Position numbers and translations under genes: made by a program. The notes beneath the pieces were generated by a model, which saw nothing but the letters and a program-made list of their open reading frames with translations, searched no databases and was not told the DNA's origin. Shown here piece by piece: positions 1 through 37,032 of a DNA stretch of 37,032 nt; within the stretch, counting starts at the first letter, position 1; each line of letters starts with the position of its first letter. The DNA comes from a virus, in IMG/VR virus record IMGVR_UViG_3300043399_000575, positions 1 through 37,032 of that record; one strand, 5' to 3'.

Positions 1-340
1 CAGCCCCGGAGGCTCGTCTGCCTACGGCGGACCGGGCGGCGGCGCAGGCGGATCCATCGATGCGTCGAACGTCATCACCGCCCCGGGCGCAGGGGGAAGC
101 GCGGCTGGGGATAACGGCGGTGGCGGCGCTGCTGGGTCATCTGGCTCGCTTCCCGGGGTCGCCGGGTCTGAGCGGCGCGGAGGAGGTGGCGGCTATCCCA
201 GTGCCACCGTTGGCGGCGGTGCGGGCGGCGCTGGCGGCGCAAAGGGCGGCGGCGGCGGCGGCGGCGGGGCCAACGTCACGGGCACTTCCGGTGGTGGCGG
301 TGCCGGTGGTGATGGAATGGTGATCGTCTACTCTTGGTGA
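1..340 (+). CDS. Glycine-rich tail fibre/adhesin, C-terminal part (continues from 35835)
   Basis: The reading frame from base 2 has no start here and ends at TGA 338-340. Bases 1-126 equal 36902-37027, and joining there gives one 1407-nt frame (468 codons plus stop), so this is the 3' end of the gene starting at 35835. The segment is dominated by Gly with Ala and Ser and closes with the hydrophobic strand GMVIVYSW, the usual ending of phage glycine-rich domain proteins. Such proteins form polyglycine-helix or beta-rich distal fibre tips that contact host receptors (family knowledge). The next gene overlaps the stop. The split is an artefact of where the circular map was opened, not a broken gene. 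Confidence 0.85.
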   Translation, partial: SPGGSSAYGGPGGGAGGSIDASNVITAPGAGGSAAGDNGGGGAAGSSGSLPGVAGSERRGGGGGYPSATVGGGAGGAGGAKGGGGGGGGANVTGTSGGGGAGGDGMVIVYSW

Positions 341-777
341 TGAAAATGCGATACGCAATCCTCGACGGCAACGTCGTTTCCAACGTGGCGGTCTCGAACG
401 CCGCGCTGGCGGACAACTGGCTCCGCTCCGATGACGCGCAGATCGGCTGGCTGTTCGACGGCGAGGCGTTCAGCCCTCCCCCGCCGCCGGTCAAGACGCC
501 CGAGCAGATCCGCGACGAGATCACCACAGCGGTGCAGGCGCGGCTCGACACCTTCGCACGGACGCGAGGCTATGACGACATCGTTTCCGCCTGTTCGTAT
601 GCGACGTCGAGTCATCCGCGGTACGGGCCGGAGGGTCGCTACTGCGTCTCCGCTCGCGAAGAGACATGGGACGCGATGTTCGCGATCGAGGCGCAGGTTC
701 TCGCTGGCGTTCGTCCGCTACCCGCCGGGTATGCCGAGATCGAGCCCGAGCTTCCGCCGCTCGTCTGGCCGGGTTGA
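340..777 (+). CDS. Phage tail fibre-associated protein (DUF4376-like)
   Basis: A 145-residue protein. The N terminus has the pattern RYAILDGNVVSNV followed by a proline run (about residues 45-52), seen in small proteins encoded just after phage fibre genes. The C-terminal half contains the segments GYDDIVSACSYATS and EETWDAMFAIEAQV, which resemble the DUF4376 module of fibre or fibre-assembly proteins. ATG 340 overlaps the upstream stop; an in-frame ATG at 346 is equally possible and gives the start MRYAILDG. It probably helps fold or attach the glycine-rich fibre. A shorter relative of its N terminus lies at 16503-16793 beside the other adhesin genes. The family assignment is by motif resemblance only. 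Confidence 0.7.
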   Translation: MKMRYAILDGNVVSNVAVSNAALADNWLRSDDAQIGWLFDGEAFSPPPPPVKTPEQIRDEITTAVQARLDTFARTRGYDDIVSACSYATSSHPRYGPEGRYCVSAREETWDAMFAIEAQVLAGVRPLPAGYAEIEPELPPLVWPG

Positions 778-783
778 AGGTGG

Positions 784-812
784 TTGGCGACTCTTTCCGA
801 TTCGGTCAAAAT
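784..812 (+). promoter_or_regulatory. Possible promoter ahead of the lysis genes
   Basis: TTGGCG at 784-789 and CAAAAT at 807-812 are separated by 17 bases in the only sizeable non-coding gap of the late rightward unit (778-908). The -10 hexamer matches four of six sigma-70 consensus positions and the -35 shares TTG. It could add to lysis-gene transcription. Weak prediction. Confidence 0.3.
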
Positions 813-830
813 CGTGACCTGTTGGGTAGC

Positions 831-844
831 CGATCGAGGCTCGC
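831..844 (+). repeat. Direct repeat copy 1 upstream of holin
   Basis: The 14-base sequence CGATCGAGGCTCGC occurs here and again at 892-905, 61 bases apart, in the leader of the holin gene. Function unknown; it may be a protein-binding site or a duplication remnant. Confidence 0.6.
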
Positions 845-876
845 TCCGAACGTCCAGAGAGAAGAGGTGAACAAAC

Positions 877-912
877 ATGGCGAACTGGCGACGATCGAGG
901 CTCGCGGAATGA
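877..912 (+). CDS. Possible 11-codon leader peptide coupled to holin
   Basis: ATG at 877 is preceded by a purine-rich AGAGAAGAGGTG stretch, a better ribosome-binding site than the holin start at 909 has. The frame encodes MANWRRSRLAE and stops at TGA 910-912, which overlaps the holin ATG (ATGA). This arrangement would allow translational coupling of holin to the short leader. Alternatively GTG 867, in frame with holin, is the true holin start and this mini-frame is incidental. Confidence 0.3.
   Translation: MANWRRSRLAE
892..905 (+). repeat. Direct repeat copy 2 upstream of holin
   Basis: Second copy of CGATCGAGGCTCGC, ending four bases before the holin ATG at 909. It overlaps the mini-frame 877-912, so pairing or protein binding here could affect holin translation; that is inference. 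Confidence 0.6.
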
Positions 913-1130
913 GCGGGGCGCATCATGCGACGGAAAGCGGGGCCGCGATTGCGGCGAAGGTTGCTCCACCTCTCTCGGTCTCGATCGCGACCGTTTACGG
1001 AGTCTCGGTCTCGGAGATCCTTCTCTGGGCGACTCTGCTTTACACGCTGATGATGATCGGGCACAAGGCGTGGCAGATCTACCGGGACGTCTCGCGGGCT
1101 CGCCGCGTCGCGGTTCCGGCGGACGACTGA
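909..1130 (+). CDS. Holin
   Basis: A 73-residue protein. A polar, Ala-rich N terminus is followed by AAKVAPPLSV (about residues 15-24), a Pro-containing loop and a hydrophobic segment at about 36-54 (ILLWATLLYTLMMIG), with a basic tail (RDVSRARR). This resembles the T7 gp17.5-like small holin family found next to lysozyme genes in proteobacterial phages. Holins accumulate in the inner membrane and set the time of lysis. ATG 909 overlaps a mini-frame stop; GTG 867 would add 14 residues and has its own purine-rich upstream sequence, so the start is uncertain. The lysozyme gene follows at once. Its short length, single clear membrane segment and position support the call. Confidence 0.75.
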   Translation: MSGAHHATESGAAIAAKVAPPLSVSIATVYGVSVSEILLWATLLYTLMMIGHKAWQIYRDVSRARRVAVPADD

Positions 1131-1131
1131 A

Positions 1132-1638
1132 GTGCTCTGGCGCGGCCAGCCTATCGGGACGCAGACCCGGATCGCGCTCGCGTCGCTCTCGATTTCCGGG
1201 GCGGCGCTCGTCGGGATGGCGGTTCACGAGGGGTATCGGGGTGAGGCGTACCACGCGACCGAGGACGAGCGGGCGCGGGGGATCTCGACGATCGGCTTCG
1301 GAACGACCGAGGGCGTCCGGCCGGGCGATCGGACGACGCCGGAGCGGGCGCTCGTCCGGCTCCTCGAAGACGCGACCCGCTTCGAGCGTCACCTGAAGGA
1401 GTGCATCGGCGACGTCCCGATGTTCCCGCACGAGTGGGACGCGATCGTCTCGTGGGCGTACAACGTCGGGCCGGGCGCGGCTTGCGGCTCGACGCTCGTC
1501 CGGAAGCTGAAGGCGGGCGACTACGCCGGAGCCTGTCGCGAACTCTTGCGATGGGACAAGCAGAGCGGCCGGACCCTCCCGGGACTGACGAAGCGGCGAC
1601 AGGACGAGTTCCGGCGCTGCGTCGGCGAGGCGGGATGA
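1132..1638 (+). CDS. Endolysin, lambdoid-type lysozyme (GH24) with SAR-like N terminus
   Basis: A 168-residue muramidase, starting at GTG 1132. Residues about 14-31 (IALASLSISGAALVGMAV) form a weakly hydrophobic, Ala/Ser/Gly-rich segment typical of signal-anchor-release endolysins, which are exported by Sec and later leave the membrane. The catalytic region follows: HEGYRGEAY with Glu33, a TED group with Asp45 as the probable second acid, and STIGFGTTEGV with Thr53. AYNVGPGAACGSTLVRKLKAGDYAGAC matches the C-terminal lobe of the family. It cleaves the glycan strands of peptidoglycan. The gene lies one base after the holin and overlaps Rz by four bases. The aspartate lies in a longer loop than in T4 lysozyme, as in many phage relatives. 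Confidence 0.9.
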   Translation: MLWRGQPIGTQTRIALASLSISGAALVGMAVHEGYRGEAYHATEDERARGISTIGFGTTEGVRPGDRTTPERALVRLLEDATRFERHLKECIGDVPMFPHEWDAIVSWAYNVGPGAACGSTLVRKLKAGDYAGACRELLRWDKQSGRTLPGLTKRRQDEFRRCVGEAG

Positions 1639-1982
1639 TCGGCTTCCCCTACAAGCTCGCGGCGATCGGCGCGATCGCGCTCGTCCTGATCGGTATCGTC
1701 GGCGTCTTGAGGTATCAGGTCGCGGTCGCTCGAGCGGACGCGGCGGGAGCCCGGCAGGAGGCGGCGGCGTTCCGGGCGGCGATCGAGGCGCAGAACGCGG
1801 AGGTCGAACGCTGGCGGCGGTCGGCCGAAGAACGGGCAAAACGCGCCGAGGAGGCGCGGAAAGAGGCGCGGACGTATCGGCGCAAGGCGGAGGACTCCGC
1901 GGCGCGTCTCCGCACGTTCTCGCAGGTCGGAGGGATGGAGGAATGCGATGCGCTCCGCGCTCTCGTTGATCTTGCTCGCTAG
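1635..1982 (+). CDS. Rz: Inner-membrane spanin (Rz-like)
   Basis: A 115-residue protein. Residues about 5-25 (PYKLAAIGAIALVLIGIVGVL) form one N-terminal membrane anchor; the rest is a charged Ala/Glu/Arg-rich helix (about 30-95) expected to be a periplasmic coiled coil. This is the standard plan of i-spanins, which join an outer-membrane lipoprotein to fuse the two membranes in the last step of lysis of Gram-negative hosts. ATG 1635 overlaps the lysozyme stop (ATGA). The o-spanin gene starts inside its 3' end in another frame. Sequence is not conserved enough to name a closer family; size, topology and position carry the call. Confidence 0.85.
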   Translation: MIGFPYKLAAIGAIALVLIGIVGVLRYQVAVARADAAGARQEAAAFRAAIEAQNAEVERWRRSAEERAKRAEEARKEARTYRRKAEDSAARLRTFSQVGGMEECDALRALVDLAR

Positions 1983-2259
1983 TCTCGCTGGGTGCGCGAC
2001 GACGCCGACGACGGTCAGCGTCCCGGTGCCGGTCCCGTGCGTGTCGGAGCGCCCGGCGCGGCCGGAGACCTGCGTCCTGGCGGACGGATCCCGGGTCGAG
2101 TGGCTCCGCTGCGCTCTGATCGAGCGCGAGACCCTCCGGGGGTACGTCGCCGAACTCGAGGCGGTTCTCGCGGCTTGCGTCGAAGCCCGGCCGGAGTCGG
2201 GGATCCGCCCGCCAGCCGGAGCCCTGCTTCCCTCCTCCCTGCGGAGACTCCGGATATGA
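1948..2259 (+). CDS. Rz1: Outer-membrane spanin lipoprotein (Rz1-like)
   Basis: A 103-residue lipoprotein. The N terminus MRSALSLILLASLAGCATT has a lipobox LAGC with the lipidated Cys16. After cleavage a Thr/Val/Pro stretch follows (TPTTVSVPVPVPC). It should sit on the inner leaflet of the outer membrane and bind the Rz C terminus. The gene overlaps Rz by 35 bases in a different frame, the typical overlapped Rz/Rz1 design. It is the last rightward gene before the convergent junction with the early-left operon. It is longer than lambda Rz1 and less proline-rich, with extra cysteines in the mature part (Cys32, Cys42, Cys55, Cys79). Confidence 0.85.
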   Translation: MRSALSLILLASLAGCATTPTTVSVPVPVPCVSERPARPETCVLADGSRVEWLRCALIERETLRGYVAELEAVLAACVEARPESGIRPPAGALLPSSLRRLRI

Positions 2260-2264
2260 AGCGG

Positions 2265-2335
2265 TCCGGTGGCCGAGGGCTCTTTTGTAAGGCGCGGATG
2301 CCGGGGCTCTCACCTCCCGGCACCCGCAGACCGGA
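2265..2335. terminator. Nested inverted repeat between convergent operons, possible bidirectional terminator
   Basis: The 120-base gap between the last rightward lysis gene (stop 2259) and the last leftward gene (stop 2380) holds a perfect 7-bp stem, TGCCGGG 2299-2305 with CCCGGCA 2316-2322, enclosed by an outer 6-bp pair, TCCGGT 2265-2270 with ACCGGA 2330-2335. No long T run follows on either strand. Position between converging genes suggests termination; structure alone does not prove it. Confidence 0.4.
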
Positions 2336-2379
2336 GGGCAGAAGCCGACCGACCCGGAAAGTCGTTGTAAATTGTACCG

Positions 2380-2568
2380 TCAGAGTCGCCGCTTGATCTC
2401 CTCCGGGACGACCGGGAGCGGGCACCACGCGAGACACCACGGATCCCAATGCCCGATGATGCAGACGCCTCCCGGCGTGAGGAGCAGGATCTTCGCTGAC
2501 CTGGGCGGCGGGTGCTCCTTCGGGTCGAGGAAGACTCCGCCGGGCGCGGAGACGTAGTCGCGCTTCAC
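2380..2568 (-). CDS. Hypothetical protein, last gene of early-left operon
   Basis: A 62-residue protein of unknown function starting at GTG 2568, which overlaps the upstream gene stop (GTGA). Residues about 27-60 (ILLLTPGGVCIIGHWDPWC then AWCPLPVVPEEI) resemble the recurrent phage pattern of a short beta hairpin followed by a GxW and WxPLP motif, as in DUF551-type proteins. It has Cys36, Cys45 and Cys49. No enzyme motif is visible. Being last before the convergent junction, it should be the most distal product of the leftward transcript. Confidence 0.6.
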   Translation of the reverse strand: MKRDYVSAPGGVFLDPKEHPPPRSAKILLLTPGGVCIIGHWDPWCLAWCPLPVVPEEIKRRL

Positions 2569-2822
2569 TCGATCGTCTCCTTCCCGCGCATCCTCGCGCC
2601 GATCTCCTCGGCGAACGCGGCCTGTCGCAGCTTCCCGGATCCGGTCTCGGCGAAGACGCGGGCGGCGATCGCGGCGAAGGTCTCGACGGTCGCGACGGCA
2701 ACGACGACCTCATTCGGGAGCGGCTCGGTGCGGTTGCAAGTCAACTCCTCGCGGATCGTCAGGATCGCGTCGGCGACCGGGTTCATGATGGCGGAGAGTT
2801 CGTCCTTCGTCGGTTGGCTCAT
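2565..2822 (-). CDS. Hypothetical protein
   Basis: An 85-residue protein starting MSQPTKDELSAIM. The start at 2822 was chosen because GAGGAG lies 11 bases upstream and the ATG overlaps the stop of the preceding gene (ATGA); the open frame extends farther upstream without similar support. The sequence looks mostly helical, with an Ala/Val-rich middle (about residues 36-55, VVVAVATVETFAAIAARVFAE). No membrane segment, metal site or known domain is evident. Part of a run of overlapped small genes of unknown function in the distal early-left operon. Confidence 0.65.
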   Translation of the reverse strand: MSQPTKDELSAIMNPVADAILTIREELTCNRTEPLPNEVVVAVATVETFAAIAARVFAETGSGKLRQAAFAEEIGARMRGKETIE

Positions 2823-3082
2823 GCGTTGCGCTCCTCTGCCGCCCACCTACTGACGATCTCGGCGCACTCCTCGACGAAGATCTCTGCGTTACGTCGCGCC
2901 TCGGACTGCGTTGCGAACCTGCGCCCGTACCGAGTCGTGCCAACCATGCAGCCGTAAACGGTTCCGATCCAGCCGCGCACGAGCTTTCCGTCGATCACCT
3001 GATTGCCTTCCGTGACGCCAATGTCGTCAGGGAGCGCCATCGCGTAGGCGTTGATCTTCTGCCGCATCTGATCGCGGTTCAT
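2819..3082 (-). CDS. Hypothetical protein
   Basis: An 87-residue protein starting MNRDQMRQKINAYAMAL. The start at 3082 has AAGGAGAAG upstream and overlaps the stop of the preceding gene (ATGA). The middle has small-residue and aromatic segments (KLVRGWIGTVYGCMVGTTRYG), and the C-terminal half is an acidic helix (RRNAEIFVEECAEIVSRWAAEE). I do not recognise the family. It is cotranscribed with its neighbours and overlaps both. Confidence 0.65.
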   Translation of the reverse strand: MNRDQMRQKINAYAMALPDDIGVTEGNQVIDGKLVRGWIGTVYGCMVGTTRYGRRFATQSEARRNAEIFVEECAEIVSRWAAEERNA

Positions 3083-3435
3083 GCGTTCTTCTCCTTCAGC
3101 GCGGCTTCGATGGCGCGAGCTTTCCTGATGTCGAACGGCAGCCGCTCGTAGACTGACTCGATGGCCTTGATCCGTTCCTCCTCCGTCAACCCCACCCACT
3201 CGCGGCGGGGTGGGTGGGTGTAGAGCGGTACCGGACGCGGGTCATCGGCAGGCTTCGCAAACGACAGAAGGTCCGACCCGTCGTCGCTCATCGACATCCA
3301 CGCCACCGGCTCGGCTTCCTGCTCGGCCAGCGCATCCTCCAGCGCCATCATCAGACTCACCATCCGCACGCTGCCGTGGTCGGCGTGCCACTCGTCGACG
3401 ACGTCCTGCGCGGACTTCCTCAGTCGCTCGCTCAT
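3079..3435 (-). CDS. Conserved phage hypothetical protein with PVPLYTHPPR motif
   Basis: A 118-residue protein. An N-terminal helix (about 1-38) is followed by the module EPVAWMSMSDDGSDLL, then PRPVPLYTHPPRREWVGLTEEE (about 42-87). This PV-W ... PLYT-PP ... WxGLTxEE pattern recurs in many small early proteins of proteobacterial phages, where it joins variable partners; its role is unknown. The C-terminal 30 residues are helical. The ATG overlaps the upstream stop (ATGA), and the product sits within the distal left operon. Confidence 0.7.
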   Translation of the reverse strand: MSERLRKSAQDVVDEWHADHGSVRMVSLMMALEDALAEQEAEPVAWMSMSDDGSDLLSFAKPADDPRPVPLYTHPPRREWVGLTEEERIKAIESVYERLPFDIRKARAIEAALKEKNA

Positions 3436-3713
3436 GTCGTCGTCTCCTTTGGCCCCAGCACAATCGTCTGCGCCGTCCCGCCGCCGCGATTGGCTTCGCG
3501 CATCGCCCGCGCCAGCCGATCCGCCGCCGCGTCGATCGCGCCGAGCGCGTAGTCGTACTCGTCGATCTGGTAGCCCGCCGCCTCATCGACGATCGCGCCC
3601 GTGCTGTTCGTGTTCGCGTCAATGAGCGCCGTCCTGTCGCTGTCGATCACGCTGCGTGCGCTCGCCATCGCGTCGAGCGCCTGGCGGATCGCTTCTTTCT
3701 GATCGTCGGTCAT
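3432..3713 (-). CDS. Hypothetical protein
   Basis: A 93-residue acidic protein predicted to be largely alpha-helical: residues 1-25 (TDDQKEAIRQALDAMASARSVI) and 48-75 (DEYDYALGAIDAAADRLARAMRE) look amphipathic, joined by a Ser/Thr/Asn-rich link. No known domain recognised. Its ATG lies within a 13-base junction sequence shared with three other gene boundaries in this genome, where the upstream gene ends in Val-Thr-Ala. Confidence 0.65.
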   Translation of the reverse strand: MTDDQKEAIRQALDAMASARSVIDSDRTALIDANTNSTGAIVDEAAGYQIDEYDYALGAIDAAADRLARAMREANRGGGTAQTIVLGPKETTT

Positions 3714-4000
3714 GCCGTCACCATCAATTCAAGCTGCTCTCCCGCGGCGACGTACCAGGCGCGCGGCCAGATCACAGTCACCGACGGGTCGTCGATCGCC
3801 TGCAGGCGCGCATACGGCCCGGTCGCGCTCTGATCCGGTTGGCCATACGAGCAGATGACGTACTCATCGACCGACAGCACGCGCATCCGGCGCCCGTATT
3901 GCCGCTCGGCAACCGTATCGCCGATGCGCAGCCCGTCCAGCGCCTTTCTGTTTCCAGGCTTCGGAAGATCCAACAGCGGCGTCGTGGTCTCACGCTTCAT
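3710..4000 (-). CDS. Hypothetical protein with small beta-barrel character
   Basis: A 96-residue protein starting MKRETTTPLLDLPKPG. The open frame is longer, but ATG 4000 fits because it overlaps the upstream stop (ATGA) and gives a compact product. Residues about 25-95 alternate hydrophobic and polar residues (LRIGDTVAERQ, MRVLSVDEYVICSY, PSVTVIWPRAWYVAAGEQLELM), as in small beta-barrel phage proteins that begin with a GDxV turn. Function unknown. Both its own start and its stop fall at copies of the recurrent junction GGTGACGGCATGA. Confidence 0.6.
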   Translation of the reverse strand: MKRETTTPLLDLPKPGNRKALDGLRIGDTVAERQYGRRMRVLSVDEYVICSYGQPDQSATGPYARLQAIDDPSVTVIWPRAWYVAAGEQLELMVTA

Positions 4001-4404
4001 GCCGTCACCGCCTTCCGCATCCACTCGCCGATGCGCTTGCGCTCCTCTGACGTCAGCACGACGGTCATCTCGCCGCGCCGGATCAACAGGTCGCCGTCGT
4101 GCCAGAGCGCCCATTCGAGCGGCGGCTCGGCGAGCGGAGTCGGTTGCGGAGTCTCGATCGGCTGCTCGGACTCCACAACGGCCTGGCGCTTCGGCTTCGG
4201 ATCGGGTTTCGCGGGCGCCCGGCCGGTCAGCCGCAGCTGATCGCCGTCGGGCTCGATCTGGCCCGTCTTGAGCATGTACGCTACGACAGACGCCGCGCCG
4301 CGCTGCTGCCGCTCGTATTCGAACTGCGCCAGCAGCTGCTCTTTCGTGCACGGGCCGCCGCGCAGCATCTCGACGATGCGTTCTTTCACGGTTCTGGTTT
4401 CCAT
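3997..4404 (-). CDS. Winged-helix DNA-binding protein
   Basis: A 135-residue protein starting METRTVKERIVEML. Residues about 5-62 look like a winged helix: helix 1 (TVKERIVEMLRG), helix 2 (CTKEQLLAQFEY), helix 3 (RGAASVVAYMLKTGQI) and a beta wing ending DQLRLTG. A Pro/Lys-rich linker (about 63-95) leads to a small C-terminal module (WALWHDGDLLIRRGEMTVVLTSEERKRIGEWM). It may regulate early transcription or modify host replication; neither is shown. The ATG shares one base with the upstream stop (TGATG). Its C terminus, RKAVTA, lies at a shared junction sequence. Confidence 0.6.
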   Translation of the reverse strand: METRTVKERIVEMLRGGPCTKEQLLAQFEYERQQRGAASVVAYMLKTGQIEPDGDQLRLTGRAPAKPDPKPKRQAVVESEQPIETPQPTPLAEPPLEWALWHDGDLLIRRGEMTVVLTSEERKRIGEWMRKAVTA

Positions 4405-4835
4405 CAGCTTTCGACTCCCATCTCTTCCATCTTGCGATCGACGTACAGCAGCGCCTCGGTGAGCCTGCGCGTGTCCAAATAGGGCAGCTGCTCGTCGCAG
4501 TAACTGACCGTCCGGCGCAGCGCCTCGAGCTCGAATCCGGTCGGCCGGTAGACGCCATGCCGCTTCTCGCGCTCGATGATCGCCAGCAAGACGTCCTTGC
4601 CGATCTCGACAGGCGCGATCGGGCGCTTTGCCTCGGCGAGCGCGCGGCTCATAAAGTTCGCCAGCGTCACGATCGTCGTCATCGCGTCCGACTGGGCCTC
4701 GCGGTCCGGCGAGTGCATCAGCGTCCCGATGTGGACGTAGCACGGCAGGATCAAGTCGCGGCGCATCTTCTCGAGCACCGGACGCGCGGCGGCCCGCGGG
4801 CGATAGGCCTTCCTCGGGGCGGCGCTACGCGGCAT
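4404..4835 (-). CDS. Conserved phage hypothetical protein
   Basis: A 143-residue, mostly helical protein. The basic N terminus (PRSAAPRKAYRPRAAARPV) precedes segments resembling an early phage family of unknown role: a region around HIGTLMHSPDREAQSDAMTTIVTLANF, a middle VEIGKDVLLAIIEREKR, and a C-terminal FELEALRRTVSYCDEQLPYLDTRRLTEALLYV. No catalytic signature is visible. Related proteins occur beside recombination and replication genes in temperate phages of Proteobacteria (my recollection of the pattern). It overlaps the end of the upstream HNH-derived gene by 11 bases. Confidence 0.6.
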   Translation of the reverse strand: MPRSAAPRKAYRPRAAARPVLEKMRRDLILPCYVHIGTLMHSPDREAQSDAMTTIVTLANFMSRALAEAKRPIAPVEIGKDVLLAIIEREKRHGVYRPTGFELEALRRTVSYCDEQLPYLDTRRLTEALLYVDRKMEEMGVES

Positions 4836-5379
4836 GGCGCACCTCGCGCGGCCGGATCCAGTACGCCGCCGGCCCGAGCGCGCGCTGCCATGCCCGCATC
4901 GCGTGGCCGACCGCGCTGGCGGTGACGCCGTATCGCTCGCCGATCACGCGATGCGAGTCGCCCGCGCAGATCATTGCCCAAACGTCGTGACGGTCGGCGA
5001 TCGACAGGCGGGCGTCCTTCACGCGGCTCAGTGCGGTCATCAGCGAGCGCTGCGAGCCGGTGACGTACGCGCCGCGCTTCGCCGATGCCGCTGCGGCTTG
5101 GCGTTTGCTGCCGACGCGAAGGTGATCCTCGGCAAGGCAGTTTTTCTGCCCGCAGGACGTCCACACGAACTGCTTGCTCGTGACTTGCCGCCCGAGTAGC
5201 TGCATCATCAGCCGGCGAGCGCTGTGCTTGCGGTACTGCCAACCGACGACCGGGTAGCCTTCGCGCGTCGTGCCGCCGGCCCAGATCCGGCAGCCGGTGT
5301 CAGGGTCGATGCGGACGTGCGTGCGCAGATGCTCGAGCACCTGGTCGGCGGTCGGCGCGCCGGGATAGTCGGTCGTCAT
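4825..5379 (-). CDS. HNH_3-type homing-endonuclease-like protein with HTH tail, catalytic His missing (left copy)
   Basis: A 184-residue protein with the architecture of HNH_3 homing endonucleases: GCRIWAGG (about 29-36), GYPVVGWQYRKHSARRL (41-57), CGQKNCLAEDHLRVGS (76-91), then a helix-turn-helix region (about 128-165, IADRHDVWAMI ... VIGERYGVTASAVGHAM). In active members the second segment has AHR and the third begins with His before the first Cys of the pair. Here those places hold Arg56 (SARR) and Trp73-Thr74, while Cys76, Cys81 and His86 are kept. It probably binds DNA through the zinc fold and HTH without cutting. A diverged paralogue lies at 9920-10450 on the other strand. Regulation or architecture is inference. 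Confidence 0.7.
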   Translation of the reverse strand: MTTDYPGAPTADQVLEHLRTHVRIDPDTGCRIWAGGTTREGYPVVGWQYRKHSARRLMMQLLGRQVTSKQFVWTSCGQKNCLAEDHLRVGSKRQAAAASAKRGAYVTGSQRSLMTALSRVKDARLSIADRHDVWAMICAGDSHRVIGERYGVTASAVGHAMRAWQRALGPAAYWIRPREVRHAA

Positions 5380-5543
5380 GCCCGCGCCTCCTGTAGAGAC
5401 TTCGCCCGCAGCCGCGCCGCCTCACGCTTCGACCGGCAGGCGCGGCAGATGGATTTGTATCGGCCGTCGAACCGATGCGGCGCCCGCTCACCGCAGGCGC
5501 AGCGGAACGGCAGGCGCGGGCCGAAGGTGTGGCGGGCGGGCAT
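5376..5543 (-). CDS. Small zinc-finger-like protein
   Basis: A 55-residue basic protein starting MPARHTFGPRLPF. It has Cys15 and Cys17 (CAC) and Cys33 and Cys36 (CRAC), a C-x-C ... C-x2-C set suited to one zinc ion, followed by an Arg/Lys/Ala-rich helix (RSKREAARLRAKSLQEARA). Such mini-proteins are common beside HNH and recombination genes and often contact nucleic acid. The start shares one base with the upstream TAA (TAATG) and the stop overlaps the ATG of the HNH-derived gene (ATGA), which supports it as a real member of the operon. Confidence 0.7.
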   Translation of the reverse strand: MPARHTFGPRLPFRCACGERAPHRFDGRYKSICRACRSKREAARLRAKSLQEARA

Positions 5544-5743
5544 TACTCGCCCTTCGCCTTCGCGCGTTGGACGTTGATGCCGTCGAGCGCCGCCTGCATC
5601 CCGTCGTTGACGTTGGCGAGATCGACGCGGTACTGATCGCGGGCCCAGTGATGCAGGGCCTGCGGGCCGTTGGCGGCTTCGACCAGGCCGACGAGCTCAC
5701 CGTCGGCGCTTTTGATCGAGTAGATGCGGGTGCTTGTGGTCAT
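5543..5743 (-). CDS. Hypothetical protein
   Basis: A 66-residue protein with a beta-strand-like start (STRIYSIKSADGELVGLVEA) followed by NGPQALHHWARDQYRVDLANV. This strand-strand-helix pattern is seen in small phage proteins of unknown function. ATG 5743 has GAGGAAA nine bases upstream. It ends in a Lys-rich tail and shares a base with the next gene start (TAATG). Confidence 0.65.
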   Translation of the reverse strand: MTTSTRIYSIKSADGELVGLVEAANGPQALHHWARDQYRVDLANVNDGMQAALDGINVQRAKAKGE

Positions 5744-5771
5744 GCTGGTTTCCTCGTTGGTGTTGGGCGGC

Positions 5772-5924
5772 CTACTCGCGCGCGGCTTTATCCCGCCATC
5801 GCCGGATGTGTGGGCACGCGCTTTCGGCCGTAATGGGCGGGCTACTCGCTGCGTCCGCGCTGCCGTGGTCCTGTGGTGCGCCTGGCAAAGTGCTGCCGTC
5901 AGGAGGCGTCAGGCCGGGACTCAT
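5772..5924 (-). CDS. Possible 50-residue protein
   Basis: The 210-base stretch between the exonuclease (stop 5954) and the gene starting at 5743 holds one leftward frame of 50 codons, starting MSPGLTPPDGSTLPG and ending CPHIRRWRDKAARE. The C terminus looks protein-like (Cys-Pro-His then a basic helix); the rest is Pro/Ser/Ala-rich and could be random. No clear ribosome-binding site. The same stretch has an imperfect duplication: on the - strand, GCGAGTAG followed by C/G and CCGCCC occurs near 5774 and near 5854. Treat as tentative. Confidence 0.35.
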   Translation of the reverse strand: MSPGLTPPDGSTLPGAPQDHGSADAASSPPITAESACPHIRRWRDKAARE

Positions 5925-5953
5925 GCGCGGCATCCGCTTTTGCCCGTGATCGG

Positions 5954-6589
5954 TCAGCCCTTAAACCGATCGGCCATGTCGGCCAGTTCGGCAAGGAATT
6001 TCTCGGCCTCGACTTCGATGCGAGCGATCTCGGATTGCTCAGGCTCGAAGCGTCGGATGAAGAGTTGGTGCGGCTCGGGCACACGCGGATCGAACGCGAT
6101 GAAGTCGCACCAGGCGCGGCCGGTGCAGGCGAGCTGGGCCAGCATCTGCGGCTTGTGCTCGGCAGGAACTTCGCCCTCGGTCACCCAGCGCAGGAAGGTC
6201 GGCGTCGTCGGGCACTTGATCTCGACGATGCCGGCATCGCCGATCAGGCCGTCCGGCGTCGCGCCAAACCAGTCGATCCGCGGATGCAGCACGAACACCT
6301 CGGGCCCGACGATCTCGCCGGTCGCGGCCTCGTAGGCTGCGGTGGCGTGCGGCTGCTGCTCGATGCCGTGCTGCATGGCCGGCGTGACGTAGTGCGACAC
6401 CGCGATGCCGGTCAGCCGCTCGGCGAGCAGGTCGAACTTCAGCTTCCTGCGCGCCTCGGCCTCGACGAGCTGGCCGTCCTTGCTCTTCGTCTTGAGGTAC
6501 GCCATCGCGTCGGCCATGCGCGAGGCGGTCAGGCAGCCACGGCGCGCGGCGACCCAGTTGTCGGTTCCTGCCATCGCCTCGACGATCAT
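5954..6589 (-). CDS. YqaJ/lambda-exonuclease family recombination nuclease
   Basis: A 211-residue protein of the PD-(D/E)xK exonuclease family. NWVAARRGCLTASRM (about 11-25) is the family start; the active site is GATPDGLIGDAG with Asp113 and IVEIKCP with Glu123 and Lys125, followed by KPQMLAQLACTG with Gln148. The enzyme should digest one strand of double-stranded DNA ends, leaving a single strand for the annealing protein. It follows the RecT-like gene with a four-base overlap (ATGA), so the two form a two-component recombination pair like Red or RecET. All active-site residues are present and the length fits. Expressed early from the leftward promoter. Confidence 0.9.
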   Translation of the reverse strand: MIVEAMAGTDNWVAARRGCLTASRMADAMAYLKTKSKDGQLVEAEARRKLKFDLLAERLTGIAVSHYVTPAMQHGIEQQPHATAAYEAATGEIVGPEVFVLHPRIDWFGATPDGLIGDAGIVEIKCPTTPTFLRWVTEGEVPAEHKPQMLAQLACTGRAWCDFIAFDPRVPEPHQLFIRRFEPEQSEIARIEVEAEKFLAELADMADRFKG

Positions 6590-7308
6590 TCCGCCACCTC
6601 TTCGACGACATCGACGACCTGGGCGTCAGCGGCGTCGGCTGCGTCCTTGAGGCTTTGCAGGTGCGGCTTGAGCGCGGCGCGAGCCTCGCCGGATGCCTGC
6701 TTCCAGAAGGCGCGGAACGACTCGACGCCGGACAGCGCGGCCTCCTGCGCGGCCTCGAGCAGACCGGCAGGCATCTCAGGCTCGATGACTTCGGCCGGGC
6801 CCATGTCGACGGGCGCGGGGCGCTGCGCGGGCTTCGCGTCGAAGTCATTGATTTCTTCGGGCGTGTAGACGCCGACGGCCACGCCCGGATAGACGGTGCG
6901 GATGCCTTCGCTGATGACGCGGGCGCGCAGCATGGCGCGCGGGTACTGGCGCCACACGTCTTTGCCCGTGAGCCCGGCCCGCTTGGCTTGCTCGATCGTC
7001 CACTCGATCTCGACCGTGCCGCCGGCCGGGTGCGAGAACGTCGCGGCGACGCGGCTGTCGGTGTAGGCGCCCCACTGGACGCGCCCGCCGGCCTGCTGGA
7101 AGCGGGCGAGCATGGCGTCGGCCTTCAGTGCCGGCCGGCCCTGCACGACGTGGTAATCGCGAGCGGCGATCGCCGGGTGCATTCCTTCGGCCTGGGCGAT
7201 CAACATCAGTGCGATCGCCTGGTCGGGCGACTTGATGCCGAAGAGGCCGGACTTCGCGACGGCGGCGGCCATCCGCTCGACATCGCCGATGGGAACAAGA
7301 TTGGACAT
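6586..7308 (-). CDS. RecT-like single-strand annealing recombinase
   Basis: A 240-residue protein starting MSNLVPIGDVERM. Recognisable phage RecT-type stretches are ALMLIAQAEGMHPAIAARDY, VVQGRPALKADAMLARFQQAGG, GTVEIEWTIEQAKRAGL, WRQYPRAMLRARVISEGIRT and GVYTPEEINDF. It should coat and anneal single strands made by the neighbouring exonuclease and promote recombination or circularisation of phage DNA. The start at 7308 was chosen because TGAGGAGAGCACC lies directly before it and the homology begins there. The C-terminal 70 residues are Ala/Glu-rich and variable. Gene order annealing protein then exonuclease supports joint function. Confidence 0.85.
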   Translation of the reverse strand: MSNLVPIGDVERMAAAVAKSGLFGIKSPDQAIALMLIAQAEGMHPAIAARDYHVVQGRPALKADAMLARFQQAGGRVQWGAYTDSRVAATFSHPAGGTVEIEWTIEQAKRAGLTGKDVWRQYPRAMLRARVISEGIRTVYPGVAVGVYTPEEINDFDAKPAQRPAPVDMGPAEVIEPEMPAGLLEAAQEAALSGVESFRAFWKQASGEARAALKPHLQSLKDAADAADAQVVDVVEEVAE

Positions 7309-7318
7309 GGTGCTCTCC

Positions 7319-7504
7319 TCAGAACAGGTGGAATCGTTTGGCAAGGCGCGACGCGAAAGACGCGCGCCGGCCGAGTAGGGCGGCCTGCAGCAGCTCGGCA
7401 TCCCGGCCCATCGCGGGCCGAAGCGCCTGGTACTGGCCGTCGCGGTTGCGCCATTCGTACGAGCGGCGCTGGTAGGCGTGTCCGATCACGACTTTCGGTT
7501 TCAC
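7319..7504 (-). CDS. Hypothetical basic protein
   Basis: A 61-residue basic protein starting at GTG 7504 (MKPKVVIGHAYQRRSYEW), overlapping the upstream stop (GTGA). The middle is helical (DAELLQAALLGRRASFASRL) and the end is KRFHLF. No family recognised. It lies ten bases before the RecT-like start and may be a small accessory to the recombination genes, which is only positional. Confidence 0.55.
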   Translation of the reverse strand: MKPKVVIGHAYQRRSYEWRNRDGQYQALRPAMGRDAELLQAALLGRRASFASRLAKRFHLF

Positions 7505-7707
7505 AGCAGCGCTTCCTCGACGTCGTCGTTGCGGTCGACAACGAGCAGGTCGTGTCGGTCGACGGTGATGGCCCGGCCGAACGGCCAGCCGTCTGCGCCG
7601 ACCGCACGGATGCCGATGAACTTGGTGCCGACGTCCTCAACGACGCCGACGGTGCCTTGGAACTCGCCGCGCAGAACGCGCACGGTGTCTTCGATTCGGA
7701 CGCACAT
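7501..7707 (-). CDS. Small KOW-like/SH3-fold protein
   Basis: A 68-residue protein starting MCVRIEDTVRVL. Residues 4-30 (RIEDTVRVLRGEFQGTVGVVEDVG) match the look of a KOW/SH3-like beta motif: a GxxxGTVG turn between short strands, as in NusG or ribosomal L24. The remainder (FIGIRAVGADGWPFGRAITVDRHDLLVVD) continues the beta pattern. Such small phage proteins may bind RNA or host transcription factors; not shown here. The ATG shares one base with the upstream stop (TGATG), and GGGGGTG lies upstream. A longer start at 7728 is possible but would overlap the upstream gene. Confidence 0.55.
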   Translation of the reverse strand: MCVRIEDTVRVLRGEFQGTVGVVEDVGTKFIGIRAVGADGWPFGRAITVDRHDLLVVDRNDDVEEALL

Positions 7708-7841
7708 CACAGCACCCCCAAGATCCACGCCGACACGAGCGCGCCAGCGATGAACGCCAGCCCGAGGCCGACGGGCAGATCCGGCGCGCCGCGCCGACGT
7801 TGATTGCGCTCGACGAGCGAGCGAACTTCGTTGGCGGTCAT
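7707..7841 (-). CDS. Small single-pass membrane protein
   Basis: A 44-residue protein: a charged N terminus (MTANEVRSLVERNQRRRGAP) followed by a hydrophobic stretch to the end (LPVGLGLAFIAGALVSAWILGVL, about 22-44). The positive cluster before the segment predicts an N-in tail-anchored form. Its ATG overlaps the upstream stop (ATGA) at a copy of the shared 13-base junction, and its stop shares a base with the next ATG (TGATG). Tight packing on both sides supports it as a real gene. Role unknown; early phage membrane peptides can affect superinfection or host physiology, but nothing here shows that. Confidence 0.65.
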   Translation of the reverse strand: MTANEVRSLVERNQRRRGAPDLPVGLGLAFIAGALVSAWILGVL

Positions 7842-8290
7842 GCCGTCACCTCGCGCAGCTCGGCCTCGATCTCAGTCGCGAGCATCGAGTCGCGCGACAG
7901 CCACTCGACAAGCTCGCAGCGCAGCCAGGCCGGCGCGTTGGCGACGAGCGCGACGTCGAGCGGGGCGGCTTGGCCGGTTGAGTAGCGCACCTGAACGTCG
8001 GCGAAGTCGGCCTGGTCGATGAGCGCGCGGACGGCTTTCTCGCGAAGCCACGCCGGTGCGTGAGCCACGAGCGCGGTCAGGGCGTCGATCTGCGGGCCGG
8101 CGTTCGAGCGGACGTCGATGTCGGCGAGCGGCTGGCCGCGATCAGCGCACCAGGCGATGAAGCGCACGGCGTCGGCGCCGAGCTCGAGGGCGCGATCGGT
8201 GATGAGGTCGCCGAGGCGGTCGGCATCCGCGAGGCGGCGCTCGTGGGCTGCGGCTTCGCGGGCAAGGAAGGCGTCGTATCCGAGGTCCAT
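7838..8290 (-). CDS. Hypothetical protein, first gene of early-left operon
   Basis: A 150-residue acidic, Ala-rich, mostly helical protein and the promoter-proximal product of the leftward transcript. Two similar segments stand out: ALTALVAHAPAWLREKAVRALI (about 70-91) and DVALVANAPAWLRCELVEWLS (about 112-132), each with V-A-(H/N)-A-P-A-W-L-R, suggesting an internal repeat. I do not recognise the family. GGAG lies eight bases before ATG 8290. The transcript would start about 26 bases upstream from the promoter at 8323-8351, under operator control. It ends REVTA at a copy of the shared gene junction. Confidence 0.65.
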   Translation of the reverse strand: MDLGYDAFLAREAAAHERRLADADRLGDLITDRALELGADAVRFIAWCADRGQPLADIDVRSNAGPQIDALTALVAHAPAWLREKAVRALIDQADFADVQVRYSTGQAAPLDVALVANAPAWLRCELVEWLSRDSMLATEIEAELREVTA

Positions 8291-8322
8291 CGCGTGTCTC
8301 CGGTGAGTGGTGCGATGGATGG

Positions 8323-8351
8323 ATTATGAAGGCAAAGCCTAACGACTGCAA
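8323..8351 (-). promoter_or_regulatory. Early leftward promoter (PL-like)
   Basis: On the - strand, TTGCAG (8351-8346) and CATAAT (8328-8323) are separated by exactly 17 bases. The -10 matches five of six sigma-70 positions. Operator 8330-8340 fills the spacer and operator 8351-8361 touches the -35, so a bound repressor would block RNA polymerase. It should drive the genes from 8290 down to 2380. Confidence 0.75.
8330..8340. promoter_or_regulatory. Operator OL1, AGGC-AAA-GCCT
   Basis: A perfect palindrome with arms AGGC/GCCT around three bases, inside the spacer of the leftward promoter. Its centre is 21 bp from that of the neighbouring site (8351-8361), two helical turns, so two dimers would sit on the same face. 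The same consensus recurs at 8867-8877 by the rightward promoter. Confidence 0.8.
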
Positions 8352-8361
8352 GGCAATGCCT
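8351..8361. promoter_or_regulatory. Operator OL2, AGGC-AAT-GCCT
   Basis: Second perfect copy of the AGGC-N3-GCCT palindrome, beginning on the last base of the leftward -35 element. With the site at 8330-8340 it makes a tandem pair suited to cooperative binding by the repressor or the Cro-like protein. Confidence 0.8.
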
Positions 8362-8375
8362 AATTGATTTTCACG

Positions 8376-8421
8376 AAAAAGCCCGGTAGAGCAATAGGCA
8401 TTAGCTATAGCTCTACCGGGC
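8376..8421 (-). terminator. Rho-independent terminator of the repressor gene
   Basis: A perfect 12-bp inverted repeat, GCCCGGTAGAGC 8381-8392 and GCTCTACCGGGC 8410-8421, has an extra ATAG/CTAT pairing in its loop. Read leftward, it is followed by TTTTT (8380-8376). It lies ten bases after the repressor stop and before the leftward promoter, insulating the operon from repressor transcription. The loop contains an imperfect operator-like AGGCATTAGCT (8397-8407 region). Confidence 0.9.
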
Positions 8422-8430
8422 GTGGATTGG

Positions 8431-8805
8431 TTACTTCTGCTCGTCGTCCTGGTTGTTGCTTCGTTCGGCAGCGGACCTTAAGAGCTCGGCATGCTCCAGC
8501 AGCTTGCGCCGGAATTCATCGTCGAAATCTCTGTAGTAATCGACCAGGGTGCGCTCGTCTTTGGAAAGCATCTTCTCGTCTTCCTCTGCATCGAGCCACC
8601 ATGATACTGGATATCCATGCAGTTTCGACAATGTTGAGAAGTGTCGTTTTGCGATTCGACCGAATTGCAGCCAGTCGTACACGCTCGGCGGCTTTACCCC
8701 GCACGCGGCCGCGACGTCCTTCGGTTGATGCCCCTTTTCGTCCATGCACTGGCGCAGCTTCGCGGCCAGCTTCCGGTTCGCTTCAAGTTGTAGGTCTGTA
8801 GCCAT
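8431..8805 (-). CDS. Phage repressor, XRE-type HTH (CI/C2-like)
   Basis: A 124-residue protein starting MATDLQLEANRKLAAKL. Residues about 8-65 form an XRE helix-turn-helix: LAAKLRQCMDEKG, then PKDVAAACGV (helix 2) and KPPSVYDWLQFG (recognition helix). A linker with YPVSWWLDAEEDE resembles P22 C2-type relatives, and the C-terminal part is helical (LSKDERTLVDYYRDF to LLRSAAERS) and probably dimerises. There is no visible LexA/S24 autopeptidase domain, so RecA-driven self-cleavage seems unlikely. The start at 8805 fits the HTH family; ATG 8850 would add 15 residues. It lies opposite the Cro-like gene, with operators between, and has its own terminator. Confidence 0.8.
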   Translation of the reverse strand: MATDLQLEANRKLAAKLRQCMDEKGHQPKDVAAACGVKPPSVYDWLQFGRIAKRHFSTLSKLHGYPVSWWLDAEEDEKMLSKDERTLVDYYRDFDDEFRRKLLEHAELLRSAAERSNNQDDEQK

Positions 8806-8813
8806 AGGCTTAT

Positions 8814-8830
8814 TCCGACTTGTAGTCGGA
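8814..8830. promoter_or_regulatory. 17-bp palindrome in the repressor leader
   Basis: TCCGACT-TGT-AGTCGGA is a perfect palindrome with 7-bp arms, just upstream of the repressor ATG at 8805 and different from the AGGC/GCCT operators. As DNA it could be a site for another regulator; as RNA it would form a tight hairpin nine bases before the start codon and might limit repressor translation. Read rightward it is followed by TTTT. Confidence 0.5.
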
Positions 8831-8854
8831 TTTTCGGCAATACCAAACAAGTGC

Positions 8855-8883
8855 TTGCGTTTTTATAGGCATCGCCTTACGCT
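8855..8883 (+). promoter_or_regulatory. Early rightward promoter (PR-like)
   Basis: TTGCGT (8855-8860) and TACGCT (8878-8883) are 17 bases apart, with operator 8867-8877 filling the last eleven bases of the spacer, the same geometry as at the leftward promoter. The -10 is weak (three of six). The transcript would begin within a base or two of the Cro-like ATG at 8891, giving a leaderless message. The - strand also holds TATAAA (8867-8862), a possible -10 for the repressor gene. Confidence 0.5.
8867..8877. promoter_or_regulatory. Operator OR1, AGGC-ATC-GCCT
   Basis: Third perfect AGGC-N3-GCCT palindrome, located between the -35 and -10 of the rightward promoter and touching the likely repressor -10 on the other strand. 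A protein here would control both divergent transcripts. Confidence 0.8.
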
Positions 8884-8886
8884 GTA

Positions 8887-8897
8887 GCCTATGCCTA
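8887..8897. promoter_or_regulatory. Imperfect operator overlapping the Cro-like start codon
   Basis: AGCC-TAT-GCCT keeps one good arm (GCCT) and has two changes in the other. Its centre lies 20 bp from that of 8867-8877, close to the 21-bp spacing at the left side. It covers the ATG at 8891, where transcription probably begins. Confidence 0.45.
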
Positions 8898-9178
8898 CAG
8901 CAACCATCACCAAACCCGATCCGGTGCTGGCCGTCGAACGCGCCATTGAGGTCGTCGGCGGGATCACCAGCGCGGCGGCGATGCTCGGCGTTTCCGGGCC
9001 GACGGTTCACGAGTGGAAGAGCGGCAAGTCGAAGGTTCCGTTCGTTCGGGCGATCCAGCTTGAGCGACTGTCCTATGGCGCCGTTCGGGCCGAAGAGTTT
9101 CGCCCGGACCTCACGAGCGAGATCCAGTACCTGCGCGGCACGAAGCGACAGCGCCGCGCTCACCACGAAGTCGCATGA
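8891..9178 (+). CDS. Cro-like regulator (YdaS/Cro family)
   Basis: A 95-residue protein. Residues about 14-66 (AVERAIEVVGGITSAAAMLGVSG, PTVHEWKSGKSKVPFVRAIQLERL) match the YdaS/Cro-type HTH: helix 2 around TSAAAMLGVSG and recognition helix PTVHEWKSG. FRPDL near 71-75 is the usual family end. As the first rightward gene, divergent from the repressor, it should bind the same AGGC-N3-GCCT operators and shut down repressor synthesis, favouring lytic growth. There is no ribosome-binding site; the ATG nearly coincides with the predicted transcript start, so it may be leaderless. The start region resembles that of the repressor gene. Confidence 0.8.
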   Translation: MPTATITKPDPVLAVERAIEVVGGITSAAAMLGVSGPTVHEWKSGKSKVPFVRAIQLERLSYGAVRAEEFRPDLTSEIQYLRGTKRQRRAHHEVA

Positions 9179-9327
9179 CACACGAACCCACGCTGGCGGT
9201 CGGACCGGCGTGTCGTCGCGCTCCGGTGGCGGCTCAACTCCTTTGCCGCCGAACCCCGCGCCGGGCCGGCATCCGTCCATCCCGGCACTCCCGAACACGT
9301 CCGCGGCCAGGCCGCGCACCCCTCTGA
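9175..9327 (+). CDS. Doubtful 50-residue reading frame after cro
   Basis: Between the Cro-like stop and the next gene are about 160 bases. ATG 9175 overlaps the Cro-like stop (ATGA) and opens 50 codons rich in Arg and Pro (MTHEPTLAVGPACRRAPV ...). Codon third positions are no more GC-rich than background and no domain is visible; another frame through the same DNA has higher third-position GC. The overlap pattern is the only support. The stretch may instead be an untranslated segment of the rightward transcript. Confidence 0.25.
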   Translation: MTHEPTLAVGPACRRAPVAAQLLCRRTPRRAGIRPSRHSRTRPRPGRAPL

Positions 9328-9336
9328 GACCTCCCG

Positions 9337-9588
9337 ATGGAAGCACCAACACCCGCGTGGATCATGATGGCCAAGACCGACGACGTTGAAATTCGCTTCA
9401 TGGCGCCCAGGCGCCTCGCCGAGGTGGCCGACGCCATCGCGATCGCGCACAGGAAGAACCGCAGCGAGGTGCTGCTCGAGGTCATCGCGGCATGGGCGGA
9501 TCAGCAGGTCCATGTCGCCACTCTGATCCATCGCGTCACGCGGGGCACTCCCGGTGCTCCGGACTCCGACCGGAGTGCGACGGAATGA
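9337..9588 (+). CDS. Ribbon-helix-helix-like small regulator
   Basis: An 83-residue protein. Residues about 14-54 fit an Arc/ribbon-helix-helix fold: strand DDVEIRFMAP, helix RRLAEVADAIAIAHRKN, turn, helix RSEVLLEVIAAWADQQV. It would act as a dimer inserting the beta strand into DNA. The C-terminal 20 residues are disordered. Start ATG 9337 is the longest; ATG 9364 or 9367 would also keep the whole fold. It lies where temperate phages often have a second early regulator of replication or lysogeny. It overlaps the next gene by four bases (ATGA). Confidence 0.6.
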   Translation: MEAPTPAWIMMAKTDDVEIRFMAPRRLAEVADAIAIAHRKNRSEVLLEVIAAWADQQVHVATLIHRVTRGTPGAPDSDRSATE

Positions 9589-9929
9589 GGTCCGAGGGAA
9601 GCGGGGGCCGGCTGCAATGGTCGATCTGCGCGGCGATCGCAGCCGGCCGCGACACGCTGCCGGAGATCGTGCGGGCGCTGTCCGGTCGGCTCGGGGCCTC
9701 GATGGTCCCGAAGGCGGTGGCCAACCTTGCGCAGGGCGGCTACCTGCAGCTGGACGACGTCACCTATCGGCTGACCGACAAGGGCCGCGACCTGCTGGGT
9801 CCGCGCGCCTCGACCGCCGAGCACGGGGTCTACCGGCCGCCGAAGGCGCCGCCTCGCCGACCCGGCAGCGAGGACTTCCGGTTGGTGCCGAGCTTGTTCG
9901 CCGACCGCAGGGTGCTGCCATGCAGGTAG
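9585..9929 (+). CDS. Winged-helix protein
   Basis: A 114-residue protein starting MRSEGSGGRLQW. Residues about 11-75 look like a winged helix: WSICAAIAAGRDTLPEIVRAL, LGASMVPKAVANLAQGGYLQL and the wing DDVTYRLTDKGRDLL, a pattern common in MarR- or PadR-like domains and small phage regulators. The C-terminal 35 residues are Pro/Arg-rich. ATG 9585 overlaps the preceding stop. It may regulate the rightward operon or assist replication initiation. No metal or ligand site is visible. Confidence 0.55.
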   Translation: MRSEGSGGRLQWSICAAIAAGRDTLPEIVRALSGRLGASMVPKAVANLAQGGYLQLDDVTYRLTDKGRDLLGPRASTAEHGVYRPPKAPPRRPGSEDFRLVPSLFADRRVLPCR

Positions 9930-10450
9930 GCCAGAGAGCCGCCACGAAGGCGGAGGCGCTGCGCTGGCTGCGCGAGAACGTCCGAGTGACCGAAGACGGC
10001 TGCCGGATCTGGGCTGGCGCGTGTCAGCGTGACGGCTACCCGATCGTCGGGTGGCGGTACAGCAAGGTCAGCGCCCGCAGGCTGCTGATGCAGCTGCTCG
10101 GGCACGACATCGACCGCTCGAAGGTCGTCTTCAATGTCTGCGGCGATCGGCGCTGCATGAATCCTGCGCATCTGCGCGTTGGCACCAAGGCCGAGGCCGT
10201 CGCGGTGCGTGTCGCCGAGGGCGCGTACCTGAGCGGAGCGCAGCGGTCTCTCCGGTCCGCGATTGGCAAGGCGCGCACCGCCAGGCTGCCGATCACCGAG
10301 CGGCACAACGCGCTGCGGCTGCGCGCCGACGGTTGGTCGCTCGCACGGATCGGTCGGCACTGCGGCGTCACCGGCGACGCGGTCGGGCACGCCATCAAGA
10401 CGTGGGAGCGGGCGCTCGGGCCGGCTGCGTTCTGGAGGGAGGCGGCATAA
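9920..10450 (+). CDS. HNH_3-type homing-endonuclease-like protein with HTH tail, catalytic His missing (right copy)
   Basis: A 176-residue paralogue of the product of 4825-5379 on the other strand. Segments in order: GCRIWAGA (27-34), GYPIVGWRYSKVSARRLLMQLLG (39-61), CGDRRCMNPAHLRVGT (74-89), then HTH (about 126-162, ITERHNALRLRADGWSLARIGRHCGVTGDAV). Active HNH_3 enzymes have AHR and a His ahead of the CD pair; here Arg53-Arg54 and Phe71-Asn72 occupy those sites, while Cys74, Cys79 and His84 remain. Both copies end ALGPAA-(Y/F)-W. It probably binds DNA and lacks cleavage activity. It sits directly upstream of the O-like gene, suggesting a replication or regulatory role; that is inference. Confidence 0.7.
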   Translation: MQVGQRAATKAEALRWLRENVRVTEDGCRIWAGACQRDGYPIVGWRYSKVSARRLLMQLLGHDIDRSKVVFNVCGDRRCMNPAHLRVGTKAEAVAVRVAEGAYLSGAQRSLRSAIGKARTARLPITERHNALRLRADGWSLARIGRHCGVTGDAVGHAIKTWERALGPAAFWREAA

Positions 10451-10452
10451 GC

Positions 10453-11421
10453 ATGGACTGGTTCCGCTGGTATCACGGCGCTGTCACCGACCCGAAGTTC
10501 GGCCTGGTTGCGCGCCGAGCGCAGGCCAGCGTCGCCGAGGTCATCGCGTGCTGGGCGTTCCTGCTCGAGCAGGCCAGCGCCGAGGGCGACCGTGGCGTGC
10601 TGGGCGATCTCGACTTCGAGTCGATCGACTACGCGCTCGGCATGGACGACGGCAAGGCCGAGCGGATCTTCGAGCAGATGGTCGCACGCGGCCTGATCGA
10701 CGGGGAAAGCCGGCGGATCAAGTCCTGGGAGAAGCGGCAGCCGAAGCGCGAGCGTCCGGAGGACGACAGCACGGATCGAGTCCGTCGGCACCGCGAAAAG
10801 AAACGCCAGGAAACGCCAGCGGACGATGGTGTAACGCCATGTAACGCCAAAAAACGCCTAGAGGAGATAAGAGGAGATAAGAGTAACTCTCTCTCCCTTC
10901 GGTCGAGAGAGCAGCGCGCGGGCGCGGGCGAGGACGTCGACGACATCGACAGCGACCAGCCGGACACCGACCCGCCTACCGATGCCGTGGACGATTCGCC
11001 AGCCCAGCTGCCGGTCGATCCGAGCGATCCGCCTGCTGACCCGCCGCCTCCTCCGACGCTCGCCGGCCAGGCCTGCCTGCTCCTGCGCCAGGCCGGGGTG
11101 CGGCGCGTCAACCCCAGCCACCCGGAACTGCTGCAGCTGCTGTCGCAGGGCGTCACGCCCCGGCAGATGGCCGACCTCGCCGACGAACTGCGCGAGGGTC
11201 GAGGAGCACCGCCGCACATGCCCTACCTCATCGCGACGATGGCTGGCCGGTTGAGGGATGCGGCCGCCGGAGGTCACAGCGCAGGCGTGCTGCCGCGAGC
11301 CCGCGCCTCTCCGGGTCAGACCCGCATCGAAGCCACGATCGCGAGCCTCACGGGCCGCAACCGAACGACGCAACCGGAGATCATCGATGTCACACCAGCC
11401 GCTGCCGCACGCTTGGGTTGA
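10453..11421 (+). CDS. Replication initiation protein, O-like
   Basis: A 322-residue protein. The N-terminal region (about 1-95, MDWFRWYHGAVTDPKFGLVA, VAEVIACWAFLLEQAS, LDFESIDYALGMDDGKAERIF) is the winged-helix replisome-organiser domain seen in YdaU-like and O-like proteins, which bind origin iterons. A basic linker, a long acidic Pro-rich stretch (about 150-205) and a C-terminal helical domain (QACLLLRQAGVRRVNPSHPE, GVTPRQMADLADEL) follow. By analogy with lambda O the C terminus recruits the P-like protein encoded next. The probable origin lies inside this gene at 10801-10911 and encodes the basic linker. The following gene overlaps its 3' end by 35 bases. Confidence 0.8.
   Translation: MDWFRWYHGAVTDPKFGLVARRAQASVAEVIACWAFLLEQASAEGDRGVLGDLDFESIDYALGMDDGKAERIFEQMVARGLIDGESRRIKSWEKRQPKRERPEDDSTDRVRRHREKKRQETPADDGVTPCNAKKRLEEIRGDKSNSLSLRSREQRAGAGEDVDDIDSDQPDTDPPTDAVDDSPAQLPVDPSDPPADPPPPPTLAGQACLLLRQAGVRRVNPSHPELLQLLSQGVTPRQMADLADELREGRGAPPHMPYLIATMAGRLRDAAAGGHSAGVLPRARASPGQTRIEATIASLTGRNRTTQPEIIDVTPAAAARLG
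10801..10911. other. Putative replication origin: iterons plus AT-rich repeats
   Basis: AACGCCA occurs at 10802, 10812, 10833 and 10843, and AACGCCT at 10853: spacings 10, 21, 10 and 10, so all lie on one helical face. Two tandem copies of GAGGAGATAA (10861-10880) make an AT-richer stretch next to them, and CTCTCTC (10887-10893) can pair with GAGAGAG (10905-10911). Placement inside the O-like gene is the lambda ori plan. Because a 10-base period is out of step with codons, the repeats must be kept for DNA function. Confidence 0.75.
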
Positions 11422-11869
11422 GCGCCTCTTCGCCCGGTTCTCGGCGACTTGGGGCGCGCAACGGCTGGCGACGATGTTCCCGGTCGACTCGCACGCCGAT
11501 GTCAAGGCATTGTGGGCTGAGCAGCTTGGTCGATTCGAACCGGAGACGCTGCGCGCTGCGCTTCAGTCCCTGACCGACTCCGGTCGAGAGTGGCCGCCAA
11601 CGCTGCCGGAATTCATTGCCGCATGCCAGCAGGCCGCGGTGGCCCGCCGCCAGCACGCGCCTGCCGCGCTTCTCGACATCCCGCGCGCTTCGCCCGAGGT
11701 CGCGGCTGAGCAGCTGGCCAACGTCGAGCGGATCGCATCGGCAGTGAAGCCGCGCAAGGGCCGAGAGTGGGCGCAGAAGATCCTCGACCGCGCTGCCTCG
11801 GGCGAGAACGTGCCGATCTGCGTGCGCCAGATGGCCGAGCGGGCGCTCGATCTCGAGGTGACGGCATGA
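11387..11869 (+). CDS. Replication protein P-like (helicase loader)
   Basis: A 160-residue protein. WVERLFARFSATWGAQRLATMF (about 9-30), DVKALWAEQLGRFEPETLRAAL (36-57) and REWPPTLPEFIAACQQA (65-81) match the phage replication protein P pattern, in which the WPP-LPEF motif is the most recognisable element. P-type proteins bind host DnaB and deliver it to the origin-bound initiator. It overlaps the O-like gene by 35 bases; GGAG lies seven bases before ATG 11387. The C-terminal part is Ala/Arg-rich and ends DLEVTA at a copy of the shared gene junction. Shorter than lambda P (233 residues). Confidence 0.75.
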   Translation: MSHQPLPHAWVERLFARFSATWGAQRLATMFPVDSHADVKALWAEQLGRFEPETLRAALQSLTDSGREWPPTLPEFIAACQQAAVARRQHAPAALLDIPRASPEVAAEQLANVERIASAVKPRKGREWAQKILDRAASGENVPICVRQMAERALDLEVTA

Positions 11870-12030
11870 CCTGCGCTTCCTGCCTGCACTCCGTCGAGAC
11901 GATGGACGGCATCCTCTGGTGCTGCCAGTGGGGCAAGCCCGCGCGCAAGACGTGCGCCGACTTCATCTACGAACCCGGAACCGACGCCGATGAACGCCCG
12001 GTCGACCCGCCCACTCCGGAAGGCCGGTGA
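11866..12030 (+). CDS. Small Cys-rich protein
   Basis: A 54-residue protein with Cys3 and Cys6 (CASC), Cys19 and Cys20 (WCC) and Cys30 (KTCADFIYEPG). The pattern C-x2-C ... W-C ... C-x2-F-x-x-EPG occurs in many small phage proteins between replication genes and suggests a zinc-bound fold. The C-terminal 15 residues are Pro/Asp-rich. ATG 11866 overlaps the upstream stop (ATGA) in the recurring junction, and its own TGA is overlapped by the next GTG start. Confidence 0.7.
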   Translation: MTCASCLHSVETMDGILWCCQWGKPARKTCADFIYEPGTDADERPVDPPTPEGR

Positions 12031-12257
12031 GGTGCCCCGAATGCGAATCATCGAAGACACGGCGCTGGCATGGGGTATTCGAGTTCCGGTGCCTCGGGTG
12101 CTGTGCGCGACTGGTCCTGAGCGCACGGCCGTCGAAACCACACGGCGCAGCGCAGCTGGGGGCGATCGAGCACTTCCTGCGCCGCAACCCGGACGTACCG
12201 TTCACGACGACGGACGTCCTGGCCGAAGTGAAGAGGCGAGCCGATGCCGAGCGTTGA
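12027..12257 (+). CDS. Zinc-ribbon protein
   Basis: A 76-residue protein starting at GTG 12027, overlapping the upstream stop. CPEC (3-6) and CLGC (22-25) form a C-x2-C ... C-x2-C ribbon around a beta hairpin (RRWHGVFEFRCLGCCARLVLS). The C-terminal half (AIEHFLRRNPDVPFTTTDVLAEVKRRA) looks like a small helical, possibly DNA-binding, unit. Similar proteins are frequent beside RusA and replication genes in phages of Proteobacteria. Function unknown. Confidence 0.65.
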   Translation: MRCPECESSKTRRWHGVFEFRCLGCCARLVLSARPSKPHGAAQLGAIEHFLRRNPDVPFTTTDVLAEVKRRADAER

Positions 12258-12351
12258 CCTGGAGTTGATCGCGATGGCGTTCGCCTTCGTCGTTGTGGCT
12301 TTCGTCGTCGCCGTTGTCGCCACCGCACTTTCGATGCGAGACCCCGATTGA
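12244..12351 (+). CDS. Tiny single-pass membrane protein
   Basis: A 35-residue peptide starting MPSVDLELIAMAF, whose residues about 8-29 are almost wholly hydrophobic (AMAFAFVVVAFVVAVVATAL), ending SMRDPD. It overlaps the zinc-ribbon gene by 14 bases and its TGA (12349-12351) overlaps the next TTG start, continuing the chain of overlapped genes. The unbroken hydrophobic segment is unlikely by chance. Role unknown. Confidence 0.55.
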   Translation: MPSVDLELIAMAFAFVVVAFVVAVVATALSMRDPD

Positions 12352-12680
12352 AATCGATCGACTGGATGGCGCGCCAGATTGAGGCCGCGCTTGCCGCGCA
12401 GCCGCAGCCCGCTCCGCCCCGGCACAACCCGCGACCGCCGGGCGTGATCCGCCAAGGCTCCGCCACCGACGCGGTGCTCGAGGTCTCGCTCGATCACCCG
12501 GGCCGGTTCCTGCGGCATCACGAGATCCTCGATCGGTGCTCGCACTCGCGCGTCGCGGTCGACTGGGCGCTGATCCGGCTGCGCCGCTACGGCCTGGTCG
12601 AGGTCATCGGAGATCCGCTGCGCAACACGCGGTACATGCGCTACCGCGCCCGGGCGGACGTGGAGGCCAAGCGTGCCTGA
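12348..12680 (+). CDS. Winged-helix-like hypothetical protein
   Basis: A 110-residue protein, starting at TTG 12348 (overlapping the upstream TGA) or possibly ATG 12366. After a Pro/Arg-rich lead (about 18-36), residues about 37-105 (ATDAVLEVSLDHPGRFLRHHEILDRC, SRVAVDWALIRLRRYGLVEVI and RNTRYMRYRAR) resemble a winged helix with the wing at NTRYMRY. It could regulate the switch to late genes, given its place before RusA and terminase, but nothing specific shows this. Confidence 0.55.
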   Translation: MKSIDWMARQIEAALAAQPQPAPPRHNPRPPGVIRQGSATDAVLEVSLDHPGRFLRHHEILDRCSHSRVAVDWALIRLRRYGLVEVIGDPLRNTRYMRYRARADVEAKRA

Positions 12681-13038
12681 CGAACCGGTGATGTCGTTCA
12701 CGCTGCCGTGGCCGCCGAGCAAGCTCAGCCCGAACGCCCGGCTGCATTGGGCTGAGCGCGCGCGGCTGGCCAAGACGTTCCGCAAGGCGTGCCACCTGAC
12801 GGCGCTGTCGCAGGGCGCCAGCAGGATCGACGCGCAGCGGCTGGCGGTGCACCTCGTGTTTGTTCCGCCGGACCGGCGCGCGCGCGACTGGGACAACCTG
12901 ATCGCGAGCATGAAGTCCGGGCTCGACGGTCTGTCGGATGCCATCAGCGTGGACGACTCGCGCTGGCGGCTGTCGTTCGAGGTGGCCGGTGGCGAGATCG
13001 GCGGGATGGTCCGAGTCAGGGTCGAGGTGGCGGCATGA
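12673..13038 (+). CDS. rusA-like: RusA-like Holliday junction resolvase
   Basis: A 121-residue protein starting at GTG 12673. FTLPWPPSKLSPNARLHW (about 9-26) and RDWDNLIASMKSGLDGLSDAISVDD (71-95) are the RusA signatures; Asp72, Asp74 and Asp94/Asp95 correspond to the catalytic aspartates that bind magnesium. RusA proteins cut four-way junctions and help resolve branched phage DNA before packaging. It overlaps the previous stop by eight bases and the next start by four. The position near the end of the early-right operon, just before terminase, fits lambdoid gene order. Confidence 0.85.
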   Translation: MPDEPVMSFTLPWPPSKLSPNARLHWAERARLAKTFRKACHLTALSQGASRIDAQRLAVHLVFVPPDRRARDWDNLIASMKSGLDGLSDAISVDDSRWRLSFEVAGGEIGGMVRVRVEVAA

Positions 13039-13205
13039 GCATCGAGACGGTGGTGTTGCTGTTCTGCGGCGCAGTTGGCGTCTTAGTCGTGGCCGTGGTG
13101 CTGCTGCCGTTCTGGCTGGCGGGGAAGGACGACGAATCCCTAGAGGCAGACGGCAGGACGTTCGCGGAGGTCGCCGGAGAGCGGACGCCGGAGATAGTCG
13201 AATGA
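13035..13205 (+). CDS. Small membrane protein
   Basis: A 56-residue protein: hydrophobic residues about 5-28 (TVVLLFCGAVGVLVVAVVLLPFWLAG) span the membrane once, followed by an acidic soluble tail (KDDESLEADG to TPEIVE). ATG 13035 overlaps the RusA stop in a near-copy of the shared junction, and its stop overlaps the small terminase start (ATGA). It is the last gene with early-type codon use. Function unknown. Confidence 0.65.
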   Translation: MSIETVVLLFCGAVGVLVVAVVLLPFWLAGKDDESLEADGRTFAEVAGERTPEIVE

Positions 13206-13633
13206 GCCTGACCGCAAAGCAGGAGGCGTTCGCCCAGGCGGTAGCCCGGGGGCTGACGCAAGCCGACGCCTATCGGGAGGCGTTCAACGTCAGTGCGGAG
13301 ACGAAGCCGGAGACGGTCTACAAGCGGGCGTCGGAGTTGATGTCGAGAGGGGAGATCGCGGGAAGGATCGAGGCTCTCCGGGCTCCGGTCGCGAAGAAGG
13401 CGCAGATCACGCTCGAAAAGCACCTCGAAGACCTGATGGTGCTTCGGAACGCGGCGGTCAAGGACAAGAAGTGGGCGGCGGCGATTCAGGCGGAGATCGC
13501 CCGGGGCAAGGCGGCAGGGATCTACGTCGAGAAGCACGAACACGGCGGGCCGGGAGGCGGGCCGATCCCGGTGACGAGCGTCCCGGTCGACGTCTACCTT
13601 GAAGCGCGAAAGCGGATCCTCGGCGAGTTCTGA
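13202..13633 (+). CDS. terS: Terminase small subunit
   Basis: A 143-residue protein starting MSLTAKQEAFAQAVARGLTQADAYREAF. The opening LTxKQExFxxxVARGLTQADAYREAF is the hallmark of many phage small terminases; the DNA-binding HTH spans about 4-60 (to ETVYKRASELMSRGEIAGRI) and an oligomerisation helix follows (KHLEDLMVLRNAAVKDKKW). It recognises the packaging site and hands DNA to the large subunit encoded next, whose ATG overlaps its stop (TGATG). The C-terminal HEHGGPGGGPIPV links to the large subunit in relatives. From here on, codon use changes to Leu CTC and Arg CGG. Confidence 0.85.
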   Translation: MSLTAKQEAFAQAVARGLTQADAYREAFNVSAETKPETVYKRASELMSRGEIAGRIEALRAPVAKKAQITLEKHLEDLMVLRNAAVKDKKWAAAIQAEIARGKAAGIYVEKHEHGGPGGGPIPVTSVPVDVYLEARKRILGEF

Positions 13634-15081
13634 TGGACGACGAGGCGCGTCGGCTCGCGATCCGGATCGAGGCGCGGGAGGACTTCTACTTCTTCGTCCG
13701 GCGGATGTTCCACGCCCGGCGGGGCTTCCGATGGGCTCACAACTGGCACCACGCGGCAATCTGCGACGCCTTGACCCGGGTCTTCCGGGGCGAGAAGAAG
13801 CGGCTCGTCATCAACATCCCGCCGCGGTACTCGAAGACCGAGATCGCGGTCGTGAGCTGGATCGCCTGGGCGCTCGGCCACTACCCGGACGCGGAGTTCA
13901 TCCATACGAGCTACTCGGCGACGCTCGCCTCCTCGAATGCCTTCGCGGCGAAATTGCTCGTCCAGTCGGAGGAATATCGGGACATCTTCCCTGGGGTGCA
14001 CATCCGGGACGACGCGAAGGCAAAGGCGCATTGGATGACGACCGAGGGCGGGGTCGTCTATGCGACCGGCTCCGGCGGGACGATTACCGGGTTCGGCGCG
14101 GGGAAGATGCGGCCGGGCTTCGGCGGGGCGATCATCATCGACGATCCGCACAAGGCGGACGAGGCGGACTCGGACACGGTCCGGAAGGGCGTGATCGACT
14201 GGTTTCAGAACACGCTCGAATCGCGGAAGAACTCGCCGGAGACGCCGATCGTCGTGATCATGCAGCGGTTGCACGAGTCGGATCTCGCGGGCTTCCTGCT
14301 CGCGGGCGGGAACGGCGAAGCCTGGGAGCATCTCCGGATCCCGGCGATCGGCGAGGACGGCGCGGCGCTCTGGGAGGCGAAGCACGACCTCGCGACTCTC
14401 CGGACGATGGAGCGGGCTTCGCCCTACGTCTTCGCGGGGCAGTACCAGCAGCGTCCGGCTCCGCTCGAAGGCGGGGAGTTCAAGCCAGACCGGATCGAGG
14501 TCGTCGACGCGGTTCCGGCCGGGACGCGGCTCGTCCGTGCTTGGGATCTCGCCGGGACGAAGGGCGGCGGCGACTGGACCGCTGGCGGGCTCCTCGGCGT
14601 CGCTCCTGACGGTCGGTACGTCATCGCGGACGTCGTCCGGGTGCAGGAATCGCCGGAGGGCGTCGAGGCGACGATCCGGGCGACGGCGACTCGAGACGGC
14701 GCGGGCGTGACCGTCGCGATTCCGCAGGATCCGGGTCAGGCGGGGAAGGCGCAGGTCCGCGCTCTGACGCGACTCCTCGCCGGGTTCCCGGTCTCGTCGA
14801 AGCCTGTCTCCGGGGACAAGGTCACGCGGGCGCGACCGCTGGCGGCTCAGATCAACGTCGGGAACGTGACGCTCGTCCGCGGAGCCTGGAACGCGGCGCT
14901 CCTCGAGGAGATGCGGAACTTCCCGAACGGGGCGCACGACGATCAGATCGACGCCCTATCGCTCGCGTTCGACGAGTTGACCGGGGCTTCGACGTCCGTC
15001 CTCGACTTCTACGCGGAGCAGGCGCGGGAGGAGGCGGCGCTCCGTTCTGCGACCTCGGAGGTAGCCGGACTGTTCGGATGA
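13633..15081 (+). CDS. terL: Terminase large subunit (ATPase/nuclease)
   Basis: A 482-residue packaging motor. The Walker A variant is NIPPRYSKTE (61-70), Walker B is AIIIDDPHK (166-174) with Asp170-Asp171, and the coupling region is IVVIMQRLHESDL (206-218). The RNase-H-like nuclease has RAWDLAG (Asp305), GGGDWTAG (Asp314) and NGAHDDQIDALS with Asp436/437 and Asp440. All catalytic acids are present. It translocates DNA into the prohead and cuts it at the ends of packaging. Normally the portal gene follows; here a 3.5-kb adhesin cassette intervenes. Codon use is strongly CTC and CGG. Confidence 0.95.
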   Translation: MDDEARRLAIRIEAREDFYFFVRRMFHARRGFRWAHNWHHAAICDALTRVFRGEKKRLVINIPPRYSKTEIAVVSWIAWALGHYPDAEFIHTSYSATLASSNAFAAKLLVQSEEYRDIFPGVHIRDDAKAKAHWMTTEGGVVYATGSGGTITGFGAGKMRPGFGGAIIIDDPHKADEADSDTVRKGVIDWFQNTLESRKNSPETPIVVIMQRLHESDLAGFLLAGGNGEAWEHLRIPAIGEDGAALWEAKHDLATLRTMERASPYVFAGQYQQRPAPLEGGEFKPDRIEVVDAVPAGTRLVRAWDLAGTKGGGDWTAGGLLGVAPDGRYVIADVVRVQESPEGVEATIRATATRDGAGVTVAIPQDPGQAGKAQVRALTRLLAGFPVSSKPVSGDKVTRARPLAAQINVGNVTLVRGAWNAALLEEMRNFPNGAHDDQIDALSLAFDELTGASTSVLDFYAEQAREEAALRSATSEVAGLFG

Positions 15082-15108
15082 CGGCACAATTCGGGAAAGA
15101 GGCGAACC

Positions 15109-16506
15109 ATGACTATCCCCGTTCAACCCGTCCGCTGTCAGTTCTACGATCAAAGCGCGAGCCCGGTCTCCGGTGCGCGAGTGCGGTTCACGCTGACCGC
15201 TCGCGAGGTCTATCAGGGGATCGTCGCGCCGACGGAGACCGAGGCGACCGCCGACTCGACCGGCGAGGTCGTCGTCAGCGTCTTCCCGAATGCGCTCGGC
15301 GTCGCCGGGTCGCGCTACCGCGTCACCGCCTGGAATCCCGCGAACGGCGACTCGCTGATCGACGCCTTCGTGGTCGTCCCTGACTCTCCGTGCGACCTGC
15401 ACTCGATCATCGACGAACCTCCATATCCGGAGGTCGATGCCGCACAGCAGGCTCTCGAAGGCGCACAGGCGGCACAGGCGGCAGCCGAAGCGGCGCGGGA
15501 TCAGACGCTCGACTTCGGCGCGACATTTACGGTCGAAGCGGATGCGTTGCCTGCTGGAAGCCCTGCAACGGCGACCTACGACCCGCTGACCTACGCGCTG
15601 CTGCTCGGCATCCCGGCGGGGCAAAAGGGCGACGACGGGGCTGATGGCGCTGTCGGTCCGGCTGGACCTGCTGGCCCCACCGGACCGCAAGGACCGCAAG
15701 GACCGCAGGGTCCAGAGGGTCCGCAGGGCGATCCCGGACCGCAAGGCCCGCAGGGAGTCCAAGGGCCGCAAGGCGACGCCGGACCGACCGGCCCACAAGG
15801 GCCGCAGGGCGACACCGGCCCGCAAGGCCCGCAGGGTCCACAAGGGCCGGCCGGTCCTCAAGGCCCGGCGGGCGCTGATTCGACGGTTCCTGGTCCGCAG
15901 GGGCCGGCAGGACCGGCAGGACCGCAAGGCCCCGCAGGAGCGGACTCGACCGTTCCGGGGCCTCAGGGGCCACAGGGCGACACCGGGCCGGCAGGCCCGA
16001 CCGGACCACAGGGACCGCAGGGAGATCCTGGCCCGACGGGGCCGACGGGGCCTCAAGGTCCGCAAGGCGATACAGGGCCGCAAGGACCAGCGGGCCCGAC
16101 CGGGGCGACTGGTCCGCAAGGCCCCGCCGGCGCGGACGCCACACCAATCGCCGCAATCGGCTACGTCATCGACGGCGGTGGCGCTGCGATCACGGCGGGC
16201 GCTCTTCCTGCGACACTGCGCGTGCCGTTTGCGTGCACGATCAACTCGGTCACGCTGCTCGCCGACCAGACGGGCAGCATTGTTGTGGACATCTGGAAGG
16301 ACAGCTACGGCAACTTCCCGCCGACCGTCGCCGACTCGATCTGCGCGAGCGCGAAGCCGACTCTGAGCAGCGCGGCGAAGTCCGAGGACACGACGCTGAC
16401 GGGCTGGACGACTTCCATCGCTGCCGGCGACACGCTCAAGTTCAACGTCGATTCGGCGACGACCGTACAGGCGGTCACGCTCATCCTCAAAGTGACGAAG
16501 ACATGA
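15109..16506 (+). CDS. Collagen-like tail fibre protein
   Basis: A 465-residue fibre protein in three parts: an N-terminal beta domain (about 1-110, [20 protein letters not shown]), an Ala-rich helix (about 110-135, [20 protein letters not shown]), and about 58 Gly-X-Y triplets (168-343, many GPQGPQGP) ending in a beta C-terminal domain (to [13 protein letters not shown]). Collagen-like repeats form long triple helices in phage fibres, and the C-terminal domain probably trimerises or binds the receptor. AGAGGCGAACC precedes ATG 15109. Its location between terminase and portal is unusual. Gly-X-Y coding repeats are prone to length change. Confidence 0.85.
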
Positions 16507-16793
16507 CGACACCTCTGCGCTATGCCGTCCTCGACGCCTCCGGTGTGAAGGTCAACGGCATCCTCGTTGACGACCCGTACCCGCAGTCGTATTGGCCGGG
16601 GTACGGCCGCTACATCACTTGCGAATTCGGCGAACCCGATCCGACGCCGCCTGCGGATCTCGACATCCGCGCCGGAGATCGACCGTTCAGCTACCTGCTC
16701 GTCAGGCCAACGTCGCGCATGAACAACGGCGACACGATGAACCTCGCGACCGGCGAGGTGACGCCAGCTCCGCAGCCGGAGCCTGACGAATGA
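16503..16793 (+). CDS. Fibre-associated small protein
   Basis: A 96-residue protein starting [24 protein letters not shown]. The opening RYA(V/I)LD ... V-N resembles the start of the product of 340-777, which also sits beside a glycine-rich fibre; the rest ([43 protein letters not shown]) differs. ATG overlaps the collagen-like gene stop and its TGA overlaps the next ATG, so the four genes 15109-18621 form one translated unit. It may cap, assemble or attach the fibre. No chaperone domain is recognised. Confidence 0.65.
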
Positions 16794-17695
16794 GCATCGA
16801 CGTCAAGGTCTACACAAGCGGGTCAGGCAACTGGACGAAGCCATCGTGGGCCAACATCGTCCGCGTCATCTGCATCGGTGGTGGCGGGGGCGGCGGCGGT
16901 GGTGACACCGCAGCGTCTGGCACGGCTGTGTCGGGCGGGGGCGGGGGCGGTGGCGCCTCGCGCAGCGAGCGGTTCTATGACGCTGCTGATCTCGGCTTGA
17001 CGGAGCCTTATTCGGTCGGCGCTGCGGGGACGGCTGGAACTGCCGGGGCTGGCTCGGGCGGCGGCGCTGGCGGGCAAGGAGGGGCATCGACGTTCGGCGG
17101 GAACGTGATGACCACGCTTCAGTATGGGTACGGCGGTGGCGGTGCTTCTGGTGGCTCTGCGACTGCGGTGTCAGGCGGCGGTGGTGGCGCTGGTTTAGCC
17201 GGTGCCGGCGGAAATGCCTCTGGTGCCACTGGTGGTGCGGCTGGAGCGAATGGGGGGCTGGCAGGCAGCGCTGGGACGGCTACCCAATCAAATCTTGGCG
17301 GTGCAGGCGGTAACACCGGGAACTCCTTTGCTGGAAGTGCTGGGTTTGCATCCATCATCGGAGGTGGCGGCGGTGGCGGCGGCGGCGGGAAAAACGCATC
17401 TGCGTCTTATGCCGCTGGTGGCGCGGGTGGTCAATCTCGTGCCGCATCCCTTGACGCAGCCGCAGGTGGCGCAAGCACCGGAGTCGTCAACGGCTACGCA
17501 GGCGGCGATGCTCCTCTTGGCTTCGCGGGCGCGGGGGGCGGCGGCGGCGGCGCGAACGCGACGCAAGGCGGAACAGGCGGCGCGGGCGGTTTCCCGGGTG
17601 GCGGCGGAGGGGGTGGTGGTGCGTCCCTTGACACAGGTGCAGCAGGCGCAGGCGGCGCAGGAGGCGGTGGCGTGGTCATCGTAATCAGCCAATGA
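16790..17695 (+). CDS. Glycine-rich adhesin-like protein 1
   Basis: A 301-residue protein. A short head domain (VKVYTSGSGNWTKPSWANIVRVICIG, about 4-30) is followed by over 260 residues dominated by Gly, Ala, Ser and Asn with runs of Gly, ending GGVVIVISQ. The W-x-K-P head, poly-Gly body and hydrophobic final strand match the phage glycine-rich domain proteins; in S16-type gp38 adhesins such sequences fold as a sandwich of polyglycine-II helices with receptor-binding loops. The genes at 17692 and 35835 encode relatives. It probably forms part of the distal host-recognition tip. Overlaps both neighbours by four bases. Confidence 0.75.
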   Translation: MSIDVKVYTSGSGNWTKPSWANIVRVICIGGGGGGGGGDTAASGTAVSGGGGGGGASRSERFYDAADLGLTEPYSVGAAGTAGTAGAGSGGGAGGQGGASTFGGNVMTTLQYGYGGGGASGGSATAVSGGGGGAGLAGAGGNASGATGGAAGANGGLAGSAGTATQSNLGGAGGNTGNSFAGSAGFASIIGGGGGGGGGGKNASASYAAGGAGGQSRAASLDAAAGGASTGVVNGYAGGDAPLGFAGAGGGGGGANATQGGTGGAGGFPGGGGGGGGASLDTGAAGAGGAGGGGVVIVISQ

Positions 17696-18621
17696 CAGCA
17701 CAATCGCAAGTCAAGGTCACGAAGCTGACCAGCGGGTCCGGCTCGTTCTCGAAGCAGTCGTGGACGCAGTGGGTCCGCCTTGTCCTGATTGGGGGCGGGG
17801 GAAGTGGGGGTGGTGGTAACGCCGCAGGAACAAATTACCCCAGAGGTGGTGGTGGTGGTGGTGGCGGGGGCGTTTTGGACCTTACGCTTCCGGCGTCTCG
17901 TTTTGGTGGATCCGAAAATTACTCAATTGCTGCCTCCGTAAACGGTGGATCAAATAATCAAGGGAACGGCTCCGCTGGAAACGTCACGACGTTCACGCTT
18001 GATAGCGGCACTACGACGCTGACTGCTTATGCTGGCGGCGGCGGGGCAGGAATCGGGCAAGGTGGTGGCGGTGCTGGGCTATCTGGCTCAGGCGTCTCCG
18101 CTACTTCCAATAGTGCCGTCGCTGGTGGCGCAAATAATGGGGTTGGTAGCAACACATCTTCAGCCTCTATTCAGGGGGGCGGAGGTGGAGGCTCTGGCGG
18201 AGGACCGGCGCCGAGTGCAGGCGGGTCCTCGCCATTTGGTGCTGGTGGGGGAGGTGGCGGTGGCGGTAGTACATCTGTGCCGAACAACGGCAGCGCAGGC
18301 GGCGCGTCCCGTGATATCGCAGGCGGCGCAGCAGGCCAGGCCGCAGGAACGGTCAACGGCGGTGCAGGGCTTCCGAGCATGGGCGCGGCACCGGGATCTG
18401 GCGGCGGCGGCGGCGCATCTCACGCAACGCTCGCGGGCGTCGGCGGTGCAGGGGGCATTCCCGGCGGCGGTGGCGGCGGTGGCGGTTCTGCGCTGGCTGG
18501 CGGCACCGCAGGCGCAGGTGGCGCAGGCGCTCGCGGCGAAATCTGGGTGATCGAGTACGCGGAAGATCCGGGCAGCGGCGGCGTGGGTGGAGTGCGCGGC
18601 TACGGGCTGGTGATGGGATAA
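17692..18621 (+). CDS. Glycine-rich adhesin-like protein 2
   Basis: A 309-residue tandem relative of the preceding protein: head VKVTKLTSGSGSFSKQSWTQWVRLVLIG (about 7-35), then a poly-Gly body and the strand GEIWVIEYAEDPG followed by an extra tail to GYGLVMG. The first two thirds of the gene use many GGT, AAT and other AT-ending codons, unlike its last 320 bases and unlike neighbours, suggesting a recombined origin. Long (GGT)n-like stretches near 17844-17865 could vary in length without breaking the frame. Likely a second receptor-binding tip. The portal gene follows ten bases later. Confidence 0.75.
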   Translation: MTAQSQVKVTKLTSGSGSFSKQSWTQWVRLVLIGGGGSGGGGNAAGTNYPRGGGGGGGGGVLDLTLPASRFGGSENYSIAASVNGGSNNQGNGSAGNVTTFTLDSGTTTLTAYAGGGGAGIGQGGGGAGLSGSGVSATSNSAVAGGANNGVGSNTSSASIQGGGGGGSGGGPAPSAGGSSPFGAGGGGGGGGSTSVPNNGSAGGASRDIAGGAAGQAAGTVNGGAGLPSMGAAPGSGGGGGASHATLAGVGGAGGIPGGGGGGGGSALAGGTAGAGGAGARGEIWVIEYAEDPGSGGVGGVRGYGLVMG

Positions 18622-18631
18622 AGGGCGGCAG

Positions 18632-20860
18632 ATGAACCAACGAGCAGCGAACGGCGGCGGGACCGTCACTCCGATGGAGCAGCAGGGCTTTGTCGCTCGT
18701 CTCCGGACGGCGTTTCAGTACGTCTCGACCGGGCGGGCCGACTGGTTCGGGCCGGGCGACCCGATGCCTTCCGTCGCTCCTCCGGATGTCGCGGGCCGGG
18801 CGCTCGACTTCCCGACCGGCTATAACCGGAACCTCGCGCCGAGGGCTCTGGAGCCCGTCTCCTTCTCGCAGCTTCGGGTTCTCGCCGACGCCTACGACCT
18901 GATGCGGCTCGTCATCGAGACGCGGAAGGATCAGGTCTCGCGGATGGTCTGGAACGTCAAGCCCCGGGACGCGAAGGCGCAGCCGGACGCCCGGTGCGAT
19001 CGCATCCGGGAGTTCCTCCGTCAGCCTGACCGAGAACACGATTGGGACGTTTGGGTCCGCGCTCTGATCGAGGATATGCTCGTCATCGACGCGGCGACGA
19101 TCTACCCGCGACGGACTCGGGGCGGGGATCTCTTCTCGCTCGACCTGATCGACGGGGCGACGATCAAGCGGGTCATCGGCTCCGACGGCCGGACGCCGAT
19201 CGAGGGCCCGGCGTATCAGCAGATCCTGAAGGGCGTCGTCGCCGGAGAGTTCACGCGGGAGGAGATCATCTATCGCGTTCGGAACTGGCGAGCGCACCGC
19301 GTGTACGGGTTCTCGCCGGTCGAGCAAGTCATCTCGACGGTCAACATCGCGCTTCGTCGGCAGATTCATCAGCTTCAGTATTACACCGAGGGCAACGTCC
19401 CGGAGGCTCTCGTCGGCGTTCCGGAGAACTGGACGGTCGACCAGATCAAGCAGTTCCAAGGGTATTGGGACGAGATCCTCGAAGGAAACACGGCGAAGCG
19501 GCGACACGCGAAGTTTGTCCCGGGCGGTCTGAGCTACCAACCGACGAAGGACTCTGTCCTGAAGGACGCCTATGACGAGTGGCTCGCCCGGATCGTCTGC
19601 TTCGCGTTCGGGATCTCGGCGCAGCCGTTCGTCAAGGAGATGAATCGGGCGACGGCGGAGACGGCGGAGAACATGGCGAAGGAGGAGGGGCTCGCGCCGG
19701 TTCTCGCCTGGGTGAAGTCGACGATCGACATCGTCATCTCCCGGTACTTCGGCGCTCCGGATCTCGAATTCGATTGGGTCGAAGAAGACTCGATCGAACC
19801 GGAGATCCGGGCGAAGATCCACAAGGTCTACGTCGACGCGGGCGTCCTGACTCCGGACGAGGTTCGCGAGGAGTTGGGCCGCGACCCGCTGACGCCGGAG
19901 GAGCGCGAGAGGATGGCCGCGCAGCGACCTCCGGCTCCGCCGGGCTCGTCCCGTGAGCCTGAAGCCGAAGAGGTCGAGGGGGACGAGGAGGGCGAGGAGA
20001 AGGAGGCGGGAGCCTATCTCGGCGACCTCGCGAAGCGGAGGGCCGGACGCCCAAAGCCTTCGAGCCCTGCGCCCATCAACCGGGAGCGCAGGGCTGCGAA
20101 ACGTGCCGAGGCGGCAATCCGTTCAGCTACTGAGACCGCATTCGCCGAGGTTCTCGACGAGGCGATCGCGGCGACTTCCGAGGTCGGGAAGGCGGCGAAC
20201 GACGCGGACCGGATTGCGGCCGCGCTCCGGCTCGCCGGGTTCGAGAAGCTCGCCGAGACGCTCGCCGGGATCTTCGAGGATCTCGTCCGCGACGCGGGCC
20301 GGGAGGCTCTCGTTCAGATCGACGTCGAGGACAGGCGGATCGTCGAACTCGTCAACGTCAAAGCGGTCGAGTGGGCGCGGACCCACGCGGCGGAACTCGT
20401 CGGAATGCGGTGGGTCGACGGCGAACTCCGGCCGAACCCAAACGCGGCTTATCGGATCGACGAGGTCACGCGGTCGAGCGTTCGGTCGCTCGTCACGCAG
20501 GCGATCGACGGCGGATGGTCGAACGACCGGCTCGCCGACGAACTGCGCGGGGCGTATGCCTTCTCGAAGGAGCGGGCGGACCTGATCGCGGTGACGGAGA
20601 CCGCGTTCGCGGACGTCGCCGGGAACATGATCGCCTACGAAGAGTCGGGGGTCGTCAAGGAAAAGCGGTGGATCATCGGCTCGCAGGAGAAACTCTGCGA
20701 GGTCTGCTCGGAGAACCATCAGCAGGGGCCGATCCCGTTCTCGAAGTCGTTCGCGTCCGGTCATATGGCCCCCCCCGGGCACCCTCGTTGTCGTTGTGAC
20801 CTCTTGCCGATCACCGATTCGGAGACCGGGCGTCGTCTGCGTCGGCTACCCGCTGGCTAG
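18632..20860 (+). CDS. Portal protein fused to MuF-like head morphogenesis domain
   Basis: A 742-residue protein. The N-terminal two thirds (to about 430) match phage portal proteins: LRVLADAYDLMRLVIETRKDQVSRM, DWDVWVRALIEDMLVIDAATIY, EEIIYRVRNWRAHRVYGFSPVEQVI, and SYQPTKDSVLKDAYDEWLARIVCFAFGI. After an acidic linker (EAEEVEGDEEGEEKE) the C-terminal part has the MuF/gp7 pattern: RADLIAVTETAFADVAGNMIAY and LCEVCSENHQQGPIPF ... GHPRCRCDLLP with paired cysteines. The portal ring is the DNA entry point and MuF proteins enter the prohead. Such fusions are known in other phages but usually the genes are separate. Late-type codon use returns here. Confidence 0.85.
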   Translation: MNQRAANGGGTVTPMEQQGFVARLRTAFQYVSTGRADWFGPGDPMPSVAPPDVAGRALDFPTGYNRNLAPRALEPVSFSQLRVLADAYDLMRLVIETRKDQVSRMVWNVKPRDAKAQPDARCDRIREFLRQPDREHDWDVWVRALIEDMLVIDAATIYPRRTRGGDLFSLDLIDGATIKRVIGSDGRTPIEGPAYQQILKGVVAGEFTREEIIYRVRNWRAHRVYGFSPVEQVISTVNIALRRQIHQLQYYTEGNVPEALVGVPENWTVDQIKQFQGYWDEILEGNTAKRRHAKFVPGGLSYQPTKDSVLKDAYDEWLARIVCFAFGISAQPFVKEMNRATAETAENMAKEEGLAPVLAWVKSTIDIVISRYFGAPDLEFDWVEEDSIEPEIRAKIHKVYVDAGVLTPDEVREELGRDPLTPEERERMAAQRPPAPPGSSREPEAEEVEGDEEGEEKEAGAYLGDLAKRRAGRPKPSSPAPINRERRAAKRAEAAIRSATETAFAEVLDEAIAATSEVGKAANDADRIAAALRLAGFEKLAETLAGIFEDLVRDAGREALVQIDVEDRRIVELVNVKAVEWARTHAAELVGMRWVDGELRPNPNAAYRIDEVTRSSVRSLVTQAIDGGWSNDRLADELRGAYAFSKERADLIAVTETAFADVAGNMIAYEESGVVKEKRWIIGSQEKLCEVCSENHQQGPIPFSKSFASGHMAPPGHPRCRCDLLPITDSETGRRLRRLPAG

Positions 20861-20893
20861 CCAACTGACCGGGCCTAGCACATAATTCGCCTC

Positions 20894-21481
20894 ATGGAGC
20901 AGAGCAAGATGGAGATCGGGGTCTACCTGATCAAAAATGAGGCTACCGGCAAGGTATACGTCGGCTCGTCCTCTTGTCTTTCAAAGCGGCTGTACGAGCA
21001 TCGTCGCTTGCTCCGGAAGGGTCAGCATAGGAACCGGCATCTTCAGAGTGCGTGGAACCTTGATGGCGAGGGGTCCTTCCGCTTTGAGGTAGTCAGTCGC
21101 TGCTCGACGGTCGAAGAGTCCCTCGCAGTCGAGAAAGACCTGATCCTGTCGATGGCATCTCACTTGCCTTGCAATGGGTACAACGTCAGCACGAACCCGG
21201 ACAATTCAAAGCTCGGGGTGAAGCTGACGCCGGAGCAACGGAAGGCGATCGGCGATTCGAAGCGCGGGAATCAGTACAGGCTCGGCGCGGCGCTGCCGGA
21301 AGACGTAAAGGCTAGGATCAGCCAGAAGCTGAAGGGTCGGCCTCTGAGCGATGAAGTGAAGCGCAAGATGTCCGTGTCCCGGATCGGAAAGCCGAAGTCT
21401 GCTGAATGGGTTGCGAAGATTCAGGCGGCTCGCGCCAAGACGTTCGCGGCAAAGAAACTCGGGGCAATGCTCCAGGCATAA
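20894..21481 (+). CDS. GIY-YIG homing endonuclease
   Basis: A 195-residue enzyme. GVYLIKN (9-15) and VYVGSS (21-26) are the GIY and YIG motifs, with conserved Arg32 (SKRLYEH), and Glu80 in VEKDLI; all catalytic residues are present. The C-terminal half has NUMOD3-type DNA-binding repeats (LTPEQRKAIGDSKRGN, LPEDVKARISQKLKGRPLSDEVKRKMSVSRIGK). Free-standing homing endonucleases cut alleles lacking them and are copied in by repair. It sits in the gap between portal and protease genes, with less biased codon use than both, consistent with later insertion. CATAAT at 20881-20886 could be a -10 of its own, without a clear -35. Confidence 0.9.
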   Translation: MEQSKMEIGVYLIKNEATGKVYVGSSSCLSKRLYEHRRLLRKGQHRNRHLQSAWNLDGEGSFRFEVVSRCSTVEESLAVEKDLILSMASHLPCNGYNVSTNPDNSKLGVKLTPEQRKAIGDSKRGNQYRLGAALPEDVKARISQKLKGRPLSDEVKRKMSVSRIGKPKSAEWVAKIQAARAKTFAAKKLGAMLQA

Positions 21482-21492
21482 AGGAGAGCGGA

Positions 21493-22719
21493 GTGAAGAT
21501 TTACGCGCCGATCACGAAGATCGAAGACAGGGATGACGGCACCCTGTTTGTCGCTGGCGTTGCCTCTGCGGAGTCCGTCGACAGTCAGGGTGAGGTGATC
21601 ACGGCGGACGCCATGAAAGCTGCATTGCCCGACTTCTTCAAGCACGGAAGCGGGAACCTTCGGGAAATGCACCAGATGGTCGCGGCTGGCCGGGTTGACA
21701 AGGCCGAGGTCGGAGACGACGGCAAGACCTACATCGAGTGCATCGTGGTTGATCCTGTTGCGGTCAAGAAAGTTCAGACCGGGACGTACAAAGGCTTTTC
21801 TGTTGGCGGGCGAGCCTTGAACAAGAGCGACGGGGTGATCAGCGCGTTGCGTCTCACGGAAATCTCGCTGGTCGACCGGCCTGCGAACCCGGATTCGGTC
21901 ATTTCCGTCTGGAAGGCCGACGCGGACTCCGATCAGGCTCCGGGCGGCGGCGCGTCGTCCGAAGGGGCGGGGGCTTCCTCGCCGTCGCCTGAAGTCTCGC
22001 CCGCTTCGGCTACCTCGGAGGACGCCGTCGCGAAGGCGGCGGAGGTCGTCATCGCGAAGTACGCCGAGGGTGACGAGGTCTGGGACGCTTCCCGGGCGAT
22101 CGACGCCCTCTCGACCGTGATCGGGCTGATCTACCGCGAAGGGCAGGAGGGCGAAGCGGCGCAGGTCGAGATGCTTCGCCGGGCCGCGACCGCGCTGAAG
22201 GAGTTCATCGCCTCCGAGATCTCGGAGACGGCGGCGGATCACTCCGGCGAGCGGGTCGCGATGGGCGAGTCGAACGTCGACATCCTAAAGGCGGGCGCTC
22301 GGTACTCGAAGACGACGAAGTCGATGCTCGCGAAGGTTCACGGGATGATCCGCGACGCCGAGAAGGCGATGGCCGAGATGGGCTACGAAGACGCCGAGGA
22401 AGACGACGCCGAGAAGGCGGAGGGCGTCGACGACGTCGCGAAGGCTGCGGATGCGCTCGCGAAGGCGGAGTCCGATCTCGCGAAGGTCTCGGCGGAGCGC
22501 GACGACCTCGCGAAGCGTGTCGCCGAACTCGAGGCGCAACCCAAACCCGCGAAGGCGGCGACGACCGCGATCGAGAAGTCGGAGGACGTCAAGGACGGAC
22601 TCGCCTCCCCGGTCTCGTCGCCGGACCCGAATGATCCGCTCTCGATGTTCAAGGCTGCGCTCTCGCGGCCGATCCTCGTCGGCGGAAACCCGATCAGCCA
22701 GCCGTCCTCGGCGAACTGA
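21493..22719 (+). CDS. Prohead protease with long scaffold-like C terminus (XkdF/DUF2213-like)
   Basis: A 408-residue protein starting at GTG 21493, with AAGGAGAG seven bases before it. Residues about 5-145 (FVAGVASAESVDSQGEVITADAMKAAL, HGSGNLREMHQ, VKKVQTGTYKGFSVGGRAL, LTEISLVDRPANPDS) match XkdF-like phage proteases, with His60 and the GFSVGG serine as probable catalytic residues. The remaining 260 residues are Ala/Glu/Lys-rich and predicted coiled coil (AKAADALAKAESDLAKVSAERDDLAKRVAELEAQ), suitable as an internal scaffold. No separate scaffold gene is seen before the capsid gene, so one protein may do both jobs and digest itself. GIY-YIG gene lies directly upstream. Confidence 0.8.
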   Translation: MKIYAPITKIEDRDDGTLFVAGVASAESVDSQGEVITADAMKAALPDFFKHGSGNLREMHQMVAAGRVDKAEVGDDGKTYIECIVVDPVAVKKVQTGTYKGFSVGGRALNKSDGVISALRLTEISLVDRPANPDSVISVWKADADSDQAPGGGASSEGAGASSPSPEVSPASATSEDAVAKAAEVVIAKYAEGDEVWDASRAIDALSTVIGLIYREGQEGEAAQVEMLRRAATALKEFIASEISETAADHSGERVAMGESNVDILKAGARYSKTTKSMLAKVHGMIRDAEKAMAEMGYEDAEEDDAEKAEGVDDVAKAADALAKAESDLAKVSAERDDLAKRVAELEAQPKPAKAATTAIEKSEDVKDGLASPVSSPDPNDPLSMFKAALSRPILVGGNPISQPSSAN

Positions 22720-22763
22720 GAAAGCCCGAAGGGGCGGAATCTCTCTCTAACGGAGTGGAATTT

Positions 22764-24227
22764 ATGAGCACCCAACAGACCATCGAACTGCTGAAGGCGA
22801 TGCAGCCGACGCAGCTTGCCGAGGACATCGCGAAGTCCTTCTCGCAGGCTACCGGACTCGTCGCGTACGACCTGCAACCGGCCGCGAAGACGCTCTACCC
22901 GGTCCTGACGCCTCTGCGGAACGCGATCCCCAGGGTCAGCGGCGCGGGCGGCACGGCGACGAACTGGAAGCAGATCACGGCGATCAATACCGCGAACCTG
23001 CGCCCGGGCGTCTCGGAAGGGAACCGTGGCGGCGTGATCGCTGACGCGGTCGCGGACAAGACTGCGGCCTACAAGGGTCTCGGTCTGGAGAACTTCGTCA
23101 GCTACGAGGCGGACTATGCCGCGCAGGGCTTCGACGACGCTCGCGCTCGCGCTTCGCAGTCGCTGCTGAACTCCCTGATGATCCAGGAGGAGCAGGTGAT
23201 CCTGGGCGGTAACAACTCGCTCGCCCTGGGCACGACTCCGACTCCGTCGGCGACCGGCGCGACGACCGGCGGCTCGCTCGCGAACGCGACCTACAACGTG
23301 CATTGCGTCGCCCTGACCCACGCGGCGTGGAAATACGGTTCCGTCTCCGGCGGTCTCGTCCTGACCGCGACCCGCACGAACGCGGACGGCTCGACCGATA
23401 CCGTGAACAGCGGCCTCGCGCAGAAGTCCGCCGCGGCGACCGCGACCGTCGCCTCCGGCTCGACCGGCTCGATCGCTGCGAGCGTGACTCCGGTCTCCGG
23501 TGCCGTCGCTTATGCCTGGTTCTGGGGCACCTCCGGGAGCGAACTGCTCGGCGCGATCACGACCATCAACTCGGTCAACATCACGGCGACCGCGACCGGG
23601 ACGCAGAACATCTCGGCGCTGCCGTCGGCCGATCATTCCCGCGATTCGCTCGTCTTCGACGGGATCCTGACGCAGTTGTTCACGAGCGGTTCGGGCGCGG
23701 TCATCTCGACGCTGGCGACCGGGACCGCCGGGACCGGCACGGCGCTGACCTCGGACGGCGCGGCCGGGATCACGCAGATCGAGGCGGTCCTCGCGTCGTT
23801 CTGGGACAACAGCAAACTCGGCCCGGATGTCATGTGGATGTCCGCCCGGACGATGACGGCGATCAACAAGCTGGTCATCGCGAACGGCGGCGCTCCGCTG
23901 ATCCGCTTCAACATGGACAACGGCGGCAACCAGTCGATCGCGGCCGGAGCGGTCATCGGTTCGTACTTGAACAAGATCACGAACCAGCAGATCGCGATCC
24001 GCGTCCATCCGGATATGGCGGACGGGATGATCATGTTCTGGTCGAACACCGTTCCGTATCCGGTCTCGAACGTCGGCGCTCTCGTCCAGATGAAGATGCG
24101 CCAGGACTACTACCAGATCGAGTGGCCTCGTCGCTCGCGCAAGTACGAGTTCGGAGTCTACTGCGACGGTCTGCTTCAGCACTACTTCCCGCCCGCGTTC
24201 GGCATCCTGCGGAACGCTGCGGTGTAA
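22764..24227 (+). CDS. Major capsid protein with Ig/Fn3-like insertion
   Basis: A 487-residue protein. The N-terminal arm (LAEDIAKSFSQATGLVAYDLQPAAKTLYPVLTPLRN) and later parts (DVMWMSARTMTAINKLVIAN, IAIRVHPDMADGMIMFWSN, MRQDYYQIEWPRRSRKYEFGVYCDG) fit an HK97-fold capsid family. Between them, residues about 155-290 form a beta-rich, Thr/Ser/Gly-rich insert (YNVHCVALTHAAW, VTPVSGAVAYAWFWGTSG, TTINSVNITATATG) that looks like an immunoglobulin or fibronectin fold displayed on the shell. ATG 22764 was chosen since GGAG lies eight bases before it; GTG 22755 would add three residues. A strong terminator follows directly. Confidence 0.85.
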   Translation: MSTQQTIELLKAMQPTQLAEDIAKSFSQATGLVAYDLQPAAKTLYPVLTPLRNAIPRVSGAGGTATNWKQITAINTANLRPGVSEGNRGGVIADAVADKTAAYKGLGLENFVSYEADYAAQGFDDARARASQSLLNSLMIQEEQVILGGNNSLALGTTPTPSATGATTGGSLANATYNVHCVALTHAAWKYGSVSGGLVLTATRTNADGSTDTVNSGLAQKSAAATATVASGSTGSIAASVTPVSGAVAYAWFWGTSGSELLGAITTINSVNITATATGTQNISALPSADHSRDSLVFDGILTQLFTSGSGAVISTLATGTAGTGTALTSDGAAGITQIEAVLASFWDNSKLGPDVMWMSARTMTAINKLVIANGGAPLIRFNMDNGGNQSIAAGAVIGSYLNKITNQQIAIRVHPDMADGMIMFWSNTVPYPVSNVGALVQMKMRQDYYQIEWPRRSRKYEFGVYCDGLLQHYFPPAFGILRNAAV

Positions 24228-24236
24228 CGGGTCTCC

Positions 24237-24291
24237 TTGTGTCGGGCGTCATCTTCCCGGGGCTTCGGCCCCGGGCTTTTTCCCGACACAA
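24237..24291 (+). terminator. Terminator after capsid gene, enclosed in a second inverted repeat
   Basis: CCCGGGGC (24256-24263), loop TTCG, GCCCCGGG (24268-24275), then CTTTTT: a perfect 8-bp UUCG hairpin with a U run, starting 28 bases after the capsid stop. A further perfect 10-bp pair, TTGTGTCGGG (24237-24246) and CCCGACACAA (24282-24291), encloses it and the U run. It probably lowers transcription of downstream genes relative to capsid. Confidence 0.9.
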
Positions 24292-24294
24292 TCA

Positions 24295-24308
24295 TCTACC
24301 TGCGAGGC
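24295..24308 (+). repeat. Leader repeat TCTACCTGCGAGGC, copy 1
   Basis: This 14-base sequence just before the start at 24316 is identical to 27865-27878, before the tail chaperone ATG at 27882. It includes the likely ribosome-binding GCGAGG. Both copies follow an unusual element (a terminator here, a homing endonuclease gene there). Confidence 0.6.
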
Positions 24309-24315
24309 GGAATAA

Positions 24316-24498
24316 GTGAGCAAGACGGTGAGGGTCAAGAGAGACGGCGTCTCGTCGTTCTCTTTCGAGGGCGAGGAATACCGGGCCGGACGCGACGGTT
24401 CGATCGAGATCCCGGTCGAGGCGATCCCGGCGGCGGTCGAACTCGGGATGACGGTCGTCGAGCGGCGCAGGAAGGCCGACGACGGCTCGAGTGAGTAA
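24316..24498 (+). CDS. Small virion-region protein
   Basis: A 60-residue protein starting at GTG 24316 (MSKTVRVKRDGVSSFSF), with GAGGCGG upstream. Its short strands (VRVKRDGVSSFSFEGEEYRAGRDGSIEIPVEAI) suggest a small beta fold, followed by a helix (PAAVELGMTVVERRR). Small proteins between capsid and connector genes often serve as head decoration or connector accessories, but no domain here proves that. It is the first gene after the capsid terminator and ends three bases before the connector gene. Confidence 0.65.
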   Translation: MSKTVRVKRDGVSSFSFEGEEYRAGRDGSIEIPVEAIPAAVELGMTVVERRRKADDGSSE

Positions 24499-24501
24499 CC
24501 G

Positions 24502-25047
24502 ATGCCGCTGACGACGCTCGCGAAGGTCAAGCAGTTCGGGCAGATCGACTCGGTCGAGGACGATCTCCTGCTGACGCGGATGATCGACTCGGCGACCGCT
24601 GAGATCGAGTCCTATTGCTCGCGCTCGTTCGCCTCCGCCGCTCGAGCGGAGGTCCGCGACGGGACGGGGACGCGGCGGCTTTCGATGCGCCACTTCCCGA
24701 TCACGGCGGTCGCCTCGCTGACGATCAACGGGCAGGTGATCGCGCCGCGGCCGACGCCGACGGCGTACGGGTACACGTTCGACGACTATCAGATCCGGCT
24801 GACCGGCTACGTCTTCGAGGAGGGCGTCGACAACGTCGAGGTCGTCTACACCGCGGGGCTCGCGACGATTTCGGAGGATCTTCAGCAGGCTTGCGCGGAG
24901 TTGGTCGTCACGAGGTACAAGGCGCGGGACCGGATCGGCGTCTCGTCGAAGTCGCTCGCGGGCGAGTCGATCTCGTTCGTCGTCCAGGAGTTCCCGGATT
25001 CGGTGATCGGCGTCCTCGACCGCTATCGCATGGTGATCTCGCCGTGA
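24502..25047 (+). CDS. Head-tail connector protein (HK97 gp6-like)
   Basis: A 181-residue protein. The N-terminal helices (TLAKVKQFGQI, DDLLLTRMIDSATAEIESYCSRSF, about 4-43), a beta middle (RHFPITAVASLTINGQVI ... DNVEVVYTAGL) and a last helix (SEDLQQACAELVVTRYKARDRIGVSSKSLAGES) match the gp6/gp15-type connector fold that forms a ring below the portal. EVVYTAG and the R-x-x-R-x-G-x-x-SK-x-x-G-E pattern are typical. It overlaps the next gene by four bases (GTGA). Confidence 0.8.
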   Translation: MPLTTLAKVKQFGQIDSVEDDLLLTRMIDSATAEIESYCSRSFASAARAEVRDGTGTRRLSMRHFPITAVASLTINGQVIAPRPTPTAYGYTFDDYQIRLTGYVFEEGVDNVEVVYTAGLATISEDLQQACAELVVTRYKARDRIGVSSKSLAGESISFVVQEFPDSVIGVLDRYRMVISP

Positions 25048-25547
25048 TCGAGGTCACCGTCCCTGACGCGGAGAAGCTCGAGCGCGATCTCGGGATGACG
25101 CGGGCGCAGTTGCTCGCCGACCTGAAGCGCGAGGTCCGGAAGGTTGCGACCGACGTCTCCGCGACCGTGAAGGACCGGAAGCTGTCGGGTCAAGTCCTGC
25201 GCGTTCAGACCGGCCGGCTCCGCCGCTCGGTGAACTACCGGACGACCGAGACCGAGACGGGAGTCGAGGCTCTCGTCGGCACGAACGTATCCTATGGTCG
25301 AACGCACGAGTTCGGGTTCTCGGGCGAGGTCGGCGTGAAGGCGCACCTCCGGAGGGTGAGGCAGGCATTCGGGCGGAAGCTGAAGAAGGTGAAGCAGGTC
25401 TCGGTGCGGGCTCATTCGCGGACCGTGAACCTCCCGGAGCGGTCGTTCCTACGGTCCTCGCTGCGTGAGATGCGGACGGAGATCGACAGTCGGATCGCTC
25501 GCGTCGTCGCCGATTCGATCGTTCGCCGGAACGGTGGCGCGTCGTGA
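25044..25547 (+). CDS. HK97 gp10-like tail completion protein
   Basis: A 167-residue protein starting at GTG 25044. RVQTGRLRRSVNYRTTETETGVEALVGTNVSYGRTHEFGF (about 52-92) is the characteristic gp10-like core: T-G-x-L-R-x-S, then a strand and Y-x-x-x-x-E-F-G. The basic C-terminal part (VNLPERSFLRSSL) matches the P-x-R-x-F/F-L-R-x-x ending of the family. These proteins join the tail to the head during completion. Position between connector and tail terminator-like genes fits. Confidence 0.8.
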   Translation: MIEVTVPDAEKLERDLGMTRAQLLADLKREVRKVATDVSATVKDRKLSGQVLRVQTGRLRRSVNYRTTETETGVEALVGTNVSYGRTHEFGFSGEVGVKAHLRRVRQAFGRKLKKVKQVSVRAHSRTVNLPERSFLRSSLREMRTEIDSRIARVVADSIVRRNGGAS

Positions 25548-25981
25548 GCCTGACCCGCGAGACCTATTACGGGGAACTGGCGAACCGGCTCCGGGCGATT
25601 CCCGGGATCCGGACGTTCTCGCGTCGTCTGCTCCATGTGAACGAGGTTCCGGCGGCGCAGCAACCGGCGCTCTTCTTGGCGCAGACCTTCCAGCGGCCGA
25701 CGTATCAGCCTGGCCGGACGATCATCTGGGAACTCGGCGCGGACCTCTATCTCTACGTCCGCGATCCGAAGGGCGCGACGCCCGGCGTCCTGATGAATCC
25801 ACTCATGGACGCTCTCTGCGCGGTCTTCGCGCCGGACAACCTGAACGTCAACGCCTGCACGTTCGGCGGTCTCTGTCACCGGGTCGAACTCGGACCGATC
25901 GAGACGGACGAGGGCACGATGGGCGAGCAGGCGATCGCAATCCTCCCGGTGACGATGGTCGTCGTCGGTACTCCAATCTGA
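25544..25981 (+). CDS. Tail terminator-like protein
   Basis: A 145-residue protein starting at GTG 25544 (MSLTRETYYGELANRLRAI). The helix-strand plan PALFLAQTFQRPTYQPGRTIIWELGADLYLYV, then NPLMDALCAVF and a closing strand (EQAIAILPVTMVVV), resembles the small alpha/beta tail terminator or gp11/gpU group that caps the tail tube. Gene order (connector, completion, this gene, tail tube) supports it; sequence alone is weak. Confidence 0.65.
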   Translation: MSLTRETYYGELANRLRAIPGIRTFSRRLLHVNEVPAAQQPALFLAQTFQRPTYQPGRTIIWELGADLYLYVRDPKGATPGVLMNPLMDALCAVFAPDNLNVNACTFGGLCHRVELGPIETDEGTMGEQAIAILPVTMVVVGTPI

Positions 25982-25999
25982 TTCTGAAGGGGAAGCACA

Positions 26000-27241
26000 A
26001 TGGTTATCGCTGCCGGACTTTTCAAGCAACTCGCCTACAAGGTCGAGAGCGCATACGGGACCGCTCCGGGTCAGTCCGGCGGGCAGGTTCTCCGCCGGAT
26101 CGAGTCGACGATTGATCTCGCGAAGGAGACCTACGCCTCGAACGAGAAGCGGACGGACTTCCAGATCGCGGACTTCCGTCACGGCGTCCGTCGGGTTCAG
26201 GGGTCGGTCAACGGCGAACTCTCCGCCGGAACGTGGAAGGATCTCTTCGGCGTCCTCCTGAAGCGCGACTTCGCGGCGGTCACGGCGATCTCTGCGGTCG
26301 GTCTGACGATCGCCGGAACCGGGCCGACGTACACGGTCACCCGGGCGACCGGCTCCTTCCTGACCGACGGCGTCAAGGTCGGCGACGTCGTCCGTCTCTC
26401 GGTCGGCTCGCTGAACGCGGCGAACCTCTCGAAGAACCTTCTCGTGGTCGACATCGGATCCGCGACCGTTCTGACCGTCCTCCCGCTGAACGGCGTCGCG
26501 CTCGTCGCCGAGGGGCCGATCAGCGGGTGCACCGTCACCGTCGTCGGGAAGAAGACCTTCGTGCCGACGACCGGGCACACGGACAGGTCGATCGCGTTCG
26601 AGCATTGGTACTCGGACCTTGTGCAGTCGGAACTCTTCCTCGGCTGCAAGATCGGTCGGGCGGCGATTCAGCTTCCGCCGACGGGGATCGCGACGGCGAA
26701 CTTCGAGGTGATGGGTCAGGATCTCGCGGATACGAGCGCGAAGCGCGGCGGCGTCGCGGCGACGTCCCAATACTTCACGACGCCGACGGCGGCGACCTCG
26801 ACCGGCTCGCTCGCGGCGGTCAACGGCGTCCTGCGCGTCGCCGACACGACGATCGCGACGATCACCGGACTCTCGATCGACGTCGCGGCGAACTACACCG
26901 GGGATCCGGTCGTCGGCTCGAACGTCGTGCCGCAGATGTTCCCGGGGCGGCTCGTCGTGACGGGGCAGTTCACGGCGTACTTCGACTCGGTCACGCTGCG
27001 CGATGCGTTCGTGAACGAGACGGAGATCAACCTCGCTGCGGCGTTCACGGCGGACAACTCGGCGGCGGCGGACTTCCTGACGTTCGTCCTGCCGCGGATC
27101 AAGGTCGGCGGAGCGGCGAAGGGCGACTCCGACGGCGGTCTCGTGCAGACGTTCCCGTTCCAAGCGTTGTTGAACACGGCGGGCGGGACCGGCGTCAAGA
27201 CGGAGCGGACGACGATCAGCATTCAGGATTCACAGGGATGA
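26000..27241 (+). CDS. Tail tube protein
   Basis: A 413-residue protein. KQLAYKVESAYGTAPG (about 9-24), RIESTIDLAKETYASNEKRTDFQIADFRHGVRRVQGSVNGELS (33-75) and later GIATANFEVMGQDLA and MFPGRLVVTGQFTAYF match phage tail tube proteins whose hexamers stack to make the tube. Middle residues about 95-180 (AGTGPTYTVTRATGSFLTDGVKVGDVVRL to VVGKKTFVP) form an additional beta domain. AAGGGGAAGC precedes ATG 26000. An HNH homing endonuclease gene overlaps its stop codon, separating it from the tail chaperones. Confidence 0.8.
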   Translation: MVIAAGLFKQLAYKVESAYGTAPGQSGGQVLRRIESTIDLAKETYASNEKRTDFQIADFRHGVRRVQGSVNGELSAGTWKDLFGVLLKRDFAAVTAISAVGLTIAGTGPTYTVTRATGSFLTDGVKVGDVVRLSVGSLNAANLSKNLLVVDIGSATVLTVLPLNGVALVAEGPISGCTVTVVGKKTFVPTTGHTDRSIAFEHWYSDLVQSELFLGCKIGRAAIQLPPTGIATANFEVMGQDLADTSAKRGGVAATSQYFTTPTAATSTGSLAAVNGVLRVADTTIATITGLSIDVAANYTGDPVVGSNVVPQMFPGRLVVTGQFTAYFDSVTLRDAFVNETEINLAAAFTADNSAAADFLTFVLPRIKVGGAAKGDSDGGLVQTFPFQALLNTAGGTGVKTERTTISIQDSQG

Positions 27242-27792
27242 GCGTGAACTGGAGGCCGGTCCCGGGTACTGGCGGTCTCTACGAGGCGAGCGACCAAGGC
27301 GAAGTTCGGTCGCTCCCTCGGACGATTCACAAAATGAATCGATGGGGCAAGGTTTCCCCGGTTCGCCTTGAAGGTGCGGTCTTGCGATCGTGGAAAGGCG
27401 CGTCGGGGTATCTCACCGTCTACCTGTGCTTTGACGGGAAGCGCACGGCGATCAACGTGCATCGGGTGGTTGCAATGGCCTTTCACGGGACCAGAGAAGG
27501 TCTCGACGTCAATCACATTGACGGGGACAAGATCAACAATCGCCCTGAAAATCTGGAGTGGTGCACGAGATCGGAGAACATGCGTCACGCTCTAGCCACG
27601 GGCCTGATGGCGGCGGTCCGGGCGGTTATCGCGACTCCGAAGGAGGGCGGTGAAACTCTGAGCTTCGCCTCGTCGAAAGACGCGGCGATCGCCCTTGGTG
27701 GCGTTGGCAAATGGGGAAATATCAAGTCCGCGCTTTGCGGCCAGATCCCAAGCGCCTACGGCTACCGTTGGGCATACGATTCCCAGGCGTAA
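27238..27792 (+). CDS. HNH homing endonuclease with NUMOD4
   Basis: A 184-residue enzyme. The NUMOD4 start WRPVPGTGGLYEASDQGEVRSLPR (5-28) leads to the HNH core with His75 (NVHRVVAMAFHG) and His93-Ile-Asp-Gly-Asp-Lys-Ile-Asn-Asn (VNHIDGDKINNRPENLEWCT, Asn105). The C-terminal part (FASSKDAAIALGGVGKWGNIKSALCG ... GYRWAYD) resembles NUMOD1-type DNA-binding repeats. Both histidines are intact, unlike in the two HNH_3-like early proteins. ATG overlaps the tail tube stop; codon use differs from its neighbours. An 89-base gap with a CTCCAC/GTGGAG hairpin separates it from the chaperone gene. Confidence 0.9.
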   Translation: MSVNWRPVPGTGGLYEASDQGEVRSLPRTIHKMNRWGKVSPVRLEGAVLRSWKGASGYLTVYLCFDGKRTAINVHRVVAMAFHGTREGLDVNHIDGDKINNRPENLEWCTRSENMRHALATGLMAAVRAVIATPKEGGETLSFASSKDAAIALGGVGKWGNIKSALCGQIPSAYGYRWAYDSQA

Positions 27793-27864
27793 GCCTGACA
27801 ACCGGCACCGACTCGCCGCTCGTCTCCACTCGCAGGTGGAGCGGGCGGCGGGCACGGGCAAATT

Positions 27865-27878
27865 TCTACCTGCGAGGC
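27865..27878 (+). repeat. Leader repeat TCTACCTGCGAGGC, copy 2
   Basis: Identical to 24295-24308; here it ends three bases before the chaperone ATG at 27882 and supplies its likely ribosome-binding site. Confidence 0.6.
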
Positions 27879-27881
27879 AAT

Positions 27882-28298
27882 ATGGAAAGCATCACCGAGG
27901 GTTTCGATCTTGCGTCCGTCGAGGACGTCGAGTCGGCAGAGGTTCAACTGAAGCGGAACGGGCAACCGTTGCCGATCTTCGTGACGATCGCCGGGCCGGA
28001 GCATCCGAAGCGGAAGCGGTTCGCGTTCGAGAAGCAGCGGCGGATCCGGAAGCAACTCGCGAAGACGGGCAAGGTCGAGTTCGGCGATCCGGCCGAGGAC
28101 GAGGCGGAGGAGAACGACCTCCTCGCCGACTGCGTCCTGTCCTGGCGCGGCGTCCTGATGAACGGCGTCCCGGTGCCGTGTCGTCGAGATTCGGTCCTGG
28201 CGATCTTGCAGGACAAAAAGCGGGCGTGGTTCCGGAAGGCGATCAAAGAGGCGTTCGACGACGCCGAGGCTTTTACGCAGGTCTCCGCGGGCGTCTGA
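27882..28298 (+). CDS. Tail assembly chaperone (G-like)
   Basis: A 138-residue protein starting MESITEGFDLASVED. FDLASVEDVESAEVQLKRNGQPLPIFVTIAGPEH and the segment CVLSWRGVLMNGVPVPCRRDSVLAIL match small tail chaperones that coat the tape measure before tube assembly. The C-terminal helix (KKRAWFRKAIKEAFDDAEAF) leads into TTTT at 28271-28274, where a -1 shift would give a longer G-T form. The stop at 28296-28298 lies inside the T frame, and the tape measure gene follows, the standard order in long-tailed phages. Confidence 0.8.
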   Translation: MESITEGFDLASVEDVESAEVQLKRNGQPLPIFVTIAGPEHPKRKRFAFEKQRRIRKQLAKTGKVEFGDPAEDEAEENDLLADCVLSWRGVLMNGVPVPCRRDSVLAILQDKKRAWFRKAIKEAFDDAEAFTQVSAGV

Positions 28299-28627
28299 TC
28301 GAGTTCGCCTCGATCGAGGCGGATCTCGCGCAGAGGCAGGGCGACGGGGCGACGCTCCGGACGCATCTGCAACGTGCGGCGGAGACGGGGAGGGTCGACG
28401 AGCGACTGTTCAACTCCTGCCCGAAGGGCGCGGAATCGCTCTGGTCTGCGTTCGGTCAGATCGGTCGATCGCGTCCCTCCGGGTTCGGCGTCGCGCCGAT
28501 CTCGCTCGTCGAGATTGAGTCGTGGCAACGCCTCTTCGGCGTGACGCTGACACCCTGGGAGATCGACACCATAATCGAGGTCGACGCGGTCTTCGTCGGC
28601 CGCGCAGCAGCGTCCAAGGGGAAGTAG
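28274..28627 (+). CDS. Tail assembly chaperone extension (T-like), likely made by -1 frameshift
   Basis: An open frame in -1 relative to the G-like gene, coding 117 residues after the proposed slip at TTTT 28271-28274. It includes a helical stretch (LIEFASIEADLAQRQGDGATLRTHL) and the conserved-looking ending VEIESWQRLFGVTLTPWEIDTIIEVDAVF, a motif of phage tail chaperone proteins. No ATG, GTG or TTG occurs in this frame from 28274 to the motif, so independent initiation is unlikely. The fusion would be 131 + 117 = 248 residues. The slippery site (G-GCT-TTT-A) is weak by lambda standards; CAAAAAG at 28214-28220 is an alternative. Confidence 0.7.
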   Translation, partial: YAGLRGRLIEFASIEADLAQRQGDGATLRTHLQRAAETGRVDERLFNSCPKGAESLWSAFGQIGRSRPSGFGVAPISLVEIESWQRLFGVTLTPWEIDTIIEVDAVFVGRAAASKGK

Positions 28628-28629
28628 GG

Positions 28630-31600
28630 ATGAACGGCGTCGTCAGCGAGATGTTGATCCGGATCGCGGCCGATACCGCGCAGCTTCGGTCGGAGATGAA
28701 CGAGGCGAAGCGGGCGGTCGGCGACGGGTTCGACGATATGAAGGCGGCGGGCGCGAGCCTTCGGACCTCGCTCATCGGCATCTTCGCGGCGATCGGCGTC
28801 GGGCAGCTTGCGAAGCAGTTCGTCGAGGTCGCGGACGCGATGTCGCAGATGAATGCGCGACTGAAGCTCGCGACGTCGTCGAGCCAGGAGTTCCGTCAGG
28901 CGCAGGCGGACATCTACCGGATCTCGCAGCAGAACTCGATCGGTCTCGAGGAGGTCGCGTCGCTTTACACGAAGCTGAACGACCCGGTAAAGCGACTCGG
29001 CGGATCCGCGAAAGAGACCTCCGCGATCGTCGAGTCCTTCTCGCTCTCGCTGAAGGTCGGCGGCGCGTCGGCGCAGGAAGCGAGCGCGGCGACGCTTCAG
29101 TTCGCGCAGGCGATGGGCTCCGGGAAACTCCAGGGCGACGAGTTCCGCTCGATGGCGGAGGCGTCGCCGCGGTTTATGAAGGCTCTCGCGGACGGGATGG
29201 GCGTCCCGGTCGAGAAGCTGAAGGAGATGGGGAGTGAGGGGAAGCTGACCGCAGACGTTGTCGGCAATGCCCTGATGAAAGCCCTTGGGGACCTCCGGCG
29301 AGAGTCGGAGTCCCTCCCGGATACGGTTTCCGGAGCGTTTACCAGAATCAAGAACGACGTCTTCGTTGCGGTCGGCGAGTTGAACGAGAACTCGGGGCTC
29401 ACGCTCGGGATCGCGGGTCTGGTCGAGTACGCCCGGACCGACCTCCTCCCGGTCATCAAGGACGAACTCGCCGGAGCCTTCGCGGCGGTCGCCGACTGGA
29501 TCGGCCGGAACGAGGAGATGCTCGGCTTCGTCTGGTCTCAGGCGAAGGGCGTCCTCGGCGAAGCGTGGGAGATCGCGAAGACGATCGGCGGATGGATCGG
29601 CTTCCTCGTCGAAGCCCTCCGTCTCGGCGAACTCCTCGGGGCGTTCCTCCTCGGCGTCCGGGTTACGGTCGCGGGGGTCAAGGACGGCGTGACGCTGATC
29701 GCGGCGGGCTTCGCGCAGATGGGATCTCTGATCCTTCAGATGGTTCTCTCGCCGCTGCAACTCGTTCTTCAGACCTCCGCGATGATCGCGGGCGTCTTCG
29801 ACAAGGATCTCGCGGAGAAGATCCGTGGCGTGAGCGCAACGGTCGACCAGTTCGCGAGCGCGGGCTCGAACTACGCGAAGGGCGTCGTCGCGGACTTCGC
29901 GGCCGGGAAGTCGAGCGTGATGGCGCTCGCGAACGAACTCGTCGGGGCGACCGGGAAGACGAACGAGTCGACCGAGGCGCAGAAGAAGCACGGCGACGCG
30001 GCGAACGGCGCGGCGACCTCCTTCGGGACGCTGAAGTCGAAGATCTCGGACAACTCGGAGGAGCAGAAGAAGGCGGCGAAGGAGGCGGAGAAGGCGAAGG
30101 CGGAATACGACAAGCTCATCAAGTCGATCAGCGACAAGACCGGGCTCCTGATCGCGGAGACGCAGCAGACCGAGAAGCTGACCGACGGGCAGAAGACCGC
30201 GCTGAAGGTCATGCAAGACATTCAGGCGGGGACGCTGAAGCTGACCGACGAGCAGAAGCGGAACCTCGCGACCGCGCTGGAGCAGTACCTCCAGCAAGAG
30301 AAGTCGAACAACGCGACGAAGGAGGCGAACGACCTCTCGAAGAAGCGGGCCGAGGAGTTGAAGAAGACGACCGACGCTCAGATCGCGGAGGCGTCGAAGC
30401 TGATCGAAGGGAACCGGGCGCTCGAAGAGCAGAACCTGAAGCTGAAGATCGGCGACGCAGCCTTCCGCGATCGGCAGATCGCGCTCCTGAAGACCCGGGC
30501 CGACGAACTCGAATGGCAGGCGGCGCTCGACGACGGGAACGCGGCGCTGATAGCGCAAGCAAAAGCCCTCCGCGAGCGGGCCGGTCTACTCGAAGAGGGC
30601 GGCGTCCTCGAAGCGGCGAAGAAGACGGCCGACGAGTGGCAGAAGACGGCCGACTCGATTCAGGAGGGGCTGACCGACTCCCTCTTCCGGGCGGCGGAGA
30701 ACGGGAAGGGCTTCTTCCAATCCCTGAAGGACGGGATCAAGGGGATGTTCAACAACCTCGTCCTGAAGCCGATCATCAACGCGGTGATGAAACCGATCGC
30801 TGGCGGGATTTCGTCGCTCCTCTCTGGCGGCGCGAGCGCGGCCGGAGGCGGAGGAGGCGACGGTGGTCTCGGCGGGATCGGAAGTCTTCTCTCGTCGGCC
30901 GGGAGTCTCTTCGGGGCTGGCGGGCTCTCCGGCTCGCTGATGGCGGGCGCGGGTTGGCTAACCGGCGCGACGTCGTTCACCGGGGCGCTCTCGGCGGCGG
31001 GCTCCCTGATGGGGACCGGGACGCTTGGCGGGATGATGTCCGGTCTCGGGATGGCGGCTGGCGCTCTCGGGCCGATCGCTCTCGGCGTGATGGCGGTCAT
31101 GTCGTTGATGAAGAAGGGCGGCGGGCCGAAGTCCGGCGGGCAGTCGATCATGGAACTGACCGGGGGGATCTCGTCGATCTCGGCGCTGCAATCGATGCGG
31201 GTCTCGGACGGCGGGAGGTACATCTACACGCCGGATTCGGACGATGCTCGGGTGTCTCCGGTGACCCGGGCGGCGGTCTCGGCGATCCAGGACATGTCGC
31301 AGTTGTTCGGGATTGCGACCGCGAACATGACGCTCGGGATCGGCTACGACACGGACCCGCGAGGGAAGGCTCCGACGCGGATCTCGTCGTTCGCGAGGGT
31401 CGGCTCCGAGCAGGGCGAAGGATCCTGGCTCTCCTGGAATCGCGAGATCGATCCTGCGAAGTTGCAGGAAGAACTCGCCGACGAGATGCAGCGAGTGATC
31501 ATCCAGGGGCTGATGTACTCGGATCTTCCGGAGTCGATCGCCGAGATTTTCTCGGACATCAATCCGGTCGATTCTTCGATCGACGAGATCAAGGTGGCGC

Positions 31601-32370
31601 TTGAGGCGGCGCAGGCACTCGGGATGAGTGTGAAGCAGTTCGGCGACGCGGTCCGGATGATGCCGTTCGAGAACCTGAAGGGGCTTTCGTTCGATGCGGC
31701 GGCGGGGCTCGTAAAGCTCGCGGGCGGGATCGAGAATCTGCTGAACCAGCTTCAGACCTACTACCAGAACTTCTACTCGGCGACGGAGCAGGCGGGGATC
31801 GCGGCGCAGCAGTCCCTGAAGCTCCTCGAAAGCGTCGGGATCTCGTCGTCGAACGTCGAGACGCGGCAGGAGTTCCGGGCGCTCTTCGAGAGCCTGAACG
31901 CGAACACGGAGCAGGGGCGCGAGCAGATCGCCGCGATGCTTCAGGTCGCGGGCTCGATGGCTTCGGTCTTCTCGTTCCTCGAACAGCAGGGGAAAGAGAC
32001 CGGGATCGAGTCGATTCAGGAGTTGGTCGCGAACTCTCCGCAGGTGACGGTCCTCGAAACGATGCTGACTCCGGCGGCGGCGACTGCGGCATCGACGGCG
32101 GCGATCGCGGACTCCTCGGATCGCTCCGCGAAGTCTCTGGAGAAGATCGAGTCGGCGGTCGTCGAGCAGAACGCCTCCTCGAAGGATGTCTACGGTCAGA
32201 TGGTCGAGGCGGTCGGCCTGATGCAGAGCGCGACGCAGACGATGGTGCAAGCCGGGAGCGCGATCGTCTCGGCGTCGAACCAACTCGCGACGGCGGCGGG
32301 GCGGCTCTCTGATTCGGTCGCGCTGATGGAGTCGCAGCCGACCTATTCCAACGACATCGGGGCGGCGTAA
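28630..32370 (+). CDS. Tail tape measure protein
   Basis: A 1246-residue protein. Residues about 1-270 hold the tape measure domain: AADTAQLRSEMNEAKRAVGDGFDDMKAAGASL, VADAMSQMNARLKLATSSSQEFRQAQ, SASAQEASAATLQFAQAMGSGKLQGDEFRSMAE-like segments and LPDTVSGAFTRIKNDVF. A helical region (330-720) with coiled coils rich in Lys/Glu/Ala follows, then a Gly-rich hydrophobic stretch (about 775-880, GGISSLLSGGASAAGGGGG to LGPIALGVMAVMSLM) that could enter the host membrane. The protein sets tail length and helps DNA entry. A purine-rich GGGGAAGTAGG precedes ATG 28630. Its stop shares one base with the next ATG (TAATG). Confidence 0.9.
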   Translation: MNGVVSEMLIRIAADTAQLRSEMNEAKRAVGDGFDDMKAAGASLRTSLIGIFAAIGVGQLAKQFVEVADAMSQMNARLKLATSSSQEFRQAQADIYRISQQNSIGLEEVASLYTKLNDPVKRLGGSAKETSAIVESFSLSLKVGGASAQEASAATLQFAQAMGSGKLQGDEFRSMAEASPRFMKALADGMGVPVEKLKEMGSEGKLTADVVGNALMKALGDLRRESESLPDTVSGAFTRIKNDVFVAVGELNENSGLTLGIAGLVEYARTDLLPVIKDELAGAFAAVADWIGRNEEMLGFVWSQAKGVLGEAWEIAKTIGGWIGFLVEALRLGELLGAFLLGVRVTVAGVKDGVTLIAAGFAQMGSLILQMVLSPLQLVLQTSAMIAGVFDKDLAEKIRGVSATVDQFASAGSNYAKGVVADFAAGKSSVMALANELVGATGKTNESTEAQKKHGDAANGAATSFGTLKSKISDNSEEQKKAAKEAEKAKAEYDKLIKSISDKTGLLIAETQQTEKLTDGQKTALKVMQDIQAGTLKLTDEQKRNLATALEQYLQQEKSNNATKEANDLSKKRAEELKKTTDAQIAEASKLIEGNRALEEQNLKLKIGDAAFRDRQIALLKTRADELEWQAALDDGNAALIAQAKALRERAGLLEEGGVLEAAKKTADEWQKTADSIQEGLTDSLFRAAENGKGFFQSLKDGIKGMFNNLVLKPIINAVMKPIAGGISSLLSGGASAAGGGGGDGGLGGIGSLLSSAGSLFGAGGLSGSLMAGAGWLTGATSFTGALSAAGSLMGTGTLGGMMSGLGMAAGALGPIALGVMAVMSLMKKGGGPKSGGQSIMELTGGISSISALQSMRVSDGGRYIYTPDSDDARVSPVTRAAVSAIQDMSQLFGIATANMTLGIGYDTDPRGKAPTRISSFARVGSEQGEGSWLSWNREIDPAKLQEELADEMQRVIIQGLMYSDLPESIAEIFSDINPVDSSIDEIKVALEAAQALGMSVKQFGDAVRMMPFENLKGLSFDAAAGLVKLAGGIENLLNQLQTYYQNFYSATEQAGIAAQQSLKLLESVGISSSNVETRQEFRALFESLNANTEQGREQIAAMLQVAGSMASVFSFLEQQGKETGIESIQELVANSPQVTVLETMLTPAAATAASTAAIADSSDRSAKSLEKIESAVVEQNASSKDVYGQMVEAVGLMQSATQTMVQAGSAIVSASNQLATAAGRLSDSVALMESQPTYSNDIGAA

Positions 32371-34484
32371 TGGCTCAGATCGTACTCGCGGAGATCGAGG
32401 CATACGACCCGGGGATCTCCGGGACGCGGATCCTCCGATACGGGACGCAGGGCTTCGTCACGAGCGGGCGGAACCTCCTCCCGTTCTCGGAGGACTACGG
32501 CAACGCGGATTGGACGAAGACGAACGTCACGCTGACCTCCGGGCGACCCTCCCCGGTCGGCGACGCCGGGGCGTACACGGTCACGGACTCGGACGCGGCG
32601 AACTTCGGAGTGCTTCAGCGGGCCGGGACGACGACGGTCGCCGGAACGACCTACTGCGTCTCGTGGTTCGTGAAGAAGGACTCGATCGGGCGGGCGACTC
32701 GATTCCCTCTGCTTCGCCTCTCCTTCGGCTCCGGGGGTGTCGCGGGCCGGGCGGAGATGTCCTTCGACACGGCGACCGGCGAGAGCAGTCCGACGTCGAT
32801 CAACGGAACCGGAACGACGACCCTCGTCGCCTCCGGAGTGACGGACGAAGGCGACTGGTGGCGGGCGTGGATCGCCGCGTCGAACACGGTCGGGACGACG
32901 GCGAACGCGACGCTCTTCCCGGCGCTCGGGGCGAGTGCGTCGTGGGTGACGAGCGTCTCGGCGACCGGGAGCATCGACGCTTGGGGCGCTCAGTTCGAGC
33001 CCGGATCCTCGCCGACGCCCTACGTCCAGACGATCGGGACGGCGGCGACCGACTTCCTCTTCTACGAAGGGCGGATCGAGCAACCGGCGAACGTCCGGCG
33101 CGAGGTCTTCGCCGGAGGTCGGACGTTCGGCCGGACTCAGATCGGTTATGGCGACCTCGTCCTTGTGAACAACGACGGCGGTCTCGACGGTCTCCTCGGC
33201 TACTCGTTCTCGGGTCGTCGGATCACGATCCGGTACGGGGTCGTCATGCCGTGGAATCGCGGACGCCCGACTTGGGTGACGGTCCTTCAGGGGGCGATGG
33301 AGCAGGTCGAACTCTCGTGGCAGCGGGTGACGGTCCGGGTCCGGGACAAGCAACTCGACATTGCGCAACCGCTTCAGCAAACCCGGTACGCCGGGACCGG
33401 CGGCATGGAAGGCGGAGCGGAGATCGACGGAAGGCCGAAGCCATTGATCTTCGGGAAGGTCTTCAACATCGCTCCGCCGATGGTCGATCAGGCGCGGAAC
33501 ATCTTTCAGATTCATTCCGGCGGTCAGGTCGTCTCGGTCGACGGCGTCTTCGATCGCGGCGTTCCGCTGACTGCCGGGGCGGCTTACTCGTCGCTGGCGG
33601 ACATTCAGGCGAACGCTCCCTCGGCGGGGCAGTATCGGGTCTGGAACGACGCGACGGCGGGGTGCTTCGTCCGCGTCGGCGTCTCCTCGACCGGGCCGAC
33701 CGGGACGGTGACGGTCGACGCGACGCAAGGCTCCTCGCGGACCGTCGGCGACCTCTTCACGGCGGTCTTGACGAAGGCGGGCGTCCCGGCGGCGAGCATC
33801 TCCTCGGCGGACGTTGCCGCTCTGAATTCGGCGGCGTCTTACGAAGCGGGCGTTTACGCGGCGCACAATACGGACGCGACGGCGATCACGCTGCTCGATG
33901 AACTCGTCGCGTCCGTCGGCGCGTGGTACGGGGCCGACGCGAGCGGGACGTTCAGGATCGGCCGCATCGAAGTCCCAACGGGGGACGCGGTCGGCGAGAT
34001 CTCCGCGACCGAGATCATCGCGATCGAGCGGGTGGCGTCCCGGGATCCGGGCGTCGGCGTTCCGGCGTGGAAGGTCAAGGTCGGATATCAGCGGGTTCAG
34101 TTCGTGCAGACCGACCTCGCGGCGACGGTCTCGAACGACCGGCGGGCGTTCGTCTCGTCGGAGTATCGGCGGGCGACGGCGGAAGACGCGACGGTCAAGA
34201 CCGCGAACCTTCTCTCCCCGGAGATCAGCTTCTCGACGCTCCTCGCCTCGAAGGCGGACGCATCGGCGGAGGCGTCCCGGCTCCTGATGATCTACAAAAC
34301 CCGGAGGGACATCTATCAGTTGACGGTCCGCGTCGACGCGGCGCTCGCGTCCGCGCTCGACATCGGGAAGATCGTCACGCTTCGGGTCAATCGCTTCGGG
34401 ATGTCGTCCGGGAAGAAGTTCCTCATCATCGGGCTTCGGACGAACCTCCGTGGCTATCAATTCGACCTGACCCTCTGGGGCTGA
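32370..34484 (+). CDS. Tail tip protein with inserted carbohydrate-binding-like domain
   Basis: A 704-residue protein. The scaffold (residues 1-30 and from about 225: FYEGRIEQPANVRREVFAGGRTFG, GYGDLVLVNNDGGLDGLLGYSFSGRRITIRYG, TWVTVLQGAMEQVELSWQRVTVRVRDK, KPLIFGKVFNIAPPMVDQ) belongs to a phage tail tip family whose members begin with a strand RYGTQGFVT running directly into FYEGRI. Here about 190 residues are inserted there: NLLPFSEDYGNADWTKTNVTLTSG ... DEGDWWRAWIAA ... GSIDAWGAQFEPGSSPTPYVQT. That insert resembles lectin-like or LamG-like beta sandwiches in phage fibres and could bind sugars. The adjacent gene carries a similar insert. Confidence 0.75.
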   Translation: MAQIVLAEIEAYDPGISGTRILRYGTQGFVTSGRNLLPFSEDYGNADWTKTNVTLTSGRPSPVGDAGAYTVTDSDAANFGVLQRAGTTTVAGTTYCVSWFVKKDSIGRATRFPLLRLSFGSGGVAGRAEMSFDTATGESSPTSINGTGTTTLVASGVTDEGDWWRAWIAASNTVGTTANATLFPALGASASWVTSVSATGSIDAWGAQFEPGSSPTPYVQTIGTAATDFLFYEGRIEQPANVRREVFAGGRTFGRTQIGYGDLVLVNNDGGLDGLLGYSFSGRRITIRYGVVMPWNRGRPTWVTVLQGAMEQVELSWQRVTVRVRDKQLDIAQPLQQTRYAGTGGMEGGAEIDGRPKPLIFGKVFNIAPPMVDQARNIFQIHSGGQVVSVDGVFDRGVPLTAGAAYSSLADIQANAPSAGQYRVWNDATAGCFVRVGVSSTGPTGTVTVDATQGSSRTVGDLFTAVLTKAGVPAASISSADVAALNSAASYEAGVYAAHNTDATAITLLDELVASVGAWYGADASGTFRIGRIEVPTGDAVGEISATEIIAIERVASRDPGVGVPAWKVKVGYQRVQFVQTDLAATVSNDRRAFVSSEYRRATAEDATVKTANLLSPEISFSTLLASKADASAEASRLLMIYKTRRDIYQLTVRVDAALASALDIGKIVTLRVNRFGMSSGKKFLIIGLRTNLRGYQFDLTLWG

Positions 34485-34487
34485 GAT

Positions 34488-35834
34488 ATGGCGAACATTT
34501 TCATCGCGTGGCAGAACCGGGTCGACGACGGAACCGTCTCGGGCGGCTCGTGGCTCTCGTCGAATCCGCTGACGAACGTGCAGAACCGGCAAGTTCAGAA
34601 GGTCGCCCGGTCGACGAACGCGGCGAACTCCTCGACGAAGTTCGACCTCGACCTCCTGACGCAGCAGACGATCGGCGTCTTCGCGCTCGTCGTTCACAAC
34701 ATCAGTTCGACCGGGAAGATCCGGATCTCGGCGTCGAACGACTCGACGGCATACAACAACATCGTTGCCGATCCGAACAACATCGCGGCGACGAGTTGGA
34801 CGAAGGTCGGCATCGACCCGCTTCCGAACGCGACCGTCGCGCCGGACGGGACGACGACGGCGGCGATCGTCCGCGAGGACGCCTTCAACGGGCAGCACTT
34901 CGCGCAGCAGAGTCTCGGGACGTTCTCGGGGGCGCGGTTCGTCGAGGGCTGGATTAAGGCGGCGGGGCGGACGAAGGGGGAGCTCCAGATCGTGGGCGTT
35001 GGCGGGACGGCGGCGATTACGTTCGACCTCGCTGCGAAGACGATCACCTCGTCGAGCGGCGCGGCGATGATGACGGAACACGCGGACGGATGGTTCAAGA
35101 TCACGTCGTCGGCGAATTTCACCTCGGCGTCGATCAGCATCCAGTTCCAGATCTTCGACGACGCCGGGAACGCGAGCTATACCGGGAACGGATCCTCCGG
35201 ATTCGCGACCTGGGGCTTCCGGTCGGCGGGCGGAAGCGGGCTCGCGGCCGATTCGGGATGGGTCGACGTTTGGCCGTCCGGCGTGATCCCGACGGATCTC
35301 CTTGAGTGGGAGGACGATAATTTCTGGCTCGGGACGATCTCGGCGCAGGCGCGGGCCGGATTCCAGAGTCCGTTCATCTGGCGGCTTCCGTCGCTGGCGC
35401 TCGCTCGATACTGGCGGTGCGAGATTTTTGACTCGTCGAATTCGGACGGGTATGTGCAGATCGGCCGGGTCTTCCTCGCTCGAGGCTGGACGCCGTCGGT
35501 GAATTTCAGCTACGGGGGCGGTCTCGGCTACCAGGATCCGACGCCGGTCCTGACCTCACTCTCCGGCGCGGAATACTTCGACGTTCGCTCAAAGTTCCGC
35601 GTGATGACGTTCGAGTTGCAGTACATCTCCGATTCGGAGGCGTACAACTATGCGCTTGAGTTGCAGAGGCTCGCGGGAGTCTCGGGAGAGGTTCTCGTGA
35701 TGCCCGACGGCGGGTCGGACGCGGGGACGCAGCCGCTCCGGTCGTTCGTCGGCCGGATCCGGCAGGCGGGCGCGGTCGTGCAAACGAAACCGACGGCGTA
35801 CACGGTCAACTTCGAGATCAAGGAATTGCTCTAA
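34488..35834 (+). CDS. Tail tip protein with a second inserted carbohydrate-binding-like domain
   Basis: A 448-residue protein. The start (ANIFIAWQNRVDDGTVSGGSWLSSNPLTNVQNRQVQKVARS) and the parts FALVVHNISSTGKIRISASND and SGWVDVWPSGVIPTDLLEWEDDNFWLG, YFDVRSKFRVMTFELQYISD belong to a tail protein family. In family members the strand RISASND normally runs soon into SGWVDVWP; here about 150 residues (94-250: AATSWTKVGIDPLPNATVAPDGTTTA, VEGWIKAAGRTKGELQI, DGWFKITSSANF, SGFATWGFRSAGG) intervene. The insert shares S/DWTK ... PDGT ... GWF/WWR ... WG landmarks with the insert of the upstream protein. Likely displayed around the tail tip. Confidence 0.7.
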   Translation: MANIFIAWQNRVDDGTVSGGSWLSSNPLTNVQNRQVQKVARSTNAANSSTKFDLDLLTQQTIGVFALVVHNISSTGKIRISASNDSTAYNNIVADPNNIAATSWTKVGIDPLPNATVAPDGTTTAAIVREDAFNGQHFAQQSLGTFSGARFVEGWIKAAGRTKGELQIVGVGGTAAITFDLAAKTITSSSGAAMMTEHADGWFKITSSANFTSASISIQFQIFDDAGNASYTGNGSSGFATWGFRSAGGSGLAADSGWVDVWPSGVIPTDLLEWEDDNFWLGTISAQARAGFQSPFIWRLPSLALARYWRCEIFDSSNSDGYVQIGRVFLARGWTPSVNFSYGGGLGYQDPTPVLTSLSGAEYFDVRSKFRVMTFELQYISDSEAYNYALELQRLAGVSGEVLVMPDGGSDAGTQPLRSFVGRIRQAGAVVQTKPTAYTVNFEIKELL

Positions 35835-37032
35835 ATGGCAAGCGTTACTTTTCCGACCGGCCTCGGCGGAGACGGGTCGACGGTCTCTGATGATGCGAAC
35901 CCGCTGACTGGCCTGGCAAACGGCGGGCATCGGTCGCGGTTCGTCCCGGCGCTCGCGCAGATGGTCGCGGTCGCCAACGGCGGGGTGTCGCAGTCTCAGG
36001 CGGCGCGGGACGCTGCGATCGCCGCGCAGAACAACGCGCAGGGGTTCGCGAACGACTCGGCGGCAAGCGCGGCGACTGCGTTGGCTGCACCGGGCACAAC
36101 GGCGACCAGCACCTCCAGCATCACTATCGGCACCGGCTCCAAGACGCTGACGCTGGCACAGACCGGCAAGACGTTCGTGGTTGGGATGTACGTCCAGATC
36201 GTCAACACTGCCGACACGACGCGGTGGTTGCTTGGCGCGATCACTGCGTTCAACCCGACGACCCGGGTGATGACCGTCAACGTCATCGCAACCGGCAACA
36301 GCGGGACGTATTCCGCGTGGGCGGTGTCCGTCTCCGCTCCGGTGCCGAGCGCGGTCATGGCTGCGAATGTTCAGACTTTCACCGGCAGCGGCACATGGAC
36401 GAAGCCCGCCGGGGCCACCTTCGTGCTTGTCGAAGCGTGGGGCGGCGGCGGCAGCGGCGGCGCGGGCGCTCGCGGGGCTTCTTCGACAGCCCGTTTCGGC
36501 GGAGGCGGAGGCGGCGGCGGAGCGTACAAACAGCAACTGTTCCTCGCCTCGCAGGTCGGCGCGACCGAGACTGTGACGGTTGGGGGCGGTGGGACGGCAG
36601 TAGCTGGCCGAACAAGCAACGGCACGGGCGCGAGCGGGAACCCCGGCGGGAATTCTAGCTTCGGGTCGCTGGTGGTTGCCTACGGCGGCGGAGGCGGTTT
36701 AGGAGGCGGAACGACTTTCGCGGCTGGAGGTGGCGGCGGTGGTGCGCTCTCAGCGGGTAGCGGGTCGACCCCGGGCGGTCCGGTACTGTCCAGCATCAGC
36801 GGAACGACCGGGCAGTTCGGCGGCGGCTACGGCAGCACCGCAGACGGAATGAACGGGTCCGCCTACGGTGGCGGCGGAGGCGGCACGACCGGCGCATCGT
36901 CCAGCCCCGGAGGCTCGTCTGCCTACGGCGGACCGGGCGGCGGCGCAGGCGGATCCATCGATGCGTCGAACGTCATCACCGCCCCGGGCGCAGGGGGAAG
37001 CGCGGCTGGGGATAACGGCGGTGGCGGTGGTG
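35835..37032 (+). CDS. Glycine-rich tail fibre/adhesin, N-terminal part (continues at base 2)
   Basis: The frame opens at ATG 35835, directly after the preceding TAA, and runs off the end; joined through the terminal repeat it makes 468 residues, ending at 340. Residues 1-180 are non-repetitive: a short head (MASVTFPTGLGGDGSTVSDDANP), an Ala-rich helix (SQAARDAAIAAQNNAQGFANDSAASAATALAAP) and a beta domain. TFTGSGTWTKPAGATFVLVEAWGGGG (about 182-207) starts the glycine-rich body, with the same W-T-K-P head as the two proteins at 16790 and 17692. It is probably the main distal fibre. The different codon style starts here, after CTC-rich tail genes. Confidence 0.85.
   Translation, partial: MASVTFPTGLGGDGSTVSDDANPLTGLANGGHRSRFVPALAQMVAVANGGVSQSQAARDAAIAAQNNAQGFANDSAASAATALAAPGTTATSTSSITIGTGSKTLTLAQTGKTFVVGMYVQIVNTADTTRWLLGAITAFNPTTRVMTVNVIATGNSGTYSAWAVSVSAPVPSAVMAANVQTFTGSGTWTKPAGATFVLVEAWGGGGSGGAGARGASSTARFGGGGGGGGAYKQQLFLASQVGATETVTVGGGGTAVAGRTSNGTGASGNPGGNSSFGSLVVAYGGGGGLGGGTTFAAGGGGGGALSAGSGSTPGGPVLSSISGTTGQFGGGYGSTADGMNGSAYGGGGGGTTGASSSPGGSSAYGGPGGGAGGSIDASNVITAPGAGGSAAGDNGGGGG
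36902..37027 (+). repeat. Terminal direct repeat of bases 1-126
   Basis: 126 bases are identical to the first 126 of the window; of the last five bases, two differ (37028 T against C at 127, 37030 G against C at 129). This indicates a circular molecule or circularly permuted ends opened within the glycine-rich gene. A true fixed terminal repeat inside a coding sequence is less likely. The end mismatches lie in Gly-codon repeats and may come from assembly. Confidence 0.85.

Follow-up and report, generated by a model that had tools for sequence, protein, structure and literature searches.

A helically phased repeat array within a phage initiator gene is a likely replication origin

On the strength of the comparative evidence presented here, we propose that a phased array of short repeats, lying in that part of a phage initiator gene which encodes the linker of the protein, is the binding region of a lambda-style replication origin. 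We consider this reading likely (probability about 0.82); it has been inferred from sequence alone, with no binding or replication data.

Results

The initiator gene and its surroundings

The window (the whole stretch of DNA analysed here, 37,032 bases) is a phage record carrying repressor-/regulator-like genes and genes for RecE/RecT-like recombination proteins, a RusA-like resolvase, and terminase, portal and tape-measure proteins. Its initiator belongs to a family (PHROG 3729) that also occurs in Pseudomonas, Aeromonas, Escherichia and cyanobacterial phages, and its relatives are annotated as replication protein O, primosomal protein I or replisome organizer. In Pfam, the sole match of the window initiator is unrelated (E=0.06), with no O-family or RepA_N match, and neither was matched by 97 initiator relatives; the family has no significant match in Pfam, NCBIfam, PDB sequences or Foldseek. 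The P-like loader reaches only E=0.053 against Pfam Phage_lambda_P, under the cut-off. In the AlphaFold2 model of the initiator, the predicted basic helix 106-120 is separate from the winged-helix-like domain (Table 1). Genes for a helicase, a loader or a primase lie beside the array, both in the window and in several relatives with annotation; none of the annotated phage stretches that we examined has an origin marked in it.

Elsewhere in the window, two similar HNH-endonuclease-like genes were observed (4825-5379, minus strand, and about 9950-10450, plus strand), the second of which directly precedes the initiator gene, as well as a collagen-like ORF (15109-16506, plus strand) that encodes long Gly-Pro-Gln repeats and whose product probably belongs to the tail or the surface. 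Rfam and tRNA scans of the window gave no match.

Table 1. Features of the initiator locus (positions in the window)
Feature	Position	Strand	Basis and remarks
Initiator gene	10453..11421	+	322 aa; PHROG 3729 replication initiation protein, hmmscan residues 3-118, E=2.6e-8
Predicted winged-helix-like domain, residues 14-95	10492..10737	+	AlphaFold2 model, pLDDT mostly >90
Predicted basic recognition helix, residues 106-120	10768..10812	+	Helix in AlphaFold2 model; covariation with repeats
Iteron array	10802..10859	+	AACGCCA at 10802, 10812, 10833, 10843; AACGCCT at 10853; degenerate copy at ~10823
Junction CCTAGA, boundary of array and purine tract	10857..10862	+	AGA spacing kept in relatives
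Purine-rich low-GC tract, candidate unwinding element	10859..10886	+	Two GAGGAGATAA copies
7-bp inverted repeat CTCTCTC/GAGAGAG	10887-10893/10905-10911		Weakly supported third element
P-like helicase loader gene	11387..11869	+	PHROG 109, E=4.5e-6; overlaps 3' end of initiator gene

A phased array that does not follow from the encoded peptide

A first-pass annotation had reported five AACGCCA/T copies beside two tandem GAGGAGATAA copies, and both observations were confirmed. The array has six positions, the 21-bp gap being filled by a degenerate GACGATG whose ACG core (10823/10824) falls in phase by a one-base shift. Successive ACG cores lie about 10, 11, 10, 10 and 10 bp apart, and the GAGGAGATAA copies (at 10861 and 10871) keep the same 10-bp register as the iterons. 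The 7-base unit described at first was corrected to a 10-bp repeat with the core NNACGC, in which the base before ACG varies by dialect. Across the 37-kb window, AACGCC is the only 6-mer with at least four copies at steps of 10, 11, 20 or 21 bp, and no second such phased array was found; phased 6-mers with at least four copies were absent from 100 order-2 Markov sequences, and a five-copy chain arose in 3 of 20,000 synonymous codon shuffles that kept the protein sequence.

The array could instead have no function as DNA and merely reflect a linker peptide that is itself repetitive and charged, as the linkers of such proteins often are. However, a 10-bp step shifts the frame at each copy (the first bases of the five repeats other than the degenerate one fall in codon phases 1, 2, 2, 0 and 1, i.e. 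in all three), the signal is gone in synonymous shuffles, and an intergenic copy of the array exists in a relative described below. This explanation is all but excluded.

Conservation of the layout in relatives

The comparison rests on 113 non-redundant relatives, many from metagenomes, whose initiators are 24-64% identical over the N-terminal domain. They have a common layout at the same position of the gene, namely 10/11-bp NNACGC repeats followed by (C/T)AGA and then by a purine-rich, low-GC tract, and this fixed order and orientation is shown by the sequences. A strict junction rule is met in 94 of the 113, most of the others showing arrays by eye, and in 84 of the 94 relatives with the junction AGA begins 5 or 6 bases after the A of the final ACG. 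Four relatives lack an in-gene array (L006, L125, L128 and L139).

In 96 relatives, we counted 756 5-mer matches at a lag of 10, where synonymous shuffles gave 76.6 (sd 11.5; ~10-fold excess, z=59), with further peaks at lags 20/21, 30/31 and 40/41; in L099, ten repeats follow each other at mostly alternating steps of 10 and 11 bp, averaging about 10.5. The helical repeat of B-DNA is ~10.5 bp. The lag peaks, set against synonymous shuffles, and the ~10.5-bp spacing therefore demonstrate selection on the DNA and on its rotational phase. Two earlier claims, that selection acts on the DNA and that there is one repeat per helical turn, held in more than 100 relatives; the continuous row of initiator subunits envisaged with them is an inference.

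The purine tract stands out in composition. In the window, the 40-mer at 10849 has 37.5% GC, compared with 67% for the region, and in the relatives the mean GC of the 45 nt counted from the final ACG is 41%, compared with 61% for the gene, the stretch being lower in 94 of 94. The tracts of relatives read, for instance, GAGAAGAG or GATAAAGATACAGATA; in some relatives with purine-rich helix codons automatic placement failed, and these were read by eye. The hairpin proposed in the first-pass annotation fared less well: the inverted repeat is present and stems of at least 7 bp occur at this place in 31% of relatives (10% in synonymous shuffles, 15% in a control region), but the single-strand fold of the window segment is no better than dinucleotide shuffles (z=-0.32). 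With so weak an enrichment and such a fold, the hairpin was dropped as a firm third element.

Two side observations concern individual loci. A C6-N3/4-C6-N2..4-G6 motif (e.g. CCCCCCATACCCCCCAAGGGGGG), potentially able to fold into a hairpin or triplex, lies directly past the purine tract in L031, L036, L037, L041, L042, L044, L053, L070, L071, L073 and L076. In L139 (Pantoea), the linker region (2756-3050) has a GIY-YIG-like stretch (YYVYFVVLRSNYDCYVGIS) and no phased array.

We also scanned 2.9 million viral contigs with the DNA pattern only and retained arrays that lay in a usable ORF and had a purine tract after them. Array and tract fell within initiator-family genes in 108 of 111 TCACG cases and 51 of 54 AACG cases, and the three TCACG exceptions look to us like an initiator gene in another frame or frameshifted. 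In 458,679 bases flanking initiator genes, the one chain of at least four cores is a relocated array (see below). At the level of sequence, the combination of array and purine tract is near-exclusive to this initiator family. Separately, 10-bp AACGC-type arrays were noticed in putative initiators with other N-terminal domains (L140, L157, L158 and L181), and from these it is possible that the array serves more widely than the family.

Repeat dialects covary with a predicted basic helix of the initiator

Most repeats have A, C or G directly before ACG, and this base hardly varies inside one gene. The protein columns with the highest mutual information with this dialect are residues 106, 110 and 113 (0.91-0.98 bit of about 1, in a subfamily with at least 45% identity), which share one face of the predicted helix; in the window initiator these putative specificity positions are S106, V110 and H113, and their codons precede the first repeat. 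With helices aligned by motif, K110 with Q113 corresponds to the C dialect (TCACG) in 45 of 45 loci, while the G dialect (TGACG) goes with T110 and Y113 in 6/6 and with an M+C helix in one more (7/7 together). Helices with V, A, S, Q or G at 110 are almost all of the A dialect (AACG), V/A/S/Q110 with an aromatic residue or His being mostly AACG, and finer trends are seen within it: S110 goes with GCAACG, Q110 with GTAACG, and A110 plus W113 with CGAACG.

In the pattern-found set, which overlaps the first set of relatives by about a tenth (judged by contig names), the KQ helix accompanies 51 of 59 TCACG arrays and none of the 51 AACG arrays; the TCACG arrays without KQ have helices that combine Q with S or H, or K with E or S. 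The two-residue rule has exceptions, namely TCACG arrays with QS, QH, KE, KS or AY helices and the CCCACAA repeat of L088; in view of the TCACG arrays with non-KQ helices, the rule is therefore a strong tendency and an incomplete code. Automatic assignment of dialect or helix was wrong for a few loci (e.g. L074 and L080).

In 14 of 14 disjoint pairs that are 64-86% identical over residues 1-92, dialect and helix class switch together. Natural pairs with a similar domain but unlike dialects include L020 (AACG) and L065 (TCACG), 84% identical over the domain, and L087 and L099, 86% identical. A tree built without the helix columns, and based on only 90 columns, supports three independent switches for the C dialect and two for the G dialect, all of them concordant. 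The covariation of helix and repeats is shown; that helix 106-120 reads the repeats via positions 106, 110 and 113 is suggested by this covariation, without binding data. The ~110-residue N-terminal construct initially put forward for binding assays would cut this predicted helix, and at least ~125 residues are needed.

Second and relocated arrays

In 26 relatives (including L010, L081, L084, L112, L117-L122 and L129-L134), a second phased array without a purine tract falls where the gene encodes the winged-helix domain, in most cases at residues 40-52; the window initiator gene has none. The second array is spelled like the main array in 20 of 20 genes with known dialect, the remaining six having lysine-type helices with TCACG, and the peptide encoded there varies with the dialect (ASRNVTRGHVTVT, SNATERGRTQ or SVTQGDASVTRGD). 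Such arrays might be extra binding clusters or autoregulatory sites, which for now is only a possibility.

In two relatives the array has left the gene. The initiator gene of Microcystis phage Mwe-JY25 (L358) has no array, and an intergenic one (41118-41194, minus strand) is found near the end of the record; it consists of three CGAACGCA, a further CGAACGCC and CCAGATACAGAGACAGAG, is accompanied by a purine tract, and has the spelling expected for the W113 helix of this phage. In L128, an array of matching dialect followed by AGAGAAGAGAAGAG lies upstream of the initiator gene and overlaps only a 57-codon ORF that is possibly no gene. Relatives that keep the protein, lack the repeats and have an array elsewhere had been named in the first-pass annotation as a refutation of the origin, and these two literally meet that description; they support the origin idea, because their arrays have the same spelling and a purine tract.

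The match of helix and dialect might also reflect the joint inheritance of neighbouring DNA, the array being a binding site with which the winged-helix domain makes the specific contact. In favor of this view, the helix codons and the main array start 1-80 nt apart in most loci, and few independent switches are supported on the tree; joint transfer of such adjacent segments does inflate the covariation. However, residues i, i+4 and i+7 stand out and the winged-helix columns correlate less, and the near-pairs described above switch dialect along with the helix. The second arrays, 200-300 bp away, and the out-of-gene arrays match the dialect too, which argues against mere linkage as a full explanation. 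We consider this alternative unlikely.

Discussion

In the origin model that we favor, several initiator molecules would line up along one face of the DNA, each bound to a repeat and spaced by one helical turn. Every molecule would read NNACGC mainly via the basic helix 106-120, with positions 106, 110 and 113 setting the bases before ACG. The row of proteins would then open the purine-rich, low-GC tract, whose side relative to the array is constant throughout the family, and the P-like loader encoded next door would bring the host helicase. All of these steps are inferred, from initiator binding and the one-sided row of subunits to strand opening, recruitment of the helicase and replication itself.

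An alternative is that the arrays are operators bound by the initiator to autoregulate its gene, with replication beginning elsewhere. They do sit in the initiator gene, and the second arrays without a purine tract could be regulatory. However, the arrays are well inside the gene and not at a promoter, the low-GC purine tract is always beside the main array and on the same side, and the window offers no other array; the operator explanation is thus very unlikely. Against the origin reading itself, GC skew, in which the first-pass annotation had proposed to look for an inflection, has none at the array (10.8 kb).

The likeness to lambda noted at the outset held for the architecture, origin function being inferred. 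The lambda origin in gene O has a three-part plan with four 18-bp iterons (PMC3349717, PMC7466680), and the locus described here resembles it in its direct repeats inside the initiator gene, its low-GC tract on one side and its adjoining P-type loader gene. Unlike in lambda, the units are 10 bp with a short NNACGC core, which does not meet the ~18-bp iteron criterion, and the initiator has no Pfam O-family match. In RepA_N plasmids such as pSK41, the boxes lie midway along rep and are bound by the winged-helix domain at the N terminus of the protein, whose linker is encoded by the origin (PMC5703833). Here too, a predicted winged-helix-type N-terminal domain is combined with mid-gene repeats in linker-coding DNA; unlike RepA_N proteins, the initiator has no Pfam RepA_N match and no fold match in a PDB library, and its specificity apparently resides in a separate helix after the domain. 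The profile that it does match, over residues 3-118 of its N-terminal domain, is that of PHROG 3729. By analogy, the system would work like the lambda origin and the RepA_N plasmids, while being a member of neither by iteron length or Pfam domains.

A search of the open-access literature, which left subscription journals uncovered, found no description of this type of origin. A bolder reading, toward which we lean by a narrow margin, is that such origins form a class of their own, widespread among phages and so far undescribed. One basic helix of the initiator would read iterons spaced a single turn apart by means of a residue-to-base code (positions 106, 110 and 113 for the bases before ACG), the initiators would stack in a continuous row, and each lineage would have a private dialect that reshapes the initiator protein itself at the second arrays. 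If this is true, the second arrays in the winged-helix domain would be a clear case of DNA-binding sites, their binding being inferred, that dictate protein sequence. The origins of many phages and prophages of Pseudomonadota, of cyanobacterial phages and of metagenomic contigs would become locatable from sequence alone, and initiator-origin specificity would be predictable from about three residues. Such specificity should then decide the compatibility of co-infecting phages and prophages.
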